Assembly (NCBI GenBank): GCA_022773425.1 | Contig: JALFBM010000020.1 | Coordinates: 1 to 64,000, forward strand | Direction: 5' to 3' | Origin: Selenomonadaceae bacterium | GTDB taxonomy: Bacteria; Bacillota; Negativicutes; Selenomonadales; Selenomonadaceae | DNA: 64,000 bases | In this document: piece by piece, positions 1 through 64,000 of the stretch | Numbering within the stretch: the first letter of the stretch is position 1 | How the letters are laid out: each line of letters begins with the position of its first letter | Program-made: the position numbers and the translations under genes | Notes under the pieces: model-generated | Told to the model about the DNA's origin: nothing | Database searches by the model: none | Seen by the model: the letters and a program-made list of their open reading frames with translations, nothing else

Positions 1-38
1 CCAAAATGGGGCAGCGTCGTCCCAAAATGGGGCAACGT
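1..38. repeat. Two tandem copies of a 17-bp unit
   Basis: The unit ccaaaatggggcagcgt occurs at 1-17 and again at 22-38 with one change (g to a), a 21-bp period. Tandem short direct repeats of this kind occur at the ends of some insertion sequences such as the IS21 family. No transposase is visible, so the origin is open. The window edge may cut the element. Confidence 0.5.
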
Positions 39-69
39 TACGAGAATAAAACAAGAGAGAATAGAAAGA

Positions 70-152
70 CAAACACGCATGCACGCGCGCGCGTACGCGT
101 ACACGCAGGCGCACACACGCGCACACGCAGGCGCAGGCGCAGGCGCGCGCGA
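70..152. repeat. Alternating purine/pyrimidine tract with caggcg repeats
   Basis: A low-complexity stretch built from acgc, gcac and gcgcgc steps, ending in several copies of caggcg. Strict alternation of purine and pyrimidine over tens of bases is the sequence type that can adopt left-handed Z-DNA under negative supercoiling. No ORF crosses it convincingly. The rest of 1-233 shows no gene. Confidence 0.6.
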
Positions 153-233
153 CGATAGGAAGTCAGGGAAAATTCCCAGTATGTGCATTCTTCCAGCATC
201 ATGGGATAAAATTTAAATTTTTCAAAAAACCTA

Positions 234-262
234 TTGACATTCGTGTAGAAAAGAACTATGAT
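234..262 (+). promoter_or_regulatory. Sigma-70-type promoter
   Basis: TTGACA at 234-239 and TATGAT at 257-262 are separated by 17 bp, close to consensus, and the upstream DNA is AT-rich (aaatttttcaaaaaa). It would drive plus-strand transcription into the small ORF at 367. Confidence 0.65.
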
Positions 263-366
263 TTACGCAGAAAGACAAGATAAAACTCGCGCAAAGAATC
301 GAGAACGCGTGTGTTTGCATGACGAAACCGTACGGCATGTCGTAGACAAGAGAAAGGAGTGTCCCC

Positions 367-435
367 ATGCATACACTGAACCCGGTAAGAGCACGGAAAA
401 CCACGGCAAAAAAATCATCGTATAATTTCTCCTAG
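367..435 (+). CDS. Candidate 22-residue small protein or leader peptide
   Basis: ATG at 367 follows a strong ribosome binding site (agaaaggagtg, 6 nt spacing) and lies about 100 nt downstream of a near-consensus promoter at 234-262. The product MHTLNPVRARKTTAKKSS plus four more residues is basic and has no recognisable domain. It overlaps the 3' end of the opposite-strand DUF4127 gene by four bases, and no terminator separates them, so its transcript would run antisense to that gene. It could be a real small protein, a leader peptide, or the remnant of a mobile element gene. Coding status is inferred only from the expression signals. Confidence 0.4.
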   Translation: MHTLNPVRARKTTAKKSSYNFS

Positions 436-2126
436 CTTTCCTCGAGGTACGGGTGCGTTTCCAGACGGATCTCAAAGGTGCGGGGCCAGGGATAGGAGGC
501 TTCAAACGGGAGTTTTTTGAGCGTGCAGCGCTTTTGCCCGCCGGGCAGGGTGAGCGAGAAGGGCGCGGAAATGGCAGGGGCGCTCTGAAAGGTTTCGACG
601 CGTGATGTTAGCGCCTGATGCATCATGGCGTTTGCCGTGCGGTAATTTTTTTCGAGGTCCAGGTCAGCGGTGTTTTGCCAGCCGGCTTTTTTCAGGTTGT
701 CGTTGACGGTATCGATGCTGTCCTTCAGGTAAAAGGTATCCTCGACCATGCGGTTGCAGAGGAAGGTCAGCTGCGCCCGGTAAATGGCCATGGCCTGCGC
801 GTCGTCTGCAGCGGCAGGGAAGTGACCGAGGTACAGGCTCGCCTCGGCGAGCGCCGTGCCGATGGCATTGCTCGTCGTGTTCCAGCCTGCGTAGGCCGCG
901 AGCTTTGGCAGCGGGGCGTCACTGTCCTGCAGGAAGGGCAGGAGTGTTTCGTTTTCGGAGAAGTGCTTGCTTAGATCGACGAGGGCAAGCGCTTCTCCTT
1001 TTTTCAGCCCCTGTTCGATGCGCGCGGCCGACGCCCGCCGCGTGTCGCCCCGGTCTTTCTTGAGGTCGATCGCGGAGAGGAAAAGCGTAACATCTGGCGT
1101 TTGGCCATCCGCTGGCGAAACGCGCGTACCGCCGATCAGACGGATTTTCTCTTCTGTTGCCGTCTCGCAGGAAACGGCCATGTACGGCATGACGCGGTCC
1201 GCCATTTCCGGGCTGCCGGTTTCGAGGGCGATGTGCGGCGCGCGGCCGCCGGCATCGTTGTCGATGCGCGCGAGCAGGTCGAGCGCGAGCTCATCGGCAC
1301 CATGCACGACGTAGACTTGCGGTTCTGCGAGACCCTGCTCCGTCAAATACGTTTGAATATGGGCCTTTTCGATGTTCGGGATGCTGTAGGGCTCTCCGTC
1401 GTCCTGCCCCAGCACGAGCATGTGCAGCGTTCCCGCTTTGACAAGGGCGGCGAGCGCCTTGTTCAGCGCTTCGTTCTCTTCAAAATGCGCGAGGTACTTC
1501 TGCATGCTGTCGGCGGGAATCCGCTGCAGCAGGGCCTCGCGCTCGCTTTGCTCCGCGGCGTCGAGGGAAAGGCCGGCGGCCTGTTTTCCCGCAAGCCGTG
1601 AGTAGCGCATGAGATCCTTGCGTTCCTGCAGGCCGTCGATGCTGTCCTGCGGGTTCATGCGCGGCAGGATGCTGAACGCGTAGATCGGGACCTCGGGGTG
1701 TGCGGCGTGCAGGGCGCGTAGATCGTCCGTCAGCGCCGCGATGGCTTCGGGCGAGGTCGTCTTTTCGCGCGCGGTGAGCAGGCCGCCGTAGAGCAGCTGA
1801 TCGACGGAAAGGATCATGGCTTGCGCTTCGCCGGCATGTTCCATCAGCCATTGGCGTTCTCCCTCGGTATTGCCGGGTGCGGAATAATAGTCGAGAAGTT
1901 CGGTTGGCGGCGTCACGACCTCTATCCCGCCGATGCGTCCTGCGTCGATGACAAAATCCTTGCACGGGGGCCGACTGTCAAGCGGTACGAGCAGGATCTT
2001 TGTTCCCGTATTTTCCTGCGCGGGAGCAGGAGCTGCCGCAGAGGGCATGGCCGGGTGCAGGGCAATATGCCAGTAGAGCAGCAGGGCGCTGAGCAGGAGC
2101 AGGAGAAAGAGCAGCGTTTTTTTCAC
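432..2126 (-). CDS. DUF4127 family protein, membrane-anchored
   Basis: This 564-residue protein begins with a lysine pair and a hydrophobic leucine-rich segment (about residues 3-20), a signal peptide or membrane anchor, followed by an Ala/Pro linker. The rest matches what I know of the DUF4127 family, with ILLVPLDSRPPCKDF near the start and VDQLLYGGLLTARE further on. Function is unknown; the outward export suggests an envelope role. I chose the GTG start at 2126, preceded by ggaggactatc; an upstream ATG at 2228 lacks a binding site and adds an implausible 34 residues. It is divergent from the ior operon and stands alone. Confidence 0.75.
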   Translation of the reverse strand: MKKTLLFLLLLLSALLLYWHIALHPAMPSAAAPAPAQENTGTKILLVPLDSRPPCKDFVIDAGRIGGIEVVTPPTELLDYYSAPGNTEGERQWLMEHAGEAQAMILSVDQLLYGGLLTAREKTTSPEAIAALTDDLRALHAAHPEVPIYAFSILPRMNPQDSIDGLQERKDLMRYSRLAGKQAAGLSLDAAEQSEREALLQRIPADSMQKYLAHFEENEALNKALAALVKAGTLHMLVLGQDDGEPYSIPNIEKAHIQTYLTEQGLAEPQVYVVHGADELALDLLARIDNDAGGRAPHIALETGSPEMADRVMPYMAVSCETATEEKIRLIGGTRVSPADGQTPDVTLFLSAIDLKKDRGDTRRASAARIEQGLKKGEALALVDLSKHFSENETLLPFLQDSDAPLPKLAAYAGWNTTSNAIGTALAEASLYLGHFPAAADDAQAMAIYRAQLTFLCNRMVEDTFYLKDSIDTVNDNLKKAGWQNTADLDLEKNYRTANAMMHQALTSRVETFQSAPAISAPFSLTLPGGQKRCTLKKLPFEASYPWPRTFEIRLETHPYLEES

Positions 2127-2165
2127 GATAGTCCTCCGGATGAAAAAGCTTTGTGGATCCCCTCC

Positions 2166-2251
2166 ATTATAGCATAGGAAAGACCGACCTACGAAATGCG
2201 TTACAGAGTAACAAACCATAGCGTGCAAAAGGAAGAAAAATGTAGTATAAT
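2166..2251. promoter_or_regulatory. Divergent promoter region, DUF4127 and iorA
   Basis: A minus-strand TATAAT (plus-strand positions 2166-2171, with an upstream TG) faces the DUF4127 gene, and a plus-strand TATAAT at 2246-2251 faces iorA. The -35 boxes are poor for both (GTGCAA at 2223-2228 for the plus promoter), which may mean activator dependence. Placement in the only gap between two divergent genes supports the call. Confidence 0.45.
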
Positions 2252-2322
2252 AAAAGACAGTTTTTTATAAAAAGCCGACTGGCGGCTGGGAGCTGGCAAG
2301 GCGAAAAAGGACGGGAGAGCTT

Positions 2323-4194
2323 ATGCACAAAGAATATTTGATGGGAAACGAGGCGATGGGGCTCGGGGCGATGGCCGCAGGCGTGAATCTTGTCAGCGGG
2401 TATCCGGGTACGCCGTCGACGGAGGTGCTCGAGACCATCGCGCGGCACAATGTGGACAAAAGGATCCATGTGGAATGGTCGACGAATGAGAAAACCGGCC
2501 TCGAGACGGCGGCCGGTGCGGCGATGACCGGTGCGCGCGCCCTTGTGACGATGAAACAGGTCGGGCTGAATGTCGCGACGGATCCGCTCATGAGCCTTGC
2601 GTATCTCGGCGTCGAGGGCGGGTTGGTCGTACTCGTCGCCGACGACCCGGGGCCGATCTCCTCGCAGACCGAGCAGGATACGCGCACGTTTGCGCGTTAT
2701 GCAAAGTTGCCCTGTTTTGATCCGACCGGCGTCGCCGAGGCCTACGAGATGATCCAGGAGGCGTTTGCCTTCTCAGAGCGTTACCATACGCCGGTTTTGT
2801 TCCGCCCGACGACGCGCGTGGACCACGGGTATGCGTCGGTGACGGTCAAGGACAAGGACGAGTGGGAACCGCATGCGTCCAAGGGGTTCGTTCGCGATAC
2901 GAAGCGCTGGGTCATCTTTCCCAAGCTGTCGTTCCGGGCGCACGGCGCCATCGAGGCGCGCAATGCAAACCTTACGAAGGTCCTGTCGGAATATCCGCGG
3001 AACGAGGTGCTCCGCGGCGGAGAGACTGTGTCGCGCGGCGTGGTTTCGCACGGTGTTTCGTGGACGTACCTGCGCGAAAGCATCCGTGAATTTGAGACGG
3101 CCGGGCATGCGGATACGCCGCGTCTCATGCGCGTCGCAACGCCATTCCCTTTTCCCGAGGAAAAGGCAGCGGCCTTCCTCGAGGGGCTGGACGAGGTGCT
3201 GGTGATCGAGGAGCTCGACCCGGTGATCGAGCGCGAGCTCACGTATCTTTGCGGGAAATACCATCTCGCGGTCCGGATTCGCGGCAAGCTCACCGGCGAT
3301 ATCGCCGCGGCCGGTGAAAATACGCGGGATAGTGTCTACGCGGCCGTCGCAGCCTTTATGGGTTGGCAGACGGAGAAGCCTGCCGAGCACCCGATGCCGC
3401 CTACCGAGGTCGTGCGGCCGCCGGTGCTCTGCGCCGGTTGTCCGCACAGGGCTTCTTTTTATGCGGTCAAGCAGGCGATGAAGGGACAAAAATGCCTGTT
3501 TGCCGGCGACATCGGCTGCTATACGCTCGGAAACGCCATGCCGCTTGACATGGTCGATACCTGCCTGTGCATGGGCGCGGGGCTCGGCATGGCGCAGGGT
3601 GTTGGCGCGATGGATCCGGAGACGAAATGCTTTGCGTTTGTCGGTGATTCGACGTTCTTTGCGGCCGCGATACCGGGCGCGGTCAACGGCGTCTACAATC
3701 AGGCGGATATGACGCTCGTCGTGCTCGACAACTCGACGACCGCGATGACCGGGCATCAGCCGCATCCCGGCACGGGGCACACGATGATGGGCGAGTCGGT
3801 TACGCCAGTGTCCATTGAGGATACCCTGCACGGCATCGGTGTGCATACCGTGCGAACGGTAAATCCGCTCGATCTGCCGCGCGCGATAGAAACGGTGCGC
3901 GAGACGGCGGCGCAGCCTGGCGTCAAGGCCATCGTTTTCCGCTGGCCCTGCATCGCGCTGGTAAAGCCGCTCGGTCTTGCGAACATCGACCCGGAAAAAT
4001 GCCGGGATTGCAAGAGATGCATCCGCGAGATCGGCTGCCCGGGCCTCGTGACCGAGAAGGGGAAGGTCGTCATCGACGCGGCGCAGTGCACGGGCTGCGG
4101 ACTCTGCGGGGCGGTTTGCCCGTTTGACGCGATCACCGTGACGAAGGCGCCGCATGGCGGAGAGCCGAAAGGAGGCCACAGATCATGCAGATGA
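2323..4194 (+). CDS. iorA: Indolepyruvate:ferredoxin oxidoreductase, alpha subunit
   Basis: The 623-residue product is the large subunit of the thiamine-diphosphate enzyme that oxidatively decarboxylates aryl pyruvates (from Trp, Phe, Tyr) to aryl-acetyl-CoA while reducing ferredoxin. The N-terminal pyruvate-binding domain begins MGNEAMGLGAMAAGVNLVSG. The TPP domain follows CAGCPHR and contains GDIGCYTLG. The C-terminus is an eight-iron ferredoxin with CRDCKRC and CTGCGLCGAVCP. Length is usual for the family. ATG at 2323 follows gggagag. It overlaps iorB by 10 bp and leads a three-gene operon with an acyl-CoA ligase. Confidence 0.95.
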   Translation: MHKEYLMGNEAMGLGAMAAGVNLVSGYPGTPSTEVLETIARHNVDKRIHVEWSTNEKTGLETAAGAAMTGARALVTMKQVGLNVATDPLMSLAYLGVEGGLVVLVADDPGPISSQTEQDTRTFARYAKLPCFDPTGVAEAYEMIQEAFAFSERYHTPVLFRPTTRVDHGYASVTVKDKDEWEPHASKGFVRDTKRWVIFPKLSFRAHGAIEARNANLTKVLSEYPRNEVLRGGETVSRGVVSHGVSWTYLRESIREFETAGHADTPRLMRVATPFPFPEEKAAAFLEGLDEVLVIEELDPVIERELTYLCGKYHLAVRIRGKLTGDIAAAGENTRDSVYAAVAAFMGWQTEKPAEHPMPPTEVVRPPVLCAGCPHRASFYAVKQAMKGQKCLFAGDIGCYTLGNAMPLDMVDTCLCMGAGLGMAQGVGAMDPETKCFAFVGDSTFFAAAIPGAVNGVYNQADMTLVVLDNSTTAMTGHQPHPGTGHTMMGESVTPVSIEDTLHGIGVHTVRTVNPLDLPRAIETVRETAAQPGVKAIVFRWPCIALVKPLGLANIDPEKCRDCKRCIREIGCPGLVTEKGKVVIDAAQCTGCGLCGAVCPFDAITVTKAPHGGEPKGGHRSCR

Positions 4195-4796
4195 ATATCA
4201 TCCTGACCGGCGTCGGCGGACAGGGAACGGTCCTCGCGTCGAAGCTGCTCGCATCGGCGGCGCTCGCAAAGGGCTACGAGGTCATGAGTGCCGAGACCAT
4301 CGGCATGGCGCAGAAGGGCGGTTCGGTGTTCAGCAACCTGCGCATCGGGGACGGACTCTACAGCCCGATGATCCGGAAAGGGACGGCGGATCTGCTGCTC
4401 GCGTTTGAGCCGGCGGAGGGCGTGCGCATGCTGCCGTATCTGAAGCCAGATGGGACTGTCGTCGTGAGCGCGCATCCCATCATGCCGGTGACAGCGGCGC
4501 TCGCCGGGACAGACTATACGGGACGCGAGATGATAGAGTACCTGCGCCGCGAGGTCCGGAACCTCTTTGTGCTCGACGGATTTGCCGCGATAACCGAGAT
4601 CGGCAATCCCAAAGTACTCAATGTCGTGATGCTCGGCGCGGCCCTCGCGAGCGGCGCATTGCCGTTCCTGTCGGAAGACGATCTGCGCGAGGCGATCCGG
4701 CAGCGCGTGAAGCCAGCTTTTGTATCGATCAATGAACGGGCGCTGCGCTATGCGGCGGAACACGGCTTTGCCAAGACGGCAGCAGAAAGGAAATAA
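4185..4796 (+). CDS. iorB: Indolepyruvate:ferredoxin oxidoreductase, beta subunit
   Basis: This 203-residue gamma-type subunit of the 2-oxoacid:ferredoxin oxidoreductase family pairs with IorA. The start shows GVGGQGTVLASKLLA and, further on, ETIGMAQKGGSVFSNLR, both typical of the family. ATG at 4185 has a strong site (aaaggagg, 8 nt) located inside the end of iorA, indicating translational coupling. The ligase gene follows one base after its stop. Confidence 0.94.
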   Translation: MQMNIILTGVGGQGTVLASKLLASAALAKGYEVMSAETIGMAQKGGSVFSNLRIGDGLYSPMIRKGTADLLLAFEPAEGVRMLPYLKPDGTVVVSAHPIMPVTAALAGTDYTGREMIEYLRREVRNLFVLDGFAAITEIGNPKVLNVVMLGAALASGALPFLSEDDLREAIRQRVKPAFVSINERALRYAAEHGFAKTAAERK

Positions 4797-4797
4797 G

Positions 4798-6036
4798 ATG
4801 GAGATTTCAAAAAAACAGCTGGACCTCGTGAACGCGCGCATCGCGCAGCTCTTGAAGGCGGGGAGCTTCTACGGGAAAAAACTCAAGGATGCGGGGATCG
4901 ACGGTGTGCGCTCCGCGGACGATTTCAAGCGGCTGCCATTTTCGGAGAAAAAAGATTTGCGCGACGCGTATCCGCTGGGGCTGATGAGTGTGCCGGAAGA
5001 AAAAATCGTGCGGATCCACTCGTCGTCCGGCACGACCGGCAAGCCGGTCATTGTGCCGTATACGGCGCAGGATGTCGAGGATTGGGCGACGCTTTTCGCG
5101 CGCTGCTACGCGATGGCAGGTGTCACGCCGATGGACCGCGTGCAGATTACGCCGGGCTATGGGCTCTGGACCGCCGGCATCGGCTTTCAGGCGGGCTGCG
5201 AGAAGCTCGGTGCGATGGCCGTTCCGATGGGGCCTGGCAATACGGAAAAACAGCTTCAGATGATGGTCGATATGCAGAGCACGGTGCTCTGCGCGACGAG
5301 TTCCTACGCGCTGCTTCTCGCCGAGGCTATCGAGGCAAAGGGAATCCGGGATAAGATCCATCTGCGCAAGGGCGTCATCGGGTCGGAGCGCTGGAGCGAG
5401 AAAATGCGCCATTCCATCGAGGACAAGCTCGGCATCGACGCCTACGACATCTACGGCCTGACGGAAATTTACGGACCGGGCATCGGCATCAGCTGCGACG
5501 CGCACGATGGCATCCACTACTGGGATGATTTTATCTACCTTGAAATCATCGACCCGCATACGGGCGAGAACCTGCCGGATGGCGAATGGGGCGAGATCGT
5601 CATCACGACGCTGCGCAAGGAGGGCGCGCCGCTGATCCGGTTCCGCACGCACGATCTCTCGCGTATCCTGCCGGGAGACTGCCCGTGCGGCAGCCCGTTC
5701 CCGCGCATTGATACGATTCAGGGGCGCACGGACGATATGTTCAAGATCAAGGGCGTCAATGTGTTCCCAAGCCAGATCGAGGAGATCCTGCGCGATTTCA
5801 AGGAGGTGTCGAGCGAGTATCAGATCCACATCTCCCATCTCGATGGCAAGGACACCATGCGCCTCTACGTCGAGACAAACGGCAGTGTGGATTTCCTCGG
5901 CCTCGCGGCGCGCATCGCGTCGGCGGTCAAGCACCGCATCGGCTTTACGCCGCTCGTCAAGGTCGTCGAGATCGGCGTCCTGCCGCGTTCCGAGAAAAAG
6001 ACCAAACGCGTCATCGACACGCGCTTTCAGGAATGA
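4798..6036 (+). CDS. paaK: Phenylacetate-CoA ligase (AMP-forming)
   Basis: A 412-residue member of the adenylate-forming PaaK family. The ATP-binding loop SSSGTTGKP, the YGLTEIYGPG motif and the C-terminal IKGVNVFPSQIEEIL are present. It interconverts aryl-acetates and their CoA esters. Placed directly after iorAB, it probably works in reverse or in tandem with IorAB, linking aryl-acetyl-CoA to free acid and ATP in amino acid fermentation; that direction is inferred. ATG at 4798 (aaggaaataag upstream) starts with MEISKKQLD; an upstream in-frame ATG at 4720 lies inside iorB and was rejected. Confidence 0.9.
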   Translation: MEISKKQLDLVNARIAQLLKAGSFYGKKLKDAGIDGVRSADDFKRLPFSEKKDLRDAYPLGLMSVPEEKIVRIHSSSGTTGKPVIVPYTAQDVEDWATLFARCYAMAGVTPMDRVQITPGYGLWTAGIGFQAGCEKLGAMAVPMGPGNTEKQLQMMVDMQSTVLCATSSYALLLAEAIEAKGIRDKIHLRKGVIGSERWSEKMRHSIEDKLGIDAYDIYGLTEIYGPGIGISCDAHDGIHYWDDFIYLEIIDPHTGENLPDGEWGEIVITTLRKEGAPLIRFRTHDLSRILPGDCPCGSPFPRIDTIQGRTDDMFKIKGVNVFPSQIEEILRDFKEVSSEYQIHISHLDGKDTMRLYVETNGSVDFLGLAARIASAVKHRIGFTPLVKVVEIGVLPRSEKKTKRVIDTRFQE

Positions 6037-6056
6037 TCGCTGCGTGAGTTCTTTGG

Positions 6057-6095
6057 AAAACGCCCGCGGTACGGTTTTGTGCCGCGGGCGTTTTG
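6057..6095 (+). terminator. Rho-independent terminator after the ior-paaK operon
   Basis: The arms aaaacgcccgcggta and tgccgcgggcgtttt form a GC-rich stem with a short loop, ending in a T run. The symmetric A run suggests it could act in both directions. Confidence 0.85.
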
Positions 6096-6138
6096 TGTCG
6101 TTTGGCCTGCGTTTTTTTGGATTTCTTTCCTACTATAC

Positions 6139-6167
6139 TGGACAAAACCGATAAAATGCGCTATAGT
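6139..6167 (+). promoter_or_regulatory. Promoter of the HIT gene
   Basis: TGGACA at 6139-6144 and TATAGT at 6162-6167 are spaced 17 bp, about 70 bases upstream of the HIT start codon, in an AT-rich gap after a terminator. Confidence 0.6.
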
Positions 6168-6239
6168 AATATTTGTAAAACGGTTTCGTAAGAAGAAACA
6201 CGTAGAAGAAAAACGTATGTTCAAAGCAGGGGTGTCGTT

Positions 6240-6668
6240 ATGCATAGTGAAAAGGATCAGAATTGCGCGTACTGCATGCGGGATGCGCAGCTCGACGAGT
6301 TCGGCATTTTCGTACAGGAGCTCCCGGCGAGCATCCTGGTGTTCTTCAAGGAGCAGAGCCATCCGGGGCGCTGCATCGTGGCGTCCAAATACCATGTCAG
6401 CGAGATCACGGATCTCTCGGAGGATGAGATGGACGCGTTTATGCGCGATGTCCGCCATGTCGCACAGGCCATGCACAAGGCATTCCACCCGGACAAGGTC
6501 AATTACGGCGCCTATGGCGATACAGGCAAACACCTTCACGTCCATCTCGTGCCGAAGTACAAAGACGGCTTTGAGTGGGGCGGCACCTTTGCGATGAACC
6601 CGCACCAAAAGACGCTGAGCGATGACGCATACAAGGAACTCATCGCCAAGCTGCAGGCGGAGCTCTAA
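6240..6668 (+). CDS. HIT family hydrolase
   Basis: This 142-residue protein carries the histidine triad HLHVHLVPKY (residues about 98-107), the nucleotide phosphate-binding active site of the HIT superfamily. An N-terminal CAYC pair could bind zinc. Family members hydrolyse AMP-lysine, AMP-fatty acid or dinucleotide substrates; the sequence does not tell which. It is monocistronic, with its own promoter and an ATG at 6240 preceded by caggggtg. Confidence 0.85.
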   Translation: MHSEKDQNCAYCMRDAQLDEFGIFVQELPASILVFFKEQSHPGRCIVASKYHVSEITDLSEDEMDAFMRDVRHVAQAMHKAFHPDKVNYGAYGDTGKHLHVHLVPKYKDGFEWGGTFAMNPHQKTLSDDAYKELIAKLQAEL

Positions 6669-6749
6669 AACAGCCGGGCAGCGCACCAGAAGGGTCGTCC
6701 GCTGCATCAAGCACGCTACAAAAAATAGCGGGAAGCGCCAGCCCCCGCC

Positions 6750-6778
6750 TTGACATGGCGCGGGGCTTTTGCTAGACT
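6750..6778 (+). promoter_or_regulatory. Promoter of the glyQS T-box transcript
   Basis: TTGACA at 6750-6755 and TAGACT at 6773-6778 with 17 bp spacing lie immediately upstream of the T-box leader. Confidence 0.75.
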
Positions 6779-6781
6779 AAA

Positions 6782-6990
6782 GGGAGCGATGAGAAAGAGG
6801 AGTAGCGCCGCGTAGCGAGCCGGGGTGGTGTGAGCCGGCAATGGCGCGAAAGGCACTTTTGAGCGGAAAAGCATAGAATTTGAGGTGGGCGCGGGAAACC
6901 GTGTCAATCAGGGTGGACCCGCGGAACCATCGATCGATATGGTCCCGTCCCTGTAGCGTTGGATGCGTTACGGGGACGGGACTTTTTTCG
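6782..6990 (+). promoter_or_regulatory. Glycine T-box riboswitch leader
   Basis: The leader contains the conserved T-box sequence AGGGTGGACCCGCGG (6910-6924) and a GC-rich terminator at 6942-6988 with arms starting gtcccgtccc and ending gggacgggac before six T. Stem I resembles that of the known glyQS leader: gaaaGGCac places a GGC glycine specifier at 6852-6854 and ggtggtgtgagcc matches the AG-bulge/loop region. Uncharged tRNA-Gly would pair with the specifier and the antiterminator, allowing transcription of glyQ and glyS. Confidence 0.93.
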
Positions 6991-7022
6991 TCCCTGCAAG
7001 GCAAAAAAAGAGGAGTGGAAAC

Positions 7023-7907
7023 ATGAACTACCAAAACATGATCCTCGCTCTCCAGCAATTCTGGTCAGAGCATGGAGCCATGCTCGGCGAGGGCTACGAT
7101 GTGGAGAAAGGCGCCGGCACGATGAACCCGGCGACGTTCCTGCGCGTGCTCGGCCCGGAGCCATGGCATATCGCGTATGTGGAGCCGTCGCGCCGTCCGG
7201 CAGACGGACGCTACGGGGATAACCCGAACCGCCTGTATCAGCACCATCAGTTCCAGGTCATCATGAAGCCGTCGCCGAACAACATTCAGGAGCTCTATCT
7301 CGCTTCTCTCGAGCGTCTCGGCATCGACCCGAAGCAGCACGATATCCGCTTCGTTGAGGACAACTGGGAGTCGCCGACGCTCGGCGCATGGGGACTCGGC
7401 TGGGAGGTCTGGCTCGACGGTATGGAGATCACGCAGTTCACGTATTTCCAGCAGGTCGGCAGCCAGGACATCAAGCCGGTCGCTTCGGAGATCACGTACG
7501 GGCTCGAACGCCTCGCCATGTACATCCAGGGCGTCGAGAACGTCTATGACCTGCAGTGGAACGACGACTACACGTACGGCGATGTGTTCCACCAGAACGA
7601 GTACGAGCAGTCCTGCTACGCGTTCGACCTCTCGGACGAAAAGCTGCTGTTCGAGCTGTTCGATCAATACGAGGCCGAGGCCGTTCGCATCATCAAAGAA
7701 GGGTATGTACATCCGGCCTATGATTACGTGCTGAAATGTTCGCATACGTTCAACCTGCTCGACGCGCGCGGGGCTATTTCGGTATCGCAGCGCGCCGCAT
7801 TCATCGGCCGTGTGCGGAAGCTCGCGCGTCTCTGCGCGGAATGCTATCTGGAGCAGCGCGAAAAGCTCGGTTATCCGATGTTGCACAAAGGGGAGGTAAA
7901 GGCATGA
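7023..7907 (+). CDS. glyQ: Glycine--tRNA ligase alpha subunit
   Basis: A 294-residue catalytic subunit of the heterotetrameric bacterial GlyRS. It begins [18 protein letters not shown] and contains [17 protein letters not shown] and [20 protein letters not shown], which are nearly invariant in the family. ATG at 7023 is preceded by agaggag. The upstream in-frame codon at 6963 lies in the terminator stem and was rejected. It overlaps glyS by four bases (ATGA). Confidence 0.97.
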
Positions 7908-9970
7908 GCAAGGATTTATTACTTGAAATCGGTACGGAAGAGGTCCCGGCTCATGTGATGCCGGGCACGCTGCGGCAGCTCGCAGAGCACGCGGAAACGG
8001 TGCTGAAGGACAACCGGATCGCCTACGCATCGGTCCGTACGCTCGGTACGCCGCGCCGCATGGCGCTTCTCGTCGAGGGACTCGCAGAAAAACAGCAGGA
8101 TATTTCGAGCGAGAACCGCGGGCCGTCCGTCAAGATTGCGTTTGACGCAGATGGCAATCCGACGAAAGCCGCGCAGGGATTTGCACGCGGGCAGGGCGTT
8201 GCTCCTGAGGATCTCGTACAGAAGGACGGATACGTCTACGCGATGGTACACGAGGAAGGCAAGGATACGGCAGAGCTCCTGCAGACCATTCTGCCGAACC
8301 TCATCTGCGGGCTGAATTTTCCGAACAACATGCGCTGGGCGGATCTCGACTTTAAATTCATCCGCCCGATCCGCTGGATTGTCGCGCTCTACGATAAGGA
8401 AGTCATCCCGTTCACAGTCGCGGAGGTTCCGTCCGGCCGCACGTCGCGCGGGCACCGTTTCCTGTCGCAGGGGGATTTCGATATCCCCGATGCTGACAGC
8501 TATGAGAAGGCCTGCGAGGAGCAATACGTCATCGTGGATCCGGCGAAGCGCAGCCAGATGATCCGCGAGCAGATTCAAGCTGTCGCGAAGGAGAACGGCG
8601 GCGAGGTTGAGATCAACGAGGATTTGCTCGAAGAGGTTCTCTACCTCGTGGAGTATCCGACGGCGCTTTGCGGAACGTTCGAGGAGAAATACCTGAAGCT
8701 GCCGGAGGAGGCCGTCATCACGCCGATGCGCGACCACCAGCGCTACTTCCCGGTCAAAGATGCAAACGGCAGCCTTATGAACCTCTTTATCACGGTCCGC
8801 AACGGCGGCAAGGCGTACCTCGAGACCGTGCAGCACGGCAATGAGCGCGTGCTGCGCGCCCGCCTGGCCGATGCGCAGTTCTTCTTCGACGAGGACCGCA
8901 AGAAGAGCCTCGAGCAGCACCGCGAGAAGCTCTCGACGGTTGTGTTCCAGCAGGGCCTCGGTACCATGCTCGAGAAGTCCGACCGCCTCGTGGCACTCAG
9001 CGGCTACATCGCGGCAGAGGTGCACGCCGACGAGAAAACGGAAAAGCACGCGCTGCGTGCGGCTTATCTCTGCAAGGCGGATCTTGTGACCGGCATGGTC
9101 ACGGAGTTCACGGAACTGCAGGGCATCATGGGGCGTGAGTACGCGAAACTCGACGGCGAGTGCGAGAAGACGGCCATCGCGATCGATGAGCACTACAAGC
9201 CACGCTTCGCCGGTGACAGCCAGCCGCAGACGCCGGCCGGCCGCATCGTGAGCCTTGCCGACAAGGTCGATACGATCGTCGGCATGTTCAGCATCGGCAA
9301 GATCCCGACGGGCTCGCAGGATCCGTTCGGCCTGCGCCGTCAGGCGCTCGGCATCGCGCATATGATGATTGAGGCAAAATGCAGCCTGCCGCTCGCGAAG
9401 GTCGTCGCAAAGGCGATGGATCTCTACGCGATCACGGATGAGGCAAAGCGTGCCAAACTGCTCGCCGCGGTACGCGATTTCCTGCAGCTCCGCATGAAGA
9501 ACGTGCTCGAGGATGCGGGTATCCGCTACGATGTCATCGACGCCGTGCTCGCGACGCTGGGCGATATGGATCTCTACGGCACCTATCTGCGCGCGAAGGC
9601 AGTTATGGGCTTCGTGCAGACGCCGGATGCCGTAAAGCACATCCAGGCCTTTGTCCGCGTGGCAAATCTCGCCGCAAAGGCGGAGGAGGCGACGGTCGAC
9701 GCATCGCTGCTGCAGGAAGCCGAGGAAAAGAGCCTGTATCAGGCCTATACCTCGACGGAGAGCGCGATGCAGAGCCTCGTGCCGGACAGCGACTACGCGG
9801 GCGCCATCGATGCGCTCACGGAACTCACGGGCCCGATTGACGCGTTCTTTGACAAGATCATGGTCATGGTCGAGGACAAGGCCGTCCGGAATAACCGCCT
9901 TGGCCTGCTGAAGGCCATCGACAACCTCGAAAAACAGGTTGCAGATTTCAAGCAGATCGTTCTGGACTAA
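7904..9970 (+). CDS. glyS: Glycine--tRNA ligase beta subunit
   Basis: The 688-residue beta subunit begins [19 protein letters not shown], the family signature, and has the HD-type core ([19 protein letters not shown]) and a C-terminal anticodon-binding region. It completes the alpha2beta2 enzyme with GlyQ. Translational coupling is indicated by the ATGA overlap. A terminator follows. Confidence 0.97.
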
Positions 9971-9988
9971 GGGAAAACCTTCGGTATG

Positions 9989-10028
9989 GACAGTGGAGAA
10001 ACAGCCCTTGTTTCCCCACTGTCTTTTT
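9989..10028 (+). terminator. Terminator after glyS
   Basis: Arms gacagtggagaaacag and ttgtttccccactgtc form a long stem, followed by six T. Confidence 0.9.
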
Positions 10029-10129
10029 TGCGTGGAATGGCAGGAATGCGGCAGCTGTCCGGCGAAATACTAAGCAGAAAGAAAGGGAAAAGACCGGATG
10101 TACGGCTCCTGGAGAAGGGGGGATAGATC

Positions 10130-10762
10130 ATGCTGCTCGAGACACTTTGTTCGGTTGCGGTCTACTGCCCGCGATGCGGGCGGGTGGAGATTACGGATAT
10201 CCCGGTATTTGAAAAGAACCGCCGCGTGCGCTATTGCAAGAACTGCGGCAATCCGCTGCTATCGTGGGAGGTTCGGCCGCGAAAAGGGCTGCTGCTGCTT
10301 TTGACCTGCGGGCTCTGCGGGGCTGCGATCCAAAAGATGTTTTCGCTGCATCAGCTGCACAAAATCCACTTTGAAAAGCTGTATTGTGAGAAAGATCGGT
10401 TTGAGCTCGGCTACATCGGCCGATGGCAGGATATTGCGGAATTTCTTGATTTCAACGAAGCGGAGTACGACGCGCTGCACCCAGAGGAGGACGCGGATCC
10501 GCTCGAGCATCAGCAGGCGCTGCTCGAAGCCGTGAACCGCGCGCATGAGCGGATCCTGCTCGGCGACCTTTCTTGTCCGTGCGGCAGTACGGCGATAACG
10601 GTCGGCATCGTCGGCCATTCTGTATTACTCGAATGCACGGACTGCGGCAGCAGCTGCCTGCTTCCCGCGCGGACGGGGAAGGACCTCCAGCGGATCCTGC
10701 ACGGTGACGCGCGGCATTTTCCCTGGAAGCAGGAACTGCCGCTTGACATGCTGAGAAAATAA
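10130..10762 (+). CDS. Uncharacterised multi-zinc-ribbon protein
   Basis: I do not recognise this 210-residue protein. It has CPRC (residues 13-16), CKNC (36-39), CGLC (60-63) and, near the C-terminus, CPCG and CTDC pairs, so at least two and possibly three zinc ribbons. No membrane segment or catalytic motif is seen. ATG at 10130 follows gaaggggggatagatc. It stands alone between the glyS and mfd terminators. A nucleic-acid or protein-binding role is a guess from the zinc ribbons. Confidence 0.6.
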   Translation: MLLETLCSVAVYCPRCGRVEITDIPVFEKNRRVRYCKNCGNPLLSWEVRPRKGLLLLLTCGLCGAAIQKMFSLHQLHKIHFEKLYCEKDRFELGYIGRWQDIAEFLDFNEAEYDALHPEEDADPLEHQQALLEAVNRAHERILLGDLSCPCGSTAITVGIVGHSVLLECTDCGSSCLLPARTGKDLQRILHGDARHFPWKQELPLDMLRK

Positions 10763-10822
10763 AGATACGATAAAGAATATGGCAGGCTGGTATCAAGGCC
10801 TGTACCTGAAAAAAGAAATACT

Positions 10823-10854
10823 GGGCACACGGCGAGACCGTGCGCCCTTTTGTG
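10823..10854 (+). terminator. Terminator before mfd
   Basis: The stem gggcacacgg / ccgtgcgccc has one mismatch and a small loop, followed by four T. It lies about 60 bases after the preceding zinc-ribbon gene. Confidence 0.6.
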
Positions 10855-10948
10855 GACTATCCGGGCGGCCGTGAAGCGCGCGCTCAGACGGTCCTGTTTT
10901 CGTGTTTTTGAGAGCGGAAAAGAACCACAGCAAAAGGAGTATCGGAGG

Positions 10949-13900
10949 ATGCAGGCATTATTTCGGGCACTGGCGGAGGAAAAAGCGGCGGCGGAGATTG
11001 CCGCGCGCTTTGAGGGCGGCCCTTGCAGCGCGTTCGTCTATGGGATGAGCGGGGCGTGGAAGCACGCTGTCTTTGCGATGTGCTATGACCGTCACCCGCA
11101 GCCGACGGTCTTTCTCGTGCCGGATCAGAAAGCGGCCGCGGCGTGGCGCGAGGACCTTCTGTCTCTGTTGCCCGGTGTCTGTGTCGTCGAGCTTCCGGCG
11201 CTGGATAATCTGCAGGTCGACGCGGCGGCGCGCAGCATGGAGCGCACCGCCAAGCACATGGAGGTGCTCGCACGCCTCATGCGAAAGGAGAATGTCATCG
11301 TGCTCGCGACCGCGGAGGCCGCCGTGCAGAAAGGCATGAGCCGCAAGGATTTCGAGCGCCTTTCCGTGCACCTGGAAATCGGCGATGTCATGGAGCGGGA
11401 GACCCTGCTCACGCGGCTCGTCGATCTCGGCTATACATCGGCGCCGGAGGTCGAGACGCGCGGGCAATTCAGTGCGCGTGGCGGGATTGTCGATGTCTTT
11501 TCCATTCACGCACAGCACCCGGTCCGCATCGAATTTTTTGACGATGAGATCGACTCACTGCGCGCGTTTGACCTTGAGAGCAAGCGCTCGCTGCAAAACA
11601 TCGGCAAGGTGGACATCCTGCCGGTTGCGCAGACCGACGCGGCGGGCAAGCCGGAGCTTTTCCTGTCCTATCTCGATGGCAAGGGGGCCGTCCTGATCGA
11701 TGAGCCGCTCCGCGTGCGGGAGGAAATCCGCAGGGAGGTCAAGGAAAATCCGGAGCTCAAGGGAACCATCTACAGCTGGGAGGATCTCGTCCAAGCGGCG
11801 GAAGGCAACCGCGTCTTTTACCTCGCACTGCTGTTGCAGCAGCTCCACGGGCCGGAGCTCGACGCGGTCATTTCGGTCACCGCGACGGCCATGACGCCAT
11901 TCCAGCGGCAGATGGATCTGCTCGAGAGCGAGGCGCAGCGCTGGCTTGGCGCAAAGCAGCGCGTCCTGATCCTTCTCAGTACGCGGGAGAAGGCGGAGAG
12001 CCTCCGGGAGTTTTTCGCGCGCAAGCGCATCCCGTCGCTTGTCGTCACGGACGACGCGATTCTGCGTCCGGACTGCCTGAATCTCGCCGTCGGGACGCTG
12101 CTCGGCGGCTTTGAGCTCACGAGCGACCGCCTCGTCGTCGTGACGGAAAAAGATATTTTCGGCCATCAGAAACACCGGCGCATGACGCACACGGCGAATA
12201 CAGGCGAGCGGATCTCGCATTTTCGCGAAATCCGCCCCGGCGACTACGTCGTGCACGAGGCGCACGGTATCGGCAAATACCTCGGCGTCGTGACGCTCGA
12301 GGTGGGCGGCGTGCATAAGGACTATCTGCATATCCAGTACGGCGGAGACGACAAGCTCTACGTGCCGACGGATCAAGTGCAGCTCCTGCAGAAATACATT
12401 GGTGCCGAGGGCGAGGTGCCGCGGCTCTCGCGCATGGGCGGCACGGAGTGGACGAAGGCGAAGAATCGCGCGCGCAAATCGGTCGAGGATATCGCGAAAA
12501 AACTCATCGAAATCTACGCGCGGCGCAAGGACGCTGAGGGCTTCGCGTTCTCGCCGGACGACGCGAGCCAGCAGGAGTTCGAGGACGCGTTCCCCTATCA
12601 GGAGACCGACGACCAGTTGCGCGCGGCGGCGGAAATCAAGGCGGATATGGAAAAGCCGCGCCCGATGGATCGCCTGCTCTGCGGCGACGTTGGCTTCGGC
12701 AAGACCGAGGTCGCCATCCGCGCGGCCTACAAGGCCGTTATGGACGGCAAGCAGGTCGCCGTACTCGTGCCGACCACCGTGCTCGCGATGCAGCATTATC
12801 AGACCTTCTCGGAGCGCTTTCACGGTTTTTTGCCGACGGTCGACGTCATCTGCCGGTTCCGCACGTCGAAGGAGCAGAAGGCAACGCTCGAGAAGGTCGA
12901 GCATGGCGAGGTCGATATCCTGATCGGCACGCACGCCATCCTGAATCAGAAAAAGGTGCATTTCAAAGATCTCGGGCTGTTGATTGTCGATGAGGAACAG
13001 CGCTTCGGCGTCAAGCAGAAGGATAAGATCCGCGGGCTCGCGGCGGGGCTTGACGTGCTGACGCTCTCCGCGACGCCGATCCCGCGGACGCTGCACATGT
13101 CGCTCGTCGGCGCGCGCGATATGAGTCTGATTGAGACGCCGCCGGCCGAACGCTTCCCCGTGCAGACGTACGTCGTCGAAAACAACGATCAGATCCTGCA
13201 GAATGCGATTCGGCGCGAGATCAAGCGCGGCGGGCAGATCTACTTCATCTATGACCGCGTCGCGACGATCGGGCATATGCGCGACCGGATAAAGGCGCTC
13301 GTCCCTGAGGCGCGCATCGGCGTCGCGCACGGGCAGATGCCTGAGGAAATCCTCGAGAGCGTCATGATGGATTTTTACGAGGGGAATTACGACGTGTTGC
13401 TCGCGACCTCCATCGTGGAGAACGGACTCGATGTCGCGAACGCGAATACGATCATCGTTTACAACGCGGATCATTTCGGTCTTTCGCAGCTCTACCAGAT
13501 GCGCGGCCGCGTTGGACGCTCGCACCACATGGCTTTCGCGTATTTTGTCTATCAGGCGGACAAGGTCCTGTCGGAGACCGCGGAAAAGCGCCTGCATGCG
13601 ATGAAGGAGTTCGCCGAGCTCGGCGCGGGCTTCAAGATCGCGATGCGCGACCTCGAGATCCGCGGGGCGGGCAATTTGCTCGGCGCACAGCAGCATGGGC
13701 ATATCGCGAGCGTCGGTTTCGAGATGTACTGCAAGCTGCTCGAGGAAGCGGTCGAGCGTCTGCAGAAGGGGAAAGAAGCCGTGAAAGAAGAGGAGCGGCC
13801 GGAGCCACTGCTGTCGTTGACCGTGGAGGCCTATCTGGATGGCGGCTATATCGCCGATGCCATGCACAAGATTGAGATTTATCAGCGCATCGCGGCAATC

Positions 13901-14326
13901 CGCACCAACGAGGAGATCCGAAATCTGCTCGACGAGCTCATCGACCGGTTTGGCGAGCCGACAAAGCCCGTCCTCCATCTGCTCGAAATCGCGCGGATCA
14001 AGAACTATGCGCGTGACCTCTATATCACGTCCATCAAACAGCTGCCAAAGGCCGTGGACTTCCTTTTCCTGCCGGGACATCGGCTGAAGGTCCCAAACCT
14101 TGTCGCGCTCGATCGGATGTTTGGGAAGAGTATGAAACCGCTCGCCGAGGGCAAGGGATACCGTTTTCTCCTACACCCAAAGTCGATGGCGAATATCACG
14201 AATGCCGTCACGCGCATCCTGATGCTCATGGCGGGCGATGATGGCAAAAAGCAAGACACAAGCGCTGCGCCGACTGACGCGGCTGTGGAAAATGCGTCGC
14301 GGGGAAGGGAGGCCGTCAAGGCATGA
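10949..14326 (+). CDS. mfd: Transcription-repair coupling factor
   Basis: The 1125-residue translocase displaces RNA polymerase stalled at DNA lesions and recruits UvrA. Domain order is visible: UvrB-like N-terminal part (ETRGQFSARGGIVDVFS), RNA polymerase-interacting domain (RPGDYVVHEAHGIGKYLG), then the RecG-like helicase with CGDVGFGKTEVA (Walker A), DEEQRFG and SATPIPRTLHMS, and a C-terminal TRCF domain. ATG at 10949 has an aaaggag site; an in-frame codon at 10850 would extend into a terminator. It overlaps the next gene by four bases and begins the long conserved housekeeping run. Confidence 0.95.
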   Translation: MQALFRALAEEKAAAEIAARFEGGPCSAFVYGMSGAWKHAVFAMCYDRHPQPTVFLVPDQKAAAAWREDLLSLLPGVCVVELPALDNLQVDAAARSMERTAKHMEVLARLMRKENVIVLATAEAAVQKGMSRKDFERLSVHLEIGDVMERETLLTRLVDLGYTSAPEVETRGQFSARGGIVDVFSIHAQHPVRIEFFDDEIDSLRAFDLESKRSLQNIGKVDILPVAQTDAAGKPELFLSYLDGKGAVLIDEPLRVREEIRREVKENPELKGTIYSWEDLVQAAEGNRVFYLALLLQQLHGPELDAVISVTATAMTPFQRQMDLLESEAQRWLGAKQRVLILLSTREKAESLREFFARKRIPSLVVTDDAILRPDCLNLAVGTLLGGFELTSDRLVVVTEKDIFGHQKHRRMTHTANTGERISHFREIRPGDYVVHEAHGIGKYLGVVTLEVGGVHKDYLHIQYGGDDKLYVPTDQVQLLQKYIGAEGEVPRLSRMGGTEWTKAKNRARKSVEDIAKKLIEIYARRKDAEGFAFSPDDASQQEFEDAFPYQETDDQLRAAAEIKADMEKPRPMDRLLCGDVGFGKTEVAIRAAYKAVMDGKQVAVLVPTTVLAMQHYQTFSERFHGFLPTVDVICRFRTSKEQKATLEKVEHGEVDILIGTHAILNQKKVHFKDLGLLIVDEEQRFGVKQKDKIRGLAAGLDVLTLSATPIPRTLHMSLVGARDMSLIETPPAERFPVQTYVVENNDQILQNAIRREIKRGGQIYFIYDRVATIGHMRDRIKALVPEARIGVAHGQMPEEILESVMMDFYEGNYDVLLATSIVENGLDVANANTIIVYNADHFGLSQLYQMRGRVGRSHHMAFAYFVYQADKVLSETAEKRLHAMKEFAELGAGFKIAMRDLEIRGAGNLLGAQQHGHIASVGFEMYCKLLEEAVERLQKGKEAVKEEERPEPLLSLTVEAYLDGGYIADAMHKIEIYQRIAAIRTNEEIRNLLDELIDRFGEPTKPVLHLLEIARIKNYARDLYITSIKQLPKAVDFLFLPGHRLKVPNLVALDRMFGKSMKPLAEGKGYRFLLHPKSMANITNAVTRILMLMAGDDGKKQDTSAAPTDAAVENASRGREAVKA

Positions 14327-15036
14327 ACGAGGAAGAAAGAAGCGGGTCACTCACGGTGGTCGGGCTCGGTCCTGGCAGGGCCGGCCTCATCACGCGCGAG
14401 ACCTGGAGCCTGCTGCAGGAGGCGGAACACGTTGTTCTGCGCACGAAAATCCACCCAACCGTCGCTGCCCTCGACGAAGCGGGCATTTCCTATGAGACGT
14501 ACGATAACCGCTACGAGCACGCCGCGGACTTTGAGACGCTCTACGCATCGATTGCCCGCGATCTGCTTTCGCGCGCCAAGCAGGGCGAGTCGATCGTCTA
14601 CGCGGTGCCGGGCAGCCCGCTCGTCGCGGAGCGCACGGTCGTTCTGCTGCGCGAGCATACGGCAGAGTATCCGTCGGTCCGCCTGCGTATCCTGCCGGGC
14701 ATGAGCTTTGTCGAGGTGCTCTACACGCGCCTCGGCTTTGATCCGGTCGACGGCATGACGCTGCTGGACGCAATGGACGCGATGCAGCTCGAGCGGGCTT
14801 CGAGGCAGAATCTGATCATCACACAGGTCTGGAATCCGGGCATTGCCTCGGACTTGAAGCTCGCGCTGATGGATCTTTATGGTGACGAGTATCCCGTGAC
14901 CTATGTGCACAATCTCGCGCTGCCGGATGAATCCATCCGTGAGCTGCCGCTCTACGAACTCGACCGGCAGCAGGATATCGACCATCTGACGACGCTTTTC
15001 CTGCGTCGGCAACAAGAAGGAGAGGAAGAAGCATGA
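14323..15036 (+). CDS. YabN-type tetrapyrrole methylase domain protein without MazG domain
   Basis: This 237-residue protein has the SAM-dependent tetrapyrrole methylase fold ([18 protein letters not shown] near the N-terminus; [23 protein letters not shown]). In Bacillus this domain is the N-terminal half of YabN, fused to a MazG pyrophosphatase. Here the MazG half is missing and the gene ends after a QQEGEEEA tail. Position after mfd is the same as yabN. Methylation substrate is unknown. Start ATG and next start ATG overlap their neighbours' stops by four bases. Confidence 0.8.
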
Positions 15037-15827
15037 AGGACATGGCAGGGAAGTCTATCCTGATTTCCGGCGGCACGAGCGGCATCGGCTTTGAAACCGC
15101 CAGCGAGCTGGTGCTGAGCGGTGCGAATGTCGTACTCATGGCGCGCGATCATATCCGTGGGGCGAAGGCCATCCGCGAGCTGTTAAAAATCGGCGCGCAG
15201 GCGAAGAAGGAAGGCCGGGTGGAAACGTTTGGGCGCGCGATGTTTTCGGCGGGCGACGTCCGGCATAAGGCCGACTGTGAATCGGCTGTGGCCTTTACGG
15301 TAAAGGCGTTCGGCGGGCTCGACGGCCTTGTGTGCTCTGCCGGTATATACCTTGAGGGCGAACTCGAGGCACTTCGTGAGGAGGAGCTCGACGAAGTGTT
15401 CGATACGAACGCCAAAGGAACCATCCTCCTGTGCCAGGCGGCACTGCCCGCGCTCAAGGCGTCGAAGGGAGCCATCGTCAACGTATCCTCGGATGCCGGC
15501 GTGCACGGCAACTATTTCGCTGCCGCGTACTGCGCGAGCAAGGGAGCGGTGTGCCTGTTCACGCGGGCGATTGCGCTCGAGACCGCCAAGGACGGCGTGC
15601 GCGTCAACGCCGTTGCGCCTGGAGATATCGACACGCCGCTTACCGCGGAGCAGCTGAAGAAGGCGCAGGATCCACAGCGAGCGGCGCGGGAAATGGCCGC
15701 GGTCTATCCGCTCGGCCGCATCGGCAAGCCCGGCGAGGTCGCTCCGGCCATCGCGTTCCTGCTTTCCCCGGCGGCCGCCTTTGTGACCGGGGCGATTTGG
15801 TCTATTGATGGTGGATTAACGGCTTAA
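15033..15827 (+). CDS. Short-chain dehydrogenase/reductase
   Basis: A 264-residue classical SDR. The nucleotide-binding motif GGTSGIGFE is at residues about 12-20, the NAG-type loop appears as CSAGIYLEG, and the catalytic Ser with YCASKGA supplies the Tyr-x-x-x-Lys (Y-C-A-S-K) pair. The C-terminal INGG-like end reads WSIDGGLTA. Substrate is not predictable; fatty acid, sugar or quinone reductases share this form. It is translationally coupled to the methylase gene and is not part of this gene order in Bacillus. Confidence 0.85.
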
Positions 15828-15840
15828 AGTATGCTACAAT
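15812..15840 (+). promoter_or_regulatory. Possible promoter for the glycosyltransferase gene
   Basis: TACAAT at 15835-15840 with TGGATT at 15812-15817, spacing 17 bp. It overlaps the end of the SDR gene. The -35 box is weak. Confidence 0.35.
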
Positions 15841-15914
15841 AAAAGAACATACGAAAAGCTTGGCTTTTTGTGCGCAAAAAGAGGAAAATCTGGCGAAACG
15901 GAGGCACTGAGCGG

Positions 15915-17078
15915 TTGAAAAGACGAATCCTGATCTTGACAGCATCGATCGGCGCTGGCCATATCAAGGCTGCGGAGGCTGTCGAAAAAGAGCTCCGGAA
16001 GATGGACTCGGATGCCGTGATTCAGCGTATCGACTTTATGAGCCGCAAGGTTTCCTGGATCCATTGGCTCATGAAAGAGATTTACCTCAAAATGCTCGCC
16101 TTTGTGCCGAACCTCTACGATGTCTTCTATCGGATTGCCGGCGGGAAGTCGAGCGGCTGCCTTGTCCGGCACGCGTTCGCACTCGTCATGGTTCCCGTCA
16201 TGTGGCGGCTCGTGCGGCGTTACCGCCCCGATATTGTCGTCTGCACGCATCCGTTTCCCGAGGGAGCGGCGGCATCCCTGCGGCGGCGCGGCAGAGGCGA
16301 TTTTCAGTTGTCCGTTGTCATGACCGATTACTCGCTGCACTCGATCTGGCTTTATCCGGACGTGGATCAGTACTTTCTCGCGATCCCGCAGATGCGGGAC
16401 GGGATGCTCGCGCGCGGTTTTGACGCTTCGAAGCTTTTCGTCACGGGAATCCCCGTGGACACGGGCCTTGTGAAACTCGCCCCCCGCGAGACGGTGAGGG
16501 ACGAACTGCATCTCCCGCAGAATCAGCCGGTGATTTTGCTGATGGGGGGAGGACTTGGGCTCGGCGGCATCGAACCTATGTTAAAGGACCTTGAGACGAT
16601 TTCTCAGCCTCTGACCTTCCTCGTCGTCGCGGGAAAGAATGAGCGCCTGCTCGCGCGGGCCCGCGCCTATGCGCAGCACTCCAAGCATCATCTGATCGTG
16701 TTTGGCTATACGGATCGCGTGCATGAGCTCATGCGCGCGTCGGATATGCTCGTGACGAAACCGGGGGCGCTCACGATGAGCGAGGCGTTTGCGCTCGGGC
16801 TGCCGATGTTGCTGCACGACCCGATACCGGGCCCGGAGACGGAGAACGCCATTTATGCGACGCGGCGTCATGCCGCGCTGTGGCTGCACCCCGGTGAGCG
16901 GCTGGCCCCCGTTGCGTGCGAGCTCCTGAAGGAGCAGCGCCTCGCGGCGATGGGCGGCGCGGCGAAGAGGCTCGCAAGACCATATGCGGCGCGGGATGCG
17001 GCTGCGGTAATTCTGTGGGGACATAGCGGGATTCAGACAGGAAGACAGGATGCTCCTGTCCCCCGCTCTCCCCGGTAA
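15915..17078 (+). CDS. MGDG synthase-type glycosyltransferase (GT28)
   Basis: The 387-residue product begins ILILTASIGAGHIKAAEAV, the N-terminal signature of the monogalactosyl/diglucosyl-diacylglycerol synthase family, and has the UDP-sugar-binding C-terminal region (VTKPGALTMSEAFALGLPM followed by PGPETENA). It probably adds sugar to diacylglycerol or another lipid at the inner membrane. I chose TTG at 15915, which has ggagg ten bases upstream; a GTG at 15870 lacks a site. It sits between the SDR and a zinc-ribbon gene. Confidence 0.8.
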   Translation: MKRRILILTASIGAGHIKAAEAVEKELRKMDSDAVIQRIDFMSRKVSWIHWLMKEIYLKMLAFVPNLYDVFYRIAGGKSSGCLVRHAFALVMVPVMWRLVRRYRPDIVVCTHPFPEGAAASLRRRGRGDFQLSVVMTDYSLHSIWLYPDVDQYFLAIPQMRDGMLARGFDASKLFVTGIPVDTGLVKLAPRETVRDELHLPQNQPVILLMGGGLGLGGIEPMLKDLETISQPLTFLVVAGKNERLLARARAYAQHSKHHLIVFGYTDRVHELMRASDMLVTKPGALTMSEAFALGLPMLLHDPIPGPETENAIYATRRHAALWLHPGERLAPVACELLKEQRLAAMGGAAKRLARPYAARDAAAVILWGHSGIQTGRQDAPVPRSPR

Positions 17079-17091
17079 GTTTGGTGATAAC

Positions 17092-17592
17092 ATGTCGGTA
17101 ATCAAACTGGAATACAATGCGGCGCGGCAATTCATCTGCCCGGGATGCGGGGAACCGCTCCGCAGAAAAGAAGGCGGCGCGGTGCGCATTGAAAACGGAC
17201 GAGTGGATATGTCCGTGACCCTGCCCAAATATATCTGTGATCATTGCGGTGTTTATTATCAGGAGGTTTTGCGCTCCGGGTACTACGATGTCTTTCCACT
17301 CGAGAATCGAGACCAGCAGGCGCCAGCCGCATCTGAAAAAACGAAGAAGCAAAGGAAAAGGCTTCTTCGTACTGGCGATCTTGAGCCCATGAAGCTCGAA
17401 CGCGGTGCGGATGGCAAATGCGTCTGCCCGCGCTGCGGCGAGCGGATGGACTATGTCGAAGGACAACCGGTGCGCCTCGTGGACGGTAAGCCCGATATGG
17501 AAAATGTCAAGGATCATTTTCGCTGTCCGTACTGCCATTCCGTCTATCGGCGCATTGCGACAACGGATTATTTCCAGTGGTCGGAAAAGTAA
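17092..17592 (+). CDS. Tandem-duplicated zinc-ribbon protein
   Basis: I do not recognise the family of this 166-residue protein. It consists of two homologous halves, residues about 4-66 and 100-162, joined by a basic linker (KTKKQRKR). Each half starts with KLE, has two CxxC pairs (C16/C19 and C49/C52; C112/C115 and C145/C148), and shares a VR-x(4)-G-x-x-DM segment and a YYDVF or YFQWS end. Four CxxC pairs suggest two zinc sites. ATG at 17092 is preferred over 17050, which overlaps the upstream gene. Confidence 0.65.
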   Translation: MSVIKLEYNAARQFICPGCGEPLRRKEGGAVRIENGRVDMSVTLPKYICDHCGVYYQEVLRSGYYDVFPLENRDQQAPAASEKTKKQRKRLLRTGDLEPMKLERGADGKCVCPRCGERMDYVEGQPVRLVDGKPDMENVKDHFRCPYCHSVYRRIATTDYFQWSEK

Positions 17593-17706
17593 AAAAGATG
17601 GGATGGTATCGATTTTGAGGCGGAAGGAAAGTAAGGAAAGCATAGATGGTCCAGAAAAAACGGCAACGCCTGCCGGAAAAGGGACCCGCAGAAAGGAGGA
17701 AGGGTG

Positions 17707-18027
17707 ATGGAGCACAGGATCAATCTGATGGGCAAGAACGGCCGCCCACATCGGTCGATGAACTGGTTCCTCATCCTTTTGGTGGTCATTGTCGTTTATT
17801 TTGCGAGCATTTTCCTCTCGCAGGCGATGCACCTCAAACAGGTCAGTGCCGATCAACTCGAGGCAGAGGTGCGCCTGCAGCAGGCGCAGCAGGAGAACGC
17901 GCGCCTGAAGAAGGAAAAAGACGATCTCGGCAAACTCGACTACATCGAGAAAATTGCGCGCGAGGAACTCGGCATGACGAAGCATGGCGAGCTGCCGTAT
18001 CAGTCGGGGAAGCCCGAACAGAAGTGA
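17707..18027 (+). CDS. divIC: Septum formation initiator, DivIC/FtsB family
   Basis: A 106-residue bitopic protein: short cytoplasmic N-terminus, one membrane segment (WFLILLVVIVVYFASIF, about residues 20-36), then a coiled coil rich in Leu, Gln and Glu and the family motif YIEKIAREELGM. It should join FtsL and DivIB/FtsQ in the divisome. Its place before the S1-domain gene is as in Bacillus. ATG at 17707 follows aaaggagg; a GTG three bases earlier is also possible. Confidence 0.85.
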   Translation: MEHRINLMGKNGRPHRSMNWFLILLVVIVVYFASIFLSQAMHLKQVSADQLEAEVRLQQAQQENARLKKEKDDLGKLDYIEKIAREELGMTKHGELPYQSGKPEQK

Positions 18028-18045
18028 CGGAATTTCGCTTCTGCC

Positions 18046-18075
18046 TTGACACGATTTCGCCTGCAAGCGTATAAT
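18046..18075 (+). promoter_or_regulatory. Promoter of the S1-domain gene
   Basis: TTGACA at 18046-18051 and TATAAT at 18070-18075, with 18 bp spacing, about 60 bases upstream of the S1 protein start. Both boxes match consensus. Confidence 0.8.
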
Positions 18076-18136
18076 ATGCCTTGTATCAGCAAAATAGCGC
18101 GGGGAGGGCAGCCTCTCCCAGAGGAGGAAACGGAAT

Positions 18137-18586
18137 TTGTCGATCGAAGTTGGCAGTGTCGTTGAGGGTGTCGTCACGGGCATCACGAACTTTGGTGCCT
18201 TTGTCGAACTGCCGGAGGGGAAGACCGGGCTCGTTCATATCTCCGAAGTGGCGGACGATTATGTGAAAGATGTCCACGACTATCTGCAGGAACAGGAAAA
18301 GATCAAGGTCAAGGTGCTCAGCGTGGATGAGCGCGGAAAGGTCGCGTTGTCCATCAAGCGTCTGCAGGAGCAGCCGGAGAACCGTGACCATTCGCGCTCC
18401 TCTGCGCCACACGGACATGGCCCGAATCATCATGATTTTCATCGCGGCGGGCGCCGTGGCGGTTACAATGCGGCTTTTGAGGATAAGCTTTCGCGCTTTC
18501 TCAAAGACAGCGATGCGCGTCTGACGGATCTGCGCCGTAAGACGGATTCAAAACGCGGGGGCCGCGGTTCGCGCCATTCCAATTGA
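18137..18586 (+). CDS. S1 RNA-binding domain protein, YabR type
   Basis: The 149-residue protein begins with a single S1 domain (VGSVVEGVVTGITNFGAFVE, then GLVHISEVADDYVKDVHDYL) and ends in a basic His/Arg/Gly-rich tail, unlike typical short YabR tails, probably aiding RNA contact. The start is TTG at 18137, eight bases after gaggaggaaacgg. Bacillus yabR occupies the same place between divIC and tilS. Own promoter and terminator make it a single-gene unit. Confidence 0.85.
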   Translation: MSIEVGSVVEGVVTGITNFGAFVELPEGKTGLVHISEVADDYVKDVHDYLQEQEKIKVKVLSVDERGKVALSIKRLQEQPENRDHSRSSAPHGHGPNHHDFHRGGRRGGYNAAFEDKLSRFLKDSDARLTDLRRKTDSKRGGRGSRHSN

Positions 18587-18615
18587 TCCGGGAAGGGAAA
18601 CAGACTTCTTTCCTG

Positions 18616-18644
18616 AAAGCACTCTATGGCAGAGTGCTTTTTCG
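18616..18644 (+). terminator. Terminator after the S1-domain gene
   Basis: Stem aagcactct / agagtgctt with loop atggc, followed by a T run. Confidence 0.85.
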
Positions 18645-18674
18645 TGTTAAATCGGCGGAAAAGGAGACTTTACC

Positions 18675-19709
18675 ATGCGCGAGATGCACACGGTGAACGG
18701 GTTTGTCCAGCGGACAGCCGCCTTCGCGCGCGCGCATGCGCTTTGGAAAGATGGCGACGGGATTGTCATCGCCTGTTCCGGTGGGCCGGATTCTCTTGCT
18801 CTCGCCGACGTCCTGCAGCGGATGCAGGGTATGTTTCATCTGCGGCTCGTGCTCGCGCATTTTGAGCATGGGATACGCGGCGAAGCGTCGAGGGATGACG
18901 CGCGCTTTGTCGAGAGCTGGGCACGCGGGAAGGGCGTGCCGTTTGAGCTGGGCGCGGCGGATATCCCGTCGCTTGCCGAAGCGGATGGTCAGTCTGTGGA
19001 GACCGAAGCGCGCGTCCGCCGCTACGCATTTCTTGAGCGGGTGCGCGAGGCGTACGGCTTTTCGGCGATCGCGACCGCGCATCACGCGGACGATCAGGCC
19101 GAGACGGTGCTGCTGCACCTGCTGCGCGGCACCGGCACGGCGGGCCTTGCCGGCATCCGGCCGAAGAGTCGCTTGCAGCTGGCGGGCCGGGATGGAAAGC
19201 GCCCTGACGCGGGGTATCTGATCCGGCCGTTTCTCGGCGTCACGAAGAAGGAGATCGCCGCGTACTGTGTCTTGGCGGGGCTTCATCCGCGCCATGACGC
19301 GACCAACGATGAGAAAGACGCAACGAGGAACCGCGTGCGGCTCGAGCTCCTGCCAGCGCTGCGGCGCTACAACCCGCAGATCACCGAAGCCCTCGGTCGG
19401 CTCAGTGAGGTCGCAGCCGATGACCAGGCGGCATTGGATACCTGGGCTTCGCGCATTGCACTGCCGCCGCGCGTTCTGGAGCTTCGGCGGCTGCCGCGCG
19501 CGGTCGCACGCCTCGTCTTGAGGCGCTATTGGCGCGAGGTGACGGGAAGCGCGCAGGACCTGCCCCTTGAGGCTGTGAACCGCGTGCTGCACCTCGCCGC
19601 AAAATACCGGAACAGCGGATGCGAGCAGCTGCCGCATCACGCCACGGCGGTCTGCCGGCAGGGATATTGTATCATACAGTGGAAGAAAAAAAGAAAAGGG
19701 GAACCATAA
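18675..19709 (+). CDS. tilS: tRNA(Ile)-lysidine synthase
   Basis: The 344-residue PP-loop enzyme adds lysine to C34 of the CAU-anticodon isoleucine tRNA. SGGPDSLALADVL (residues about 36-48) is the PP-loop, and HHADDQAETVLLHLLRGTG and LIRPFL follow in family order. It is shorter than many TilS proteins (over 400 residues), and most of the C-terminal substrate-binding domain appears missing. ATG at 18675 follows aaaaggag. It precedes hprT by two bases, as in Bacillus. Confidence 0.92.
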   Translation: MREMHTVNGFVQRTAAFARAHALWKDGDGIVIACSGGPDSLALADVLQRMQGMFHLRLVLAHFEHGIRGEASRDDARFVESWARGKGVPFELGAADIPSLAEADGQSVETEARVRRYAFLERVREAYGFSAIATAHHADDQAETVLLHLLRGTGTAGLAGIRPKSRLQLAGRDGKRPDAGYLIRPFLGVTKKEIAAYCVLAGLHPRHDATNDEKDATRNRVRLELLPALRRYNPQITEALGRLSEVAADDQAALDTWASRIALPPRVLELRRLPRAVARLVLRRYWREVTGSAQDLPLEAVNRVLHLAAKYRNSGCEQLPHHATAVCRQGYCIIQWKKKRKGEP

Positions 19710-19711
19710 GC

Positions 19712-20272
19712 ATGATCAGCCAGAACATGGATCAGGACATCTTGAAGGTCGTTTTCAGCGAGCAGAAGCTCCACGAGAAAATCGCGGAGCTCGGCGCGCA
19801 GATCACGGAGGATTACAAGGATGCCAAAGAGGATATCTACTGCGTGGGTATCCTGAAGGGCGCCGCGGTGTTCTATACCGACCTCGTGCGGGCCATCAAA
19901 CTCCCGGTGAATTTTGACTTCATGATCGCCTCGAGCTATGGCAACGGCACGACGACGAGCGGCACGGTCAAGATCCTGAAGGACCTCGACTACGATATTG
20001 AGGGCAAGCATCTGATCGTCATCGAGGACATCATCGACTCGGGCACGACGATGCATTACCTGACGAAATATTTCCAGCAGCGCCGCCCGAAGAGCGTCAA
20101 GCTCTGCGCCCTGCTGTCGAAGCCGTCGCGCCGCACCGCGCATGTCGACATCGACTACTGCGGCTTTGAGGTACCCGATGAGTTCCTGGTCGGCTATGGC
20201 CTTGACTACGCGGAAAAATACCGCAATCTCCCATACATCGGCATACTGAAGCCGGAGGTTTATGCAGAGTAA
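19712..20272 (+). CDS. hprT: Hypoxanthine phosphoribosyltransferase
   Basis: This 180-residue enzyme converts hypoxanthine or guanine and PRPP to IMP or GMP. The PRPP-binding motif VIEDIIDSGTTMHYL is present, with YCVGILKGAAVFYTDL and the flexible loop ASSYGNGTTTSG. ATG at 19712 is chosen over an upstream codon inside tilS. Gene order tilS-hprT-ftsH is conserved in Firmicutes. Confidence 0.95.
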   Translation: MISQNMDQDILKVVFSEQKLHEKIAELGAQITEDYKDAKEDIYCVGILKGAAVFYTDLVRAIKLPVNFDFMIASSYGNGTTTSGTVKILKDLDYDIEGKHLIVIEDIIDSGTTMHYLTKYFQQRRPKSVKLCALLSKPSRRTAHVDIDYCGFEVPDEFLVGYGLDYAEKYRNLPYIGILKPEVYAE

Positions 20273-20279
20273 GAGTAAT

Positions 20280-20315
20280 GGAGGTGTGACAGGGATCCTG
20301 CTCTGTCATACTTCC
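20280..20315 (+). promoter_or_regulatory. Hairpin between hprT and ftsH
   Basis: Arms ggaggtgtgacag and ctgtcatacttcc pair along 13 positions with two G-U wobbles. There is no T run, so it is not a classical terminator. It could tune expression of ftsH or protect an mRNA end. Confidence 0.45.
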
Positions 20316-20341
20316 GTTCTCCCGAAAAAGGAGGACGTAGG

Positions 20342-22387
<2,046 letters not shown>

Positions 22388-22391
22388 AATC

Positions 22392-22426
22392 TGAGACCAG
22401 TGCGGTGGCGCTGGTCTCTTTTTTTC
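22392..22426 (+). terminator. Terminator after ftsH copy 1
   Basis: Stem gagaccag / ctggtctc with a ten-base loop and seven T. Confidence 0.88.
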
Positions 22427-22478
22427 TTCGCCCTTTTGATGTATAATGAAAAAGATTGTTGTTTGAGGGGGGAACGGC

Positions 22479-23327
22479 ATGGATATGGAAAAGGAAGAAT
22501 GGCAGGATCCGGAAAACGGCTATGTGCCGCTGACACCGGAGCGGCTCAATCCACTGCTCAAGACGGAGTGGCTTGGCAGGCATTGTGTTTACTACGAGGA
22601 AACGCAGTCGACACTGAGTGACGCGAAAGAGCTTGCGGCGAACGACGCGCCGGACGGTACGGCGATTGTTGCAGAATATCAGGGCAATGGGCGCGGTCGC
22701 TTTTCGCGCGGCTGGTTTTCGCCGAAGGGGAAGAACGTTCTCGTCAACCTCCTGCTGCGCCCGACTTTCCTGCAGACGACGGATGCGCCGAAATGCACGC
22801 TGCTCGCGGCGGTCGCCGTCGCGAAAACCATGCGGGACTTCGGGGTGGATGCCGCGATCAAATGGCCAAACGACGTCGTCTATGACGGCAAAAAGATCAC
22901 GGGCATGCTGACGGAGATGCATACGGCGAAAGACGCGGTCGACTATATCTCCATCGGCATCGGCATGAACGTCAATATGACGCGCGAGGAATGTCCGGAG
23001 GAAATCCGGGACAAGGCGATGTCCATGCGCATTGCGACAGGGCATATCTTCGATCGCGCGGTTTTTCTCGCGGCTTTTCTGCAGCATTTTGAGGCGCTCT
23101 GGCAGACGCTTGCGCGCCAGGGATTTGCGCCAATCCTCGCAGCCTGGCGGGATCTTTCCGTTACGCTCGGCCAGGAGGTCCAGGTGGCAGCGGGAGACAA
23201 GACGTTTACGGGCAAAGCCGTCGATATCGATGATTTCGGCGCGCTGCTCGTGGATACCAGCGAGGGGCGGCGCCGCGTGCTCGCCGCGGATGTTTCGGTC
23301 CGCGCGGCCGGCGGTCAATACGCATAA
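22479..23327 (+). CDS. birA: Biotin--[acetyl-CoA-carboxylase] ligase, no repressor domain
   Basis: The 282-residue product has the biotin protein ligase catalytic domain: YQGNGRGRFSRGWFSPKG (biotinyl-AMP loop, GRGR), KWPNDVVYDGKKITGML, and a C-terminal SH3-like domain. The N-terminal winged helix of bifunctional BirA repressors is absent, so it should only transfer biotin to carboxylase or decarboxylase carrier subunits. A TATAAT lies just after the ftsH terminator. ATG at 22479 follows ggggggaacggc. coaX follows 23 bases later. Confidence 0.9.
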   Translation: MDMEKEEWQDPENGYVPLTPERLNPLLKTEWLGRHCVYYEETQSTLSDAKELAANDAPDGTAIVAEYQGNGRGRFSRGWFSPKGKNVLVNLLLRPTFLQTTDAPKCTLLAAVAVAKTMRDFGVDAAIKWPNDVVYDGKKITGMLTEMHTAKDAVDYISIGIGMNVNMTREECPEEIRDKAMSMRIATGHIFDRAVFLAAFLQHFEALWQTLARQGFAPILAAWRDLSVTLGQEVQVAAGDKTFTGKAVDIDDFGALLVDTSEGRRRVLAADVSVRAAGGQYA

Positions 23328-23350
23328 CGGCAGATGAGGGAGGAAGCCCA

Positions 23351-24145
23351 TTGTTACTAGTACTCGATATCGGCAACAGCAACATCGCGCTCGGCACCTA
23401 TGAGGGCAAGCACCTCGTGCGCCACTGGCGCGTTTCCACCGACCAGCAGAAGACCGGCGATGAATACGGCATGCTGTTTAACGAGCTGTTCGCCTATCAC
23501 GGCATCGCGATGACCGATATTCAGGCGATCATCATCTCGTCCGTCGTGCCGCCGCTCGTCGTCCCGATGGTCAAGATGTGCGAGCGGTATTTCGGCATCC
23601 ACCCGCTCCTCGTCGGGCCGGGACTCAAGACCGGCTTTCGCCTGCACTATGATAACCCGCGCGCGGTCGGTGCGGACCGCATCGCGAATGTCGCCGGTGC
23701 CTATGAACAGTACGGCGGGAATCTCATCGTCATCGATATCGGCACGGCAACGACCTACGATGTCGTCGGCGAGAACGGGGATTTTCTCGGCGGCGTCATC
23801 GCGCCCGGCATCGGCACGACCGCCGACGCGCTGTTCCGAACGGCGGCGCAGCTGCCGCGTATCGAGCTCGTTCCGCCGAAGCAGATCATCTGCCGCAACA
23901 CGGTCGCTGGTATGCAGGCGGGCATTATCTATGGCTTCGTCGGACAGGTGGATGCGATCGTTCGCCGCATCCAGGAGGAATACGGCAAGCCGATGCATGT
24001 CATCGCAACGGGCGGCCTCGCGCGCATGGTCGCGCAGGCGTCAAAGACCATCGACCGCATTGATCATTTCCTGACGCTGACGGGCCTGCAGGTTCTCTAT
24101 GAGCGCAACAAGGATAAGTTCGCGGAAAGGAATGCCAGGGCATGA
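23351..24145 (+). CDS. coaX: Type III pantothenate kinase
   Basis: A 264-residue CoaX enzyme phosphorylating pantothenate, the first step to coenzyme A. LVLDIGNSNIALGTYEG, GADRIANVAGAYEQYG and VIDIGTATTYDVV are the phosphate and metal binding motifs of the ASKHA-fold family. The start is TTG at 23351 after gagggaggaag. It overlaps dus by four bases. Confidence 0.94.
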   Translation: MLLVLDIGNSNIALGTYEGKHLVRHWRVSTDQQKTGDEYGMLFNELFAYHGIAMTDIQAIIISSVVPPLVVPMVKMCERYFGIHPLLVGPGLKTGFRLHYDNPRAVGADRIANVAGAYEQYGGNLIVIDIGTATTYDVVGENGDFLGGVIAPGIGTTADALFRTAAQLPRIELVPPKQIICRNTVAGMQAGIIYGFVGQVDAIVRRIQEEYGKPMHVIATGGLARMVAQASKTIDRIDHFLTLTGLQVLYERNKDKFAERNARA

Positions 24146-25104
24146 CGATGAAACTCGGACGCTTTACCTTTCCGGAGCCGGTGTTTCTCGCGCCGATGGC
24201 CGGGGTCACCGACACGGCGTACCGCATCATCGCGCACGATATGGGCTGTCCGCTCTGCTACGCGGAGATGGTCTCAAGCCAGGGCATCCACTTCCGCAAT
24301 GAACGGACGCTTGCGATGCTGCAATCAGAGCCAGAAGAACGCCCGCTTGCCATACAGCTGTTCGCGGCGACGCCGGAGATGGCGGCGGAGGCCGCGGCCT
24401 ATGTCGAGGCGCTCGGCACGGCCGATATCCTCGATTTCAACATGGGCTGTCCGGCGCCGAAAATCGTCAAGAACGGCGAGGGCTCGGCGTTGATGCTTGA
24501 CCCGGACCGCGCGTACAAGATCCTGTGCGCCATGCGCAGGGCGGTCAAGATGCCACTGACGGTCAAGATGCGCAAAGGGTTCGACGACGCGCATTGCAAT
24601 GTCGTCGAAATGGCGAGAATGGCCGAGGCGGCGGGCGTGGATGCGATCGCCGTGCACGGCCGCACGCGCGAACAGTTCTACCGCGGGCATGCAGACTGGG
24701 ATGCCATTGCGGCGGTCAAGCGCGCCGTGCGAATCCCCATCATCGCAAACGGCGATGTGCGGACTTACGATGACCTCGACCGCATTTTCGAGGTGACCGG
24801 CGCGGACGGCGTCATGATCGGGCGCGCGGCGCAGGGCAACCCGTGGATTTTCAAACAGCTGACGCATTACCTGAAAACAGGGGAACGCCTGCCGGGACCG
24901 ACCATGCAGGAGCGCGCGGCAGTCATCCTGCGCCACCTCGACCTGCTGCTAAAGTACAAGGGCAGCTACGTCGGGCCGCGCGAGATGCGCAAGCACGCGA
25001 CCTGGTACACGCGCGGCATCACGCACGGCGCGATTCTGCGCGATGCCTTCAACAAGGCAGAGACCCGCGACGATTTCGTTGCGATCCTACAGGAATATTT
25101 TTGA
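24142..25104 (+). CDS. dus: tRNA-dihydrouridine synthase, DusB type
   Basis: This 320-residue FMN enzyme reduces uridines in tRNA. It begins with PVFLAPMAGVTDTAYR, has the catalytic cysteine in DFNMGCPAPKIVKNGEG, the AIAVHGRTREQFYRG segment and GRAAQGNPWIF. Length and motifs are typical. It is coupled to coaX by an ATGA overlap, as commonly seen in Firmicutes. Confidence 0.93.
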   Translation: MTMKLGRFTFPEPVFLAPMAGVTDTAYRIIAHDMGCPLCYAEMVSSQGIHFRNERTLAMLQSEPEERPLAIQLFAATPEMAAEAAAYVEALGTADILDFNMGCPAPKIVKNGEGSALMLDPDRAYKILCAMRRAVKMPLTVKMRKGFDDAHCNVVEMARMAEAAGVDAIAVHGRTREQFYRGHADWDAIAAVKRAVRIPIIANGDVRTYDDLDRIFEVTGADGVMIGRAAQGNPWIFKQLTHYLKTGERLPGPTMQERAAVILRHLDLLLKYKGSYVGPREMRKHATWYTRGITHGAILRDAFNKAETRDDFVAILQEYF

Positions 25105-25129
25105 ATCATTGGGAAAGAGGAGGATTCGT

Positions 25130-26518
25130 ATGGCAGAGGAAAAACCATCGGTTTGGAGTACGTATACGGATGAGGATAAGCAGCATCTTGAGCAGGTCAA
25201 CGCGGGCTACCGCGATTTCCTGTCTCGCTGCAAGACAGAGCGCGAGAGCTGCGCAGAGGCCGTGAAGCAGGCGGAGAAGGCCGGCTACCGGGATCTGTTT
25301 GCCATGCTGAAAGCGGGGCAGAAGCCGGGGCCTGGGGATAAGGTCTACGCCGTCAACATGAAGAAGGCGGTCGCCTTGTTCCACATCGGCGATGAGCCGC
25401 TGGAGAACGGCATGAATATCCTCGGCGCACATATTGATACCTGCTCGCTCGACGTCAAGCAGAACCCGCTCTACGAGGATGGCGGGCTTGCCTATCTCGA
25501 TACGCATTACTACGGCGGTATCAAGAAATATCAGTGGGTTGCGCTTCCGCTCGCGCTGCACGGCGTCGTCTGCAAGAAAGATGGCAGGGTCATCGATATC
25601 TGTATCGGCGAAGCCGAGGATGATCCGGTTTTCTGCGTGACGGATCTGCTGATTCACCTTTCGGCTGAGCAGATGAAAAAGACCGGCGCAAAGGTCATCG
25701 AGGGCGAGAAGCTCGATATCCTCGTCGGCAATTATCCGCTCAAGGACGGCGAGAAAGAGAGCGTCAAGGCTGGCGTCCTCCAGTTGATCAAGGAGAAATA
25801 CGACATCGACGAGGAGGATTTCCAGTCGGCGGAGCTGCGCCTCGTCCCTGCCGGTAAGGCACGGGAACTCGGCTTTGACCGCAGCATGACGCTCGCTTAT
25901 GGGCAGGACGACCGCGTCTGCGCCTACACTTCGCTGCTCGCGATGCTTGAGACCGGCCCGATGCGCCGCACGGCCTGCTGCCTGCTCGTCGATAAAGAGG
26001 AAATCGGCAGCGTCGGCGCGACGGGCATGCAGTCGCATTTCTTTGAGAACACGGTCGCGGAGCTGCTGAACGCGATGACGGATTCTTACAGCGATCTGCT
26101 GCTGCGCCGCACGCTGGCGCATTCGAAAATGCTCTCCTCCGATGTCTCGAGTGCCTATGATGCGCTTTACGGTGATGCCTACGATAAGAAGAATGTTGCC
26201 TTTGTCGGCGGCGGCATGGTGTTCAACAAGTTCACGGGCGCGCGCGGCAAGTCAGGCAGCAATGACGCGAACGCCGAGTACCTCGGCGAGCTGCGCCGCA
26301 TCATGGACAAGCATGATGTACATTACCAGCTCGCGGAGCTCGGCAAGGTCGATCTCGGCGGCGGCGGCACGATCGCCTATATCATGAGTCTTTACGGCAT
26401 GCAGGTTATCGACTCCGGCGTTGGCGTCCTTTCGATGCACGCGCCGTGGGAAGCGACGAGCAAAGTAGACGTCTACGAGGCGTACAAGGCGTATCACGCT
26501 TTCCTCGCGGAGGCGTGA
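25130..26518 (+). CDS. M18 family aminopeptidase
   Basis: A 462-residue zinc aminopeptidase. Metal-site motifs of the M18 family are visible: GAHIDTCSL, VDKEEIGSVGATG, SSDVSSAYDALY, and a C-terminal SMHAPWEATSKVDVYEAYKAY. It removes N-terminal residues from cytosolic peptides. ATG at 25130 after gaaagaggagg; a codon at 25043 would overlap dus and was rejected. Confidence 0.9.
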   Translation: MAEEKPSVWSTYTDEDKQHLEQVNAGYRDFLSRCKTERESCAEAVKQAEKAGYRDLFAMLKAGQKPGPGDKVYAVNMKKAVALFHIGDEPLENGMNILGAHIDTCSLDVKQNPLYEDGGLAYLDTHYYGGIKKYQWVALPLALHGVVCKKDGRVIDICIGEAEDDPVFCVTDLLIHLSAEQMKKTGAKVIEGEKLDILVGNYPLKDGEKESVKAGVLQLIKEKYDIDEEDFQSAELRLVPAGKARELGFDRSMTLAYGQDDRVCAYTSLLAMLETGPMRRTACCLLVDKEEIGSVGATGMQSHFFENTVAELLNAMTDSYSDLLLRRTLAHSKMLSSDVSSAYDALYGDAYDKKNVAFVGGGMVFNKFTGARGKSGSNDANAEYLGELRRIMDKHDVHYQLAELGKVDLGGGGTIAYIMSLYGMQVIDSGVGVLSMHAPWEATSKVDVYEAYKAYHAFLAEA

Positions 26519-26543
26519 GCCGTACATAGAAAAGACAGGTAAC

Positions 26544-27725
26544 ATGACAAACGTTCAGAAAGCATGGGAAGAGAAAAAGGAAATCACGGTCGATGCGCTC
26601 GCGGCGCTTCCATCGGATGCACGCGTCCTGATCGATATTCGCGACGAGGCTGCCTTTGCACATGGAACGGTGCCGGGCGCTGAGCATCTCAATCCGCTTG
26701 AGCTCCAGCAGGGCGGCTATGACCTGCCGGAGGATAAACTCATCGTCTGCATCTGCATGTGGGGCAAGATCAGTCTCGGCCTCGCTGAAAACCTGCGCCA
26801 GCAGGGGTATACCGCCGTGTCCCTGCGGGGCGGCTACGCGCTATGGCTGCAGAAGAAAATCGAGGCGGAGGCGGCTGCGGCCGCAGAGGATGACCGTCGT
26901 CTCAAGCATATCGAAAATTCCCTGCGCAAGAAATACAAGCGTAAGATCTCCGGAAAGTTTGTCGAGACGATCTGCGACTACCATCTCGTGCAGCCGGGGG
27001 ACAAGATTGCCGTCTGCATCTCCGGCGGCAAGGATTCCATGCTCATGGCAAAGCTCTTTCAGGAACTCAAGCGGCACAACAAGATTCCCTTCGAGCTCGT
27101 CTTCCTGTGCATGGATCCTGGCTACAACGAAATGAACCGCCGTATCATCGAGGAGAACGCGAAGCTCCTGCAGATACCGCTGACGTTTTTCTCGACGGAC
27201 ATCTTTGAATCGGTGTTTCACGTCGAGGAATCGCCATGCTACCTCTGTGCGAAGATGCGGCGTGGCTATCTCTACCGCAAGGCGCAGGAGCTCGGCTGCA
27301 ACAAGATTGCGCTTGGGCACCATTTCGACGATGTCATCGAGACGAACCTTATGAGCATGCTCTACTCCGGCGCCATTCGCACGATGATGCCGCGCGTCAA
27401 GAGTACGAGCTGCCCGGGCATGGAGCTCATTCGCCCGCTTTATCGGATCCGCGAGGCGGATATCAAGAGCTGGCGCGACGATAACGGCCTGTATTTCATT
27501 CAGTGCGCGTGCAAGTTCACCGAGACCTGTTCGACCTGCCATACGGATGGCACGACGGATTCCAAGCGGCTCGAGGTGAAAAAGCTCATCGCGAAGCTCG
27601 CGGCATCGAATCCGCAGGTTCCCGGCAACATTTTCCATGCCATGGAAAATGTCAACCTCGACACCGTTCTCGCGTACAAACAGAATGGCGAGGATCATTC
27701 GTTTCTCGAGAATTTTGAAGAATAA
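26544..27725 (+). CDS. Rhodanese domain fused to TtcA-like PP-loop tRNA thiolase
   Basis: The 393-residue protein joins two domains. Residues about 14-105 are rhodanese-like, with a CMWGKIS loop whose C71 fits the persulfide-carrying active site. Residues about 120-393 are a TtcA-type PP-loop ATPase with SGGKDS (160-165), CYLC (232-235), LGHHFDDVIET, and a second Cys group CACKFTETCSTC near residue 340. TtcA enzymes thiolate C32 of tRNA. The fusion suggests that sulfur is delivered in cis by the rhodanese part. ATG at 26544 has only a weak site (gacaggtaac). Confidence 0.85.
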   Translation: MTNVQKAWEEKKEITVDALAALPSDARVLIDIRDEAAFAHGTVPGAEHLNPLELQQGGYDLPEDKLIVCICMWGKISLGLAENLRQQGYTAVSLRGGYALWLQKKIEAEAAAAAEDDRRLKHIENSLRKKYKRKISGKFVETICDYHLVQPGDKIAVCISGGKDSMLMAKLFQELKRHNKIPFELVFLCMDPGYNEMNRRIIEENAKLLQIPLTFFSTDIFESVFHVEESPCYLCAKMRRGYLYRKAQELGCNKIALGHHFDDVIETNLMSMLYSGAIRTMMPRVKSTSCPGMELIRPLYRIREADIKSWRDDNGLYFIQCACKFTETCSTCHTDGTTDSKRLEVKKLIAKLAASNPQVPGNIFHAMENVNLDTVLAYKQNGEDHSFLENFEE

Positions 27726-27742
27726 GCGAGAAGGCATACATA

Positions 27743-27779
27743 GAAAAACAGCACCGTCCGGCTGGATGGTGCTGTTTTT
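27743..27779. terminator. Bidirectional terminator
   Basis: Arms aaaaacagcaccgtcc and ggatggtgctgttttt flank a four-base loop; A and T runs on both sides serve the convergent genes ending at 27725 (plus) and 27790 (minus). Confidence 0.9.
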
Positions 27780-27789
27780 CTATGCGTGC

Positions 27790-29022
27790 TTAACGGGAGA
27801 ATTTTTCGAGTGCCTCGCTGTAATCGGTGACGAACTCGACGGTACCGAGGTATTCGTCCTGGGCGCTGCGAACGGCGAGGTAATGGACGCCGATCGGCGC
27901 GCCTTTGATCCGGCGGTAGACGAGCATATCGTCGCGTTTCCCGGCGCGGAAATCCTCGAGCAGCTGGCGGACGACCGGGATGATCTGCGGTGGATGCACC
28001 TCGAAGATATCGCGGCCGAGGCAGGACTTCGGGCGGCTGAATACATGGCCGTTGTTGACGAAAAAGCGCACGATATTGTCGGCGTCGACAAACGTGATGT
28101 CGACCGGCATCAGGGCCAGGATGCGCTGGAATTCGCGAAGCGTCAGTTCCCCGGTTTCCGTGTGGATTTTGCCGTCGAGGACCTGCTCGTCGAGAGACTG
28201 CGACTGCTGTGCGACCTTCCAGCCTATCGCCGGTGCCCATTTGCGGAACGGGACGCCGAAGGCCATGCCGTACTCCGGGAAGTCGTGGTAGATCTTGTAC
28301 CATTCCTCTTCGGAGAAGAAGCGGTACGCGAGCGGGAACAGGATGCGTTCCTCCTTGTAAATCATCTCGCGGATGCGGCGGGAGAGCGCCTGGATGCGGC
28401 CGTGGTAAATCGTGAGGTTCTCCGGGTCTTCGCGCAGGACAGCGAGAATCGTGGAGAGCTCGCGCTTCATCTCATCATCGACGCCCCACATGACCTGAGA
28501 CGGTCCCGTAACGCCGTAGGAATAGAGGAGCGGCATCAGCAATTCTTCTTTCTTGCCGTAATGGCTCCAGATGCCGTTGAGATTCTGGATGGCGACGACG
28601 CAGGCTTTTGGATCGGTGTCAGGATTTGCGGTAAGCGCGTCGACCTCGTCGAGCTGGTGCGCAAGAGCCGTGTTCTCGGCGCTGAGCTGGCGGAGCGGGT
28701 GCGCCTCCGCCAGCGTTTCGATATCGTCCGGGTTGACCTGCGCGGCGGCTTCATGCGTCTTCCGCGCCTCATCCTGCAGGACCTCCGCCTCGGTGCGCCC
28801 GTGGAACAGCGCGGCGTGGAGGTCGCAGAGCTTCTGCACGTCCGAGATATCTGTGCCATCCGCAATCATGTGCTGTTCGGCGTCCATGATCTCCTGGACC
28901 GAAACATGCTCGAAATCGCGGACGAAGTCCTTGCGCACCGCTTCGAGATCCTCTCCCTTGCCGAGACGGGCGAGCATCGTCTGGAGTTTCTCCAACCGTT
29001 CGCTTTGCTGTACATTTGCCAT
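27790..29022 (-). CDS. DUF438 / hemerythrin-like / PAS domain protein
   Basis: This 410-residue cytosolic protein starts with a DUF438 domain (DLHAALFHGRTEAEV, residues about 70-85). A central His/Glu-rich helical region follows, of hemerythrin type (IWSHYGKKEELLMPLL and YKEERILFPLA), and a C-terminal PAS-like domain (VDADNIVRFFVNNGHVF). Such proteins may sense oxygen, NO or redox state through a di-iron site, but no output is known. ATG at 29022 follows aaagggttgttacca. It is monocistronic after thiN. Confidence 0.8.
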   Translation of the reverse strand: MANVQQSERLEKLQTMLARLGKGEDLEAVRKDFVRDFEHVSVQEIMDAEQHMIADGTDISDVQKLCDLHAALFHGRTEAEVLQDEARKTHEAAAQVNPDDIETLAEAHPLRQLSAENTALAHQLDEVDALTANPDTDPKACVVAIQNLNGIWSHYGKKEELLMPLLYSYGVTGPSQVMWGVDDEMKRELSTILAVLREDPENLTIYHGRIQALSRRIREMIYKEERILFPLAYRFFSEEEWYKIYHDFPEYGMAFGVPFRKWAPAIGWKVAQQSQSLDEQVLDGKIHTETGELTLREFQRILALMPVDITFVDADNIVRFFVNNGHVFSRPKSCLGRDIFEVHPPQIIPVVRQLLEDFRAGKRDDMLVYRRIKGAPIGVHYLAVRSAQDEYLGTVEFVTDYSEALEKFSR

Positions 29023-29134
29023 TGGTAACAACCCTTTCTATCTGTTTTGCTTTCTGCTGTATGTTTCGCTTTCGATGGTTTCAGTATACGGAAAACATGC
29101 GGAAAAAGACGTAACATTGGAAACGAAACGGAAA

Positions 29135-29965
29135 TTATTCAGAAAAACAGACGAAAACAGCGAGAATGCCCGCTTCGGCGGAAACAGAAAAGTCCGTCAG
29201 CCCGACGGCAGGCTCGTTGCTCGTCGCGTTCAGAAAATCCTGTGTCAGCGTCTCGCCCTGGAGCTCCCAGTGCAGACCGCAGGTTTTGACGCCGCGGACC
29301 TCTCTGGTCAGCGGAAGGAGTGAGACAGCCTTTGGTGCATGCGCTTCTTTGCATCGCATGGCGACGATCCCGCCGCTCTTTACGAAAAACAGGATCTCGC
29401 GTTCGTCGGCAAGTACGCAGGGGAACGCGGTACGTGACGCCGAAAAGACCGTGCTCATCGCGTGGTCAAACCGTCCACCAAAGGCGCCGGAGAGCAGTAC
29501 GGTTCCGCTGTCCTCTGTACCGGCATCCCAGGATGCAAGCGTCCCGCTTCCCTTCGATGGGATATGCGACTTGTGCCTTGCGATTTCCTGCAGGGCAATC
29601 TGCGTATCGGTGTAATCTTTGGCGCGGACGTAGGTGTCCGATGGGACGCCGCTTGCCAGGGCTGCGTCCCAGGCTGCGCGGTTCGCGCTGTCTCCGTCGC
29701 CGATCAGTCGGTCTGGTGCCAGGCCGGCGTGGCGCAGCGCGTCAAGGCCGCGGTCGAGGGCCCAGCTCTCGCGCTGACGTGCCGCCTGCCGCAGCCAGTC
29801 CGGGGCAGGCGCGCGCCCGCCGCTGACGAGCAGGTAATGCTTCGCTGGCAGGGCAGAGGGGAAAAGAAGCTCCGCCTGTGGGAGGTCGAGAACCTGGCTT
29901 TTTGGGTACGTTCTATGGTTAGCCGGTTCAAAATCTGCGCCGGTACGCCTTTTTTTCTTTATCAT
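29135..29965 (-). CDS. thiN: Thiamine pyrophosphokinase
   Basis: The 276-residue protein matches TPK by order of motifs: ALDRGLDALRHAGLAPDRLI, GDGDSAN (substrate and metal binding; GDFDS is usual), KDYTDTQIALQ and GAFGGRFDHAMS. It would transfer pyrophosphate from ATP to thiamine to make TPP, the cofactor of IorA among others. No TPP riboswitch is seen upstream. ATG at 29965 has aaagga nine bases before. It lies upstream of the DUF438 gene on the same strand. Confidence 0.82.
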   Translation of the reverse strand: MIKKKRRTGADFEPANHRTYPKSQVLDLPQAELLFPSALPAKHYLLVSGGRAPAPDWLRQAARQRESWALDRGLDALRHAGLAPDRLIGDGDSANRAAWDAALASGVPSDTYVRAKDYTDTQIALQEIARHKSHIPSKGSGTLASWDAGTEDSGTVLLSGAFGGRFDHAMSTVFSASRTAFPCVLADEREILFFVKSGGIVAMRCKEAHAPKAVSLLPLTREVRGVKTCGLHWELQGETLTQDFLNATSNEPAVGLTDFSVSAEAGILAVFVCFSE

Positions 29966-30011
29966 GCTTTTCGGTCCTTTTTTTCCGTATACGATCCTTT
30001 ACAGAATATGA

Positions 30012-30017
30012 TATAAT
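30012..30017 (+). promoter_or_regulatory. -10 box for the UPF0173-miaA-hfq operon
   Basis: TATAAT at 30012-30017 in an AT-rich gap, about 50 bases upstream of the gene at 30070. I see no good -35 box. Confidence 0.45.
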
Positions 30018-30069
30018 AGATGAATACAAGAATCAATAAGGGGAAGTTCCATGGGAAAGGGGATTTTCA

Positions 30070-30753
30070 ATGGTAAAGTTTACGTATTATGGGCATTCCT
30101 GCTTTTTGCTGGATGATGGGAAATACAAGGTCTTGACGGATCCGTTTCTGACGGGGAATCCGAAGGCGGCTATCCGTGCGGAGGAGGTCGACTGCGACTT
30201 TCTCCTGATTTCGCATGCGCACAGCGATCATCTCGGCGATGCGCCGGAAATCGCCGGCCGTACGGGCGCGGAACTCGTCGCGATCCCGGAGGTGCTCGCG
30301 CTCTGTGACGCGCGCGTCCGGGGACTGAAATCGCATCCGATGAATCTCGGTGGAAGTCTGACGCTGCCGTTCGGCAAGGTGCGCATGACGCTCGCGCAGC
30401 ACAGTTCCGGCGTGGCAGGGGGCGTAGCCTGTGGGTTTGTTCTCTACATCGGCGGCCAGAAGGTCTATTTCGCCGGGGATACGGCTCTGTTCTCCGACAT
30501 GCAGCTGATTGGGCGCAAGGACGATCTCGACGTCGCGCTGCTGCCGGTCGGCGACAATTATACGATGGGGCTGGAGGACGGCGCGCTCGCGGCGCAGTAT
30601 CTCAATGCGCGCCACGTGATTCCGATGCATTATAACACCTGGCCACTCATCAATCAGGATGTCAAGCACTATAAGGAACTCACGGAGCAGATGACGCGCG
30701 CCGAGGTGCATTTGCTTTCTCCAGGCGAAAGCCTTGTGCTGGATGGGGAATGA
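30070..30753 (+). CDS. UPF0173 metal-dependent hydrolase
   Basis: A 227-residue metallo-beta-lactamase-fold protein. It begins KFTYYGHSCFLL and has the metal-binding motif SHAHSDHLGD, the AGDTALFSDM aspartate and VIPMHYNTWP. This is the YtkL/UPF0173 family, whose substrate is not established. ATG at 30070 after ggggattttca. It overlaps miaA by four bases. Confidence 0.88.
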   Translation: MVKFTYYGHSCFLLDDGKYKVLTDPFLTGNPKAAIRAEEVDCDFLLISHAHSDHLGDAPEIAGRTGAELVAIPEVLALCDARVRGLKSHPMNLGGSLTLPFGKVRMTLAQHSSGVAGGVACGFVLYIGGQKVYFAGDTALFSDMQLIGRKDDLDVALLPVGDNYTMGLEDGALAAQYLNARHVIPMHYNTWPLINQDVKHYKELTEQMTRAEVHLLSPGESLVLDGE

Positions 30754-31772
30754 CCGTGCCCGTGGAAAAGAAACTGCCGCTGCTCGTCGTGCTGGGCCCG
30801 ACGGCGGTCGGCAAGACCGACCTGTCCGTTGACCTTGCCGAGGCCATGCATACGGAGATTATTTCGGGAGATTCCATGCTGATATACCGCGGCTTCGATA
30901 TCGGGACCGCAAAGCCGACGGTGGAAGAACGCCGCGGCGTCCCGCATCATCTGATCGACATCCTTGACGGGACGGAGTCCTATACGGTCACGGATTTTCA
31001 GCGTGAGGCGGCCGCGTGCATTGCGCGTATTGCAGGGAAGGGGAAAATCCCGATCCTCGCAGGCGGTACGGGTCTCTACGTCAAGGCGCTGCTCGAGGGC
31101 TACCAGTTCAACCGGGCGGAGGAACATCCGGCGTTCCGCGCGGCGATGCGGCAGCGCGCGGAAGCAGAGGGAAAGGAAGCCGTATACCGCCTGCTCGAGC
31201 AGCAGGATCCGAAGGCTGCGGCGGAAATCGACCCGCAGAATTTCCGGCGCGTTGTGCGCGCGCTCGAGACGGTGCGCTATGGCGGCGAGTCGATTTCAAG
31301 ACAACGGGCCGGCAGCACGCAGGACACGCTCGTCTACCACGCGCTCGTGCTCGGCCTGCACCGCGACCGGCAGGTGCTTTACGCGCGCATCAACCGTCGC
31401 GTAGAGCGCATGTTCGCGGATGGCCTGGTGGCGGAGGTCCGCCATCTGCTCACGCATGGCATTACGCGGACCGCGCCGGCGATGAAGGGCATTGGCTACA
31501 AGGAGACCGCGGCCTACCTGGCGGGCGAGATCACGCGCGAACAGGCCGTCGAGAGGATACAGACGAATACGCGGCATTTTGCCAAGCGTCAGCTGACCTG
31601 GTACCGCAGGATGCCCTACATTCATTGGATCGATGTCGACGGGCTCACGCGAGAAGAACTTTTGCGAAAAGCTTTGTACGAGGCAGAAGGGTTTTTCCCT
31701 TTTTTCTCGAATAAAAACAATCAGAAAGCGAAAATTGAAGAACAATCGGGAGGAAATCGTCCATGCCAATGA
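30750..31772 (+). CDS. miaA: tRNA dimethylallyltransferase
   Basis: The 340-residue enzyme adds a dimethylallyl group to A37 of tRNAs that read UNN codons. [15 protein letters not shown] is the P-loop; [19 protein letters not shown] and [12 protein letters not shown] follow; [11 protein letters not shown] and [14 protein letters not shown] are diagnostic. It runs 10 bp into hfq, the usual partner in bacteria. Confidence 0.95.
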
Positions 31773-32020
31773 AAGCGATGAATTTACAGGATACGTTTCT
31801 GAACCAGGCGCGCAAGGAGAACGTGCCGATTACCATGCACCTGCTCAACGGATTTCAGATCAAGGGACAGGTCAAAGGCTTTGACAGCTATACGGTAGTG
31901 ATTGAGATGATGGGCAAGCAGCAGCTTGTCTACAAGCACGCGATATCGACGATTACGCCGGCGCATCCACTCGGGCGGCCGGAGCGCAAGACAGAGCCTT
32001 CGGATCGATCGGAAAACTGA
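31763..32020 (+). CDS. hfq: RNA chaperone Hfq
   Basis: An 85-residue Sm-like protein. [18 protein letters not shown] is the Sm1 start, [17 protein letters not shown] and [10 protein letters not shown] the Sm2 site. The C-terminal tail is short and charged, as in Gram-positive Hfq. It forms a hexameric ring that pairs sRNA and mRNA. ATG at 31763 has gggaggaaatcg upstream, inside miaA. A terminator follows. Confidence 0.96.
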
Positions 32021-32034
32021 TACCGGGCGCGCGG

Positions 32035-32063
32035 ATTCTCCCTCCAAGAGGGAGAATTTTTTC
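32035..32063 (+). terminator. Terminator after hfq
   Basis: Stem attctccctc / gagggagaat with a three-base loop and a T run. Confidence 0.92.
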
Positions 32064-32096
32064 TGTAAGAGCAAAGAAAGCGAAGGGATAACCGAG

Positions 32097-32555
32097 ATGA
32101 AGAGAACAAGGGGCTTTGCGGTCGTGACGCGCTGGCAGGGAAAGGGCGTCGCGCTGCCCAGGCGGCAGACCGCGCGGAGCGCGGGCTACGATCTCGAGGC
32201 GGCGGAGGGCGTGACCATCGCGCCGGGCGAGACGGTGATGGTCGCGACAGGCGTCAAGGCCTATATGCAGCCCGATGAGGTGCTCATGATCTACAACCGC
32301 TCGAGCCTTGCCACGAAGCGGCGGCTGACGTTGGCGAATACGGTCGGCGTCATCGACGCGGATTACTATGACGCGCCGGAAACGGAGGGTGAGATCTTCA
32401 TCCCGCTTTACAATTACGGGGCAGAGACGCAGCAGATTGCCAAGGGCGAGCGCGTGGCGCAGGGCATTTTTACGAGATACCTGACGGCCGACGGCGACGC
32501 GCCGGGACTTGGCATTGCGCGCTCTGGCGGTTTTGGCTCGACCGGCAGGCAGTGA
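32097..32555 (+). CDS. dut: dUTP diphosphatase
   Basis: A 152-residue trimeric-type dUTPase that keeps uracil out of DNA and supplies dUMP. The five family motifs are visible: SAGYDLEA, NRSSLATKRRL, GVIDADYYD, KGERVAQGIF and a C-terminal RSGGFGSTGRQ arm. ATG at 32097 follows cgaagggataaccg. The oxidoreductase gene starts 22 bases after the stop. Confidence 0.92.
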   Translation: MKRTRGFAVVTRWQGKGVALPRRQTARSAGYDLEAAEGVTIAPGETVMVATGVKAYMQPDEVLMIYNRSSLATKRRLTLANTVGVIDADYYDAPETEGEIFIPLYNYGAETQQIAKGERVAQGIFTRYLTADGDAPGLGIARSGGFGSTGRQ

Positions 32556-32577
32556 AGTTCAAGCGAAAGAGGGAGAC

Positions 32578-33870
32578 ATGATGGCTGTTCATGTGATTCA
32601 CGAGGCACATCGGTGCCTGCAATGCAAGGAACCACTCTGCATGCTGCACGGATGCCCGCTCAAAACGGATATTCCAGGAATGATCCGCGAATTTCTCGCG
32701 GGAAATGCAAATAAAGCGGGGGCCATGCTGTTTGAGAACAATCCGATGAGCGATGTCTGCTCGATGGTCTGCGACCATGAAAAGCAATGCGAGGGGCATT
32801 GCCTGCTGTCCAAGGAGCCGGGCGGATCCGCCGTGCAGATTTCCGCGATCGAGCATTATATTTCGGATCTGTACCTGCGAAAATTCAGCCTCGCACGGCG
32901 CGCGCGCCGCGGGCAGCGCGTCGCGGTCATCGGGTCCGGCCCGGCCGGCCTTACGGTTGCGACAAAGCTCGCGCAGCACGGCTACGATGTGACGATTTTC
33001 GAGCGCATGGATCAGATCGGCGGGCTCATGCGCTACGGCATCCCGGATTTTCGCCTGCCGCGGCGCATCCTCGACACCTACGCGCATAAGCTCAAGCGCC
33101 TCGGCGTCCATATCCGCCCGCATACGACGCTCGGCGGCGCATTGCGCCTCGACGACCTGTTCGCGGACGGCTACGATGCCGTCTTCATCGGCGCGGGCGT
33201 CTGGCGTGCGCGCCGGCTCGGCGTGAAGGGCGAGACGCTCGGGAACTGCCACTACGCGATCGATTATCTGCAGGATCCGTACGTCTATGAGCTCGGCCCG
33301 CGCGTCGCCATCATCGGCTCCGGGAATGACGCGATGGACGCGGCGCGCACGGCGATACGGCACGGCAGTGAGCAGGTCTACGTCGTCGCGCGGCATTACG
33401 AGGTATCGTCGAGCAAACGGCAGGCGGAATACGCGCAGGCGGACGGCGCGGAGATCATCTACGCGCGCCATACGGTCGAGATCACGCCGGAGGGGCCTCT
33501 GCTCGCCCTGCGGCATTTCGACGAGAACGGAAAATGCACGCGCGAGGACGAGGCAAAGCTCCTGCAGGTCAACAGCACGATCATATCCGTGAGCCAGGTG
33601 CCGAAGGATAAGATCGCCCGCACGACGCACGGGCTCGAGACGAATGAGCGCGGGCTCATCGAGGTCGACGAGAACGGGCAGACAACGCGCGAGGGCGTGT
33701 TCTCGGGCGGCGATGTCGTGACCGGCGCGAGCCGCGTCGTGCTCGCGGTCAGGAATGCGAAGAAGGTCGCTGCGGCGATGGAGCGCTATCTCGAAGAAAA
33801 GGCCGCTTCCGATGCCGGAACGCAGCGGGCCCCCGAAGCGCCGCATCCGATCCTCCACGGTTTTGAATGA
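32578..33870 (+). CDS. GltD-like NAD(P)-dependent oxidoreductase
   Basis: This 430-residue iron-sulfur flavoprotein resembles the glutamate synthase small subunit. Two N-terminal cysteine clusters (CLQCKEPLCMLHGC and CSMVCDHEKQCEGHC) would hold 4Fe-4S clusters, followed by FAD-binding VAVIGSGPAGLTVA and NAD(P)-binding VAIIGSGNDAMDAA. No large GltB subunit gene is adjacent, so it may act as a stand-alone or homotetrameric glutamate synthase, or as an NfnB/SudA-type subunit; I cannot choose. ATG at 32578 or 32581, after agaggga. Confidence 0.8.
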   Translation: MMAVHVIHEAHRCLQCKEPLCMLHGCPLKTDIPGMIREFLAGNANKAGAMLFENNPMSDVCSMVCDHEKQCEGHCLLSKEPGGSAVQISAIEHYISDLYLRKFSLARRARRGQRVAVIGSGPAGLTVATKLAQHGYDVTIFERMDQIGGLMRYGIPDFRLPRRILDTYAHKLKRLGVHIRPHTTLGGALRLDDLFADGYDAVFIGAGVWRARRLGVKGETLGNCHYAIDYLQDPYVYELGPRVAIIGSGNDAMDAARTAIRHGSEQVYVVARHYEVSSSKRQAEYAQADGAEIIYARHTVEITPEGPLLALRHFDENGKCTREDEAKLLQVNSTIISVSQVPKDKIARTTHGLETNERGLIEVDENGQTTREGVFSGGDVVTGASRVVLAVRNAKKVAAAMERYLEEKAASDAGTQRAPEAPHPILHGFE

Positions 33871-33906
33871 GCGTCCGCTGGCCCTGTACAGGCAGCTGTC
33901 CCTTCC

Positions 33907-33935
33907 TTGACAGTTACGCGAAAAATGCGTAAAAT
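33907..33935 (+). promoter_or_regulatory. Promoter of rny
   Basis: TTGACA at 33907-33912 and TAAAAT at 33930-33935 with 17 bp spacing, about 55 bases upstream of the ribosome binding site of rny. Confidence 0.75.
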
Positions 33936-33990
33936 AGTAAGGTATCGTTATGTAGAAAAATGGAAAAATAACGAGTAAATAGAAAGGGAG

Positions 33991-35541
33991 GTGCCCATCA
34001 TCGATACTGCAGTAACTGTATTATCAGCAATCGTTGCATTGCTCATCGGTGCTGGCGGCGGCTACGTGATGCGCAAACGCGCAGCGGAGGCGCAGATCGG
34101 CTCAGCCGAAGAGCATGCAAAGAAGATTATATCGGATGCGAAAGAAAAAGGCGAAACCAAGAAAAAAGAAGCCCTGCTTGAGGCGAAGGAAGAAATCCAC
34201 AAGCAGCGTCAGGAATTCGAGAAGGAATCCCGCGAACGCCGCAATGAGCTTTCCAAACAGGAACGCCGCGTAGAACAGAAGGAAGAGAACCTCGACAAGA
34301 AAATCGAGGCGGCGAGCCGCAGGGAGGAATCCCTGATCCGCAAGGAGAACCGGCTCGAGAAGACCCAGCAGGCCGCGGAAGCCATGCACGAGAAACAGAA
34401 ACAGGAACTCGAGCGGATCTCCGGCCTGACCGAGGACGAAGCGCGCACGCGGATCATGGCTGAGGTTGAGGACGAACTCAAGCACGAGAAAGCCATGAAG
34501 CTCAAGGAATACGAGCAGCAGACGAAGGACGAGGCGGATAAGAAAGCGCAGGATATCATCGCGCAGGCCATCCAGCGTTGTGCGGCGGATCAGGTCGCGG
34601 AGACGACGGTCTCGGTCGTCGCCCTGCCGAACGACGAGATGAAAGGCCGCATCATCGGCCGTGAGGGACGCAATATCCGCACGCTCGAAACGCTGACGGG
34701 TGTCGACCTCATCATCGACGACACGCCGGAGGCGGTCATCCTCTCGAGTTTCGATCCGGTCCGTCGCGAGGTCGCGCGCATCGCGCTCGAAAAGCTCGTG
34801 ACCGACGGCCGCATTCATCCGGCCCGCATTGAGGAAATGGTCGAGAAAGCGAAGCGTGAAGTCGACCAGCGCATCAAGGAAGCCGGCGAACAGGCGACGT
34901 TTGAGACGGGCGTGCACGGCATCCATCCGGAACTCATCCGCCTGCTCGGCCGCATGCGTTATCGCACGAGCTACGGACAGAACGTGCTGAACCACTCCAT
35001 CGAGGTCTCGCATCTCGCCGGGGTTATGGCTGCAGAGCTCGGCTGCAACGTCACGCTGGCGAAGCGCGGCGGCCTGCTCCACGATATCGGCAAGGCGGTC
35101 GACCGCGATGTCGAGGGGCCGCACGTCACGATTGGTGCGGATCTCGCGCGCAAGTTCCACGAATCCAAAGATATCATCAACATTATCGAATCCCACCACG
35201 GGGACTGCGAGCCGACAACGGTTGAGGCCGTCCTGGTCGCCGCTGCGGATGCGGTGTCCGCAGCACGGCCTGGCGCGCGCCGCGAGAGCCTTGAGTCGTA
35301 TTTGAAGCGCCTCAAGAGCCTCGAGGAGATTGCGGAGGGCTTTGACGGTGTCGATCGCTGCTACGCCATTCAGGCGGGCCGCGAGATTCGCGTGATGGTC
35401 AAGCCGGACAAGGTGGATGACGCGGAGGCCGCGGCCCTCGCGCACGATATCACCAAGAAAATCGAGAACGACCTCGAATATCCGGGACAGATCAAGTGCA
35501 CGGTCATCCGCGAGACGCGCGCTGTGGACTACGCAAAATAA
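33991..35541 (+). CDS. rny: Ribonuclease Y
   Basis: The 516-residue membrane-tethered endoribonuclease starts mRNA decay. It has an N-terminal membrane segment (about residues 7-25), a long charged coiled coil (about 30-200), a KH domain ([20 protein letters not shown]), and an HD domain ([13 protein letters not shown]). The listed GTG at 33991 overlaps the Shine-Dalgarno sequence itself (ggaggtg at 33987-33993), so real initiation may be at one of the ATC codons at 33997 or 34000. ymdB lies downstream after one unknown gene, as the rny-ymdB pairing predicts. Confidence 0.93.
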
Positions 35542-35550
35542 CGATAGCTT

Positions 35551-35579
35551 AAAAACCTCCCTCCTCGAGGGAGGTTTTT
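35551..35579 (+). terminator. Terminator after rny
   Basis: Stem aaaaacctccctc / gagggaggttttt with a three-base loop. Strong and near-symmetric. Confidence 0.92.
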
Positions 35580-35605
35580 GCGACAATAGCAAGGACGGAA
35601 AAACT

Positions 35606-36163
35606 ATGGCATTTGAAAAGCTGAAGGCGGCGTTTCGGGACGCCGTCGGTAAAAAGCGTTCGGCAAAGCAGGAATACGTGCAGTTCCTCGGGGCGATGCT
35701 GGTGAAGTACCCGGAAATCCATACGGTTGCCTACGATCCGAGGACCTGTACGATGACGATGTCGTTCGCCGTGACCGGCGAAATCACGAAGCAGAAGCTC
35801 CAGTATTTCGCGAACCTGCTGATCGAGAGCATCAAGACGCATCGGCATCTCGAGGGGCACCGCGATCAACCCCGCATGGAGGTGCGCGCCGAGGCCGCCA
35901 AGGATACGATGATCCTTTCGATCGACCGCGATATCCGTGATCTCTACGTGGCGGAGATCGACCTGATGGCCGATCTCATGCAGGACTGCTTCGGCGACCA
36001 GCTCCTCGTGCAGGAGGATGCCGCGATGACCGATGAGTTCATTGCGGGGCAGGAGGCGCTGTTCGGCAATCTGCTCGACACGGCGCGCAAGACCCCACCA
36101 TCGCAGCGTCTGTCCGGGTACCGCGACGCGGGCCGTGTCATCGTCTACAACGGCAGACTATAA
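35606..36163 (+). CDS. Conserved-looking hypothetical protein between rny and ymdB
   Basis: I do not recognise this 185-residue soluble, charged protein (MAFEKLKAAFRDAVGKKR at the start). It has no Cys cluster, membrane segment or nucleotide-binding motif. It is likely cytosolic and mainly alpha/beta. ATG at 35606 follows aaggacggaaaaact. It is ten bases upstream of ymdB, so the two are probably cotranscribed, and the rny-to-ymdB position hints at RNA metabolism, which is a weak inference. Confidence 0.6.
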   Translation: MAFEKLKAAFRDAVGKKRSAKQEYVQFLGAMLVKYPEIHTVAYDPRTCTMTMSFAVTGEITKQKLQYFANLLIESIKTHRHLEGHRDQPRMEVRAEAAKDTMILSIDRDIRDLYVAEIDLMADLMQDCFGDQLLVQEDAAMTDEFIAGQEALFGNLLDTARKTPPSQRLSGYRDAGRVIVYNGRL

Positions 36164-36173
36164 GGAGGCAGCT

Positions 36174-36956
36174 ATGCGTATTTTAATGGTCGGCGATGTC
36201 GTTGGGCGGCCGGGCCGCCGCTATTTCCGCGAGATCACCCCGAAGCTCCGCAAGGAAAGGGAGATTGACGTCGTCATCGTGAACGGCGAGAATTCCGCGG
36301 GCGGCAAGGGCATGACCGAGAAATCCCTCGCGGAATTGCTTTCGGGCGGTGCCGATGTCATTACGTCTGGCAACCATATCTGGGACAAAAAGGACGTGCT
36401 CGGCTTCATCGACCGCGAGCCGTTCCTGATCCGGCCGGCAAATTATCCGGGGGATGCACCGGGCAAAGGCTGCTGCATCTTCCCGTACCGCGCGAAAAAC
36501 ATCGGCGTGATGAACCTATCCGGTCGCTCGTTCATGCCGCCGCTCGATGATCCGTTCCAGGTCGTCGAAGACCTCTTGCGTGCGATGCGGGATGACTGCG
36601 ATATTTTGCTGCTCGATTTCCATGCGGAGACGACTTCGGAAAAGATGGCGATGGCGTGGTATCTCGACGGGAGAGTCAATGCGGTCGTCGGCACGCATAC
36701 GCATGTGCAGACGGCCGATGCACGCATCCTGCCCAAGGGCACGGCGTTCCTCACCGATCTTGGCATGACGGGCCCACGCGATTCGGTGCTCGGCGTTGAG
36801 ACCGAGGCGATTCTCTATAAATTCACGACCGGGCGTCCCGTTCGCTTTGAGGTTGCGGATGGTCCCTGTATCTATAATGGGGTGATTTTGACCATCGACG
36901 ACAGCACGAATGCGACAACGGGAATCGAGCGTATTTTTCTTTCGGAAGAAGCTTGA
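36174..36956 (+). CDS. ymdB: YmdB family metallophosphoesterase
   Basis: The 260-residue calcineurin-like enzyme is of the YmdB/TIGR00282 family, reported in Bacillus to hydrolyse 2',3'-cyclic nucleotides. MRILMVGDVVGRPGRR, VNGENSAGGKGM, TSGNHIWDKK, DFHAETTSEK and VGTHTHVQTADA give all the metal ligands. ATG at 36174 follows taaggagg. It regularly accompanies rny. Confidence 0.93.
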   Translation: MRILMVGDVVGRPGRRYFREITPKLRKEREIDVVIVNGENSAGGKGMTEKSLAELLSGGADVITSGNHIWDKKDVLGFIDREPFLIRPANYPGDAPGKGCCIFPYRAKNIGVMNLSGRSFMPPLDDPFQVVEDLLRAMRDDCDILLLDFHAETTSEKMAMAWYLDGRVNAVVGTHTHVQTADARILPKGTAFLTDLGMTGPRDSVLGVETEAILYKFTTGRPVRFEVADGPCIYNGVILTIDDSTNATTGIERIFLSEEA

Positions 36957-37027
36957 AAGAAAAGGATTTTCGAAAAAAAAGGCGAAGACTATAAAGATAG
37001 GATAAAATGTGCAGAGGGAGGCGCAGC

Positions 37028-37864
37028 ATGGCAAGCGATCTGCATATCCATACGACTTTTTCCGATGGCAGGTATACGCCGGAGGTGGTCGTGCATATGG
37101 CGAAGGAAGCGGGACTGCACTATATGGCAATCACCGATCACGATACCGTGGACGGGATTGCCGCGCTCTACGAAAAAGGCCTGTACCCGTGCAAGTCCAT
37201 TCATATCATTCCGGGCATTGAATTCTCGGCGCATCATCCGACCTACGAGATTCATATTCTTGGCTATAATATCGACATTTATTACGGCGAACTCGTCGAG
37301 CGCCTGAACGATGTGCGCGAGGCGCGCTGGGCGCGATTCGCTGAGATGGTCGAGAAAATCCAGGCACTCGGCTATCAGTTGACGGAGGCCGAGGTGATGA
37401 AGGTCGCGGGCAGCAGCAAGTCGATCAGCCGTTCGCATATTGCGCGCGTACTCGTCAAGAAGGGCTATTTCGAGACGGTAAGGCAGGCGTTCGATGAAAT
37501 CCTCGCGAAGGGGCGGCCGGCCTACGTGCCGCATTATCGCCTGAGCATCGAGGAGATCACCGAACTCATTCGTTCCGCGGGCGGTACGCCGGTACTCGCG
37601 CACCCGAAGCTCATTGGCGATGAAGAACTCGTAAAGAAACTCGCAGGCTCCGGCATGTTCGACGGGCTCGAGGTTTTTTACCCGCGCAACGACGCGGAGG
37701 ATACGAAACGGTATCTCGCCCTCGCGGAGCAATACGGACTCATGGTATCCGGCGGCTCGGATTTCCACGGGTTCCCGACGCGCTATCCGCAGGAACTCGG
37801 CGTCTTTACCATCGACGATATCTGGGCAGAGAAATTCTACCGTCCCACGAAGAAAATTGGCTGA
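37028..37864 (+). CDS. PHP domain phosphoesterase
   Basis: A 278-residue PHP-domain protein with SDLHIHTTFSDG at the N-terminus, TDHDTVDG, GIEFSAHH and a C-terminal SGGSDFHG metal ligand. This form resembles 3',5'-nucleoside bisphosphate phosphatase/RNase AM proteins that trim 5'-phosphorylated oligonucleotides, which would fit the RNA-decay neighbours. ATG at 37028 after agagggaggcgcagc. Confidence 0.85.
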   Translation: MASDLHIHTTFSDGRYTPEVVVHMAKEAGLHYMAITDHDTVDGIAALYEKGLYPCKSIHIIPGIEFSAHHPTYEIHILGYNIDIYYGELVERLNDVREARWARFAEMVEKIQALGYQLTEAEVMKVAGSSKSISRSHIARVLVKKGYFETVRQAFDEILAKGRPAYVPHYRLSIEEITELIRSAGGTPVLAHPKLIGDEELVKKLAGSGMFDGLEVFYPRNDAEDTKRYLALAEQYGLMVSGGSDFHGFPTRYPQELGVFTIDDIWAEKFYRPTKKIG

Positions 37865-37893
37865 GTGTCGCCGCAGGAAAGGAGGAGCGGAGG

Positions 37894-38727
37894 TTGGACG
37901 TTATCGCGCTCGTCGGTCCGAGTGGAACCGGCAAAAGTCACCGCGCACTCGTGGTCGCGCAAAAGCATCACGCTGACGCGATCATCGATGATGGAATCCT
38001 GATCAAGGGCGGGAAGATTCTCGCTGGCCATTCGGCCAAAAAAGAGAAGAACCGTATCATGGCGGTGCGCCGTGCCATCTTTATCCTGCCCGGCCATGCG
38101 GAGGAGGTGGAGGCGGCGATCCAAAAGGCAAAGCCGCACCGCATCCTCGTGCTTGGGACGTCCGAGAACATGGTGCAGAAAATCACGAAAGCGCTGCATC
38201 TGCCGCCCATCCAGCAGATCATCCATATCGAGGATATTGCGACGAAGGCGGAGATGGCAAAAGCCCGCTACTACCGCCTCAAGCAGGGGAAGCATATCAT
38301 CCCGGTGCCGACCATCGAGCTCAAACCGCATTTTTCCGGTTTTCTTGTGGATCCCATTCAGTCCTTATTCAAACGGTCGCGGACGAAGCGCCGCCGTCTC
38401 GGGGAGAAATCCATCGTGCGGCCGGTGTTCAGTTACTATGGGAAGCTCAGCATTGAGGATACGGCAATCCAGGCCATCGTGCGCGAGGTGCTCGAGCAGG
38501 AAACGGCAATCCGCAAAGTCAACCATATCCATGTCGAGCATATCTTCCAGGGCGATGAGGATATGGGACTGCGCATTCACGCATCGGCGGCGCTCGGCTA
38601 CGGCGCGCACATCCCGACCCTGATCCGCCGCGGCCAGCAGAACGTCCGTGACAAGGTCGAGTATATGACCGGCATGGTCGTGCATGAGGTCGATATCATG
38701 GTCAACACGCTTTTTGTGGAGGCGTAA
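37894..38727 (+). CDS. P-loop NTPase with Asp23-like C-terminal domain
   Basis: The 277-residue protein begins MDVIALVGPSGTGKSHRAL, a clear P-loop (residues 8-15), resembling nucleotide kinases. The last roughly 80 residues (VRPVFSYYGKLSIEDTAI to VRDKVEYMTGMVVHEVDI) look like the Asp23/Gls24 stress-protein family. I do not know a characterised protein with this combination. It may couple ATP binding to an envelope-associated Asp23 function. TTG start at 37894 has a strong aaaggaggagcggagg upstream. It lies just before the second ftsH (6 bp), suggesting one operon. Confidence 0.7.
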   Translation: MDVIALVGPSGTGKSHRALVVAQKHHADAIIDDGILIKGGKILAGHSAKKEKNRIMAVRRAIFILPGHAEEVEAAIQKAKPHRILVLGTSENMVQKITKALHLPPIQQIIHIEDIATKAEMAKARYYRLKQGKHIIPVPTIELKPHFSGFLVDPIQSLFKRSRTKRRRLGEKSIVRPVFSYYGKLSIEDTAIQAIVREVLEQETAIRKVNHIHVEHIFQGDEDMGLRIHASAALGYGAHIPTLIRRGQQNVRDKVEYMTGMVVHEVDIMVNTLFVEA

Positions 38728-38733
38728 TTAGGT

Positions 38734-40617
38734 ATGCAAGAGATGAAACCACCAAAAAAACCGATGGCGTTCTACTATATCGTCGTGCTCGCCGTCATCC
38801 TTCTCTTCAATGAGATGGCGCGTCCGTATTTCGACCAGCAGCAGATCGAGCAGGTCGATTACGGCACGTTCATGACGATGACCGACGACCAGAACATCCA
38901 GAAGGTCGAGATCCAGGACAACAAGATCCTGTTCACGGATAAAGACGGCAAGAAGTACAAGACCGGCGTCATGGACGATCCGGAGCTTGCGGACCGGCTG
39001 CATCAGTCCGGCGCGCAGTTCTCGCAGGATATCAAGGAGGAGACCAGCCCGATTGTCAGCTTCTTCCTCGCCTGGATCCTGCCTCTGATCATCTTCTTTG
39101 CCATCGGGCAGTATTTCTCGAAGAAGCTCATGGAAAAGGGCGTCGGCGGCAACTCAATGATGTTCGGCATGGGCGGCAATCAGGCGAAGATCTACGTGCC
39201 GTCGTCAGAGGGCATCCACTTCAAGGATGTCGCGGGCGAGGACGAGGCAAAGGAGAACCTCGCCGAGATCGTCGACTACCTGCATAACCCGCAGAAATAC
39301 ACTGGCATCGGCGCGCAGATGCCGAAGGGCGTCCTGCTCGTCGGGCCTCCGGGCACAGGCAAGACCATGCTCGCGAAGGCCGTCGCCGGCGAGGCGGATG
39401 TGCCGTTCTTCTCGATCGCCGGTTCGGAATTCGTCGAGATGTTCGTCGGCATGGGCGCGTCGAAGGTGCGCGACCTGTTCAAGCAGGCGAAGGAAAAGGC
39501 GCCGTGCATCGTGTTCATCGATGAGATTGATGCCATCGGCCAGAAGCGCAACGGCGCGTCGATGGGCAACGACGAGCGCGAGCAGACGCTGAACCAGCTG
39601 TTGACGGAAATGGACGGCTTCGAGGGCAATACCGGCGTCATCATCCTCGCCGCGACGAATAGGCCGGAGTCGCTCGACCCGGCGCTGCTGCGTCCGGGCC
39701 GTTTCGACCGCCGCGTGCCGGTCGAGCTGCCGGATCTCAAGGGCCGCGAGGAAATCCTCGCTGTCCACGCGAAGAAGGTCAAGCTCGCGGACGACGTCGA
39801 TTTCCATACGGTCGCGCGCATGGCGGCCGGCGCATCGGGCGCAGAGCTCGCGAACATCATCAACGAGGGCGCATTGCGCGCCGTGCGCTCGGGCCGCAGC
39901 CTCGTCACCGAGGCGGATCTCGAGGAGAGCGTCGAGGTCGTCATCGCGGGCTATCAGAAGAAGAACGCGATCCTGTCCGACCAGGAGAAGCATACGGTCG
40001 CGTACCACGAGATCGGGCACGCGCTCGTCGCGGCCCTGCAGTCCCATTCCGCGCCGGTGCAGAAGATTACGATCATCCCGCGCACGAGCGGCGCGCTCGG
40101 CTACACGATGCAGGTCGAGCAGAAGGATAAATACATCCTGTCGAAAGAGGAACTCGAGAACAAGATTGCGACGTTCACGGGCGGCCGTGCGGCCGAGGAA
40201 GTCAAGTTCGGCCAGGTCTCGACGGGTGCGGCAAACGACATCGAGCAGGCGACGAAACTCGCGCGCGCGATGATCACGCGCTACGGCATGAGCGACGACT
40301 TTGACATGGTCGCGATGGAGACCATCACGAACAAATACCTCGGCGGCGATGCGAGCCTCGCATGCTCGGCAGCGACGCAGGAACGCATCGACAAGCAGGT
40401 CGTCGAACTCGTGCGCAAACAGCACGAGAAAGCGAAGCAGCTGCTCGAGGAAAACAAGGACAAACTCGACAAGCTCGCCGCGTACCTCTATGAGAAAGAG
40501 ACGATTACCGGCGCGGAATTTATGCATATCCTGAAAGGCGGGGATCCGGACGAGCAGGTAGAGCTTGCGGATACGGCAGAAACGGACGAGAAATCTCAGA
40601 CCTTGAACTTAGAATAA
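38734..40617 (+). CDS. ftsH: ATP-dependent zinc metalloprotease FtsH, copy 2
   Basis: The 627-residue second FtsH has two membrane segments (about residues 12-26 and 104-124), Walker A GPPGTGKT (204-211), [11 protein letters not shown] and the zinc site HEIGH (425-429). It lacks the long acidic tail of copy 1 and differs through its N-terminal periplasmic part, so it is a diverged paralogue, not a recent duplicate. It follows the P-loop/Asp23 gene by 6 bp. Confidence 0.95.
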
Positions 40618-40632
40618 CGGAATACTGAGACT

Positions 40633-40659
40633 TAAGTTTCAATTGGAAAACGTCGATGT
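40633..40659 (+). promoter_or_regulatory. Possible sigma-28 flagellin promoter
   Basis: TAAG at 40633-40636, a 15-bp spacer, and GTCGATGT at 40652-40659 approach the flagellar sigma consensus (TAAA, then about 15 bp, then GCCGATAA). It lies about 120 bases upstream of the first flagellin start, where such a promoter is expected. Confidence 0.5.
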
Positions 40660-40745
40660 ACTGGTAGATGACGGAATAAGGAAAAATCCTCTGAATCAAA
40701 ATCCGCGATAAAGTAACAGAAGGAATCGAAAGAAAAGGGAGGTGT

Positions 40746-40770
40746 GGCAGCGCAAAGGATATGCGCTGCC
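40746..40770 (+). promoter_or_regulatory. Hairpin between ribosome binding site and start of flagellin 1
   Basis: GGCAGCGCA (40746-40754) and TGCGCTGCC (40762-40770) form a perfect 9-bp stem with a 7-base loop. The Shine-Dalgarno aagggaggtg ends at 40744, while the start ATG supported by alignment with flagellin 2 is at 40779. Unfolded spacing is 34 nt; with the hairpin folded only 9 unpaired nt separate them, a normal distance. The structure probably makes initiation possible, in the manner described for phage T4 gene 38. Confidence 0.65.
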
Positions 40771-40778
40771 TTTGCCTT

Positions 40779-43701
40779 ATGAGTATGGTTGTACAGAACA
40801 ACAGCAGTGCGATGCTGGCCCTCGGCCAGCTCAAGAAGAACGATACGTCGCTCTCCAAGCAGCTGAAGAAAGTCTCATCCGGCATGAAGATCAACTCTGC
40901 CGGTGACGGCGCGTCCGAATATTCGATATCGGAGAAGATGCGCATCCGCATCCGCGCGCTCGGGCAGAATCATGATAATGTCAGCAAGGGTGCGGATATG
41001 CTGCGCCTCGCGGAGGGCGGCATCCAGAATCAGATCAACATCCTGCGCACCATCAAGGAGAAAGTCATCGATGCGCATAATGACACGAATACCGAGGCGG
41101 ACCGCGCGACCATCCAGAAGGAAATCAACCAAGGATGGGATCAGATCCAGGACATCGCAACGGATACAAGCTACAATGACCGAAGAGTGTTGCTGGAAGG
41201 GAATACGGTCGTGGATACGATCAAGAGCTGGAATGTCCTCGATCATGTCACGCTCGCACCAGACAGCGAGATGGAAGGCCTGCTGACCTATAAACAGCAT
41301 GAGACCAGCCTGATCGACACGCTCGACGGGCAGCAAGGGCCGTTCGATACCTTCAACGACTGGCAGGAAACCGTACCGGCATCTGCAACCTCGACCATGA
41401 CCACGATGGGCATTTCCTCGACGACGGCATTGACCGGCTACGCAGCGGGCACGCCGAATACCATAACGGTTGATTTATCTCAGGCGTATAACAATACAAA
41501 TGTTCCGTCCAATCTCGACAATGTCGGGTTCTCCATTCCAAGTTACATGCGATATGTCTTGACAACCGATACTTCTAGGAACTATAAGAATATAGATGGT
41601 GAAATCAATATTGCTAGCTGCACCAGTCTGGCGGATGTAGCGAAGGCAATTGCCGCCCGTTCGTATTATGGTGTCAAAGCGACGGCTTCAGGAACGACCG
41701 TGACATTCACGACATCGAGCACGGGTGCGTCGACGAACAGCACAACTGTAGCCGGCTTCACGGTTCCAGCAAGTACCGAGCAGGTAGGAGGAAGCCAAGC
41801 AACCGATGCAATACCGGCATCACCTGCCGCATCTGCGACGAACGTGCTTGGTGGAATCAAACTATCTGGCGGCATTGATGAATCTGGTACTCCGGGTGTT
41901 ACGGATTTGCCCTATACCGCAGGCAAGGAAGCAACGGGGTCTTGGAATATCAGCAGTGTGCCATCTGGTTCTGGCATAAAGTTCACTACGGGGGGGGTAT
42001 ACGTACTTTCTGCGCTTCGAGGACGGAACCAGCGGTTTTCAGTATGATTCAAAAACGAGAATCTATACTGTTGGGAAGGATGCGGTTTCGACTCAATCCT
42101 TTGGTGATGGGAATACGGGTGTGACTTTTTCCGTAAATCACGGTACATTAAATATAAAATCGAGAAATGCAGCATATGGTGCAACATCGGCGAGACAATT
42201 TTCTGTTGTGGACGGCTTTGGTGTGGGTGAAGCTAGGGCAGCACAACCAGCACAGCCAGCTGTGCCGGCTACGACGGTTACGTACACTGGGGTAGCAGCA
42301 CTTGGCGCGAATACGATTACGAACCATCAGACGGGCACAGATTACACGCCGTCGCAGTTCACGATGGATCTGACGGCATACGATACGACGGATTCTAAGA
42401 CCCTCGAGGATTTCATCTCCGGTCTTGCAGGGAAAGGACTCATCCTTTCGGATTCTTCCAGCGGTGTCGAGTTCATCGACAGTGAGGACAAGAACGACGG
42501 CCTGCCGGGCGAGAAATCTCTCTACAAACTAAACAACAATCCAAGTGTCAATTATGCGCTGAATCTTTCTCCGGCCATCAATACGTACCAGCAGATCGAC
42601 CTGGCATCCCTCCGCAGCACGGTAGCGGGGGGCACAACGATTGCCAAGGCTTTCGCCAATATGATGAATGGACAGCTCGGTTCGGCAAAGATTGTCTACG
42701 ATGCGACCGATACGAGCAAGGTTACCGGAATCAAGGTATTCGGTATGCAGAATACCGAGCTGCGGGTTGCGGAAGGTGAGTTGCGGCATTATGACCTGGA
42801 CTTTGCCTCGTGGATAAAGGATCACCCCGATATAAAGATACCGGCGGATCTGGAGGGCAAGGGATTCCGTACCTACTGTGCGACAGATTCCTCGCAGTGG
42901 TTCAACTTCGAGTTCATCAATGGCATGGAGGACATGGACAGCAAGCCGCTTTCCGGTAAAGACGGCTCGACGATGGTTAAGGACGATATCAAGACCATCA
43001 TTATTGATGTGGAACATGTGACCGATGCAAAGTCGCTGGTAAAGGCCATTTACGACCAGGCTGAGCCGGTACTTACTGGCAGCGACAAGCGCTTCAACCA
43101 TCTGATGCGGCTCGCTGGAGACCTGGAGAACGGGATTCTGCGCGTCTACGATGACCGTCGGTTCCCAGTCAGCACCTATCCGGACTATCAGACAAAGGGC
43201 GCGAAGATCGGCACGGGCATCATGGATAATGTCGTCCTAAGCCGGCGCAAGGTCTATTCGGATGACCTCGTGATCCAGGATACCGACCATTCGAGCCAGA
43301 ACATCCATATCAAGATTCCGCGCACGACACTCGATCATGTACTCGGCTATATCTCTGGCTCGCAGAAGCCGGAGGACTACAATGTCTTGACAAAAGAAAA
43401 CCGGGAAAAGTTGCTTGGCATGCCGCCGAAGGAGGGAGTGCTTGACCACGGCCTGAATTATCTGATCGATGCGAATACGATCATCGGCGCGCAGATCAAC
43501 CGCATGGACAATTCCGGGCAGAATATCACGACTGCCTCGGAGAATACGACAGCCAGCGAGTCGGTGATCCGCGATGCGGATATGGCAAAGGAAATGACGG
43601 GATTCGTGCGCAGCAACATCCTTGCGCAGACCGCGCAGAGCATGCTGGCGCAGGCGAATCAGAACGCGGGCTCGGTGCTGAGTCTGCTCGGCGGGCAGTA
43701 A
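40779..43701 (+). CDS. Large flagellin, interrupted by a +1 at a G8 tract (phase-variable candidate)
   Basis: The N-terminal D0/D1 domain (MSMVVQNNSSAMLALGQL; SGMKINSAGDGASEYSISE) and the C-terminal domain (DADMAKEMTGFVRSNIL; MLAQANQNAGSVLSLL) are those of a flagellin, but lie in different frames. Frame one, from 40779, ends at a stop near 42045. The C-terminal half is open in the +1 frame, and the join is exactly at eight G (41990-41997). With seven G the reading continues through residues YTYFLRFEDGTSGFQYDS into the downstream frame, giving about 973 residues. The variable middle is AT-richer than its surroundings. As written the gene is off; slippage, sequencing error or pseudogene are alternatives. 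Confidence 0.8.
41990..41997 (+). repeat. Homopolymer G8 tract inside flagellin 1
   Basis: Eight consecutive G at the frame break. Deleting one G restores one reading frame across the entire gene. Such tracts are classical sites of slipped-strand length change. Confidence 0.9.
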
Positions 43702-43765
43702 AAAGCAAGGATAGGGCAGGCATGAAGGCCTGCATGAAATAGCATAAGAAGGGAAGGGAATCCCC

Positions 43766-45553
43766 ATGGCAATGGTCGTCAAGAACAACGTAACAGCGCA
43801 GCTCGTGCTCGGTGAGCTGAACAAGAATACGAACAAGCTCGGGAAAGACCTGAAGAAGGTCTCGACCGGCATGAAAATCAACTCGGCCGAGGATGATGCG
43901 TCCGGCTACTCGATATCCGAACGCATGCGCGTACAGATCCGCGGGCTGGATCAGGACAACCAGAACGCGCAGAACGCTGGCAGCCTGCTCAAGACTGCAG
44001 AGGGCGCGCTTTCGTCATCTATCGATATCTTGAAGACGATGAAGGAAAAGGCCATCAACGCGGCGAACGATACGAATACGGACGCCGACCGCGCGACAAT
44101 CCAGAAGGAGCTGGATCAGTCCATCGACCAGCTCGATGACAACGCGGGCGTGACGTTCAATGGCAAGACATTGTTCGACGGGGCGGCTGACTACTCCGAG
44201 AACGCCCAGCAGACCATCATCAAGGCGCTCAACAGCGAGTGGATGGACAGCGGCCTGCAGCTCATCAAGGATACCTATGGCATCTCATTTGACAGCGGCA
44301 GCCCGTTCGTGAAAGATATCAATCTGGTCTTCGAGCATAGCGGCGGAAACACGCTCGCCTATGTGACGAACTGGAGCGGATCCGATGGCAAGGCGAGCAA
44401 GTTGAGCCTGACGGTCAATCTGGATTTCTATGAGGCACTGAACCTGACTGACCCGAACGGCAGCACGACGACAGCGGGCGCCGGGTATCTCGACCGCACG
44501 CTCGCGCACGAGTTCACCCATGCGGTCATGGCGGCGAATATCCAGAATTTCAACAGCCTGCCGACCTATATCAAAGAGGGGGCGGCAGAATATACGCACG
44601 GCATCGACGATGAGCGTATCGTTGCTCTAAGTGGTCTGACTGCTTCGTCGATTCAGGGCGAGTTCACGAGCGGCGGTACATCCGGCTCAGAACTGCCTTA
44701 TGCGGCCGGCTATGTGTTCCTGCATTACCTCAATGCGCACGGTGGGCAGGACAGCGGCACGACGCCGATGAAGCGCTTCATGCGCGTGCTTGCAGAGCAG
44801 GGAGGCAATGCGCTTGACGCGGCGGTATCCGCGGCAACCAAGGGGACATTTTCCACGGCGAAAGAAGCGCAGACCGCGATGCTCGCGGATCTCAATGAGA
44901 CGACGGCGAGCGGCGGCACGATCCAGGACTTCTACAAGAAATACACGGACATCGATATGACGAACAAGCGCGATACGGGTTCAGCCACAGGCTCGAAATC
45001 CGGCCACGGTGACGAGGAGAATGCGCAGAACATCGTGCTCGAGGGACGTTCAACGAAATTCTGGTGGTACCCGAGCAGCAATTCGACGACCATCGACGGG
45101 CTCACGATTGACTGGGGCGACTTCGAGCGGCCGCATGTGCAGGATGCCGGCTTCAAATTCCAGATCGGCACAAAGGCCAATCAGAACATCCACGCGATAT
45201 TCTCCGATATCCACGCAGACGCGCTCGGTCTGCAGGATGCAGATGGAAAGAAACTCAGCGTCGCGACGCGCCCGGACGCCAAGCGTGCGCTGACCATCCT
45301 CGACCGTTCCCTGCAGAAAGCACTCGATCAGGCAACGACCATCGGTTCGCTCGAAAGCCGGCTCGACTACACGCGCAGCAACCTGACGACCGCGAGCGAG
45401 AACGTGCAGAGCGCCGAGTCAACCATCCGCGACGCCGATATGGCCAAAGAAATGACCGCCTACACCAAAGACAACGTGCTCTCACAGGCCTCCCAATCCA
45501 TGCTCGCCCAGGCTAACCAGAACCTCGGCAGCGTCCTTTCCCTGTTGCAGTAA
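43766..45553 (+). CDS. Flagellinolysin: flagellin with embedded zinc metalloprotease domain
   Basis: The 595-residue protein has flagellin ends: MAMVVKNNVTAQLVLGEL and STGMKINSAEDDASGYSIS at the N-terminus, DADMAKEMTAYTKDNVL and MLAQANQNLGSVLSLL at the C-terminus. The central domain (about residues 145-420) replaces the usual variable region and carries HEFTHAVM (H248, E249, H252) and EGAAEY (E271/E275 as third-ligand candidates), a gluzincin arrangement like that of M9-type collagenases. Published flagellinolysins place thousands of protease units along the filament, so this filament is probably proteolytic and surface-exposed. ATG at 43766 follows gaagggaatcccc. It lies 65 bp after flagellin 1. 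Confidence 0.88.
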   Translation: MAMVVKNNVTAQLVLGELNKNTNKLGKDLKKVSTGMKINSAEDDASGYSISERMRVQIRGLDQDNQNAQNAGSLLKTAEGALSSSIDILKTMKEKAINAANDTNTDADRATIQKELDQSIDQLDDNAGVTFNGKTLFDGAADYSENAQQTIIKALNSEWMDSGLQLIKDTYGISFDSGSPFVKDINLVFEHSGGNTLAYVTNWSGSDGKASKLSLTVNLDFYEALNLTDPNGSTTTAGAGYLDRTLAHEFTHAVMAANIQNFNSLPTYIKEGAAEYTHGIDDERIVALSGLTASSIQGEFTSGGTSGSELPYAAGYVFLHYLNAHGGQDSGTTPMKRFMRVLAEQGGNALDAAVSAATKGTFSTAKEAQTAMLADLNETTASGGTIQDFYKKYTDIDMTNKRDTGSATGSKSGHGDEENAQNIVLEGRSTKFWWYPSSNSTTIDGLTIDWGDFERPHVQDAGFKFQIGTKANQNIHAIFSDIHADALGLQDADGKKLSVATRPDAKRALTILDRSLQKALDQATTIGSLESRLDYTRSNLTTASENVQSAESTIRDADMAKEMTAYTKDNVLSQASQSMLAQANQNLGSVLSLLQ

Positions 45554-45580
45554 AATCTCCCTTAGATGCAGATACAAGAA

Positions 45581-45611
45581 CGCCGGATTCCTTCAAGTCT
45601 GGGAAGCCGGC
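45581..45611. repeat. Hairpin, copy 1 of a dispersed unit
   Basis: cgccggattccttcaagtct and the following gggaagccggc make a stem with loop ttcaagt. A similar hairpin with the same loop and the same trailing cggcaaaag occurs at 47648-47681. No T run follows on the plus strand, so it is a poor terminator for the flagellinolysin gene. Confidence 0.5.
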
Positions 45612-45637
45612 AAAAGAAATGAGGCTATACCTACAGT

Positions 45638-45819
45638 GCCTTCTGTGACAGTCATTTCGCTGTGACGTTTTGCTGAAGCGGATTTTTTGCCAAAAATAAA
45701 CCGTGAAACCTTCTTAAACGCGCTTTGCTTGAACGAAAGAAGTTTTCACGGGGTGTGTAGGCAAAAAATCCGCTTCTTCACGCAAAATCGTCAACGCTTC
45801 ATTCCTTGTCACAGAAGGC
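45638..45819. repeat. Long imperfect inverted repeat (about 180 bp)
   Basis: The outer arms share gccttctgtgaca (45638) with its complement at 45807-45819. The middle arms share 16 bp, aagcggattttttgcc (45676-45691) and its complement at 45760-45775. The inner arms share ccgtgaaaccttctt (45701-45715) with 14 of 15 bases complementary at 45737-45751. The whole can fold into one long hairpin with a loop of about 21 bases. It lies between convergent genes and no ORF uses it. It could be a MITE-type element, a structured RNA, or a very large bidirectional terminator. Confidence 0.75.
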
Positions 45820-45890
45820 GCCTCCGAGTGTGAGGCGACGCCTTGCGGAATGAGTGCCATAAGAGACACAGCAAGCACAACGGTTGCCTC

Positions 45891-46607
45891 TTAACGCTTC
45901 AATTTCTCGCGAGCCGCGCGCCAATCCGGCATGTACTTCGTCATGAGCGCATAGAAATGCGCGTTGTGGTACCGCTCGACGATATGCAGGAGTTCGTGCA
46001 GGATGACTCCGTGCAGGCATTCCTTCGGATATTTCACGAGCTCGTAATTGATGCGGATGGTCCGTGCCGGCATCGTGCAGCTGCCCCAGCGCGTCTTCAT
46101 CGGCCGTACCGTCCATTTCGCGGCGTGCAGGCCGGTCAATCCTTCGATGACCGGAATCGTCCGTTTCATCTCACGTTTGAGCTCCTCAGCCAGATTCTCC
46201 GTGAAAAACCTCCGACGCTCTTCGACCGTCCACGATTCCGGTACTGCGGCTTCGATGCGGTTATCCTGGATCCGAAACGTCCTTTTTCTCCCAGAATGAA
46301 TTGGAAACATACGGACAAGAAGCTCTCGCCGTGCTCCCCACAGCATCAATGACTCGCCGCTCGCGAATTGCTGCGGAGTCACGGCCTTTCGCTGGTTTGC
46401 CTGTTCCTTGACTTCTTTCTGGTGCGCAAGAAGCCAGCCTGCGCGGCTCTCAAAGAAGTCGCGCGCCATATCATCAGGCATGCGCAAGGGAATCGATGCG
46501 AGCACCTGCCCGTCGTCTTTCCGGATCCGCAGGCTCAGATTCTTCACACGCTTCCGAGTTGCAAGAATCGGGATGCCGCGTATCACATAGACCTTCTGTT
46601 TTTCCAT
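45891..46607 (-). CDS. YgjP-type metal-dependent hydrolase (DUF45)
   Basis: The 238-residue protein has the zincin-type motif HELLHIVERYHNAHFY near its C-terminus and RWGSCTMPARTIRINY just before, which define the YgjP/DUF45 family with a minigluzincin fold. Physiological substrate is uncertain. ATG at 46607 follows gaaagagccacg. It is 22 bases downstream of the MgtC-like gene and probably shares its transcript. Confidence 0.85.
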   Translation of the reverse strand: MEKQKVYVIRGIPILATRKRVKNLSLRIRKDDGQVLASIPLRMPDDMARDFFESRAGWLLAHQKEVKEQANQRKAVTPQQFASGESLMLWGARRELLVRMFPIHSGRKRTFRIQDNRIEAAVPESWTVEERRRFFTENLAEELKREMKRTIPVIEGLTGLHAAKWTVRPMKTRWGSCTMPARTIRINYELVKYPKECLHGVILHELLHIVERYHNAHFYALMTKYMPDWRAAREKLKR

Positions 46608-46629
46608 CGTGGCTCTTTCTTCGTATATT

Positions 46630-47328
46630 TCAGCTGACCGCTACGCGGCGCACGCCTTCAATCTTCCGGATTGCGTCCGCGATGACGATGCTTTTGACAA
46701 CCATCTTGTTGTAGATATCCAGTTCCATCGTGATGTATTTGTTCCCATCGTCATCACGTCGCCCTGACTCGTCTTCGTGAATCTTGACGTCGCGTACCTT
46801 CAGCCCGAGGTCATCGAGCGCCGTGCTGATGGCGAGAAGCTGGCCGGGACGGTCGACCGTATAAATATGCAGATCGATATGACTCTCGTGCACGACCCAT
46901 TCGTCGAGCCTCGAGAGCGCACCGAGCGTCAAAACAACCAGCGCTGTGGTCAAGAGTGCACCGATGTAGGCACCCGCACCGACCGCAAGCCCGACGCCCG
47001 CAACAACCCATAGGCAGGCCGCTGTCGTAAGCCCCGTGACGTTGACGCCCTCTTTCATGATGGCGCCGGCACCGAGAAAGCCGATGCCGGAGACAACCTG
47101 AGCGGCGAGACGGGCCGGATCCGCATTCGTGTGCCCTTCGACTTCGAGATAGAGTTCCTGTGACAGAATCATGATCAGGCAGGAACCGAGACAGACGAGC
47201 AGATTCGTCCGCAGGCCCGCCGACTTGCGCCGCGCCTGCCGCTCGTAACCGATAGCGCCGCCGAGCACGCACGCGAGCACAAGCCGCAATATCATCTCAC
47301 CGATGGAAATTTCTGCCAAGCCATCCAC
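46630..47328 (-). CDS. MgtC/SapB family membrane protein
   Basis: A 232-residue protein with four to five membrane segments and the family hallmark GGAIGYERQARRKSAGLRTN, then SGIGFLGAGAIMKEG. The C-terminal soluble part (HIDLHIYTVDRPGQLLAI) is an ACT-like domain. Family members affect magnesium homeostasis or ATP synthase in low Mg. The start is GTG at 47328 with aaaggaac upstream. Confidence 0.88.
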   Translation of the reverse strand: MDGLAEISIGEMILRLVLACVLGGAIGYERQARRKSAGLRTNLLVCLGSCLIMILSQELYLEVEGHTNADPARLAAQVVSGIGFLGAGAIMKEGVNVTGLTTAACLWVVAGVGLAVGAGAYIGALLTTALVVLTLGALSRLDEWVVHESHIDLHIYTVDRPGQLLAISTALDDLGLKVRDVKIHEDESGRRDDDGNKYITMELDIYNKMVVKSIVIADAIRKIEGVRRVAVS

Positions 47329-47356
47329 GTTCCTTTCTGGTGTCTATTCTGATAAC

Positions 47357-47581
47357 TTAAAATGCGTTATTCCCGAGCAAAGGGTGCTTCGTCGGTCGCA
47401 AGCTGCGCACTCGGATCAGACGCAGAGCTTCCTCCATCGAAACATCCTCACGGTTTCCCTCGTATTCGTATAGGCACAGGGGACGAGCAGAGCCGACCTC
47501 ACTTGCCGGCAGATACACGTACTCTGCGTTCTCGCGGTCACCGAAAATCACGCCATCCCGAAGTTTTGCTTCAAAAATCAT
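47357..47581 (-). CDS. Small hypothetical protein
   Basis: A 74-residue acidic soluble protein (MIFEAKLRDGVIFGDRENAE at the start) that I do not recognise. ATG at 47581 has a good site (aaaggcggg, spacing 6). An upstream in-frame ATG at 47668 sits in a hairpin and was rejected. It is 28 bases upstream of the MgtC-like gene on the same strand, so cotranscription is likely. Confidence 0.5.
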   Translation of the reverse strand: MIFEAKLRDGVIFGDRENAEYVYLPASEVGSARPLCLYEYEGNREDVSMEEALRLIRVRSLRPTKHPLLGNNAF

Positions 47582-47647
47582 CAAAATCCCGCCTTTCTGG
47601 CGCTTTTCAATTGTAAAGATTTTGTAAAAAGATAGTTCTAGTATACA

Positions 47648-47681
47648 AAAAATGCCAGCTTCCTTCAAGTATCGGAAGTCG
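47648..47681 (-). terminator. Terminator of the nitrogenase-like/hyp operon, hairpin copy 2
   Basis: Read on the minus strand, gccgacttcc and ggaagctggc pair around gatacttgaa and are followed by attttttg. It comes 30 bases after the last gene of the operon. The plus-strand sequence shares ttccttcaagt and cggcaaaag with the hairpin at 45581-45611. Confidence 0.7.
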
Positions 47682-47710
47682 GCAAAAGGATCAATCTCAT
47701 ATATCGCGGT

Positions 47711-48004
47711 TTATTTCTTGTGACAAAGCGTGCGGTATAGGAGGTAGAGGTGCGCGAGGAAGAAGAACGCAAGGCCGATGACGATGAGGCCGGCCATGAC
47801 GGGGCGGGAAGTGTGCTGCCAGGCGTCGGGGGAGAAGGTCGCGGCGCCGGCGAAGTTGATGAGCACGAGGTAGAAGAACGCCTTTGCGATATGCATGGAT
47901 TGGATCTTGCCGAGGCGCTTCAGCGAGACGGCGAACATGCTGTAGCCGAATGTCTGCCCGGCCACGTAGGCGAGCAACTGGCTGACGGTCCAGAGAAAAG
48001 TCAT
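47711..48004 (-). CDS. Small membrane protein at the end of the nitrogenase-like operon
   Basis: A 97-residue hydrophobic protein with about three membrane segments (around 4-22, 42-57 and 69-88) and no known domain that I recognise. It has a single Cys near the C-terminus. ATG at 48004 overlaps the stop of the upstream NifD/K-like gene (ATGA), and aaaggagc lies 6-8 bases before it, so it is coupled to that operon. It might anchor the complex or pass electrons, but this is speculative. Confidence 0.65.
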   Translation of the reverse strand: MTFLWTVSQLLAYVAGQTFGYSMFAVSLKRLGKIQSMHIAKAFFYLVLINFAGAATFSPDAWQHTSRPVMAGLIVIGLAFFFLAHLYLLYRTLCHKK

Positions 48005-49221
48005 GATGATGCTCCTTTGATCTGCGCGAGAAATGAGGAAAATCCTTCCGCGTCAATCAGGTTGGGAATCTTCGGTTCGTAAAGCCTGCCGGAAAAGCCC
48101 TCGTGTGGCAATGGGATGAAGCGCGCCGTTTCCGGCAGGATCGGCGCGTACATGGGGTCACCGAGAATGTCCTTCGCCTGGTCAAAGAGCGGCTGGAGGT
48201 CCTTTTCATCGGTCGCGCGAAGCGTGTCCTGGCGCAGGAGGATAGGTTCGGTCTCCATCGGGATGATGCAGGTATAGTGACGGTTTGTCTTTTGCTCCAG
48301 CGCATAGGAAAGAGACTGTGCGTAGACGCTTTCGCCGATCAGCAGCCCGCTTTCCTCGAAGTCGTCGTAGGGGGAGTAGGAAAGGTAGAGCGCGCGCGTG
48401 TGCCCGGTCTCGGCGGTCTCGCGCAGCGCCTTGGCGAGCTCCTCCTGCAGGGGCGCCATCGGCACGCCGATGACATAGGGGATGCCGCAGACTTCCTGCA
48501 GCACGCGGGCGGCGCCGAGCCCGCCGTAGGACAGCACGAGATTGACGTCCGCGGCCGGGGCGGTTTCGATGCTTTGCAGCGTCGTGCCGAGGCTCCAGCA
48601 ACTTTGCACAGAGAAGCCCTCGCGGTCGAGCCAGCTGCGGATCGATGCATCGCTGCCGTTGATGGAAAAATCCTGCGGTGTGATACCGAGCAGGTTGACG
48701 GCACATTGATGCGGCGCAGAGGGCTTTTTGGGGCGTGGCGTTTCGCGCGGCCAGTCCTCTGCCGTTCCCGTGACGTGACGCGCGAGTTTTTCCATCGCGA
48801 GATAGATGCCGCGTTCGTAGTAATGCATGCTGTTTGTCGGCAGGGTAAAGGCCGGTACGCCGGTTTTCTCCGCGACGATTTTCGCGAGTGCTTTCATATC
48901 CGTCGATAGCAGAAAGGCGATCTGTGAGGGAATCAGGCAGACGAAACGCGGCTGCTGCTGGCGAACGGTTTCGATGACATCCTTGAGGAAGCGTTCGTCG
49001 CGCCCGAGCACGGCGTCCTGTTCGTTGAGCGCGGATACGTAGATCTTGGCGTCCTGTGTGTACCAGCGCGGCTCATCGTGTGTCGTATAGGTTGAGTTGC
49101 AGCCGGACGGATCGTGGATGACGATCATGCCGCCGAGCTCGAAAAAGGTGGAACACACGCCAAAGGTGTCGGCGGAATAGGTGGAAATGATGCGCGCGGT
49201 TTGATTCAGCATAGGCAGCAT
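48001..49221 (-). CDS. Nitrogenase component 1-like protein, NifK-position partner (protein B)
   Basis: This 406-residue member of the oxidoreductase/nitrogenase component 1 family (PF00148 type) is only distantly related to NifD or NifK. N-terminal cysteines C23 (FGVCSTFF) and C41 (IHDPSGC), and C95 (FVCLIPSQ), sit where NifD/NifK cluster ligands lie; LNEQDAVLGRDERFL resembles the E/DAVFGG loop. It is paralogous to protein C (55376-56479), sharing DEPRW, LGRDE and VPTN. ATG at 49221 or 49212, with ggagg close by. It overlaps the end of protein A. Substrate unknown. Confidence 0.8.
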   Translation of the reverse strand: MLPMLNQTARIISTYSADTFGVCSTFFELGGMIVIHDPSGCNSTYTTHDEPRWYTQDAKIYVSALNEQDAVLGRDERFLKDVIETVRQQQPRFVCLIPSQIAFLLSTDMKALAKIVAEKTGVPAFTLPTNSMHYYERGIYLAMEKLARHVTGTAEDWPRETPRPKKPSAPHQCAVNLLGITPQDFSINGSDASIRSWLDREGFSVQSCWSLGTTLQSIETAPAADVNLVLSYGGLGAARVLQEVCGIPYVIGVPMAPLQEELAKALRETAETGHTRALYLSYSPYDDFEESGLLIGESVYAQSLSYALEQKTNRHYTCIIPMETEPILLRQDTLRATDEKDLQPLFDQAKDILGDPMYAPILPETARFIPLPHEGFSGRLYEPKIPNLIDAEGFSSFLAQIKGASS

Positions 49222-50534
49222 GGGCCTCCTAATCCCTTGGTGCGGATATTTTCCTCAATGGGTTTTTCCTGGCGGAAGGCGTCCACCATTCGCTCAGCGA
49301 GCTTTGCAATGCCGGTGAATCCGTAGAGCCCGCCGCCCTCAATGAGGTTGACGAAGTGTTTGGTCTGATTGAAATAGGCCGCTTTTTGCCCGATGGCGAG
49401 GAGCGGCCCTTTTTCGCTGCCGCGGCGCAGAAGGCGCATATCCGGATGCTTCGTCGCCCAAAGCTCGATGGTGCCGGCGTTTTGCTGCAGCCAGCGAAAA
49501 TCCTCGGCGTCGTCCGGCATACAGCTGTCGGCGTAGATCTTTGTGACGCGGAAGCCGGACTCGACGAGCAGCCGCGCAAGCGAAAAGGGGCGGAAAACCG
49601 CGGCGTAATCCAGTGCGATCGGCGTGGTGCCGAGGAGTTTTTTTGCTCGATCGAGTGCTTGTTTCGCGCGGGCCGCCGCCTCGGCCCAATCCGAAGCGGG
49701 GAGGTGCATGGCCCGGCGCACAGCGTTCAGGGATTCTTTGATTTCGGCTGGGCGCCACGGCTGGCCGACGTAGAGCGATACAGCGCCGCGGCGCTTTGCG
49801 TCTTCTGCGGCCGCCGGCCCGCCAAACGGATGGTACCAGAGATCGAGCGAGCCTTCGCCCATCTGCTGGAATTCGTCATAGGTCCTGCACGTCGTCATAT
49901 CGCGCAGGATCCAGCCGTTATCGGTGAACAGGCGGACGAGCTCCGAATCCGGGTCGGTGGGCAGGTTGGAGCTGAGGAGATTTGCGGCCCTTGGATTCAG
50001 CGGCCGTTTCCGCAGCTGGCGGTAGATTTCACGGCGTTCCCGCTGCTCGGGCGTGATGCTGCGCGTCTGCCGGATCGGATCCATGAAGCATTCGAGAAAG
50101 TCGATTTGCGGCCAACGCGCGCGCAGCACGCGGTAGACATAGCGGAAATTTACACCGAGGAAATGATGGACACAGGCAGGAAAGACGAAAACGGCGCGCG
50201 GAAGCTTGGGAAGACGTGCCAAAATGTCGGAAATGCCCTCGATCAGGAAGGCTTCGTTGTCCTTGTCGACCAGGTCGTTTTCGTGAATCTCAATTGTCGA
50301 GAAGCGGTCCATCGCCCCCATCTCGGCCGCTGTCAGCACGACGCCGCGCACGCAGCCGGACGCACAGATATAGATTTGGTGGGATTCCGGGAGCTGCATG
50401 CCCGTGTGCACGATATTCCATGTGCCGCGCGCTGGCGGTGAGAATTCCAGCGTGGAGGGGAAGAGGGACGGGTAATGTGCGTCCTTTAGAAGCTGGCAGG
50501 CCGCCGAAGGCCGCCCGTTGATCTTTTGCAGCAA
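49206..50534 (-). CDS. Nitrogenase component 1-like protein (protein A)
   Basis: A 442-residue nitrogenase-superfamily protein. C57 and C61 (CASGC), C121 (FPACVHHFLGVNF) and ENDLV fit the pattern of cluster-binding cysteines and the E/DIV loop of NifD. TTCRTYDEFQQM matches STCPDYESFLQM of protein D, showing that A and D are paralogues. The C-terminus ends in CCLC, which D lacks. TTG start at 50534 follows aaggaagga. Its end overlaps protein B, so A and B are very likely partners of one heterodimer or tetramer. Function unknown. Confidence 0.8.
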   Translation of the reverse strand: MLQKINGRPSAACQLLKDAHYPSLFPSTLEFSPPARGTWNIVHTGMQLPESHQIYICASGCVRGVVLTAAEMGAMDRFSTIEIHENDLVDKDNEAFLIEGISDILARLPKLPRAVFVFPACVHHFLGVNFRYVYRVLRARWPQIDFLECFMDPIRQTRSITPEQRERREIYRQLRKRPLNPRAANLLSSNLPTDPDSELVRLFTDNGWILRDMTTCRTYDEFQQMGEGSLDLWYHPFGGPAAAEDAKRRGAVSLYVGQPWRPAEIKESLNAVRRAMHLPASDWAEAAARAKQALDRAKKLLGTTPIALDYAAVFRPFSLARLLVESGFRVTKIYADSCMPDDAEDFRWLQQNAGTIELWATKHPDMRLLRRGSEKGPLLAIGQKAAYFNQTKHFVNLIEGGGLYGFTGIAKLAERMVDAFRQEKPIEENIRTKGLGGPCCLC

Positions 50535-50611
50535 AAAGCATCCTTCCTTCCAATTTTTTGCGTTCCCTCTCCAGGAGGAAAGAACGCCCCGCCTTTTCTA
50601 TGCCTGCATGG

Positions 50612-51655
50612 TCAGCAGATTCTCGGCAGCAGTTCGCCCGTCGGTTCCGGCAGCATGGTTTCGGTGCCGATTTCCGTCTCCACGACGACGCGGCCCGCGT
50701 TTTCCGCGGTGACCTCGCCGATCACAGCGGCTTCTTTCCCGTATGTCGTTTGCCGAAGTGCCGCGGTCAGGGCAGGGGCGAGTGCTTTTGGTGCGAAAAC
50801 GACCAGCCGGCCTTCGCAGGCGAGATAGAGCGGATTCAGGCCGAGCATGCCGCATACGCCCTTTACCGCTGGCTGTACGGGGATCCCGGATTCCTGCAGG
50901 CGGATGCCGACGCCGCTTTCCTCGGCGATTTCGTAGAGGACGGTGCCGACGCCGCCGCGCGTCGCATCGCGCAGGACGTGAAGGTCTCCGCGCGCGGCAT
51001 GGGGCAGGGCATCGACGGTCTCAAACAGGGATGCTACGAGTCCCCAGAGCGGCGCGCAGTCGCTTGTCACCTCTGCCTTGATGTCGAAGTCCTTGCGCGC
51101 GAGCAGGATGGCGCAGCCGTGGCGGCCGATATCGCCCGTCACGATGACGGCGTCGCCCGGCGTTGCGCGGTTTCCGGCAGGGCAGGCATCCGGCAGCACC
51201 TCGCCGATGCCGGTCGTCGTGATAAAGACATGGTCGACCTGTCCGCGGCCCGCGACCTTCGTATCGCCGGCGACGATGCGGACACCGGCCTCTTTTGCCG
51301 TCTGCTCCATCGACGCTGCGATGGTCTCGAGGTCTGCCATCGGGCAGCCTTCCTCAATCTGTATGGCGCACGAAAGGTAGCGCGGCCGCGCGCCCATGCA
51401 CGAAAGGTCGTTGACCGTGCCGCAGATCGAAAGCTTGCCAATATTGCCGCCGGGGTATTGCCATGGGGACACGATGAAACCGTCCGTCGTAAACGCGGCC
51501 TTCTTGCCGCCAAGCGGCAGGATCGCGGCGTCGTCCGCCGTGAATTCCGGATTCTTGAAATGCCGCGCGAAAACCTGTTCGATGAGTTCGCGGGTCTTGC
51601 GTCCTCCCGCGCCATGCGCGAGGGTGATGCGTGCTGTGGAAGCCTGACTTTCCAT
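50612..51655 (-). CDS. hypE: Carbamoyl-dehydratase HypE (cyanide ligand synthesis)
   Basis: The 347-residue HypE uses ATP to dehydrate a carbamoyl thioester on its C-terminal Cys to thiocyanate, the cyanide donor for the iron of [NiFe] hydrogenase. The N-terminal LAHGAGGRKTRELI, the AIR synthase-type DDAAILPLGGKK and VIVTGDIGRHGC, and the last four residues PRIC (reactive Cys) are present, so it should be active. ATG at 51655 shares one base with the stop of hypD (TAATG). Protein A starts 77 bases later. Confidence 0.95.
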   Translation of the reverse strand: MESQASTARITLAHGAGGRKTRELIEQVFARHFKNPEFTADDAAILPLGGKKAAFTTDGFIVSPWQYPGGNIGKLSICGTVNDLSCMGARPRYLSCAIQIEEGCPMADLETIAASMEQTAKEAGVRIVAGDTKVAGRGQVDHVFITTTGIGEVLPDACPAGNRATPGDAVIVTGDIGRHGCAILLARKDFDIKAEVTSDCAPLWGLVASLFETVDALPHAARGDLHVLRDATRGGVGTVLYEIAEESGVGIRLQESGIPVQPAVKGVCGMLGLNPLYLACEGRLVVFAPKALAPALTAALRQTTYGKEAAVIGEVTAENAGRVVVETEIGTETMLPEPTGELLPRIC

Positions 51656-52707
51656 TAGATGATCCCTCCGTATTGATACCATGCCGAGCAGGCGCCTTCG
51701 TGTGACACCATGCAGGCGCCAGTCGGATGTTCCGGCGTGCAGATTTTCCCGAAGAGCGGGCAGTCGGGCGGCTTGCATTTGCCCTGCAGGATTTCTCCGC
51801 AGCGGCAGGCGGGGTTTGCGTGTCCTTCCATTTTCGGGATGTTGTATTTTTTCCGCGCGTCGAAGGAGGCATAGCTTTCGCGCAGCTGCATGCCGCTCGC
51901 GGGGATGATGCCGAGCCCGCGCCATTCTGCGTCACATGGCTCCATGAGAGAGGCGACGAGTTTCTTCGCGGCGGGACTTCCCTCCGGCCTTACCACACGC
52001 GGGTACGCGTTGACGAAGAACGGTTTGCCCTCGCGCGTTTTCTTGATGATGACGGCAAGTGCGGTCAGGATTTCCTTCGCGGTAAAACCGGTCACAACGC
52101 CGGAGGCAATGCCGCGTTTTGCGAGATCCTCCGGGACACTCGTCCCATCAATGGCACAGACATGCCCTGGGTACAGATAGGCGTCGCAGGCATCGGCCAT
52201 CGCGAGATACGCGCCCGGCATGGTCTTGTTCGCCGTGAGCAGAGAAAAGTTCGTGATGCCCGCGGCTTTTGCACGCTGGACAGCCAGGCATGCGCCAGGC
52301 GTCGTCGTCTCAAAGCCGACGGAAAGAAAAACGACCGCCTCGGCCGGGTGCTCGCGGGCGTATTTTTCTGCGTCGAGCGGTGTGTAGACGACCTGAACCT
52401 TTGCGCCGAGGCTCCGCGCGTCCGCGAGACTCCTATGCGTGCCGGGCACGCGTACGAGGTCGCCAAACGTCGTAATCGTCACGTGTCTCTCGGTGGCGAG
52501 GTACAGTGCCTCGTCGATAAACGAGGTCGGTGTCACGCAGACCGGACAGCCAGGTCCTGAAATCAGCTCGATCGTTTTCGGCAGCAGGCTTCGCACGCCG
52601 AGGCGGAAGATCTCATGGGTATGCGTGCCGCAGACCTCCATGATGCGCAGACGAGGCCCATCATACCCCGTGACGATGTCACGGAGTTTTTTTTGTTCTG
52701 GATCCAA
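51655..52707 (-). CDS. hypD: Hydrogenase maturation factor HypD
   Basis: The 350-residue iron-sulfur protein is the scaffold on which Fe(CN)2CO is assembled together with HypC. IMEVCGTHTHEIFRLGV, SGPGCPVCVTP, and the C-terminal cysteine groups (HANPACRCGEILQGKC and CPLFGKIC) contain the conserved Cys for Fe and the 4Fe-4S cluster. The start is TTG at 52707 after aaggaagga. It follows hypC by 38 bases. Confidence 0.95.
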   Translation of the reverse strand: MDPEQKKLRDIVTGYDGPRLRIMEVCGTHTHEIFRLGVRSLLPKTIELISGPGCPVCVTPTSFIDEALYLATERHVTITTFGDLVRVPGTHRSLADARSLGAKVQVVYTPLDAEKYAREHPAEAVVFLSVGFETTTPGACLAVQRAKAAGITNFSLLTANKTMPGAYLAMADACDAYLYPGHVCAIDGTSVPEDLAKRGIASGVVTGFTAKEILTALAVIIKKTREGKPFFVNAYPRVVRPEGSPAAKKLVASLMEPCDAEWRGLGIIPASGMQLRESYASFDARKKYNIPKMEGHANPACRCGEILQGKCKPPDCPLFGKICTPEHPTGACMVSHEGACSAWYQYGGII

Positions 52708-52745
52708 CGGAAATCCTTCCTTTTCGTGTTTGTGTTTGCTCGGCG

Positions 52746-52955
52746 TCAGTCGAGACTTTGCATGACGCGTTCGGATTCGACCGCGTCGTCACTCGTGATC
52801 TTGGCGATGGCGATGCCGGCGTGCACCATGACATAATCGCCGGGGTCCACGTCGTCGAGAAGCTCCGCCGAGACCTCCCGGCGCGCACCGGATGCGTCGA
52901 CAAGCGCCGTGCCATCCTGTATCTTTACAACTTTTGCTGGTAATCCTACACACAT
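52746..52955 (-). CDS. hypC: Hydrogenase maturation chaperone HypC
   Basis: The 69-residue protein begins MCVGLPAKVVKI; the N-terminal Cys2 binds the iron in the HypCD complex and delivers it to the target apoprotein. As no hydrogenase large subunit gene lies in the window, the recipient here is open and may be a nitrogenase-like protein of the same operon. ATG at 52955 follows aaaggagaaacc. The gap to hypF is 63 bases. Confidence 0.95.
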   Translation of the reverse strand: MCVGLPAKVVKIQDGTALVDASGARREVSAELLDDVDPGDYVMVHAGIAIAKITSDDAVESERVMQSLD

Positions 52956-53018
52956 AATACTGGTTTCTCCTTTTTGATCAAAATTGGGTCGATCCGTTGG
53001 CAGCCGCGGTCCTTTCTT

Positions 53019-55379
53019 TTACCGTGGGGCATGGCCGCCTATTGCCAATGCGTACGCAGCCTGCCCGAGCGCGATGCCGCCGTCGTTTGGCGCGATGAGA
53101 TGGTGGCGCAGGACAGTGAAGCCCTCGTTTTCCAGTGCCTTGATGGTAAGCCCCAGGAGCAGGGTATTCTGGAACACGCCGCCGGTGAGGGCGGCGGTCG
53201 AGAGACCGGTCTGCTCGCGCGCCTTGCAGCAGCCCGCCGCGATGAGCGCGGCGAGTCCGGTGTGGAACGCATAGGCGAGGGCATCCGGGCCTTCACCGGC
53301 AAGCCGCCGTTCCATCAGCCATTGAAAAAGGCAGCTCGTCCTGAGCCAAAATGGCGTGTCCTCGCCGGTCTCCCGGATGGGATCTTCAAGGGGCGGGAGC
53401 TCTGCCCCGCGTTTTGCTCCGCGTTCGGCGGCGTATTGCAGGAACATCGCGGCCTCGCCTTCGAAGGTCGAGGCATGGCATATGCCGAGCAGGGCGGAGA
53501 CGGCATCGAACAGCCGTCCGGCGCTCGTGCTGGTTATGGCGTTGACGCCGTGCGTGAGCATGAATAGCTGCGCTTTCCGCTCGTTTGCTCCACACAGCTG
53601 TAGCTGCTGCGCCAGGGCGTCGGTGCGCGACGCACTGCCCGTCAGCAGATAGAGCATGGAGATGGCGTTCCGCCATCCCTCGGTCGAGGACTTATCGCCG
53701 CCGGCCTGCGAGAAAGGCTCGATGCAGCCGAGCCGCGTAAACCCGTCGTAGCGGGTATCGAGAATCTCGCCGCCCCAGATCGTGCCGTCCTCGCCGTATC
53801 CGGTGCCGTCGAACGAGACGCCGATCACGCGGCCGCCGAGCGGCACATCGTTTTCCGCCATGCAGGAAAGGACATGCGCGGCGTGATGCTGGATCGTGAG
53901 GAGGGGGACGCCGCATGCGTCGGCCATCTCGCGGGCTGCGGTCACGCTGTTATAGCGCGGGTGCTTATCGCATACCACGACATCCGGTTTTGTCTCCAGC
54001 AGCTCGAGCAGCCGCCTGGACGTCTCGCGCAGGGCCTGTACCGTGCGCAGGTCGCTGAGGTCGCCGACGTAGGGCGATGGATAGAGCAGACTGCCGCGCC
54101 CGACGCAGAAGGTGTTCTTCAGCTCACCGCCGATCGCGAGCACGCTGCCCGTTTTCTGCTCCCAGGTGCCCGATAGCATGATGGGGAGCGGCGCCCATCC
54201 GCGGCTGCGGCGGATCATATAGGGCTCGCCCTCGAAGAAATCCATAACGGTATCGTCGGCGCGGATCCGGATCTTTCGGTTGTGCGAGAGGAAAAGGTCG
54301 CAAAATCCCTTGAGTGCGGCGAGCGCATCCGCATCGCTGCGGCAGATCGGTGCGCCGGACGGGTTGCCGCTCGTCATGATCAGCGCGTCTGGCATCTGCG
54401 CCTGCAGATCGTCGGGATACACGAAAAGCAGCATTTGGACGGGATTATACGGGAGCATGACGCCGACCTTCGGATTTTCCGGGGCGACGGAGGGGGCCAG
54501 CTTCTCTTTCGGACGCTTTTTCAGCAACAGGATCGGCTTCTGGTGGCCGGTCAGCAGCTCTTCCTGGCCAGGCTCGAGTTCGCAGGTTTGCCGCACGGTC
54601 TCGATATCGCGCAGCATGACCGCGAACGGCTTGACGGGACGGAATTTTTTCTTTCGCAGACGCGAAACCGCCGCCTCGTTATGCGCGTCACAGGCGAGAT
54701 GAAAACCGCCGATGCCCTTGACCGCGACGATTTTTCCTTCGATCAGGGCCTTGCGCGCGGCGTAAAGGGCTTCTTTTCCGCGCGCGGCAGCATGTTCGAT
54801 ACCCGGTTTTTCCCCCATGAGATAGACCTCCGGACCGCAGTCGTTGCAGCAGACGGGCTGCGCGTCGTAACGGCGGCTTTCCGGATCCGTGTATTCCGCA
54901 TGGCAGGCACCGCACATGGGAAATTCCTTCATGCTCGTGCGTTCGCGGTCGTAGGGCATGGCGTCGAGGATGGTGAGCCGCGGTCCGCATGCCGTGCAGT
55001 TGATGAACGGGTGCAGGTAACGGCGGTCGCTGGGATCGTAGAGCTCCGCGCGGCATTTGTCACAAGTCGCGATATCTGGCGAGACGAAGATATCGCCATG
55101 CTCATGCTCACTTTCGATGATGGAAAATCGGTCGAAGGGCGCGTGCGCGCATGGCTTCGTATCGACCTTCAGGATCGAAGCGCGTGCGGGCGCTTCCTTT
55201 TCCAGTCCCTCAAAAAAGGCATGGCAGTCCGCCTCGCTTCCCTGTGCGTAGATTTCCACATAGGAGCCCTTGTTGGCGACGGAGCCCAGGATCTGATGCT
55301 TTGCGGCGAGCCGGTCGACAAACGGGCGGAACCCGACGCCCTGCACGATGCCGTAGACTTTGCTGTGATAGATCGTCAT
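53019..55379 (-). CDS. hypF: Carbamoyltransferase HypF
   Basis: The 786-residue HypF makes carbamoyl-AMP from carbamoyl phosphate and passes the carbamoyl group to HypE. Domains in order: acylphosphatase (VYGIVQGVGFRPFVDRLA), two zinc fingers (CDKC with CTAC; CGAC with CNDC), YrdC-like domain (IVAVKGIGGFHLACDAHNE), and Kae1-like domain with HHAAH and GVSFDGTGYGEDG. Length and motifs are complete. ATG at 55379 overlaps the stop of protein C (ATGA), coupling Hyp synthesis to the nitrogenase-like genes. Confidence 0.96.
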   Translation of the reverse strand: MTIYHSKVYGIVQGVGFRPFVDRLAAKHQILGSVANKGSYVEIYAQGSEADCHAFFEGLEKEAPARASILKVDTKPCAHAPFDRFSIIESEHEHGDIFVSPDIATCDKCRAELYDPSDRRYLHPFINCTACGPRLTILDAMPYDRERTSMKEFPMCGACHAEYTDPESRRYDAQPVCCNDCGPEVYLMGEKPGIEHAAARGKEALYAARKALIEGKIVAVKGIGGFHLACDAHNEAAVSRLRKKKFRPVKPFAVMLRDIETVRQTCELEPGQEELLTGHQKPILLLKKRPKEKLAPSVAPENPKVGVMLPYNPVQMLLFVYPDDLQAQMPDALIMTSGNPSGAPICRSDADALAALKGFCDLFLSHNRKIRIRADDTVMDFFEGEPYMIRRSRGWAPLPIMLSGTWEQKTGSVLAIGGELKNTFCVGRGSLLYPSPYVGDLSDLRTVQALRETSRRLLELLETKPDVVVCDKHPRYNSVTAAREMADACGVPLLTIQHHAAHVLSCMAENDVPLGGRVIGVSFDGTGYGEDGTIWGGEILDTRYDGFTRLGCIEPFSQAGGDKSSTEGWRNAISMLYLLTGSASRTDALAQQLQLCGANERKAQLFMLTHGVNAITSTSAGRLFDAVSALLGICHASTFEGEAAMFLQYAAERGAKRGAELPPLEDPIRETGEDTPFWLRTSCLFQWLMERRLAGEGPDALAYAFHTGLAALIAAGCCKAREQTGLSTAALTGGVFQNTLLLGLTIKALENEGFTVLRHHLIAPNDGGIALGQAAYALAIGGHAPR

Positions 55380-56479
55380 AACACATACCCCTCGTTCTTG
55401 CTGGTTCTCTCGTTGTCGCGTGCCGGGCTGCCATTGACGGCAAAATGCGGGCTGTCGAGGTAGGCTCCCTGATAATCCGGCAGTGCGCGGCGGAATATCG
55501 GATCGCCGAGAATCAGGTCAAATTGCTGCGCGGCGACAAAAGCCACAAACGCTTCCTCGCTGTCAAAGGTCTTATCCTGCGGTTCGGCGTAATCGGGGAC
55601 CTGCTGGAAGAAGGTGCCGCAGGTGATCGCCGTGTCTGGCAGCATCTGCCGGATGCTGCCGCGCAGCGCGTTTGCCTTGAACTGCTGGTCGACGATCAGG
55701 ATCTTTTTTGGATTCAGCGGCAGGCCGCCCGCTGGTTCCTCGTTTGGCAGCAGCGGGAAGCGGACGGTAAACGGCGTGCCGAACCGCTCCTGTGCCCATT
55801 TTGCCGCGGCGAGGCCGGAAGGAGCGATGACGAGGTTTTCCGCGTTTTCGCCGACGTTCTGCCAGTCCTCGAGGGAGCGGTCGATGCCGTAAAGCCGCAC
55901 GGTGTCGAAGCCCAAAGCGAGAAGGCTTCGGCGCAGGGTGCGGCCTTCAAGAATGGGCAGATCAAAGGGGGAGGCACCGAAAACCCCGAGGGTCCGGTGT
56001 CCGCTCTGCGGCCGTTTCTCCGCGGATGCAAAGCGCTTCAGCATGGCGAGATATGCGAGCTCGATCCCTTTATCATAGAGGCCGATGCCGTTTGTCGGCA
56101 CGGCGATGCACGGGAGGCCGAGCCGTTTTTCGGCCATGCGCGTGAGTGCGCGGAAATCCGTGCCGATGACGGCGGGAACCGGCGTGCCGATCAGCGCGGC
56201 AAAGCGCGGGTGGATGGCCGATGCGGCCCGCTTCATCTTTTCGATGAGTTTTTCGTCGCGGCCGAGGATGGCGTCCATATCGCGGAGCCCCGCGGAGAAT
56301 ACGGCGGCGCGACGTAAGGAGGGAAGATGCCAGCGCGGCTCGTCAAAGCCGCAGATATTTCCCGCGCAGCCGCCGGCATCACAGATGACCACCATCGCGC
56401 CGTCAATCGGGAAGAAAACGGATGCCGCGCCGGCATCGTCCGGTGCGAACGGGGGAAGATAGAGCCGTAATCCCTTCAT
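55376..56479 (-). CDS. Nitrogenase component 1-like protein (protein C)
   Basis: A 367-residue nitrogenase-superfamily protein, shorter than protein B, with which it shares DEPRW, LGRDEKLIEKM, VIGTDFRALTRMAEK and VPTNGIGLYDKGIELAYLAMLKRFA. It keeps C38 (DAGGC) and has C33 and C43 nearby, but the B-type Cys at C23 and C95 are replaced by Ser and Ala-type residues. It therefore probably binds a cluster differently, or only with help of D. ATG at 56479 overlaps the stop of D (ATGA). Confidence 0.8.
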   Translation of the reverse strand: MKGLRLYLPPFAPDDAGAASVFFPIDGAMVVICDAGGCAGNICGFDEPRWHLPSLRRAAVFSAGLRDMDAILGRDEKLIEKMKRAASAIHPRFAALIGTPVPAVIGTDFRALTRMAEKRLGLPCIAVPTNGIGLYDKGIELAYLAMLKRFASAEKRPQSGHRTLGVFGASPFDLPILEGRTLRRSLLALGFDTVRLYGIDRSLEDWQNVGENAENLVIAPSGLAAAKWAQERFGTPFTVRFPLLPNEEPAGGLPLNPKKILIVDQQFKANALRGSIRQMLPDTAITCGTFFQQVPDYAEPQDKTFDSEEAFVAFVAAQQFDLILGDPIFRRALPDYQGAYLDSPHFAVNGSPARDNERTSKNEGYVL

Positions 56480-57831
56480 TGCGCGTGTCCCTCCTTTGCT
56501 GCTTCTTCGTCGAGGGCCGCTACCATTTCGTGGAACAGGCGGTGCACCGCGGCGAAGCCGAACGGCTGCTGCGGTTGATCCCAGGGAACAGCGGCAATGC
56601 CCGGGTGGTAGTATGCCGCGTCTTTGCCGAGCGCGAGCGTGATGCCTGACGCCGCAGCGTCGTAGGCGGTCATCGTCGGTGAGAGATTCGTGTAGACCCG
56701 CGTCTGCGGGCTGAGTTTTGCGAGCGCCTGGATATACGCGTAGTCCTGCGGCGATGGGTTCGCGAAGATTTCATCGACCGTCAGGCCGTAGCGGGTGAGG
56801 GCGAGGGCAAGGTCGAACGGATTGGCGTCGAGTCGGCTGCCTACGGCGATGTGCACATCGCCGTAGAGGCGTTGGAAAAGGCGCGCGTGCTGCAGAAGCG
56901 CGGTCTTCGGTGCGCCGAGCATCGGTCCGATGTTCTTAGCCTCTGGCGCCAGAATCGAGCTGAGGGCCAGATATTGGTGCTCAATTTTATCGGCTTGATA
57001 CGTTCTCGTGAGTTCGATGGAGGGGATACCGAGGTCCTTTTCCAGGCGCCTTGCCGCGTCCCGCGCTTCCGGATTCAGCACGAGGTTGAAATTGGCCTGC
57101 GCCATCTGCAGGAAGGATTCGTAATCAGGACAGGTGCTGATCTCGCGGATCCGGCGGAGCCCGATGGACCGGAGGAAAGGGAAGAATTCCGTGTCTCGGT
57201 CAAGAGGCGTGAAGTAGCCGAGAATGTTGCAGGCCGCCGGGTCTTTTTTCGCTTTTTCCAGAAGGGAATACATGGATTCCCGCACAGCGGCCATCGGCGG
57301 GTGGATGCCGTCGCGCGTCAGCGCGTACATGTAGCACGGGCGGACGCGTACCCCTGCGCGTGCCTCTGCCTTCCGCGCGACGCGTTCCATATCCGTGCCG
57401 AGCAGTGCATCGACGCAGGTCAGGCAAAGCATGACGACGGAGGGTTTCTCCTTTCGGCTGTTTACAAACCGTTCTACGGCCTCCGGTATCTTGCGGAGAT
57501 GCGCACCGGTGACGATATCCTTTTCGTCGAGTTCGTAGAACGCGAAACGCTCGCCGAATGGAACGTCGTCCCTTGCGCCGGAAAGCGCCGCGGTATTTCG
57601 CCCGCAGCAGCCCGGCGAGAGCAGGAGCTCGATGGAGCCGGGGACTGAGAGCGCGGCGCGCTTCACACCGAAGCCATCGGCACCGGGGGAGTTGAAGTCG
57701 AGTGCGGCCGGTGAATTCCAGATGAGATGCGTGTCGAGCTGGAATTCCTCAGGGATATCTTCGCGCCCGCGCTTTGCCAGTTCCCGCACGGTCTGATACC
57801 ATGGCACGCGCGTTTTTGTATCCTTTGCCAT
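56476..57831 (-). CDS. Nitrogenase component 1-like protein (protein D)
   Basis: The 451-residue first gene of the operon is a nitrogenase-superfamily protein. Cysteines C75 and C76 (SPGCCGRNT) and C136/C139 (LCLTCVDALLGTD) and the DEKDIV loop resemble NifD cluster-ligand positions. It is paralogous to protein A by STCPDYESFLQM. The long in-frame extension to 58308 was rejected; ATG at 57831 has ggaggag seven bases before. D and C overlap by four bases and are likely partners. Confidence 0.82.
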   Translation of the reverse strand: MAKDTKTRVPWYQTVRELAKRGREDIPEEFQLDTHLIWNSPAALDFNSPGADGFGVKRAALSVPGSIELLLSPGCCGRNTAALSGARDDVPFGERFAFYELDEKDIVTGAHLRKIPEAVERFVNSRKEKPSVVMLCLTCVDALLGTDMERVARKAEARAGVRVRPCYMYALTRDGIHPPMAAVRESMYSLLEKAKKDPAACNILGYFTPLDRDTEFFPFLRSIGLRRIREISTCPDYESFLQMAQANFNLVLNPEARDAARRLEKDLGIPSIELTRTYQADKIEHQYLALSSILAPEAKNIGPMLGAPKTALLQHARLFQRLYGDVHIAVGSRLDANPFDLALALTRYGLTVDEIFANPSPQDYAYIQALAKLSPQTRVYTNLSPTMTAYDAAASGITLALGKDAAYYHPGIAAVPWDQPQQPFGFAAVHRLFHEMVAALDEEAAKEGHAQ

Positions 57832-57894
57832 ATCCTTACTCCTCCACCGGAAAGAAAATATTGGTGTAACCGCTTTCCTAATGATTCTGTACTT

Positions 57895-57923
57895 ATTATA
57901 ATCGTTTTTCGGAGAATTTACCA
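57895..57923 (-). promoter_or_regulatory. Candidate promoter of the nitrogenase-like/hyp operon
   Basis: A minus-strand TATAAT (plus positions 57895-57900), with a poor -35 (TGGTAA at 57918-57923) 17 bp upstream. It lies about 64 bases before the start of protein D. The weak -35 box may mean regulation by an activator. The rest of 57832-58035 shows only AT-rich leader and the VOC ribosome binding site. Confidence 0.4.
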
Positions 57924-58035
57924 TAGGAACAACAAGAAAATTTCGAGAAGAAGCAGGGATAAAACATAAAATGTGGAATAAAGCAAGAGGTTGGAGTTTC
58001 TGAATTTTTTGGAGAACTTTGGAGGTGCAGCTCTT

Positions 58036-58389
58036 ATGAAAACCTATTTGGAACACACCGTCGTACCTGTGGCGGATTTGAATTGGAGCTTGAAATTCTT
58101 TGCCGATGTTTTTGGCATGACGGAGAAGCGGCGCAAGGAGAATACGCCGCGCGGCACGCAGGTCTGGCTTACGGGCGGCCTGCAGCTCGTCGAGCGCAAG
58201 GCAGCTGGCGCAGATGAGACCGATGGCGGCTGGAACCATCATCTCGGCCTCATGGTCAGCGACCTCGAGGCGGCGACCAAGGCCGCGCTTGCCGTACCGG
58301 GGGTCCATCCTATCGAGGGCCAGCCGGCGAAATGGGTCGAGCTCCCGGACGGGACGGTCCTTGAGCTGTTCCAGGCGCCGAAGGACTGA
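58036..58389 (+). CDS. VOC (glyoxalase/bleomycin resistance) family protein
   Basis: A 117-residue single VOC domain: LEHTVVPVADLNWSLKFFAD begins with one metal-type His, GWNHHLGLMVSDLEAA holds the next, and ELPDGTVLELFQ has the terminal Glu. A metal-dependent lyase, isomerase or ligand-binding role is possible. ATG at 58036 follows ggaggtg. Transcribed away from the nitrogenase-like operon, together with the aldo/keto reductase 45 bases downstream. Confidence 0.8.
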   Translation: MKTYLEHTVVPVADLNWSLKFFADVFGMTEKRRKENTPRGTQVWLTGGLQLVERKAAGADETDGGWNHHLGLMVSDLEAATKAALAVPGVHPIEGQPAKWVELPDGTVLELFQAPKD

Positions 58390-58434
58390 GAATCGGCGGC
58401 TTGCTTACTGTGTAGGATATGAGGAGAATTTTTT

Positions 58435-59586
58435 ATGCAAATTCCTGAGAAAAAACTCGGCTTTGGTTTCATGCGAATGCCGCTTACCGATCCGAATGAC
58501 CAGAAGGCGGTGGATATGCCGCAGCTGGAGAAGATGGTCGACACTTTTTTCGCACGCGGCTTTACGTATTGCGATACTGCCTGGATGTACCACGATTTCA
58601 TGAGCGAGGAGATTGTCGGCAAGGCCGTTGTTGACCGCTATCCGCGCGATGCGTTCACGATCGCCACGAAGATGCCGGATATGATGCTCAAGCGCGAAGG
58701 CGAAGCCGAGGAGATTTTCGAGAAGCAGAAGGAAAAGCTGCATACGGATTTTTTTGATTACTATCTCGTGCACGATATGAACAGCGTGAACTACAAGATT
58801 GCGCAGAAATACCACGTGCTCGATTTCGTACAGAAAAAGCGCGCGTCCGGCGAGATCCGCTGCCTCGGTTTTTCCTTCCATGATTCGGCGGATGTTCTCG
58901 AACGGATTCTCGACGAGAACCCGTATTTTGAGTTTGTGCAGCTGCAGATCAACTATCTGGATTGGGAGAGCGCGGGCATTCAGTCGCGCCTCTGCTACGA
59001 GACCTGCGTGAAGCACGGCAAGAAGGTTATCGTCATGGAACCGGTCAAGGGCGGCACGCTGGCAAAGGTACCGCCCGAAGTGGAGCAGATATTCAAGAAG
59101 GCACATCCGGACTGGAGCCCCGCGGAATGGGCCCTGCGCTTCGCGGCGACGCCAGAGCACGTCATGGTCGTGCTGTCCGGCATGAGCAATCCCGCGCAGC
59201 TCGAGGAGAACACGGGATTCATGCAGGACTTCGAGCCGCTTTCCGCGGAGGATTGGGACACGGCGCTGCGTGCAGGCGAGATGATCCGCAAGACCATTGA
59301 GATTCCATGCACGGGATGTCGCTACTGCGTAGAGGCGAGCAAATGCCCAAAGGGCATCCTGATCCCCAATTATTTTTCGCTTTACAACACGCGCAAGCTC
59401 ATGCACCGGCATGATTTCTCCCCCGAGGTCGAATACTATGCGAACTATCTCTCCGAGGGGCACGGCAAGGCGTCGGCATGTATCGCATGCAAGGCTTGCG
59501 AGCGCGTCTGCCCGCAGCATATCCACATTTCCGAATGGATGCCAAAGGTCGCGGCAGATCTTGAGAACGCGAGCTTCATGAAATAA
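58435..59586 (+). CDS. Ferredoxin-type aldo/keto reductase
   Basis: The 383-residue protein has an aldo/keto reductase barrel (FGFMRMPLTDP; catalytic Tyr in CDTAWMYHDFMSE; VHDMNSV) and a C-terminal iron-sulfur part with CTGCRYC and CIACKACERVCP, typical of a bacterial AKR subfamily with ferredoxin clusters. It may transfer electrons between ferredoxin and a carbonyl substrate or serve as redox partner for its neighbours, which is inferred. ATG at 58435 follows gaggagaattttt. Confidence 0.85.
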   Translation: MQIPEKKLGFGFMRMPLTDPNDQKAVDMPQLEKMVDTFFARGFTYCDTAWMYHDFMSEEIVGKAVVDRYPRDAFTIATKMPDMMLKREGEAEEIFEKQKEKLHTDFFDYYLVHDMNSVNYKIAQKYHVLDFVQKKRASGEIRCLGFSFHDSADVLERILDENPYFEFVQLQINYLDWESAGIQSRLCYETCVKHGKKVIVMEPVKGGTLAKVPPEVEQIFKKAHPDWSPAEWALRFAATPEHVMVVLSGMSNPAQLEENTGFMQDFEPLSAEDWDTALRAGEMIRKTIEIPCTGCRYCVEASKCPKGILIPNYFSLYNTRKLMHRHDFSPEVEYYANYLSEGHGKASACIACKACERVCPQHIHISEWMPKVAADLENASFMK

Positions 59587-59650
59587 AGCGGCGAAGGGAT
59601 GCCGTTTGGGAACACAGAAAACAGTATAGTTACCATGGAAAAAGGGACGG

Positions 59651-59686
59651 AAACAGTATAGGCATGCGAGGTCTATGCTGTTTTTT
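59651..59686 (+). terminator. Terminator after the aldo/keto reductase gene
   Basis: Stem aacagtatag / ctatgctgtt with one G-U pair, followed by six T. Confidence 0.8.
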
Positions 59687-59819
59687 GGTAATGAGAGTAC
59701 TTTGTGTAGGATTTTGAGGACAAGAACGGGAACCGTTTCATGTCGAAATATGCGCCGGAGAAGATGGAACTTGCGACGCGCGTTAATCGGGCGAAGTGAA
59801 AAAAGAAACGTGCAGACGA

Positions 59820-59850
59820 AAAAATCCCCAGTTTGGCCGGGGATTTTTTC
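59820..59850. terminator. Bidirectional terminator before the nifH-like gene end
   Basis: Stem aaaatcccc / ggggatttt with nine-base loop and T run; serves the minus-strand nifH-like gene that ends at 59878. Region 59690-59819 holds nothing clear. Confidence 0.85.
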
Positions 59851-59877
59851 GTCGGTGGTCAAGCCATCGATATATCG

Positions 59878-60639
59878 TTATTTGGATGCGTTTTCCGCGA
59901 GAAGGTTTTTCGCAAGCGTCTGGAAGGTCTGGCTGATGGGGAGGGATGCGTCGCCTTCGATGACGGTCTTTCCCAGTTCCTCGTAGTTGTTGATGGCATC
60001 GGAGCGTGGGATGTCCGCGAGGATCTCGAGGTGGCGCGCGCGCGCGAAGGCCTCGACCTTTTCGCGCTCGTCCGGGACGTTGCGGCGGTTCAATACAATA
60101 CCGCGGACCTTGGCGTAGCCGCGGTCCTTGAAGTTTTCGACGGCGGAGGCGATGTTGCCCGCCGCGTAGAGCGCCATCTTTTCTCCACTCGTGACGATCA
60201 GGACATCTTCGGCGTAGCCCTCTCGGATCGGTGCAGCAAAACCGCCGCAGACGACATCGCCGAGCACGTCGTAGAGCACGACATCCGGCTGAAATTTTTC
60301 AAACAGCTCGAGATCCTCGAGCAGTCCGAATGTCGCGACGATGCCGCGGCCCGCGCAGCCGAGCCCCGGCGTCGGGCCGCCGGTCTCGATGCAGAGAATA
60401 CCGTGGTAGCCTGTTTTTGAAATCTGCGCGAGATCCGTCGGCTCCCTGTCGTATTCGCGCAGATAACCCATCACCGACATCAGCGGCTCGCCGCCTAACA
60501 GATTGATGGTCGAGTCCGCTTTCGGGTCGCAGCCGATTTGGATGACGCGTTTTCCGAGACTGGCGAATGCCGCCGCGAGATTGGCGGTCAACGTTGACTT
60601 GCCGATACCGCCTTTGCCGTACACAGCGAGTTTTAACAT
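59878..60639 (-). CDS. NifH-like Fe protein (nitrogenase-superfamily reductase)
   Basis: A 253-residue dimeric ATPase of the NifH/BchL/CfbC family. The P-loop [16 protein letters not shown], both cluster cysteines (GLGCAGRG and [13 protein letters not shown]) and the switch DVLGDV are intact, so it should carry a 4Fe-4S cluster and donate electrons with ATP hydrolysis. Arg after the first Cys (site of ADP-ribosylation in NifH) is kept. It is 30-40 residues shorter at the C-terminus than NifH. ATG at 60639 follows aaaacaggaggcatatgcc. It is the only Fe-protein gene in the window and probably serves A/B and C/D. Confidence 0.92.
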
Positions 60640-60674
60640 GGCATATGCCTCCTGTTTTATCGTAATTCCCTTCT

Positions 60675-60703
60675 ATTATACTTACTCGGACGGGACTTTT
60701 CCA
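60675..60703 (-). promoter_or_regulatory. Promoter of the nifH-like gene
   Basis: On the minus strand TGGAAA (60698-60703), 17 bp spacer and TATAAT (60675-60680), about 36 bases before the start codon. Confidence 0.65.
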
Positions 60704-60774
60704 GCCCCGCATCAAGTGTGCGGCAAAAATCTTTTCTTTTTCCGGATTTTTGACAAAAATGCTTTCCTTTTGTC

Positions 60775-60803
60775 TTGACAGGGGAGATTTCTTATGCTAT
60801 AGT
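60775..60803 (+). promoter_or_regulatory. Promoter of rpoB
   Basis: TTGACA at 60775-60780 and TATAGT at 60798-60803 with 17 bp spacing, oriented away from the nifH-like promoter. It starts a leader of about 135 nt. Confidence 0.8.
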
Positions 60804-60833
60804 TTATGACTACAGGAAAATGCATAGGGATAA

Positions 60834-60889
60834 GTGCGCGCAAATGGAGTGAAGGAGTTAGTATCGTCTGCCCGCGTCTATTTGCGTGC
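60834..60889 (+). promoter_or_regulatory. Leader hairpin of rpoB mRNA
   Basis: gcgcgcaaat (60836-60845) and atttgcgtgc (60880-60889) can pair over ten positions with one G-U, enclosing 34 bases, and four T follow. It might act as an attenuator of rpoB transcription or as a stabiliser. Only sequence complementarity supports it. Confidence 0.3.
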
Positions 60890-60946
60890 TTTTATGTTCT
60901 ATCTTTCAAGAAGTTATGGTACAAATCAGGCTAAGGGGTGAAGGAT

Positions 60947-63900
60947 TTGTTATTTAATCCTGTGCCGGTAGGCAAGAGAACCAGGTATAGCTACGCCAGA
61001 ATCAAGGATGTCATGGAGATGCCGCATTTGCTGGATATCCAGCGGAACAGCTACCAGTGGTTCCTCGATGAGGGACTGCAGGAAATCTTCCGCGATATCT
61101 CGCCAATCCAGGATTTCTCAGGCAATCTGGTCCTTTCCTTCGAGAGTTTTTCGCTGGGAGAACCGAAGTACGATCTCGATGAGTGCAAGCAGCGCGATAC
61201 GACGTATTCTGCGCCGCTTCGCGTCAATGTACGTCTGATCAACAAAGAGACGGGCGAGATCAAGGAGCAGGAAGTCTTCATGGGCGACTTCCCGCTGATG
61301 ACCGATACGGGCACGTTCATCATCAATGGTGCGGAGCGTGTCATCGTCAGCCAGCTCGTCCGTTCCCCGGGCGCCTACTACGGTGAGGAGATTGACCCGT
61401 CGGGCACAAAGCTCTACAACGCGACGGTCATTCCAAACCGCGGTGCATGGATTGAGCTTGAGACCGATACGAACGGTGTCGTTTCGGTTCGCATTGACCG
61501 CACGCGTAAGATGCCGGTGACGTACTTCATCCGCGCACTCGGCTACGATACCGATGAGGACATTCTGAACCTCTTCGGCAACGACCCGCGTATCCTGAAC
61601 ACGCTTGATCCGTCGGTCGATAAGGTCAAGACGCACCGCGAAGCGGTCATTGAGATCTACCACCGCCTGCGTCCTGGCGAGCCGGCGAACGAAGACAACG
61701 CGCAGCAGCTGCTGAACTCGCTCTTCTTTGATCCGAAACGCTACGATCTTGCGACGGTCGGCCGGTACAAGCTCACGAAGAAGCTCGGCTGGAAGCGCCG
61801 TATCCTCGGCAAGGTCCTCGCCGATCCAATCGTCAATCACGAGACAGGGGAGATCGTCATCCCGCAGGGTGAGGTCGTCACGAACGATATGATCGACGCG
61901 ATCGATGATGCGGACGAGAAGAAATTCTTCGGGGACGGGCTCATCGAAATTTACGCCCTGCAGAAGGACGGCAGCCGCCTCAAGATGCTCTGCTCGCCGA
62001 CGCGCGATATCTACGACCGCACGATCGCGAAAGAGGACATCATCGCCTCGATCAACTACCTGCTGAACCTCATGGACGGTGTCGGCCGCACGGACGATAT
62101 CGATCATCTCGGAAACCGCCGCGTGCGCGCGGTCGGCGAGCTGATGCAGAACCAGTTCCGCATCGGCCTTTCGCGCATGGAGCGCGTGGTCCGCGAACGC
62201 ATGACGATCCAGGACGTCGATGTCATCACGCCGCAGGCCCTGATCAACATCCGCCCGATCGTCGCGGCGGTCAAGGAGTTCTTTGGCTCCTCCCAGCTCT
62301 CGCAGTTCATGGACCAGCACAACCCGCTGTCCGAGCTCACGCATAAGCGCCGCCTGTCGGCTCTCGGCCCGGGCGGTCTCTCCCGTGAGCGCGCAGGCTT
62401 CGAGGTCCGCGATGTCCACAACTCGCATTACGGCCGCATGTGCCCGGTCGAGTCCCCGGAAGGTCCGAACATCGGTCTGATCGGTTCGCTGGCAACGTAC
62501 GCGCGCGTCAATCAGTTCGGCTTTATGGAGACACCGTATCGCCGCGTCGATAAAGCGAACCACCGGGTGACCGATGAGGTCCGCTACATGACGGCGGACG
62601 AGGAAGATGATCTTGTCATCGCGCAGGCGAACGAACCGCTCGACGAGAACGAATGGTTCGTCAACGAACGCGTCACGGCGCGCTTCCATGAGGAGACGAG
62701 CCTGCACAACCGCGACAAGGTCGACTACATGGACGTTTCGCCGCGCCAGGTCTTCTCGATCGCAACGGCGATGATCCCATTCCTCGAAAACGATGACGCG
62801 AACCGCGCCCTGATGGGCGCGAACATGCAGCGCCAGGCCGTTCCTCTGCTCCGCACACAGGCTCCGCTCGTCGGTACCGGCATGGAGTACAAGGCGGCTT
62901 GCGACTCCGGCGTCATGATTCTCGCGAAACACGCTGGCACGGTCGAGCGCGTAACGGCGGACTACATCGATGTCCGTACGGAAAACGGCGATCTCGACCA
63001 CTATAAGCTGCAGAAATTTGTCCGTTCCAACCAGGGCACCTGCATCAACCAGGTCCCGATCGTATACAAGGGCGACAAGGTCGCGCCGAAGCAGCCGATC
63101 GCCGATGGCCCGTCCACGGATCACGGCGAACTCGCGCTCGGCTATAACATCATCGTCGCTTACATGCCTTGGGAAGGCTACAACTACGAGGATGCTGTTC
63201 TCCTTTCCGAGAACCTCGTCAAGCGCGACCTCTACACCTCTATCCATATCGAGGAGTACGAGTGCGACGCGCGCGACACGAAGCTCGGCCCGGAGGAAAT
63301 CACGCGTGATATTCCAAACGTCGCGGAAGAAGCACTGAAGGATCTCGATGAGGACGGTATCATCTCGATCGGCGCCGATGTGCGTCCTGGCGATATCCTC
63401 GTCGGCAAAGTCACGCCGAAAGGCGAGACCGAGCTCACCGCCGAGGAGCGCCTGCTCCGCGCCATCTTCGGCGAGAAGGCGCGTGAGGTCCGCGATACCT
63501 CGCTGCGCGTACCGCACGGTGAGATGGGCAAGATCGTCGATGTGAAGATCTTCAGCCGCGAGAATAACGATGAGCTCCCGCCAGGCGTCAACCGCCTCGT
63601 GCGCGTCTATATCGCGCAGAAGCGCAAGATTTCCGTCGGCGATAAGATGTCCGGCCGTCACGGCAACAAGGGTGTCGTCTCGCGCATCATGCGCCAGGAG
63701 GATATGCCGTTCCTGCCGGATGGCACGCCGGTCGACCTCGTGCTGAATCCGCTCGGCGTTCCGTCCCGTATGAACATCGGACAGATCCTCGAGGTGCATC
63801 TCGGCATGGCGGTCAAGGTCATCGGCCAGCGCATCAAGGACGGCGATCCGACCATAGAGAAGGATCTGCGCGATGCGGGCTATGATTTCGAAAAATACGG

Positions 63901-64000
63901 CATGCCGAAACCGGATGTCGCGGGTGTCCACATCGCGACCCCGATTTTCGATGGCGCGCGCGACAACGATATCGCCCGCACCATGCAGGCGGCCGGCGTC
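60947..64000 (+). CDS. rpoB: DNA-directed RNA polymerase beta subunit (5' part)
   Basis: The first 1018 codons of the beta subunit are present and the gene continues past the window. It opens [20 protein letters not shown] and includes the fork loop region ([20 protein letters not shown], the rifampicin pocket), [17 protein letters not shown], and [17 protein letters not shown]. The rifampicin-pocket residues appear wild type. I chose TTG at 60947, seven bases after aagggg; a GTG at 60938 is possible. Unlike the common order, no rplL precedes it; instead it is divergent from the nifH-like gene. Confidence 0.95.

Follow-up and report, generated by a model that had tools for sequence, protein, structure and literature searches.

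A gene cluster of Hyp proteins and two nitrogenase-like pairs probably replaces HydG in [FeFe]-hydrogenase maturation

Bacteria normally need HydG for the active site of [FeFe]-hydrogenase; this radical-SAM enzyme derives CO and CN from tyrosine and is regarded as their only biological source for the H-cluster. Here we describe a gene cluster that encodes a NifH-like Fe protein, two pairs of nitrogenase component-1-like proteins (D1/K1 and D2/K2) and HypF, HypC, HypD and HypE and that, as judged by comparison of genomes, very probably takes the place of HydG in H-cluster maturation. What the comparison shows is the composition of the cluster, its conservation, its linkage to hydE, hydF, TM1266 and aspA, and its exclusion of HydG.

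Composition of the cluster

The cluster spans positions 48001–60639 of the window, i.e. the 64,000-nucleotide stretch of a Selenomonadaceae genome analysed here, and reads NifH-D1-K1-HypFCDE-D2-K2, with all genes on the minus strand and HypFCDE placed between the two pairs. The earlier note had recognised both pairs correctly, although the feature it delimited (48001–57831) stops short of the NifH-like gene; HypFCDE, the Fe protein and the link to [FeFe]-hydrogenase maturation were absent from it. The NifH-like Fe protein (59878–60639; 253 aa; PF00142, 4.4e-84) contains, in translation, the Walker A motif GKGGIGKS and both cluster cysteines, C95 and C131, and scores 293 bits with the nifH model, below the equivalog cut-off of 394. 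The component-1-like proteins (D, C, A and B of the earlier note) all exceed the 28.6-bit cut-off of PF00148 (Oxidored_nitro): alpha-like D1 (56476–57831; 451 aa; 87.2 bits), beta-like K1 (55376–56479; 367 aa; 81.9 bits), alpha-like D2 (49206–50534; 442 aa; 51.8 bits) and beta-like K2 (48001–49221; 406 aa; 88.1 bits). These four are the only PF00148-type genes detected in the source genome, and the members of each pair are coupled by overlap, as previously noted (4 nt for D1/K1, 16 nt for D2/K2).

The Hyp proteins are full members of their families with intact motifs: HypF (53019–55379; 786 aa; TIGR00143, 730 bits, cut-off 466), HypC (52746–52955; 69 aa; PF01455, 85 bits, above the cut-off, match 52767–52955), the translated N-terminus of which, MCVGLP, retains Cys2, HypD (51655–52707; 350 aa; TIGR00075, 385 bits, cut-off 193), which retains the CGTHT and GPGCPVC motifs, and HypE (50612–51670; 352 aa; TIGR02124, 401 bits, cut-off 252), which retains the C-terminal PRIC. 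We considered and rejected the possibility that these are ordinary [NiFe]-hydrogenase maturation genes. The [NiFe]-hydrogenase large subunit (PF00374) finds no match in 47 of 65 distinct cluster genomes, so the Hyp genes of these genomes must serve something else, and the source genome, which does have a [NiFe]-hydrogenase, carries a separate HypCDE set beside it that is 38–45% identical to HypCDE of the cluster.

The cluster and HydG rarely occur together

To follow the distribution of the cluster, we surveyed 200 Negativicutes genomes for the D1 cluster, HydA, HydE, HydF and HydG. The cluster is found in 16 genomes, the source genome included; all 16 possess HydA together with HydE and HydF, while HydG is absent from every one of them. 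HydG is present in 136 of the 159 HydA genomes that lack the cluster. HydA genomes thus fall into 16 with the cluster and no HydG, 0 with both, 136 with HydG only and 23 with neither (Fisher p = 2e-12), the corresponding numbers for the source genome's own family being 7, 0, 21 and 2 (p = 2e-5), although both p-values overstate independence because the genomes are related. Within one genus (g2), nine genomes have HydG and one (G137) has the cluster. Matches to the HydG model below its cut-off (approximately 170–220 bits against 312) were discarded as ThiH-like paralogues on the basis of length and score. Among 50 further cluster genomes, HydF exceeds the cut-off in 49, the gene in the remaining one being interrupted by a contig end, and HydG is missing in 48, including the closed genome of Clostridium carboxidivorans; C. 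drakei and C. thailandense carry both the cluster and HydG. An independent published survey failed to detect hydG in the majority of acetogenic clostridia, including C. carboxidivorans, and offered no reason for this (PMC9431212); as we show here, C. carboxidivorans carries the cluster (L093).

The cluster occurs widely across the Clostridia, Negativicutes and Coriobacteriia and is common among gut and rumen bacteria. In relatives, hydF, hydE, the gene for the [FeFe]-hydrogenase regulator TM1266 and aspA adjoin the cluster or sit within it. In the flanks examined of 80 loci we detected HydF in 22, HydE in 7 and TM1266 in 24, with adjacency to hydF, hydE or TM1266 in approximately 34 loci overall. 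Three loci (L065, L066 and L072) have the gene order D1-HydE-HydF-K1, and aspA follows HydF in three (L116, L045 and L046). Hyp genes are present in nearly all well-covered loci; one cluster (L043 of genome G133) has no HypD or HypE beside it. In the source genome, which is 82% complete, hydE and hydF are located on a different contig from the cluster.

Could HydA be matured by HydE and HydF alone, using free cellular CO and cyanide, with the cluster merely co-occurring? In vitro, HydE and HydF bring about approximately 1% of HydA activation without HydG, and addition of CO or CN raises this value (discussed in PMC9431212). HydG-less genomes without the cluster do exist as well. Of the 23 Negativicutes HydA genomes of this kind, several are incomplete or have no HydF, but three (G015, G020 and G101) are 99–100% complete, possess HydE and HydF and have zero PF00148 genes, which shows that HydG can be lost without the cluster. 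No Hyp or Nif genes adjoin hydF in the HydG-less, cluster-less genomes. We nevertheless regard this explanation as very improbable, since hydE-hydF lying between D1 and K1, the adjacency in some 34 of 80 loci and the 16-to-0 exclusion of HydG would hardly arise by chance.

Two paralogous pairs with a component-1 fold

The maximum-likelihood tree places D1 as sister to D2, with weak support (88/45), and K1 as sister to K2, with strong support (100/97). Together with the four PF00148 matches, this bears out the earlier proposal of two paralogous NifD/K-like pairs. The accompanying analogy with NifDK and NifEN holds in part: there are two component-1-like pairs, both probably concerned with metallocofactor assembly, but the duplication is separate from that of NifDK and NifEN, with D1/D2 and K1/K2 branching outside NifD/K/E/N and Mar. 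Predicted structures agree with the suggested component-1 fold. In the AlphaFold model of a natural D1-K1 fusion (pLDDT 88), the D1 part matches nitrogenase-type chains with Z 19 and the K1 part (residues 449–791) matches BchB with Z 16.8, while the D2 model (pLDDT 90.8) matches NifN and BchB chains with Z 23.9; collectively, the fold matches of D1, K1 and D2 span nitrogenase, NifEN and DPOR chains (Z 17–24). The assignment of K2 comes from its sequence, that of the other three from sequence and predicted fold. In the fusion model, D1 and K1 are arranged towards each other in a way that is unlike NifEN, with an overall rmsd of 26 Å.

Conserved cysteines were mapped across orthologues. Those of D1 are C76, C136 and C139 (invariant) and C75 (41/43), and those of K1 are C38 (invariant) and C43 (50/51). 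Of the candidate cluster ligands that had been proposed for the second pair, C61 and C121 of D2 are invariant and C57 is present in 41/43 orthologues, whereas in K2 C41 is the sole invariant cysteine across 32 orthologues, C23 (25/32) and C95 (5/32) being variable; the earlier cysteine proposal is thus borne out only in part. The alignment pairs D1 C139 and D2 C121 with the third ligand cysteine of NifE and K2 C41 with its NifN counterpart. D2 C57/C61/C121 and K2 C41 give a 3+1 cysteine count, but at positions that differ in part from the ligands of the NifEN interface cluster, and may or may not hold a cluster of that type.

D1 and K1 are fused in 17 of 71 related loci; D2 is often accompanied by a second NifH, to which it is fused in four. 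This last arrangement is as expected for a catalytic unit and would suit a cluster that makes some other cyanide- and CO-bearing iron cofactor for its own D/K enzyme, with HypFCDE supplying Fe-CN units, HydE and HydF recruited and the link to HydA indirect, a reading that extends the idea of the earlier note. The likeness of the two pairs to the NifDK/NifEN division also fits. We consider this improbable: cluster genomes keep an intact HydA in the absence of HydG, and HydA would then have no source of ligands; the cluster is found in none of the 25 HydA-less Negativicutes genomes (0/25); and no substrate-handling genes recur in the cluster flanks. Both pairs seem to serve the H-cluster of HydA, which makes the previously suggested division, one pair making a cofactor and the other using it, unlikely; a scaffold/catalyst split between D1K1 and D2K2 is possible.

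A possible route to the H-cluster

How might the cluster replace HydG? We slightly favour a second, tyrosine-independent route, in which the Hyp line, the two D/K pairs and the Fe protein would provide HydE and HydF with an Fe(CO)2(CN)-type unit. In the Hyp system, carbamoyl phosphate, from which HypF forms the HypE thiocarboxamide, is the source of the cyanide, and the iron unit produced is Fe(CN)2(CO). Given the intact HypF/C/D/E equivalogs, and by likeness to [NiFe]-hydrogenase maturation, HypF and HypE of the cluster would convert carbamoyl phosphate to cyanide, which the HypC-HypD scaffold would tie to iron. The NifH-like Fe protein would deliver ATP-dependent low-potential electrons to D1K1 and D2K2, and these may remodel the Hyp-type Fe(CN)2(CO) towards the HydG-type Fe(CN)(CO)2, e.g. 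through reduction of CO2 to CO or the loss of one cyanide. HydE and HydF would then receive the iron unit, finish the two-iron cluster and insert it into HydA. In this scheme we infer in which order the steps occur, what each D/K pair acts on and that the unit passes to HydE. That the nitrogenase-like pairs perform specific ligand chemistry is, in our estimate, a little better than an even chance; it is made plausible by the ability of Fe proteins to reduce CO2 to CO (PMC9571451).

A variant of the same explanation leaves the whole task of replacing HydG to HypFCDE, with the NifHDK-like proteins acting as scaffolds or insertases that do no ligand chemistry. NifEN and NifH of nitrogenase function in cofactor assembly and insertion. 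HypCD, moreover, already assembles Fe(CN)2(CO) (PMC6802093). However, this unit mismatches the H-cluster, which contains one CN per iron, and the retention of the Walker A motif and both cluster cysteines of the Fe protein, as well as of the cluster-type cysteines of the D/K proteins, points to redox work. The variant is therefore rather unlikely, though it deserves more weight than the other alternatives.

We found no paper in the open-access literature that links nitrogenase-like proteins, Hyp and HydF/HydG. If HydG is indeed replaced in this way, there is a second, previously undescribed way to build the H-cluster, one that would explain the published puzzle of hydE and hydF without hydG. 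This pathway would underlie H2 production in many gut and rumen Lachnospiraceae, Megasphaera, Selenomonadaceae and Coriobacteriia as well as in acetogens, C. carboxidivorans being an example. Nitrogenase-like proteins would gain a new task that joins the Hyp, Hyd and Nif metallocofactor worlds, with a bearing on the origin of CO where Hyp proteins operate without HypX, and the production of [FeFe]-hydrogenases would gain a new tool.

Comparison with known systems

CfbCD, DPOR (BchLNB), MarHDK and other Nfl systems resemble the cluster in being non-N2-fixing reductases with an ATP-driven Fe protein, but have a single D/K pair (or a homodimer) and other gene contexts. On the strength of the shared superfamily and Fe protein partner, the cluster could be taken for a tetrapyrrole- or thioether-type reductase (of the CfbCD, DPOR, COR or Mar kind) with passenger Hyp genes. 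This is hardly credible: the Hyp genes recur in nearly all well-covered loci, there are two D/K pairs rather than one, and equivalog cut-offs are missed by a wide margin (283.5 against 402 bits for CfbC and 19.6 against 268 for CfbD). Membership of Nif, Cfb or Bch was rejected because the respective equivalog cut-offs are missed. In the tree, Mar-like and TonB/ABC-linked Nfl pairs fall separately from the cluster pairs; the Nfl pairs of f15 genomes (L048, L049 and L051), which have TonB/ABC neighbours and in some genomes co-exist with HydG, were accordingly rejected as the same system.

With NifEN, NifDK and NifH the cluster shares the component-1 fold, the alpha-beta pairs, the Fe protein and the presence of two paralogous pairs, and natural alpha-beta fusions are known for NifEN as they are for some D1-K1 loci. 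The cluster pairs differ in being a separate duplication and in an alpha subunit that lacks the first cluster cysteine. The distance from Mo, V and Fe nitrogenases is large (best nifD scores of 21–36 bits against 654), and the FeMo-co cysteine position (the 'MVCSKAM' site of NifE) aligns with Asn in D1; the nifE scores are 50–59 bits against a cut-off of 505, and no NifD/K/E/N equivalog cut-off is reached.

HypF, HypC, HypD and HypE are common to the cluster and the HypABCDEF system, while HypA and HypB were not seen in the cluster in the window, and the cluster is tied to nitrogenase-like proteins and [FeFe]-hydrogenase genes. Finally, the cluster has in common with HydEFG maturation the target HydA, HydE and HydF, and the neighbouring aspA and TM1266 regulator genes; the difference is that cluster genomes have, instead of HydG, HypFCDE, NifH and two D/K pairs.

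A nitrogenase-like cluster with its own Hyp genes

The cluster comprises nine minus-strand genes (60639 to 48001) in the order NifH-like Fe protein, D1 (56476-57831), K1 (55376-56479), HypF, HypC, HypD, HypE, D2 (49206-50534) and K2 (48001-49221). D1, K1, D2 and K2 all exceed the PF00148 (nitrogenase component 1) cut-off, and a whole-genome search of the window's genome (GCA_022773425.1) yielded no other PF00148 gene. The Fe protein keeps GKGGIGKS and, where the cluster is usually bound, two cysteines. HypD, HypE and HypF pass NCBIfam equivalog cut-offs, with HypD retaining both CGTHT and GPGCPVC and HypE an intact C-terminal PRIC, while HypC, located within the 310-bp gap separating HypF and HypD, starts with MCVGLP. 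In relatives NifH lies directly upstream of D1, whereas in the window two opposite-strand genes intervene (57991-59586, plus), one VOC/glyoxalase-like and the other coding for an aldo/keto reductase that has [4Fe-4S] motifs at its C-terminus. Elsewhere in the window, a plus-strand flagellin (43766-45553) with normal N- and C-terminal Pfam domains bears the zinc-metallopeptidase motif HEFTH in its central insert, and is predicted from sequence to be a flagellinolysin-like proteolytic flagellin.

We rejected the possibility that the cluster Hyp genes serve a [NiFe]-hydrogenase, since 47 of 65 distinct cluster genomes lack a PF00374 match and the window's genome, which has one [NiFe]-hydrogenase, encodes a separate HypC, HypD and HypE alongside it, 38-45% identical to the cluster copies. 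Four of the 65 have a weak PF00374 match covering the first 70 residues only, and the remaining 14 (Selenomonadaceae, Clostridium) encode a [NiFe]-hydrogenase.

Most cluster genomes lack HydG

HydG converts tyrosine to CO and CN and makes the Fe(CO)2(CN) unit for HydE; with HydF, these are the maturases of the H-cluster, the active site of [FeFe]-hydrogenase (HydA). Of 200 Negativicutes genomes sampled as one fixed set, 16 have D1 (called at E < 1e-130) and 139 have HydG. HydF, HydE and HydA are each encoded by all 16 D1 genomes, HydG by none of them, and no HydA-less genome of the sample has D1. The HydA genomes split into 16 with the cluster and no HydG, 0 with both, 136 with HydG alone and 23 with neither (Fisher p = 2e-12); the corresponding counts for the window's own family are 7, 0, 21 and 2 (p = 2e-5), both p-values being too small because the genomes are related. 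Within one genus, a single genome (G137) has the cluster and nine others have HydG.

A second set comprises 50 cluster genomes from named organisms and shares one genome with the class sample; in it HydF is over the cut-off in 49 and severed by a contig end in the fiftieth (L077). HydG is over the cut-off in C. drakei and C. thailandense only (2/50), two Clostridium species that carry both systems. C. carboxidivorans P7, whose genome is closed, carries the cluster and no HydG; a survey of acetogens found hydE and hydF without hydG in most, including C. carboxidivorans, and left this unexplained (PMC9431212).

Some complete genomes (G015, G020, G101) run against this pattern, encoding HydA, HydE and HydF but neither HydG nor any PF00148 gene. 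The genomes behind loci L151-L159 (G015, G020, G090, G094, G126, G186, G192) likewise have HydA, HydE and HydF, no HydG and no nitrogenase-like/Hyp cluster near hydF, and the fetched hydF neighbourhoods of HydG-less, cluster-less genomes contain no Hyp or Nif genes. Such genomes possibly reflect assembly gaps or a third route to the H-cluster.

[FeFe]-maturation genes adjoin the cluster

A D1 scan of public genomes returned 502 encoding stretches. The best 80 come from Selenomonadaceae, Megasphaera, Lachnospiraceae (including Blautia and Anaerobutyricum hallii), Clostridium (carboxidivorans, drakei, luticellarii, muellerianum, thailandense), Oscillospiraceae and Coriobacteriia. Among these 80, the cluster is adjoined by hydF (TIGR03918) in 22, by hydE (TIGR03956) in 7 and by the 'iron-only hydrogenase system' regulator TM1266 (TIGR03959) in 24, with at least one of the three in about 34. 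Also among the neighbours in relatives is aspA, which typically lies beside hydF in hyd operons (PMC11736057); these family assignments were checked on representatives. Three loci (L065, L066, L072) have the order NifH-D1-HydE-HydF-K1 and a fourth (L124) D1-HydE-K1, and therefore H-cluster maturases sit inside the nitrogenase-like operon. Across these genomes, scores of HydE homologues against TIGR03956 form two groups (about 315-400 and 470-585 bits), which may be two subfamilies.

Loci with enough sequence recurrently show NifH-D1-K1-HypF-HypC-HypD-HypE-(NifH2)-D2-K2. D1-K1 fusions occur in 17 of 71 loci and fusions of a second NifH to D2 in four, and one cluster (G133) lacks hypD and hypE. 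In Schwartzia (G067) the main cluster is without D2K2, and another contig carries a divergent NifH-D2-K2-like set (L042, 10677-14596; 35% to D2 and K2) adjoined by a flavodoxin-like gene. Other nitrogenase-like sets were also encountered: a NifHDK set in one Negativicutes family (L048, 6843-12977; L049, 6594-12658; L051, 5434-13652), where TonB/ExbBD-like and ABC-transporter genes alongside it suggest a metal or metallophore uptake context, and three methylthio-alkane-reductase-like DK pairs in a Selenomonadaceae genome (G039; L147, 1483-15079), accompanied by an ABC transporter and by genes of cysteine/methionine sulfur metabolism.

Two paralogous component-1 pairs

The earlier note described two paralogous pairs, and in a 65-protein tree they are genuine paralogues: the sister relationship of K1 and K2 is strongly supported and that of D1 and D2 weakly. 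The likeness it drew to NifDK and NifEN does not extend to a shared duplication, as both pairs branch apart from NifDKEN, and also from methylthio-alkane-reductase-like pairs. For D1, K1 and D2 the component-1 fold is borne out by AlphaFold: the models of the window's D2 and of a Schwartzia protein in which D1 and K1 are naturally fused both match nitrogenase, NifEN and DPOR chains.

Of the candidate cluster cysteines suggested for D2K2, C61 and C121 of D2 and C41 of K2 are invariant across orthologues and C57 of D2 is kept in 41/43, while C23 and C95 of K2 are unconserved. In D1, C76, C136 and C139 are invariant and C75 is found in 41/43; in K1, C38 is invariant and C43 is found in 50/51. By profile alignment, D1 C139 and D2 C121 match the third cluster cysteine of NifE, K2 C41 matches the NifN cluster cysteine, and D1 has Asn at the cofactor-cysteine position of NifE/NifD.

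A proposed HydG-free route to the H-cluster

Taken together, these observations give good support to the cluster very probably serving H-cluster maturation in place of HydG. Carbamoyl phosphate is the source from which HypEF produces cyanide, and HypCD builds the Fe(CN)2(CO) unit (PMC6802093); nitrogenase Fe proteins can reduce CO2 to CO (PMC9571451). The route would start from the Hyp iron unit, and NifH-driven electrons would pass through D1K1 and D2K2 to alter its ligand set, either by supplying CO from CO2 or by loss of one cyanide; the altered iron would then be handed to HydE and HydF. We consider these ligand changes, and the role assigned to each DK pair, plausible on balance. A fair rival, though a rather improbable one, keeps the same overall function and has the NifHDK-like proteins act as a scaffold only.

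Among the open-access papers searched, none combined nitrogenase-like, Hyp and [FeFe]-maturation genes. Every component of the cluster is a member of a known family; their assembly, and an H-cluster route free of HydG, has no counterpart among known kinds of system.
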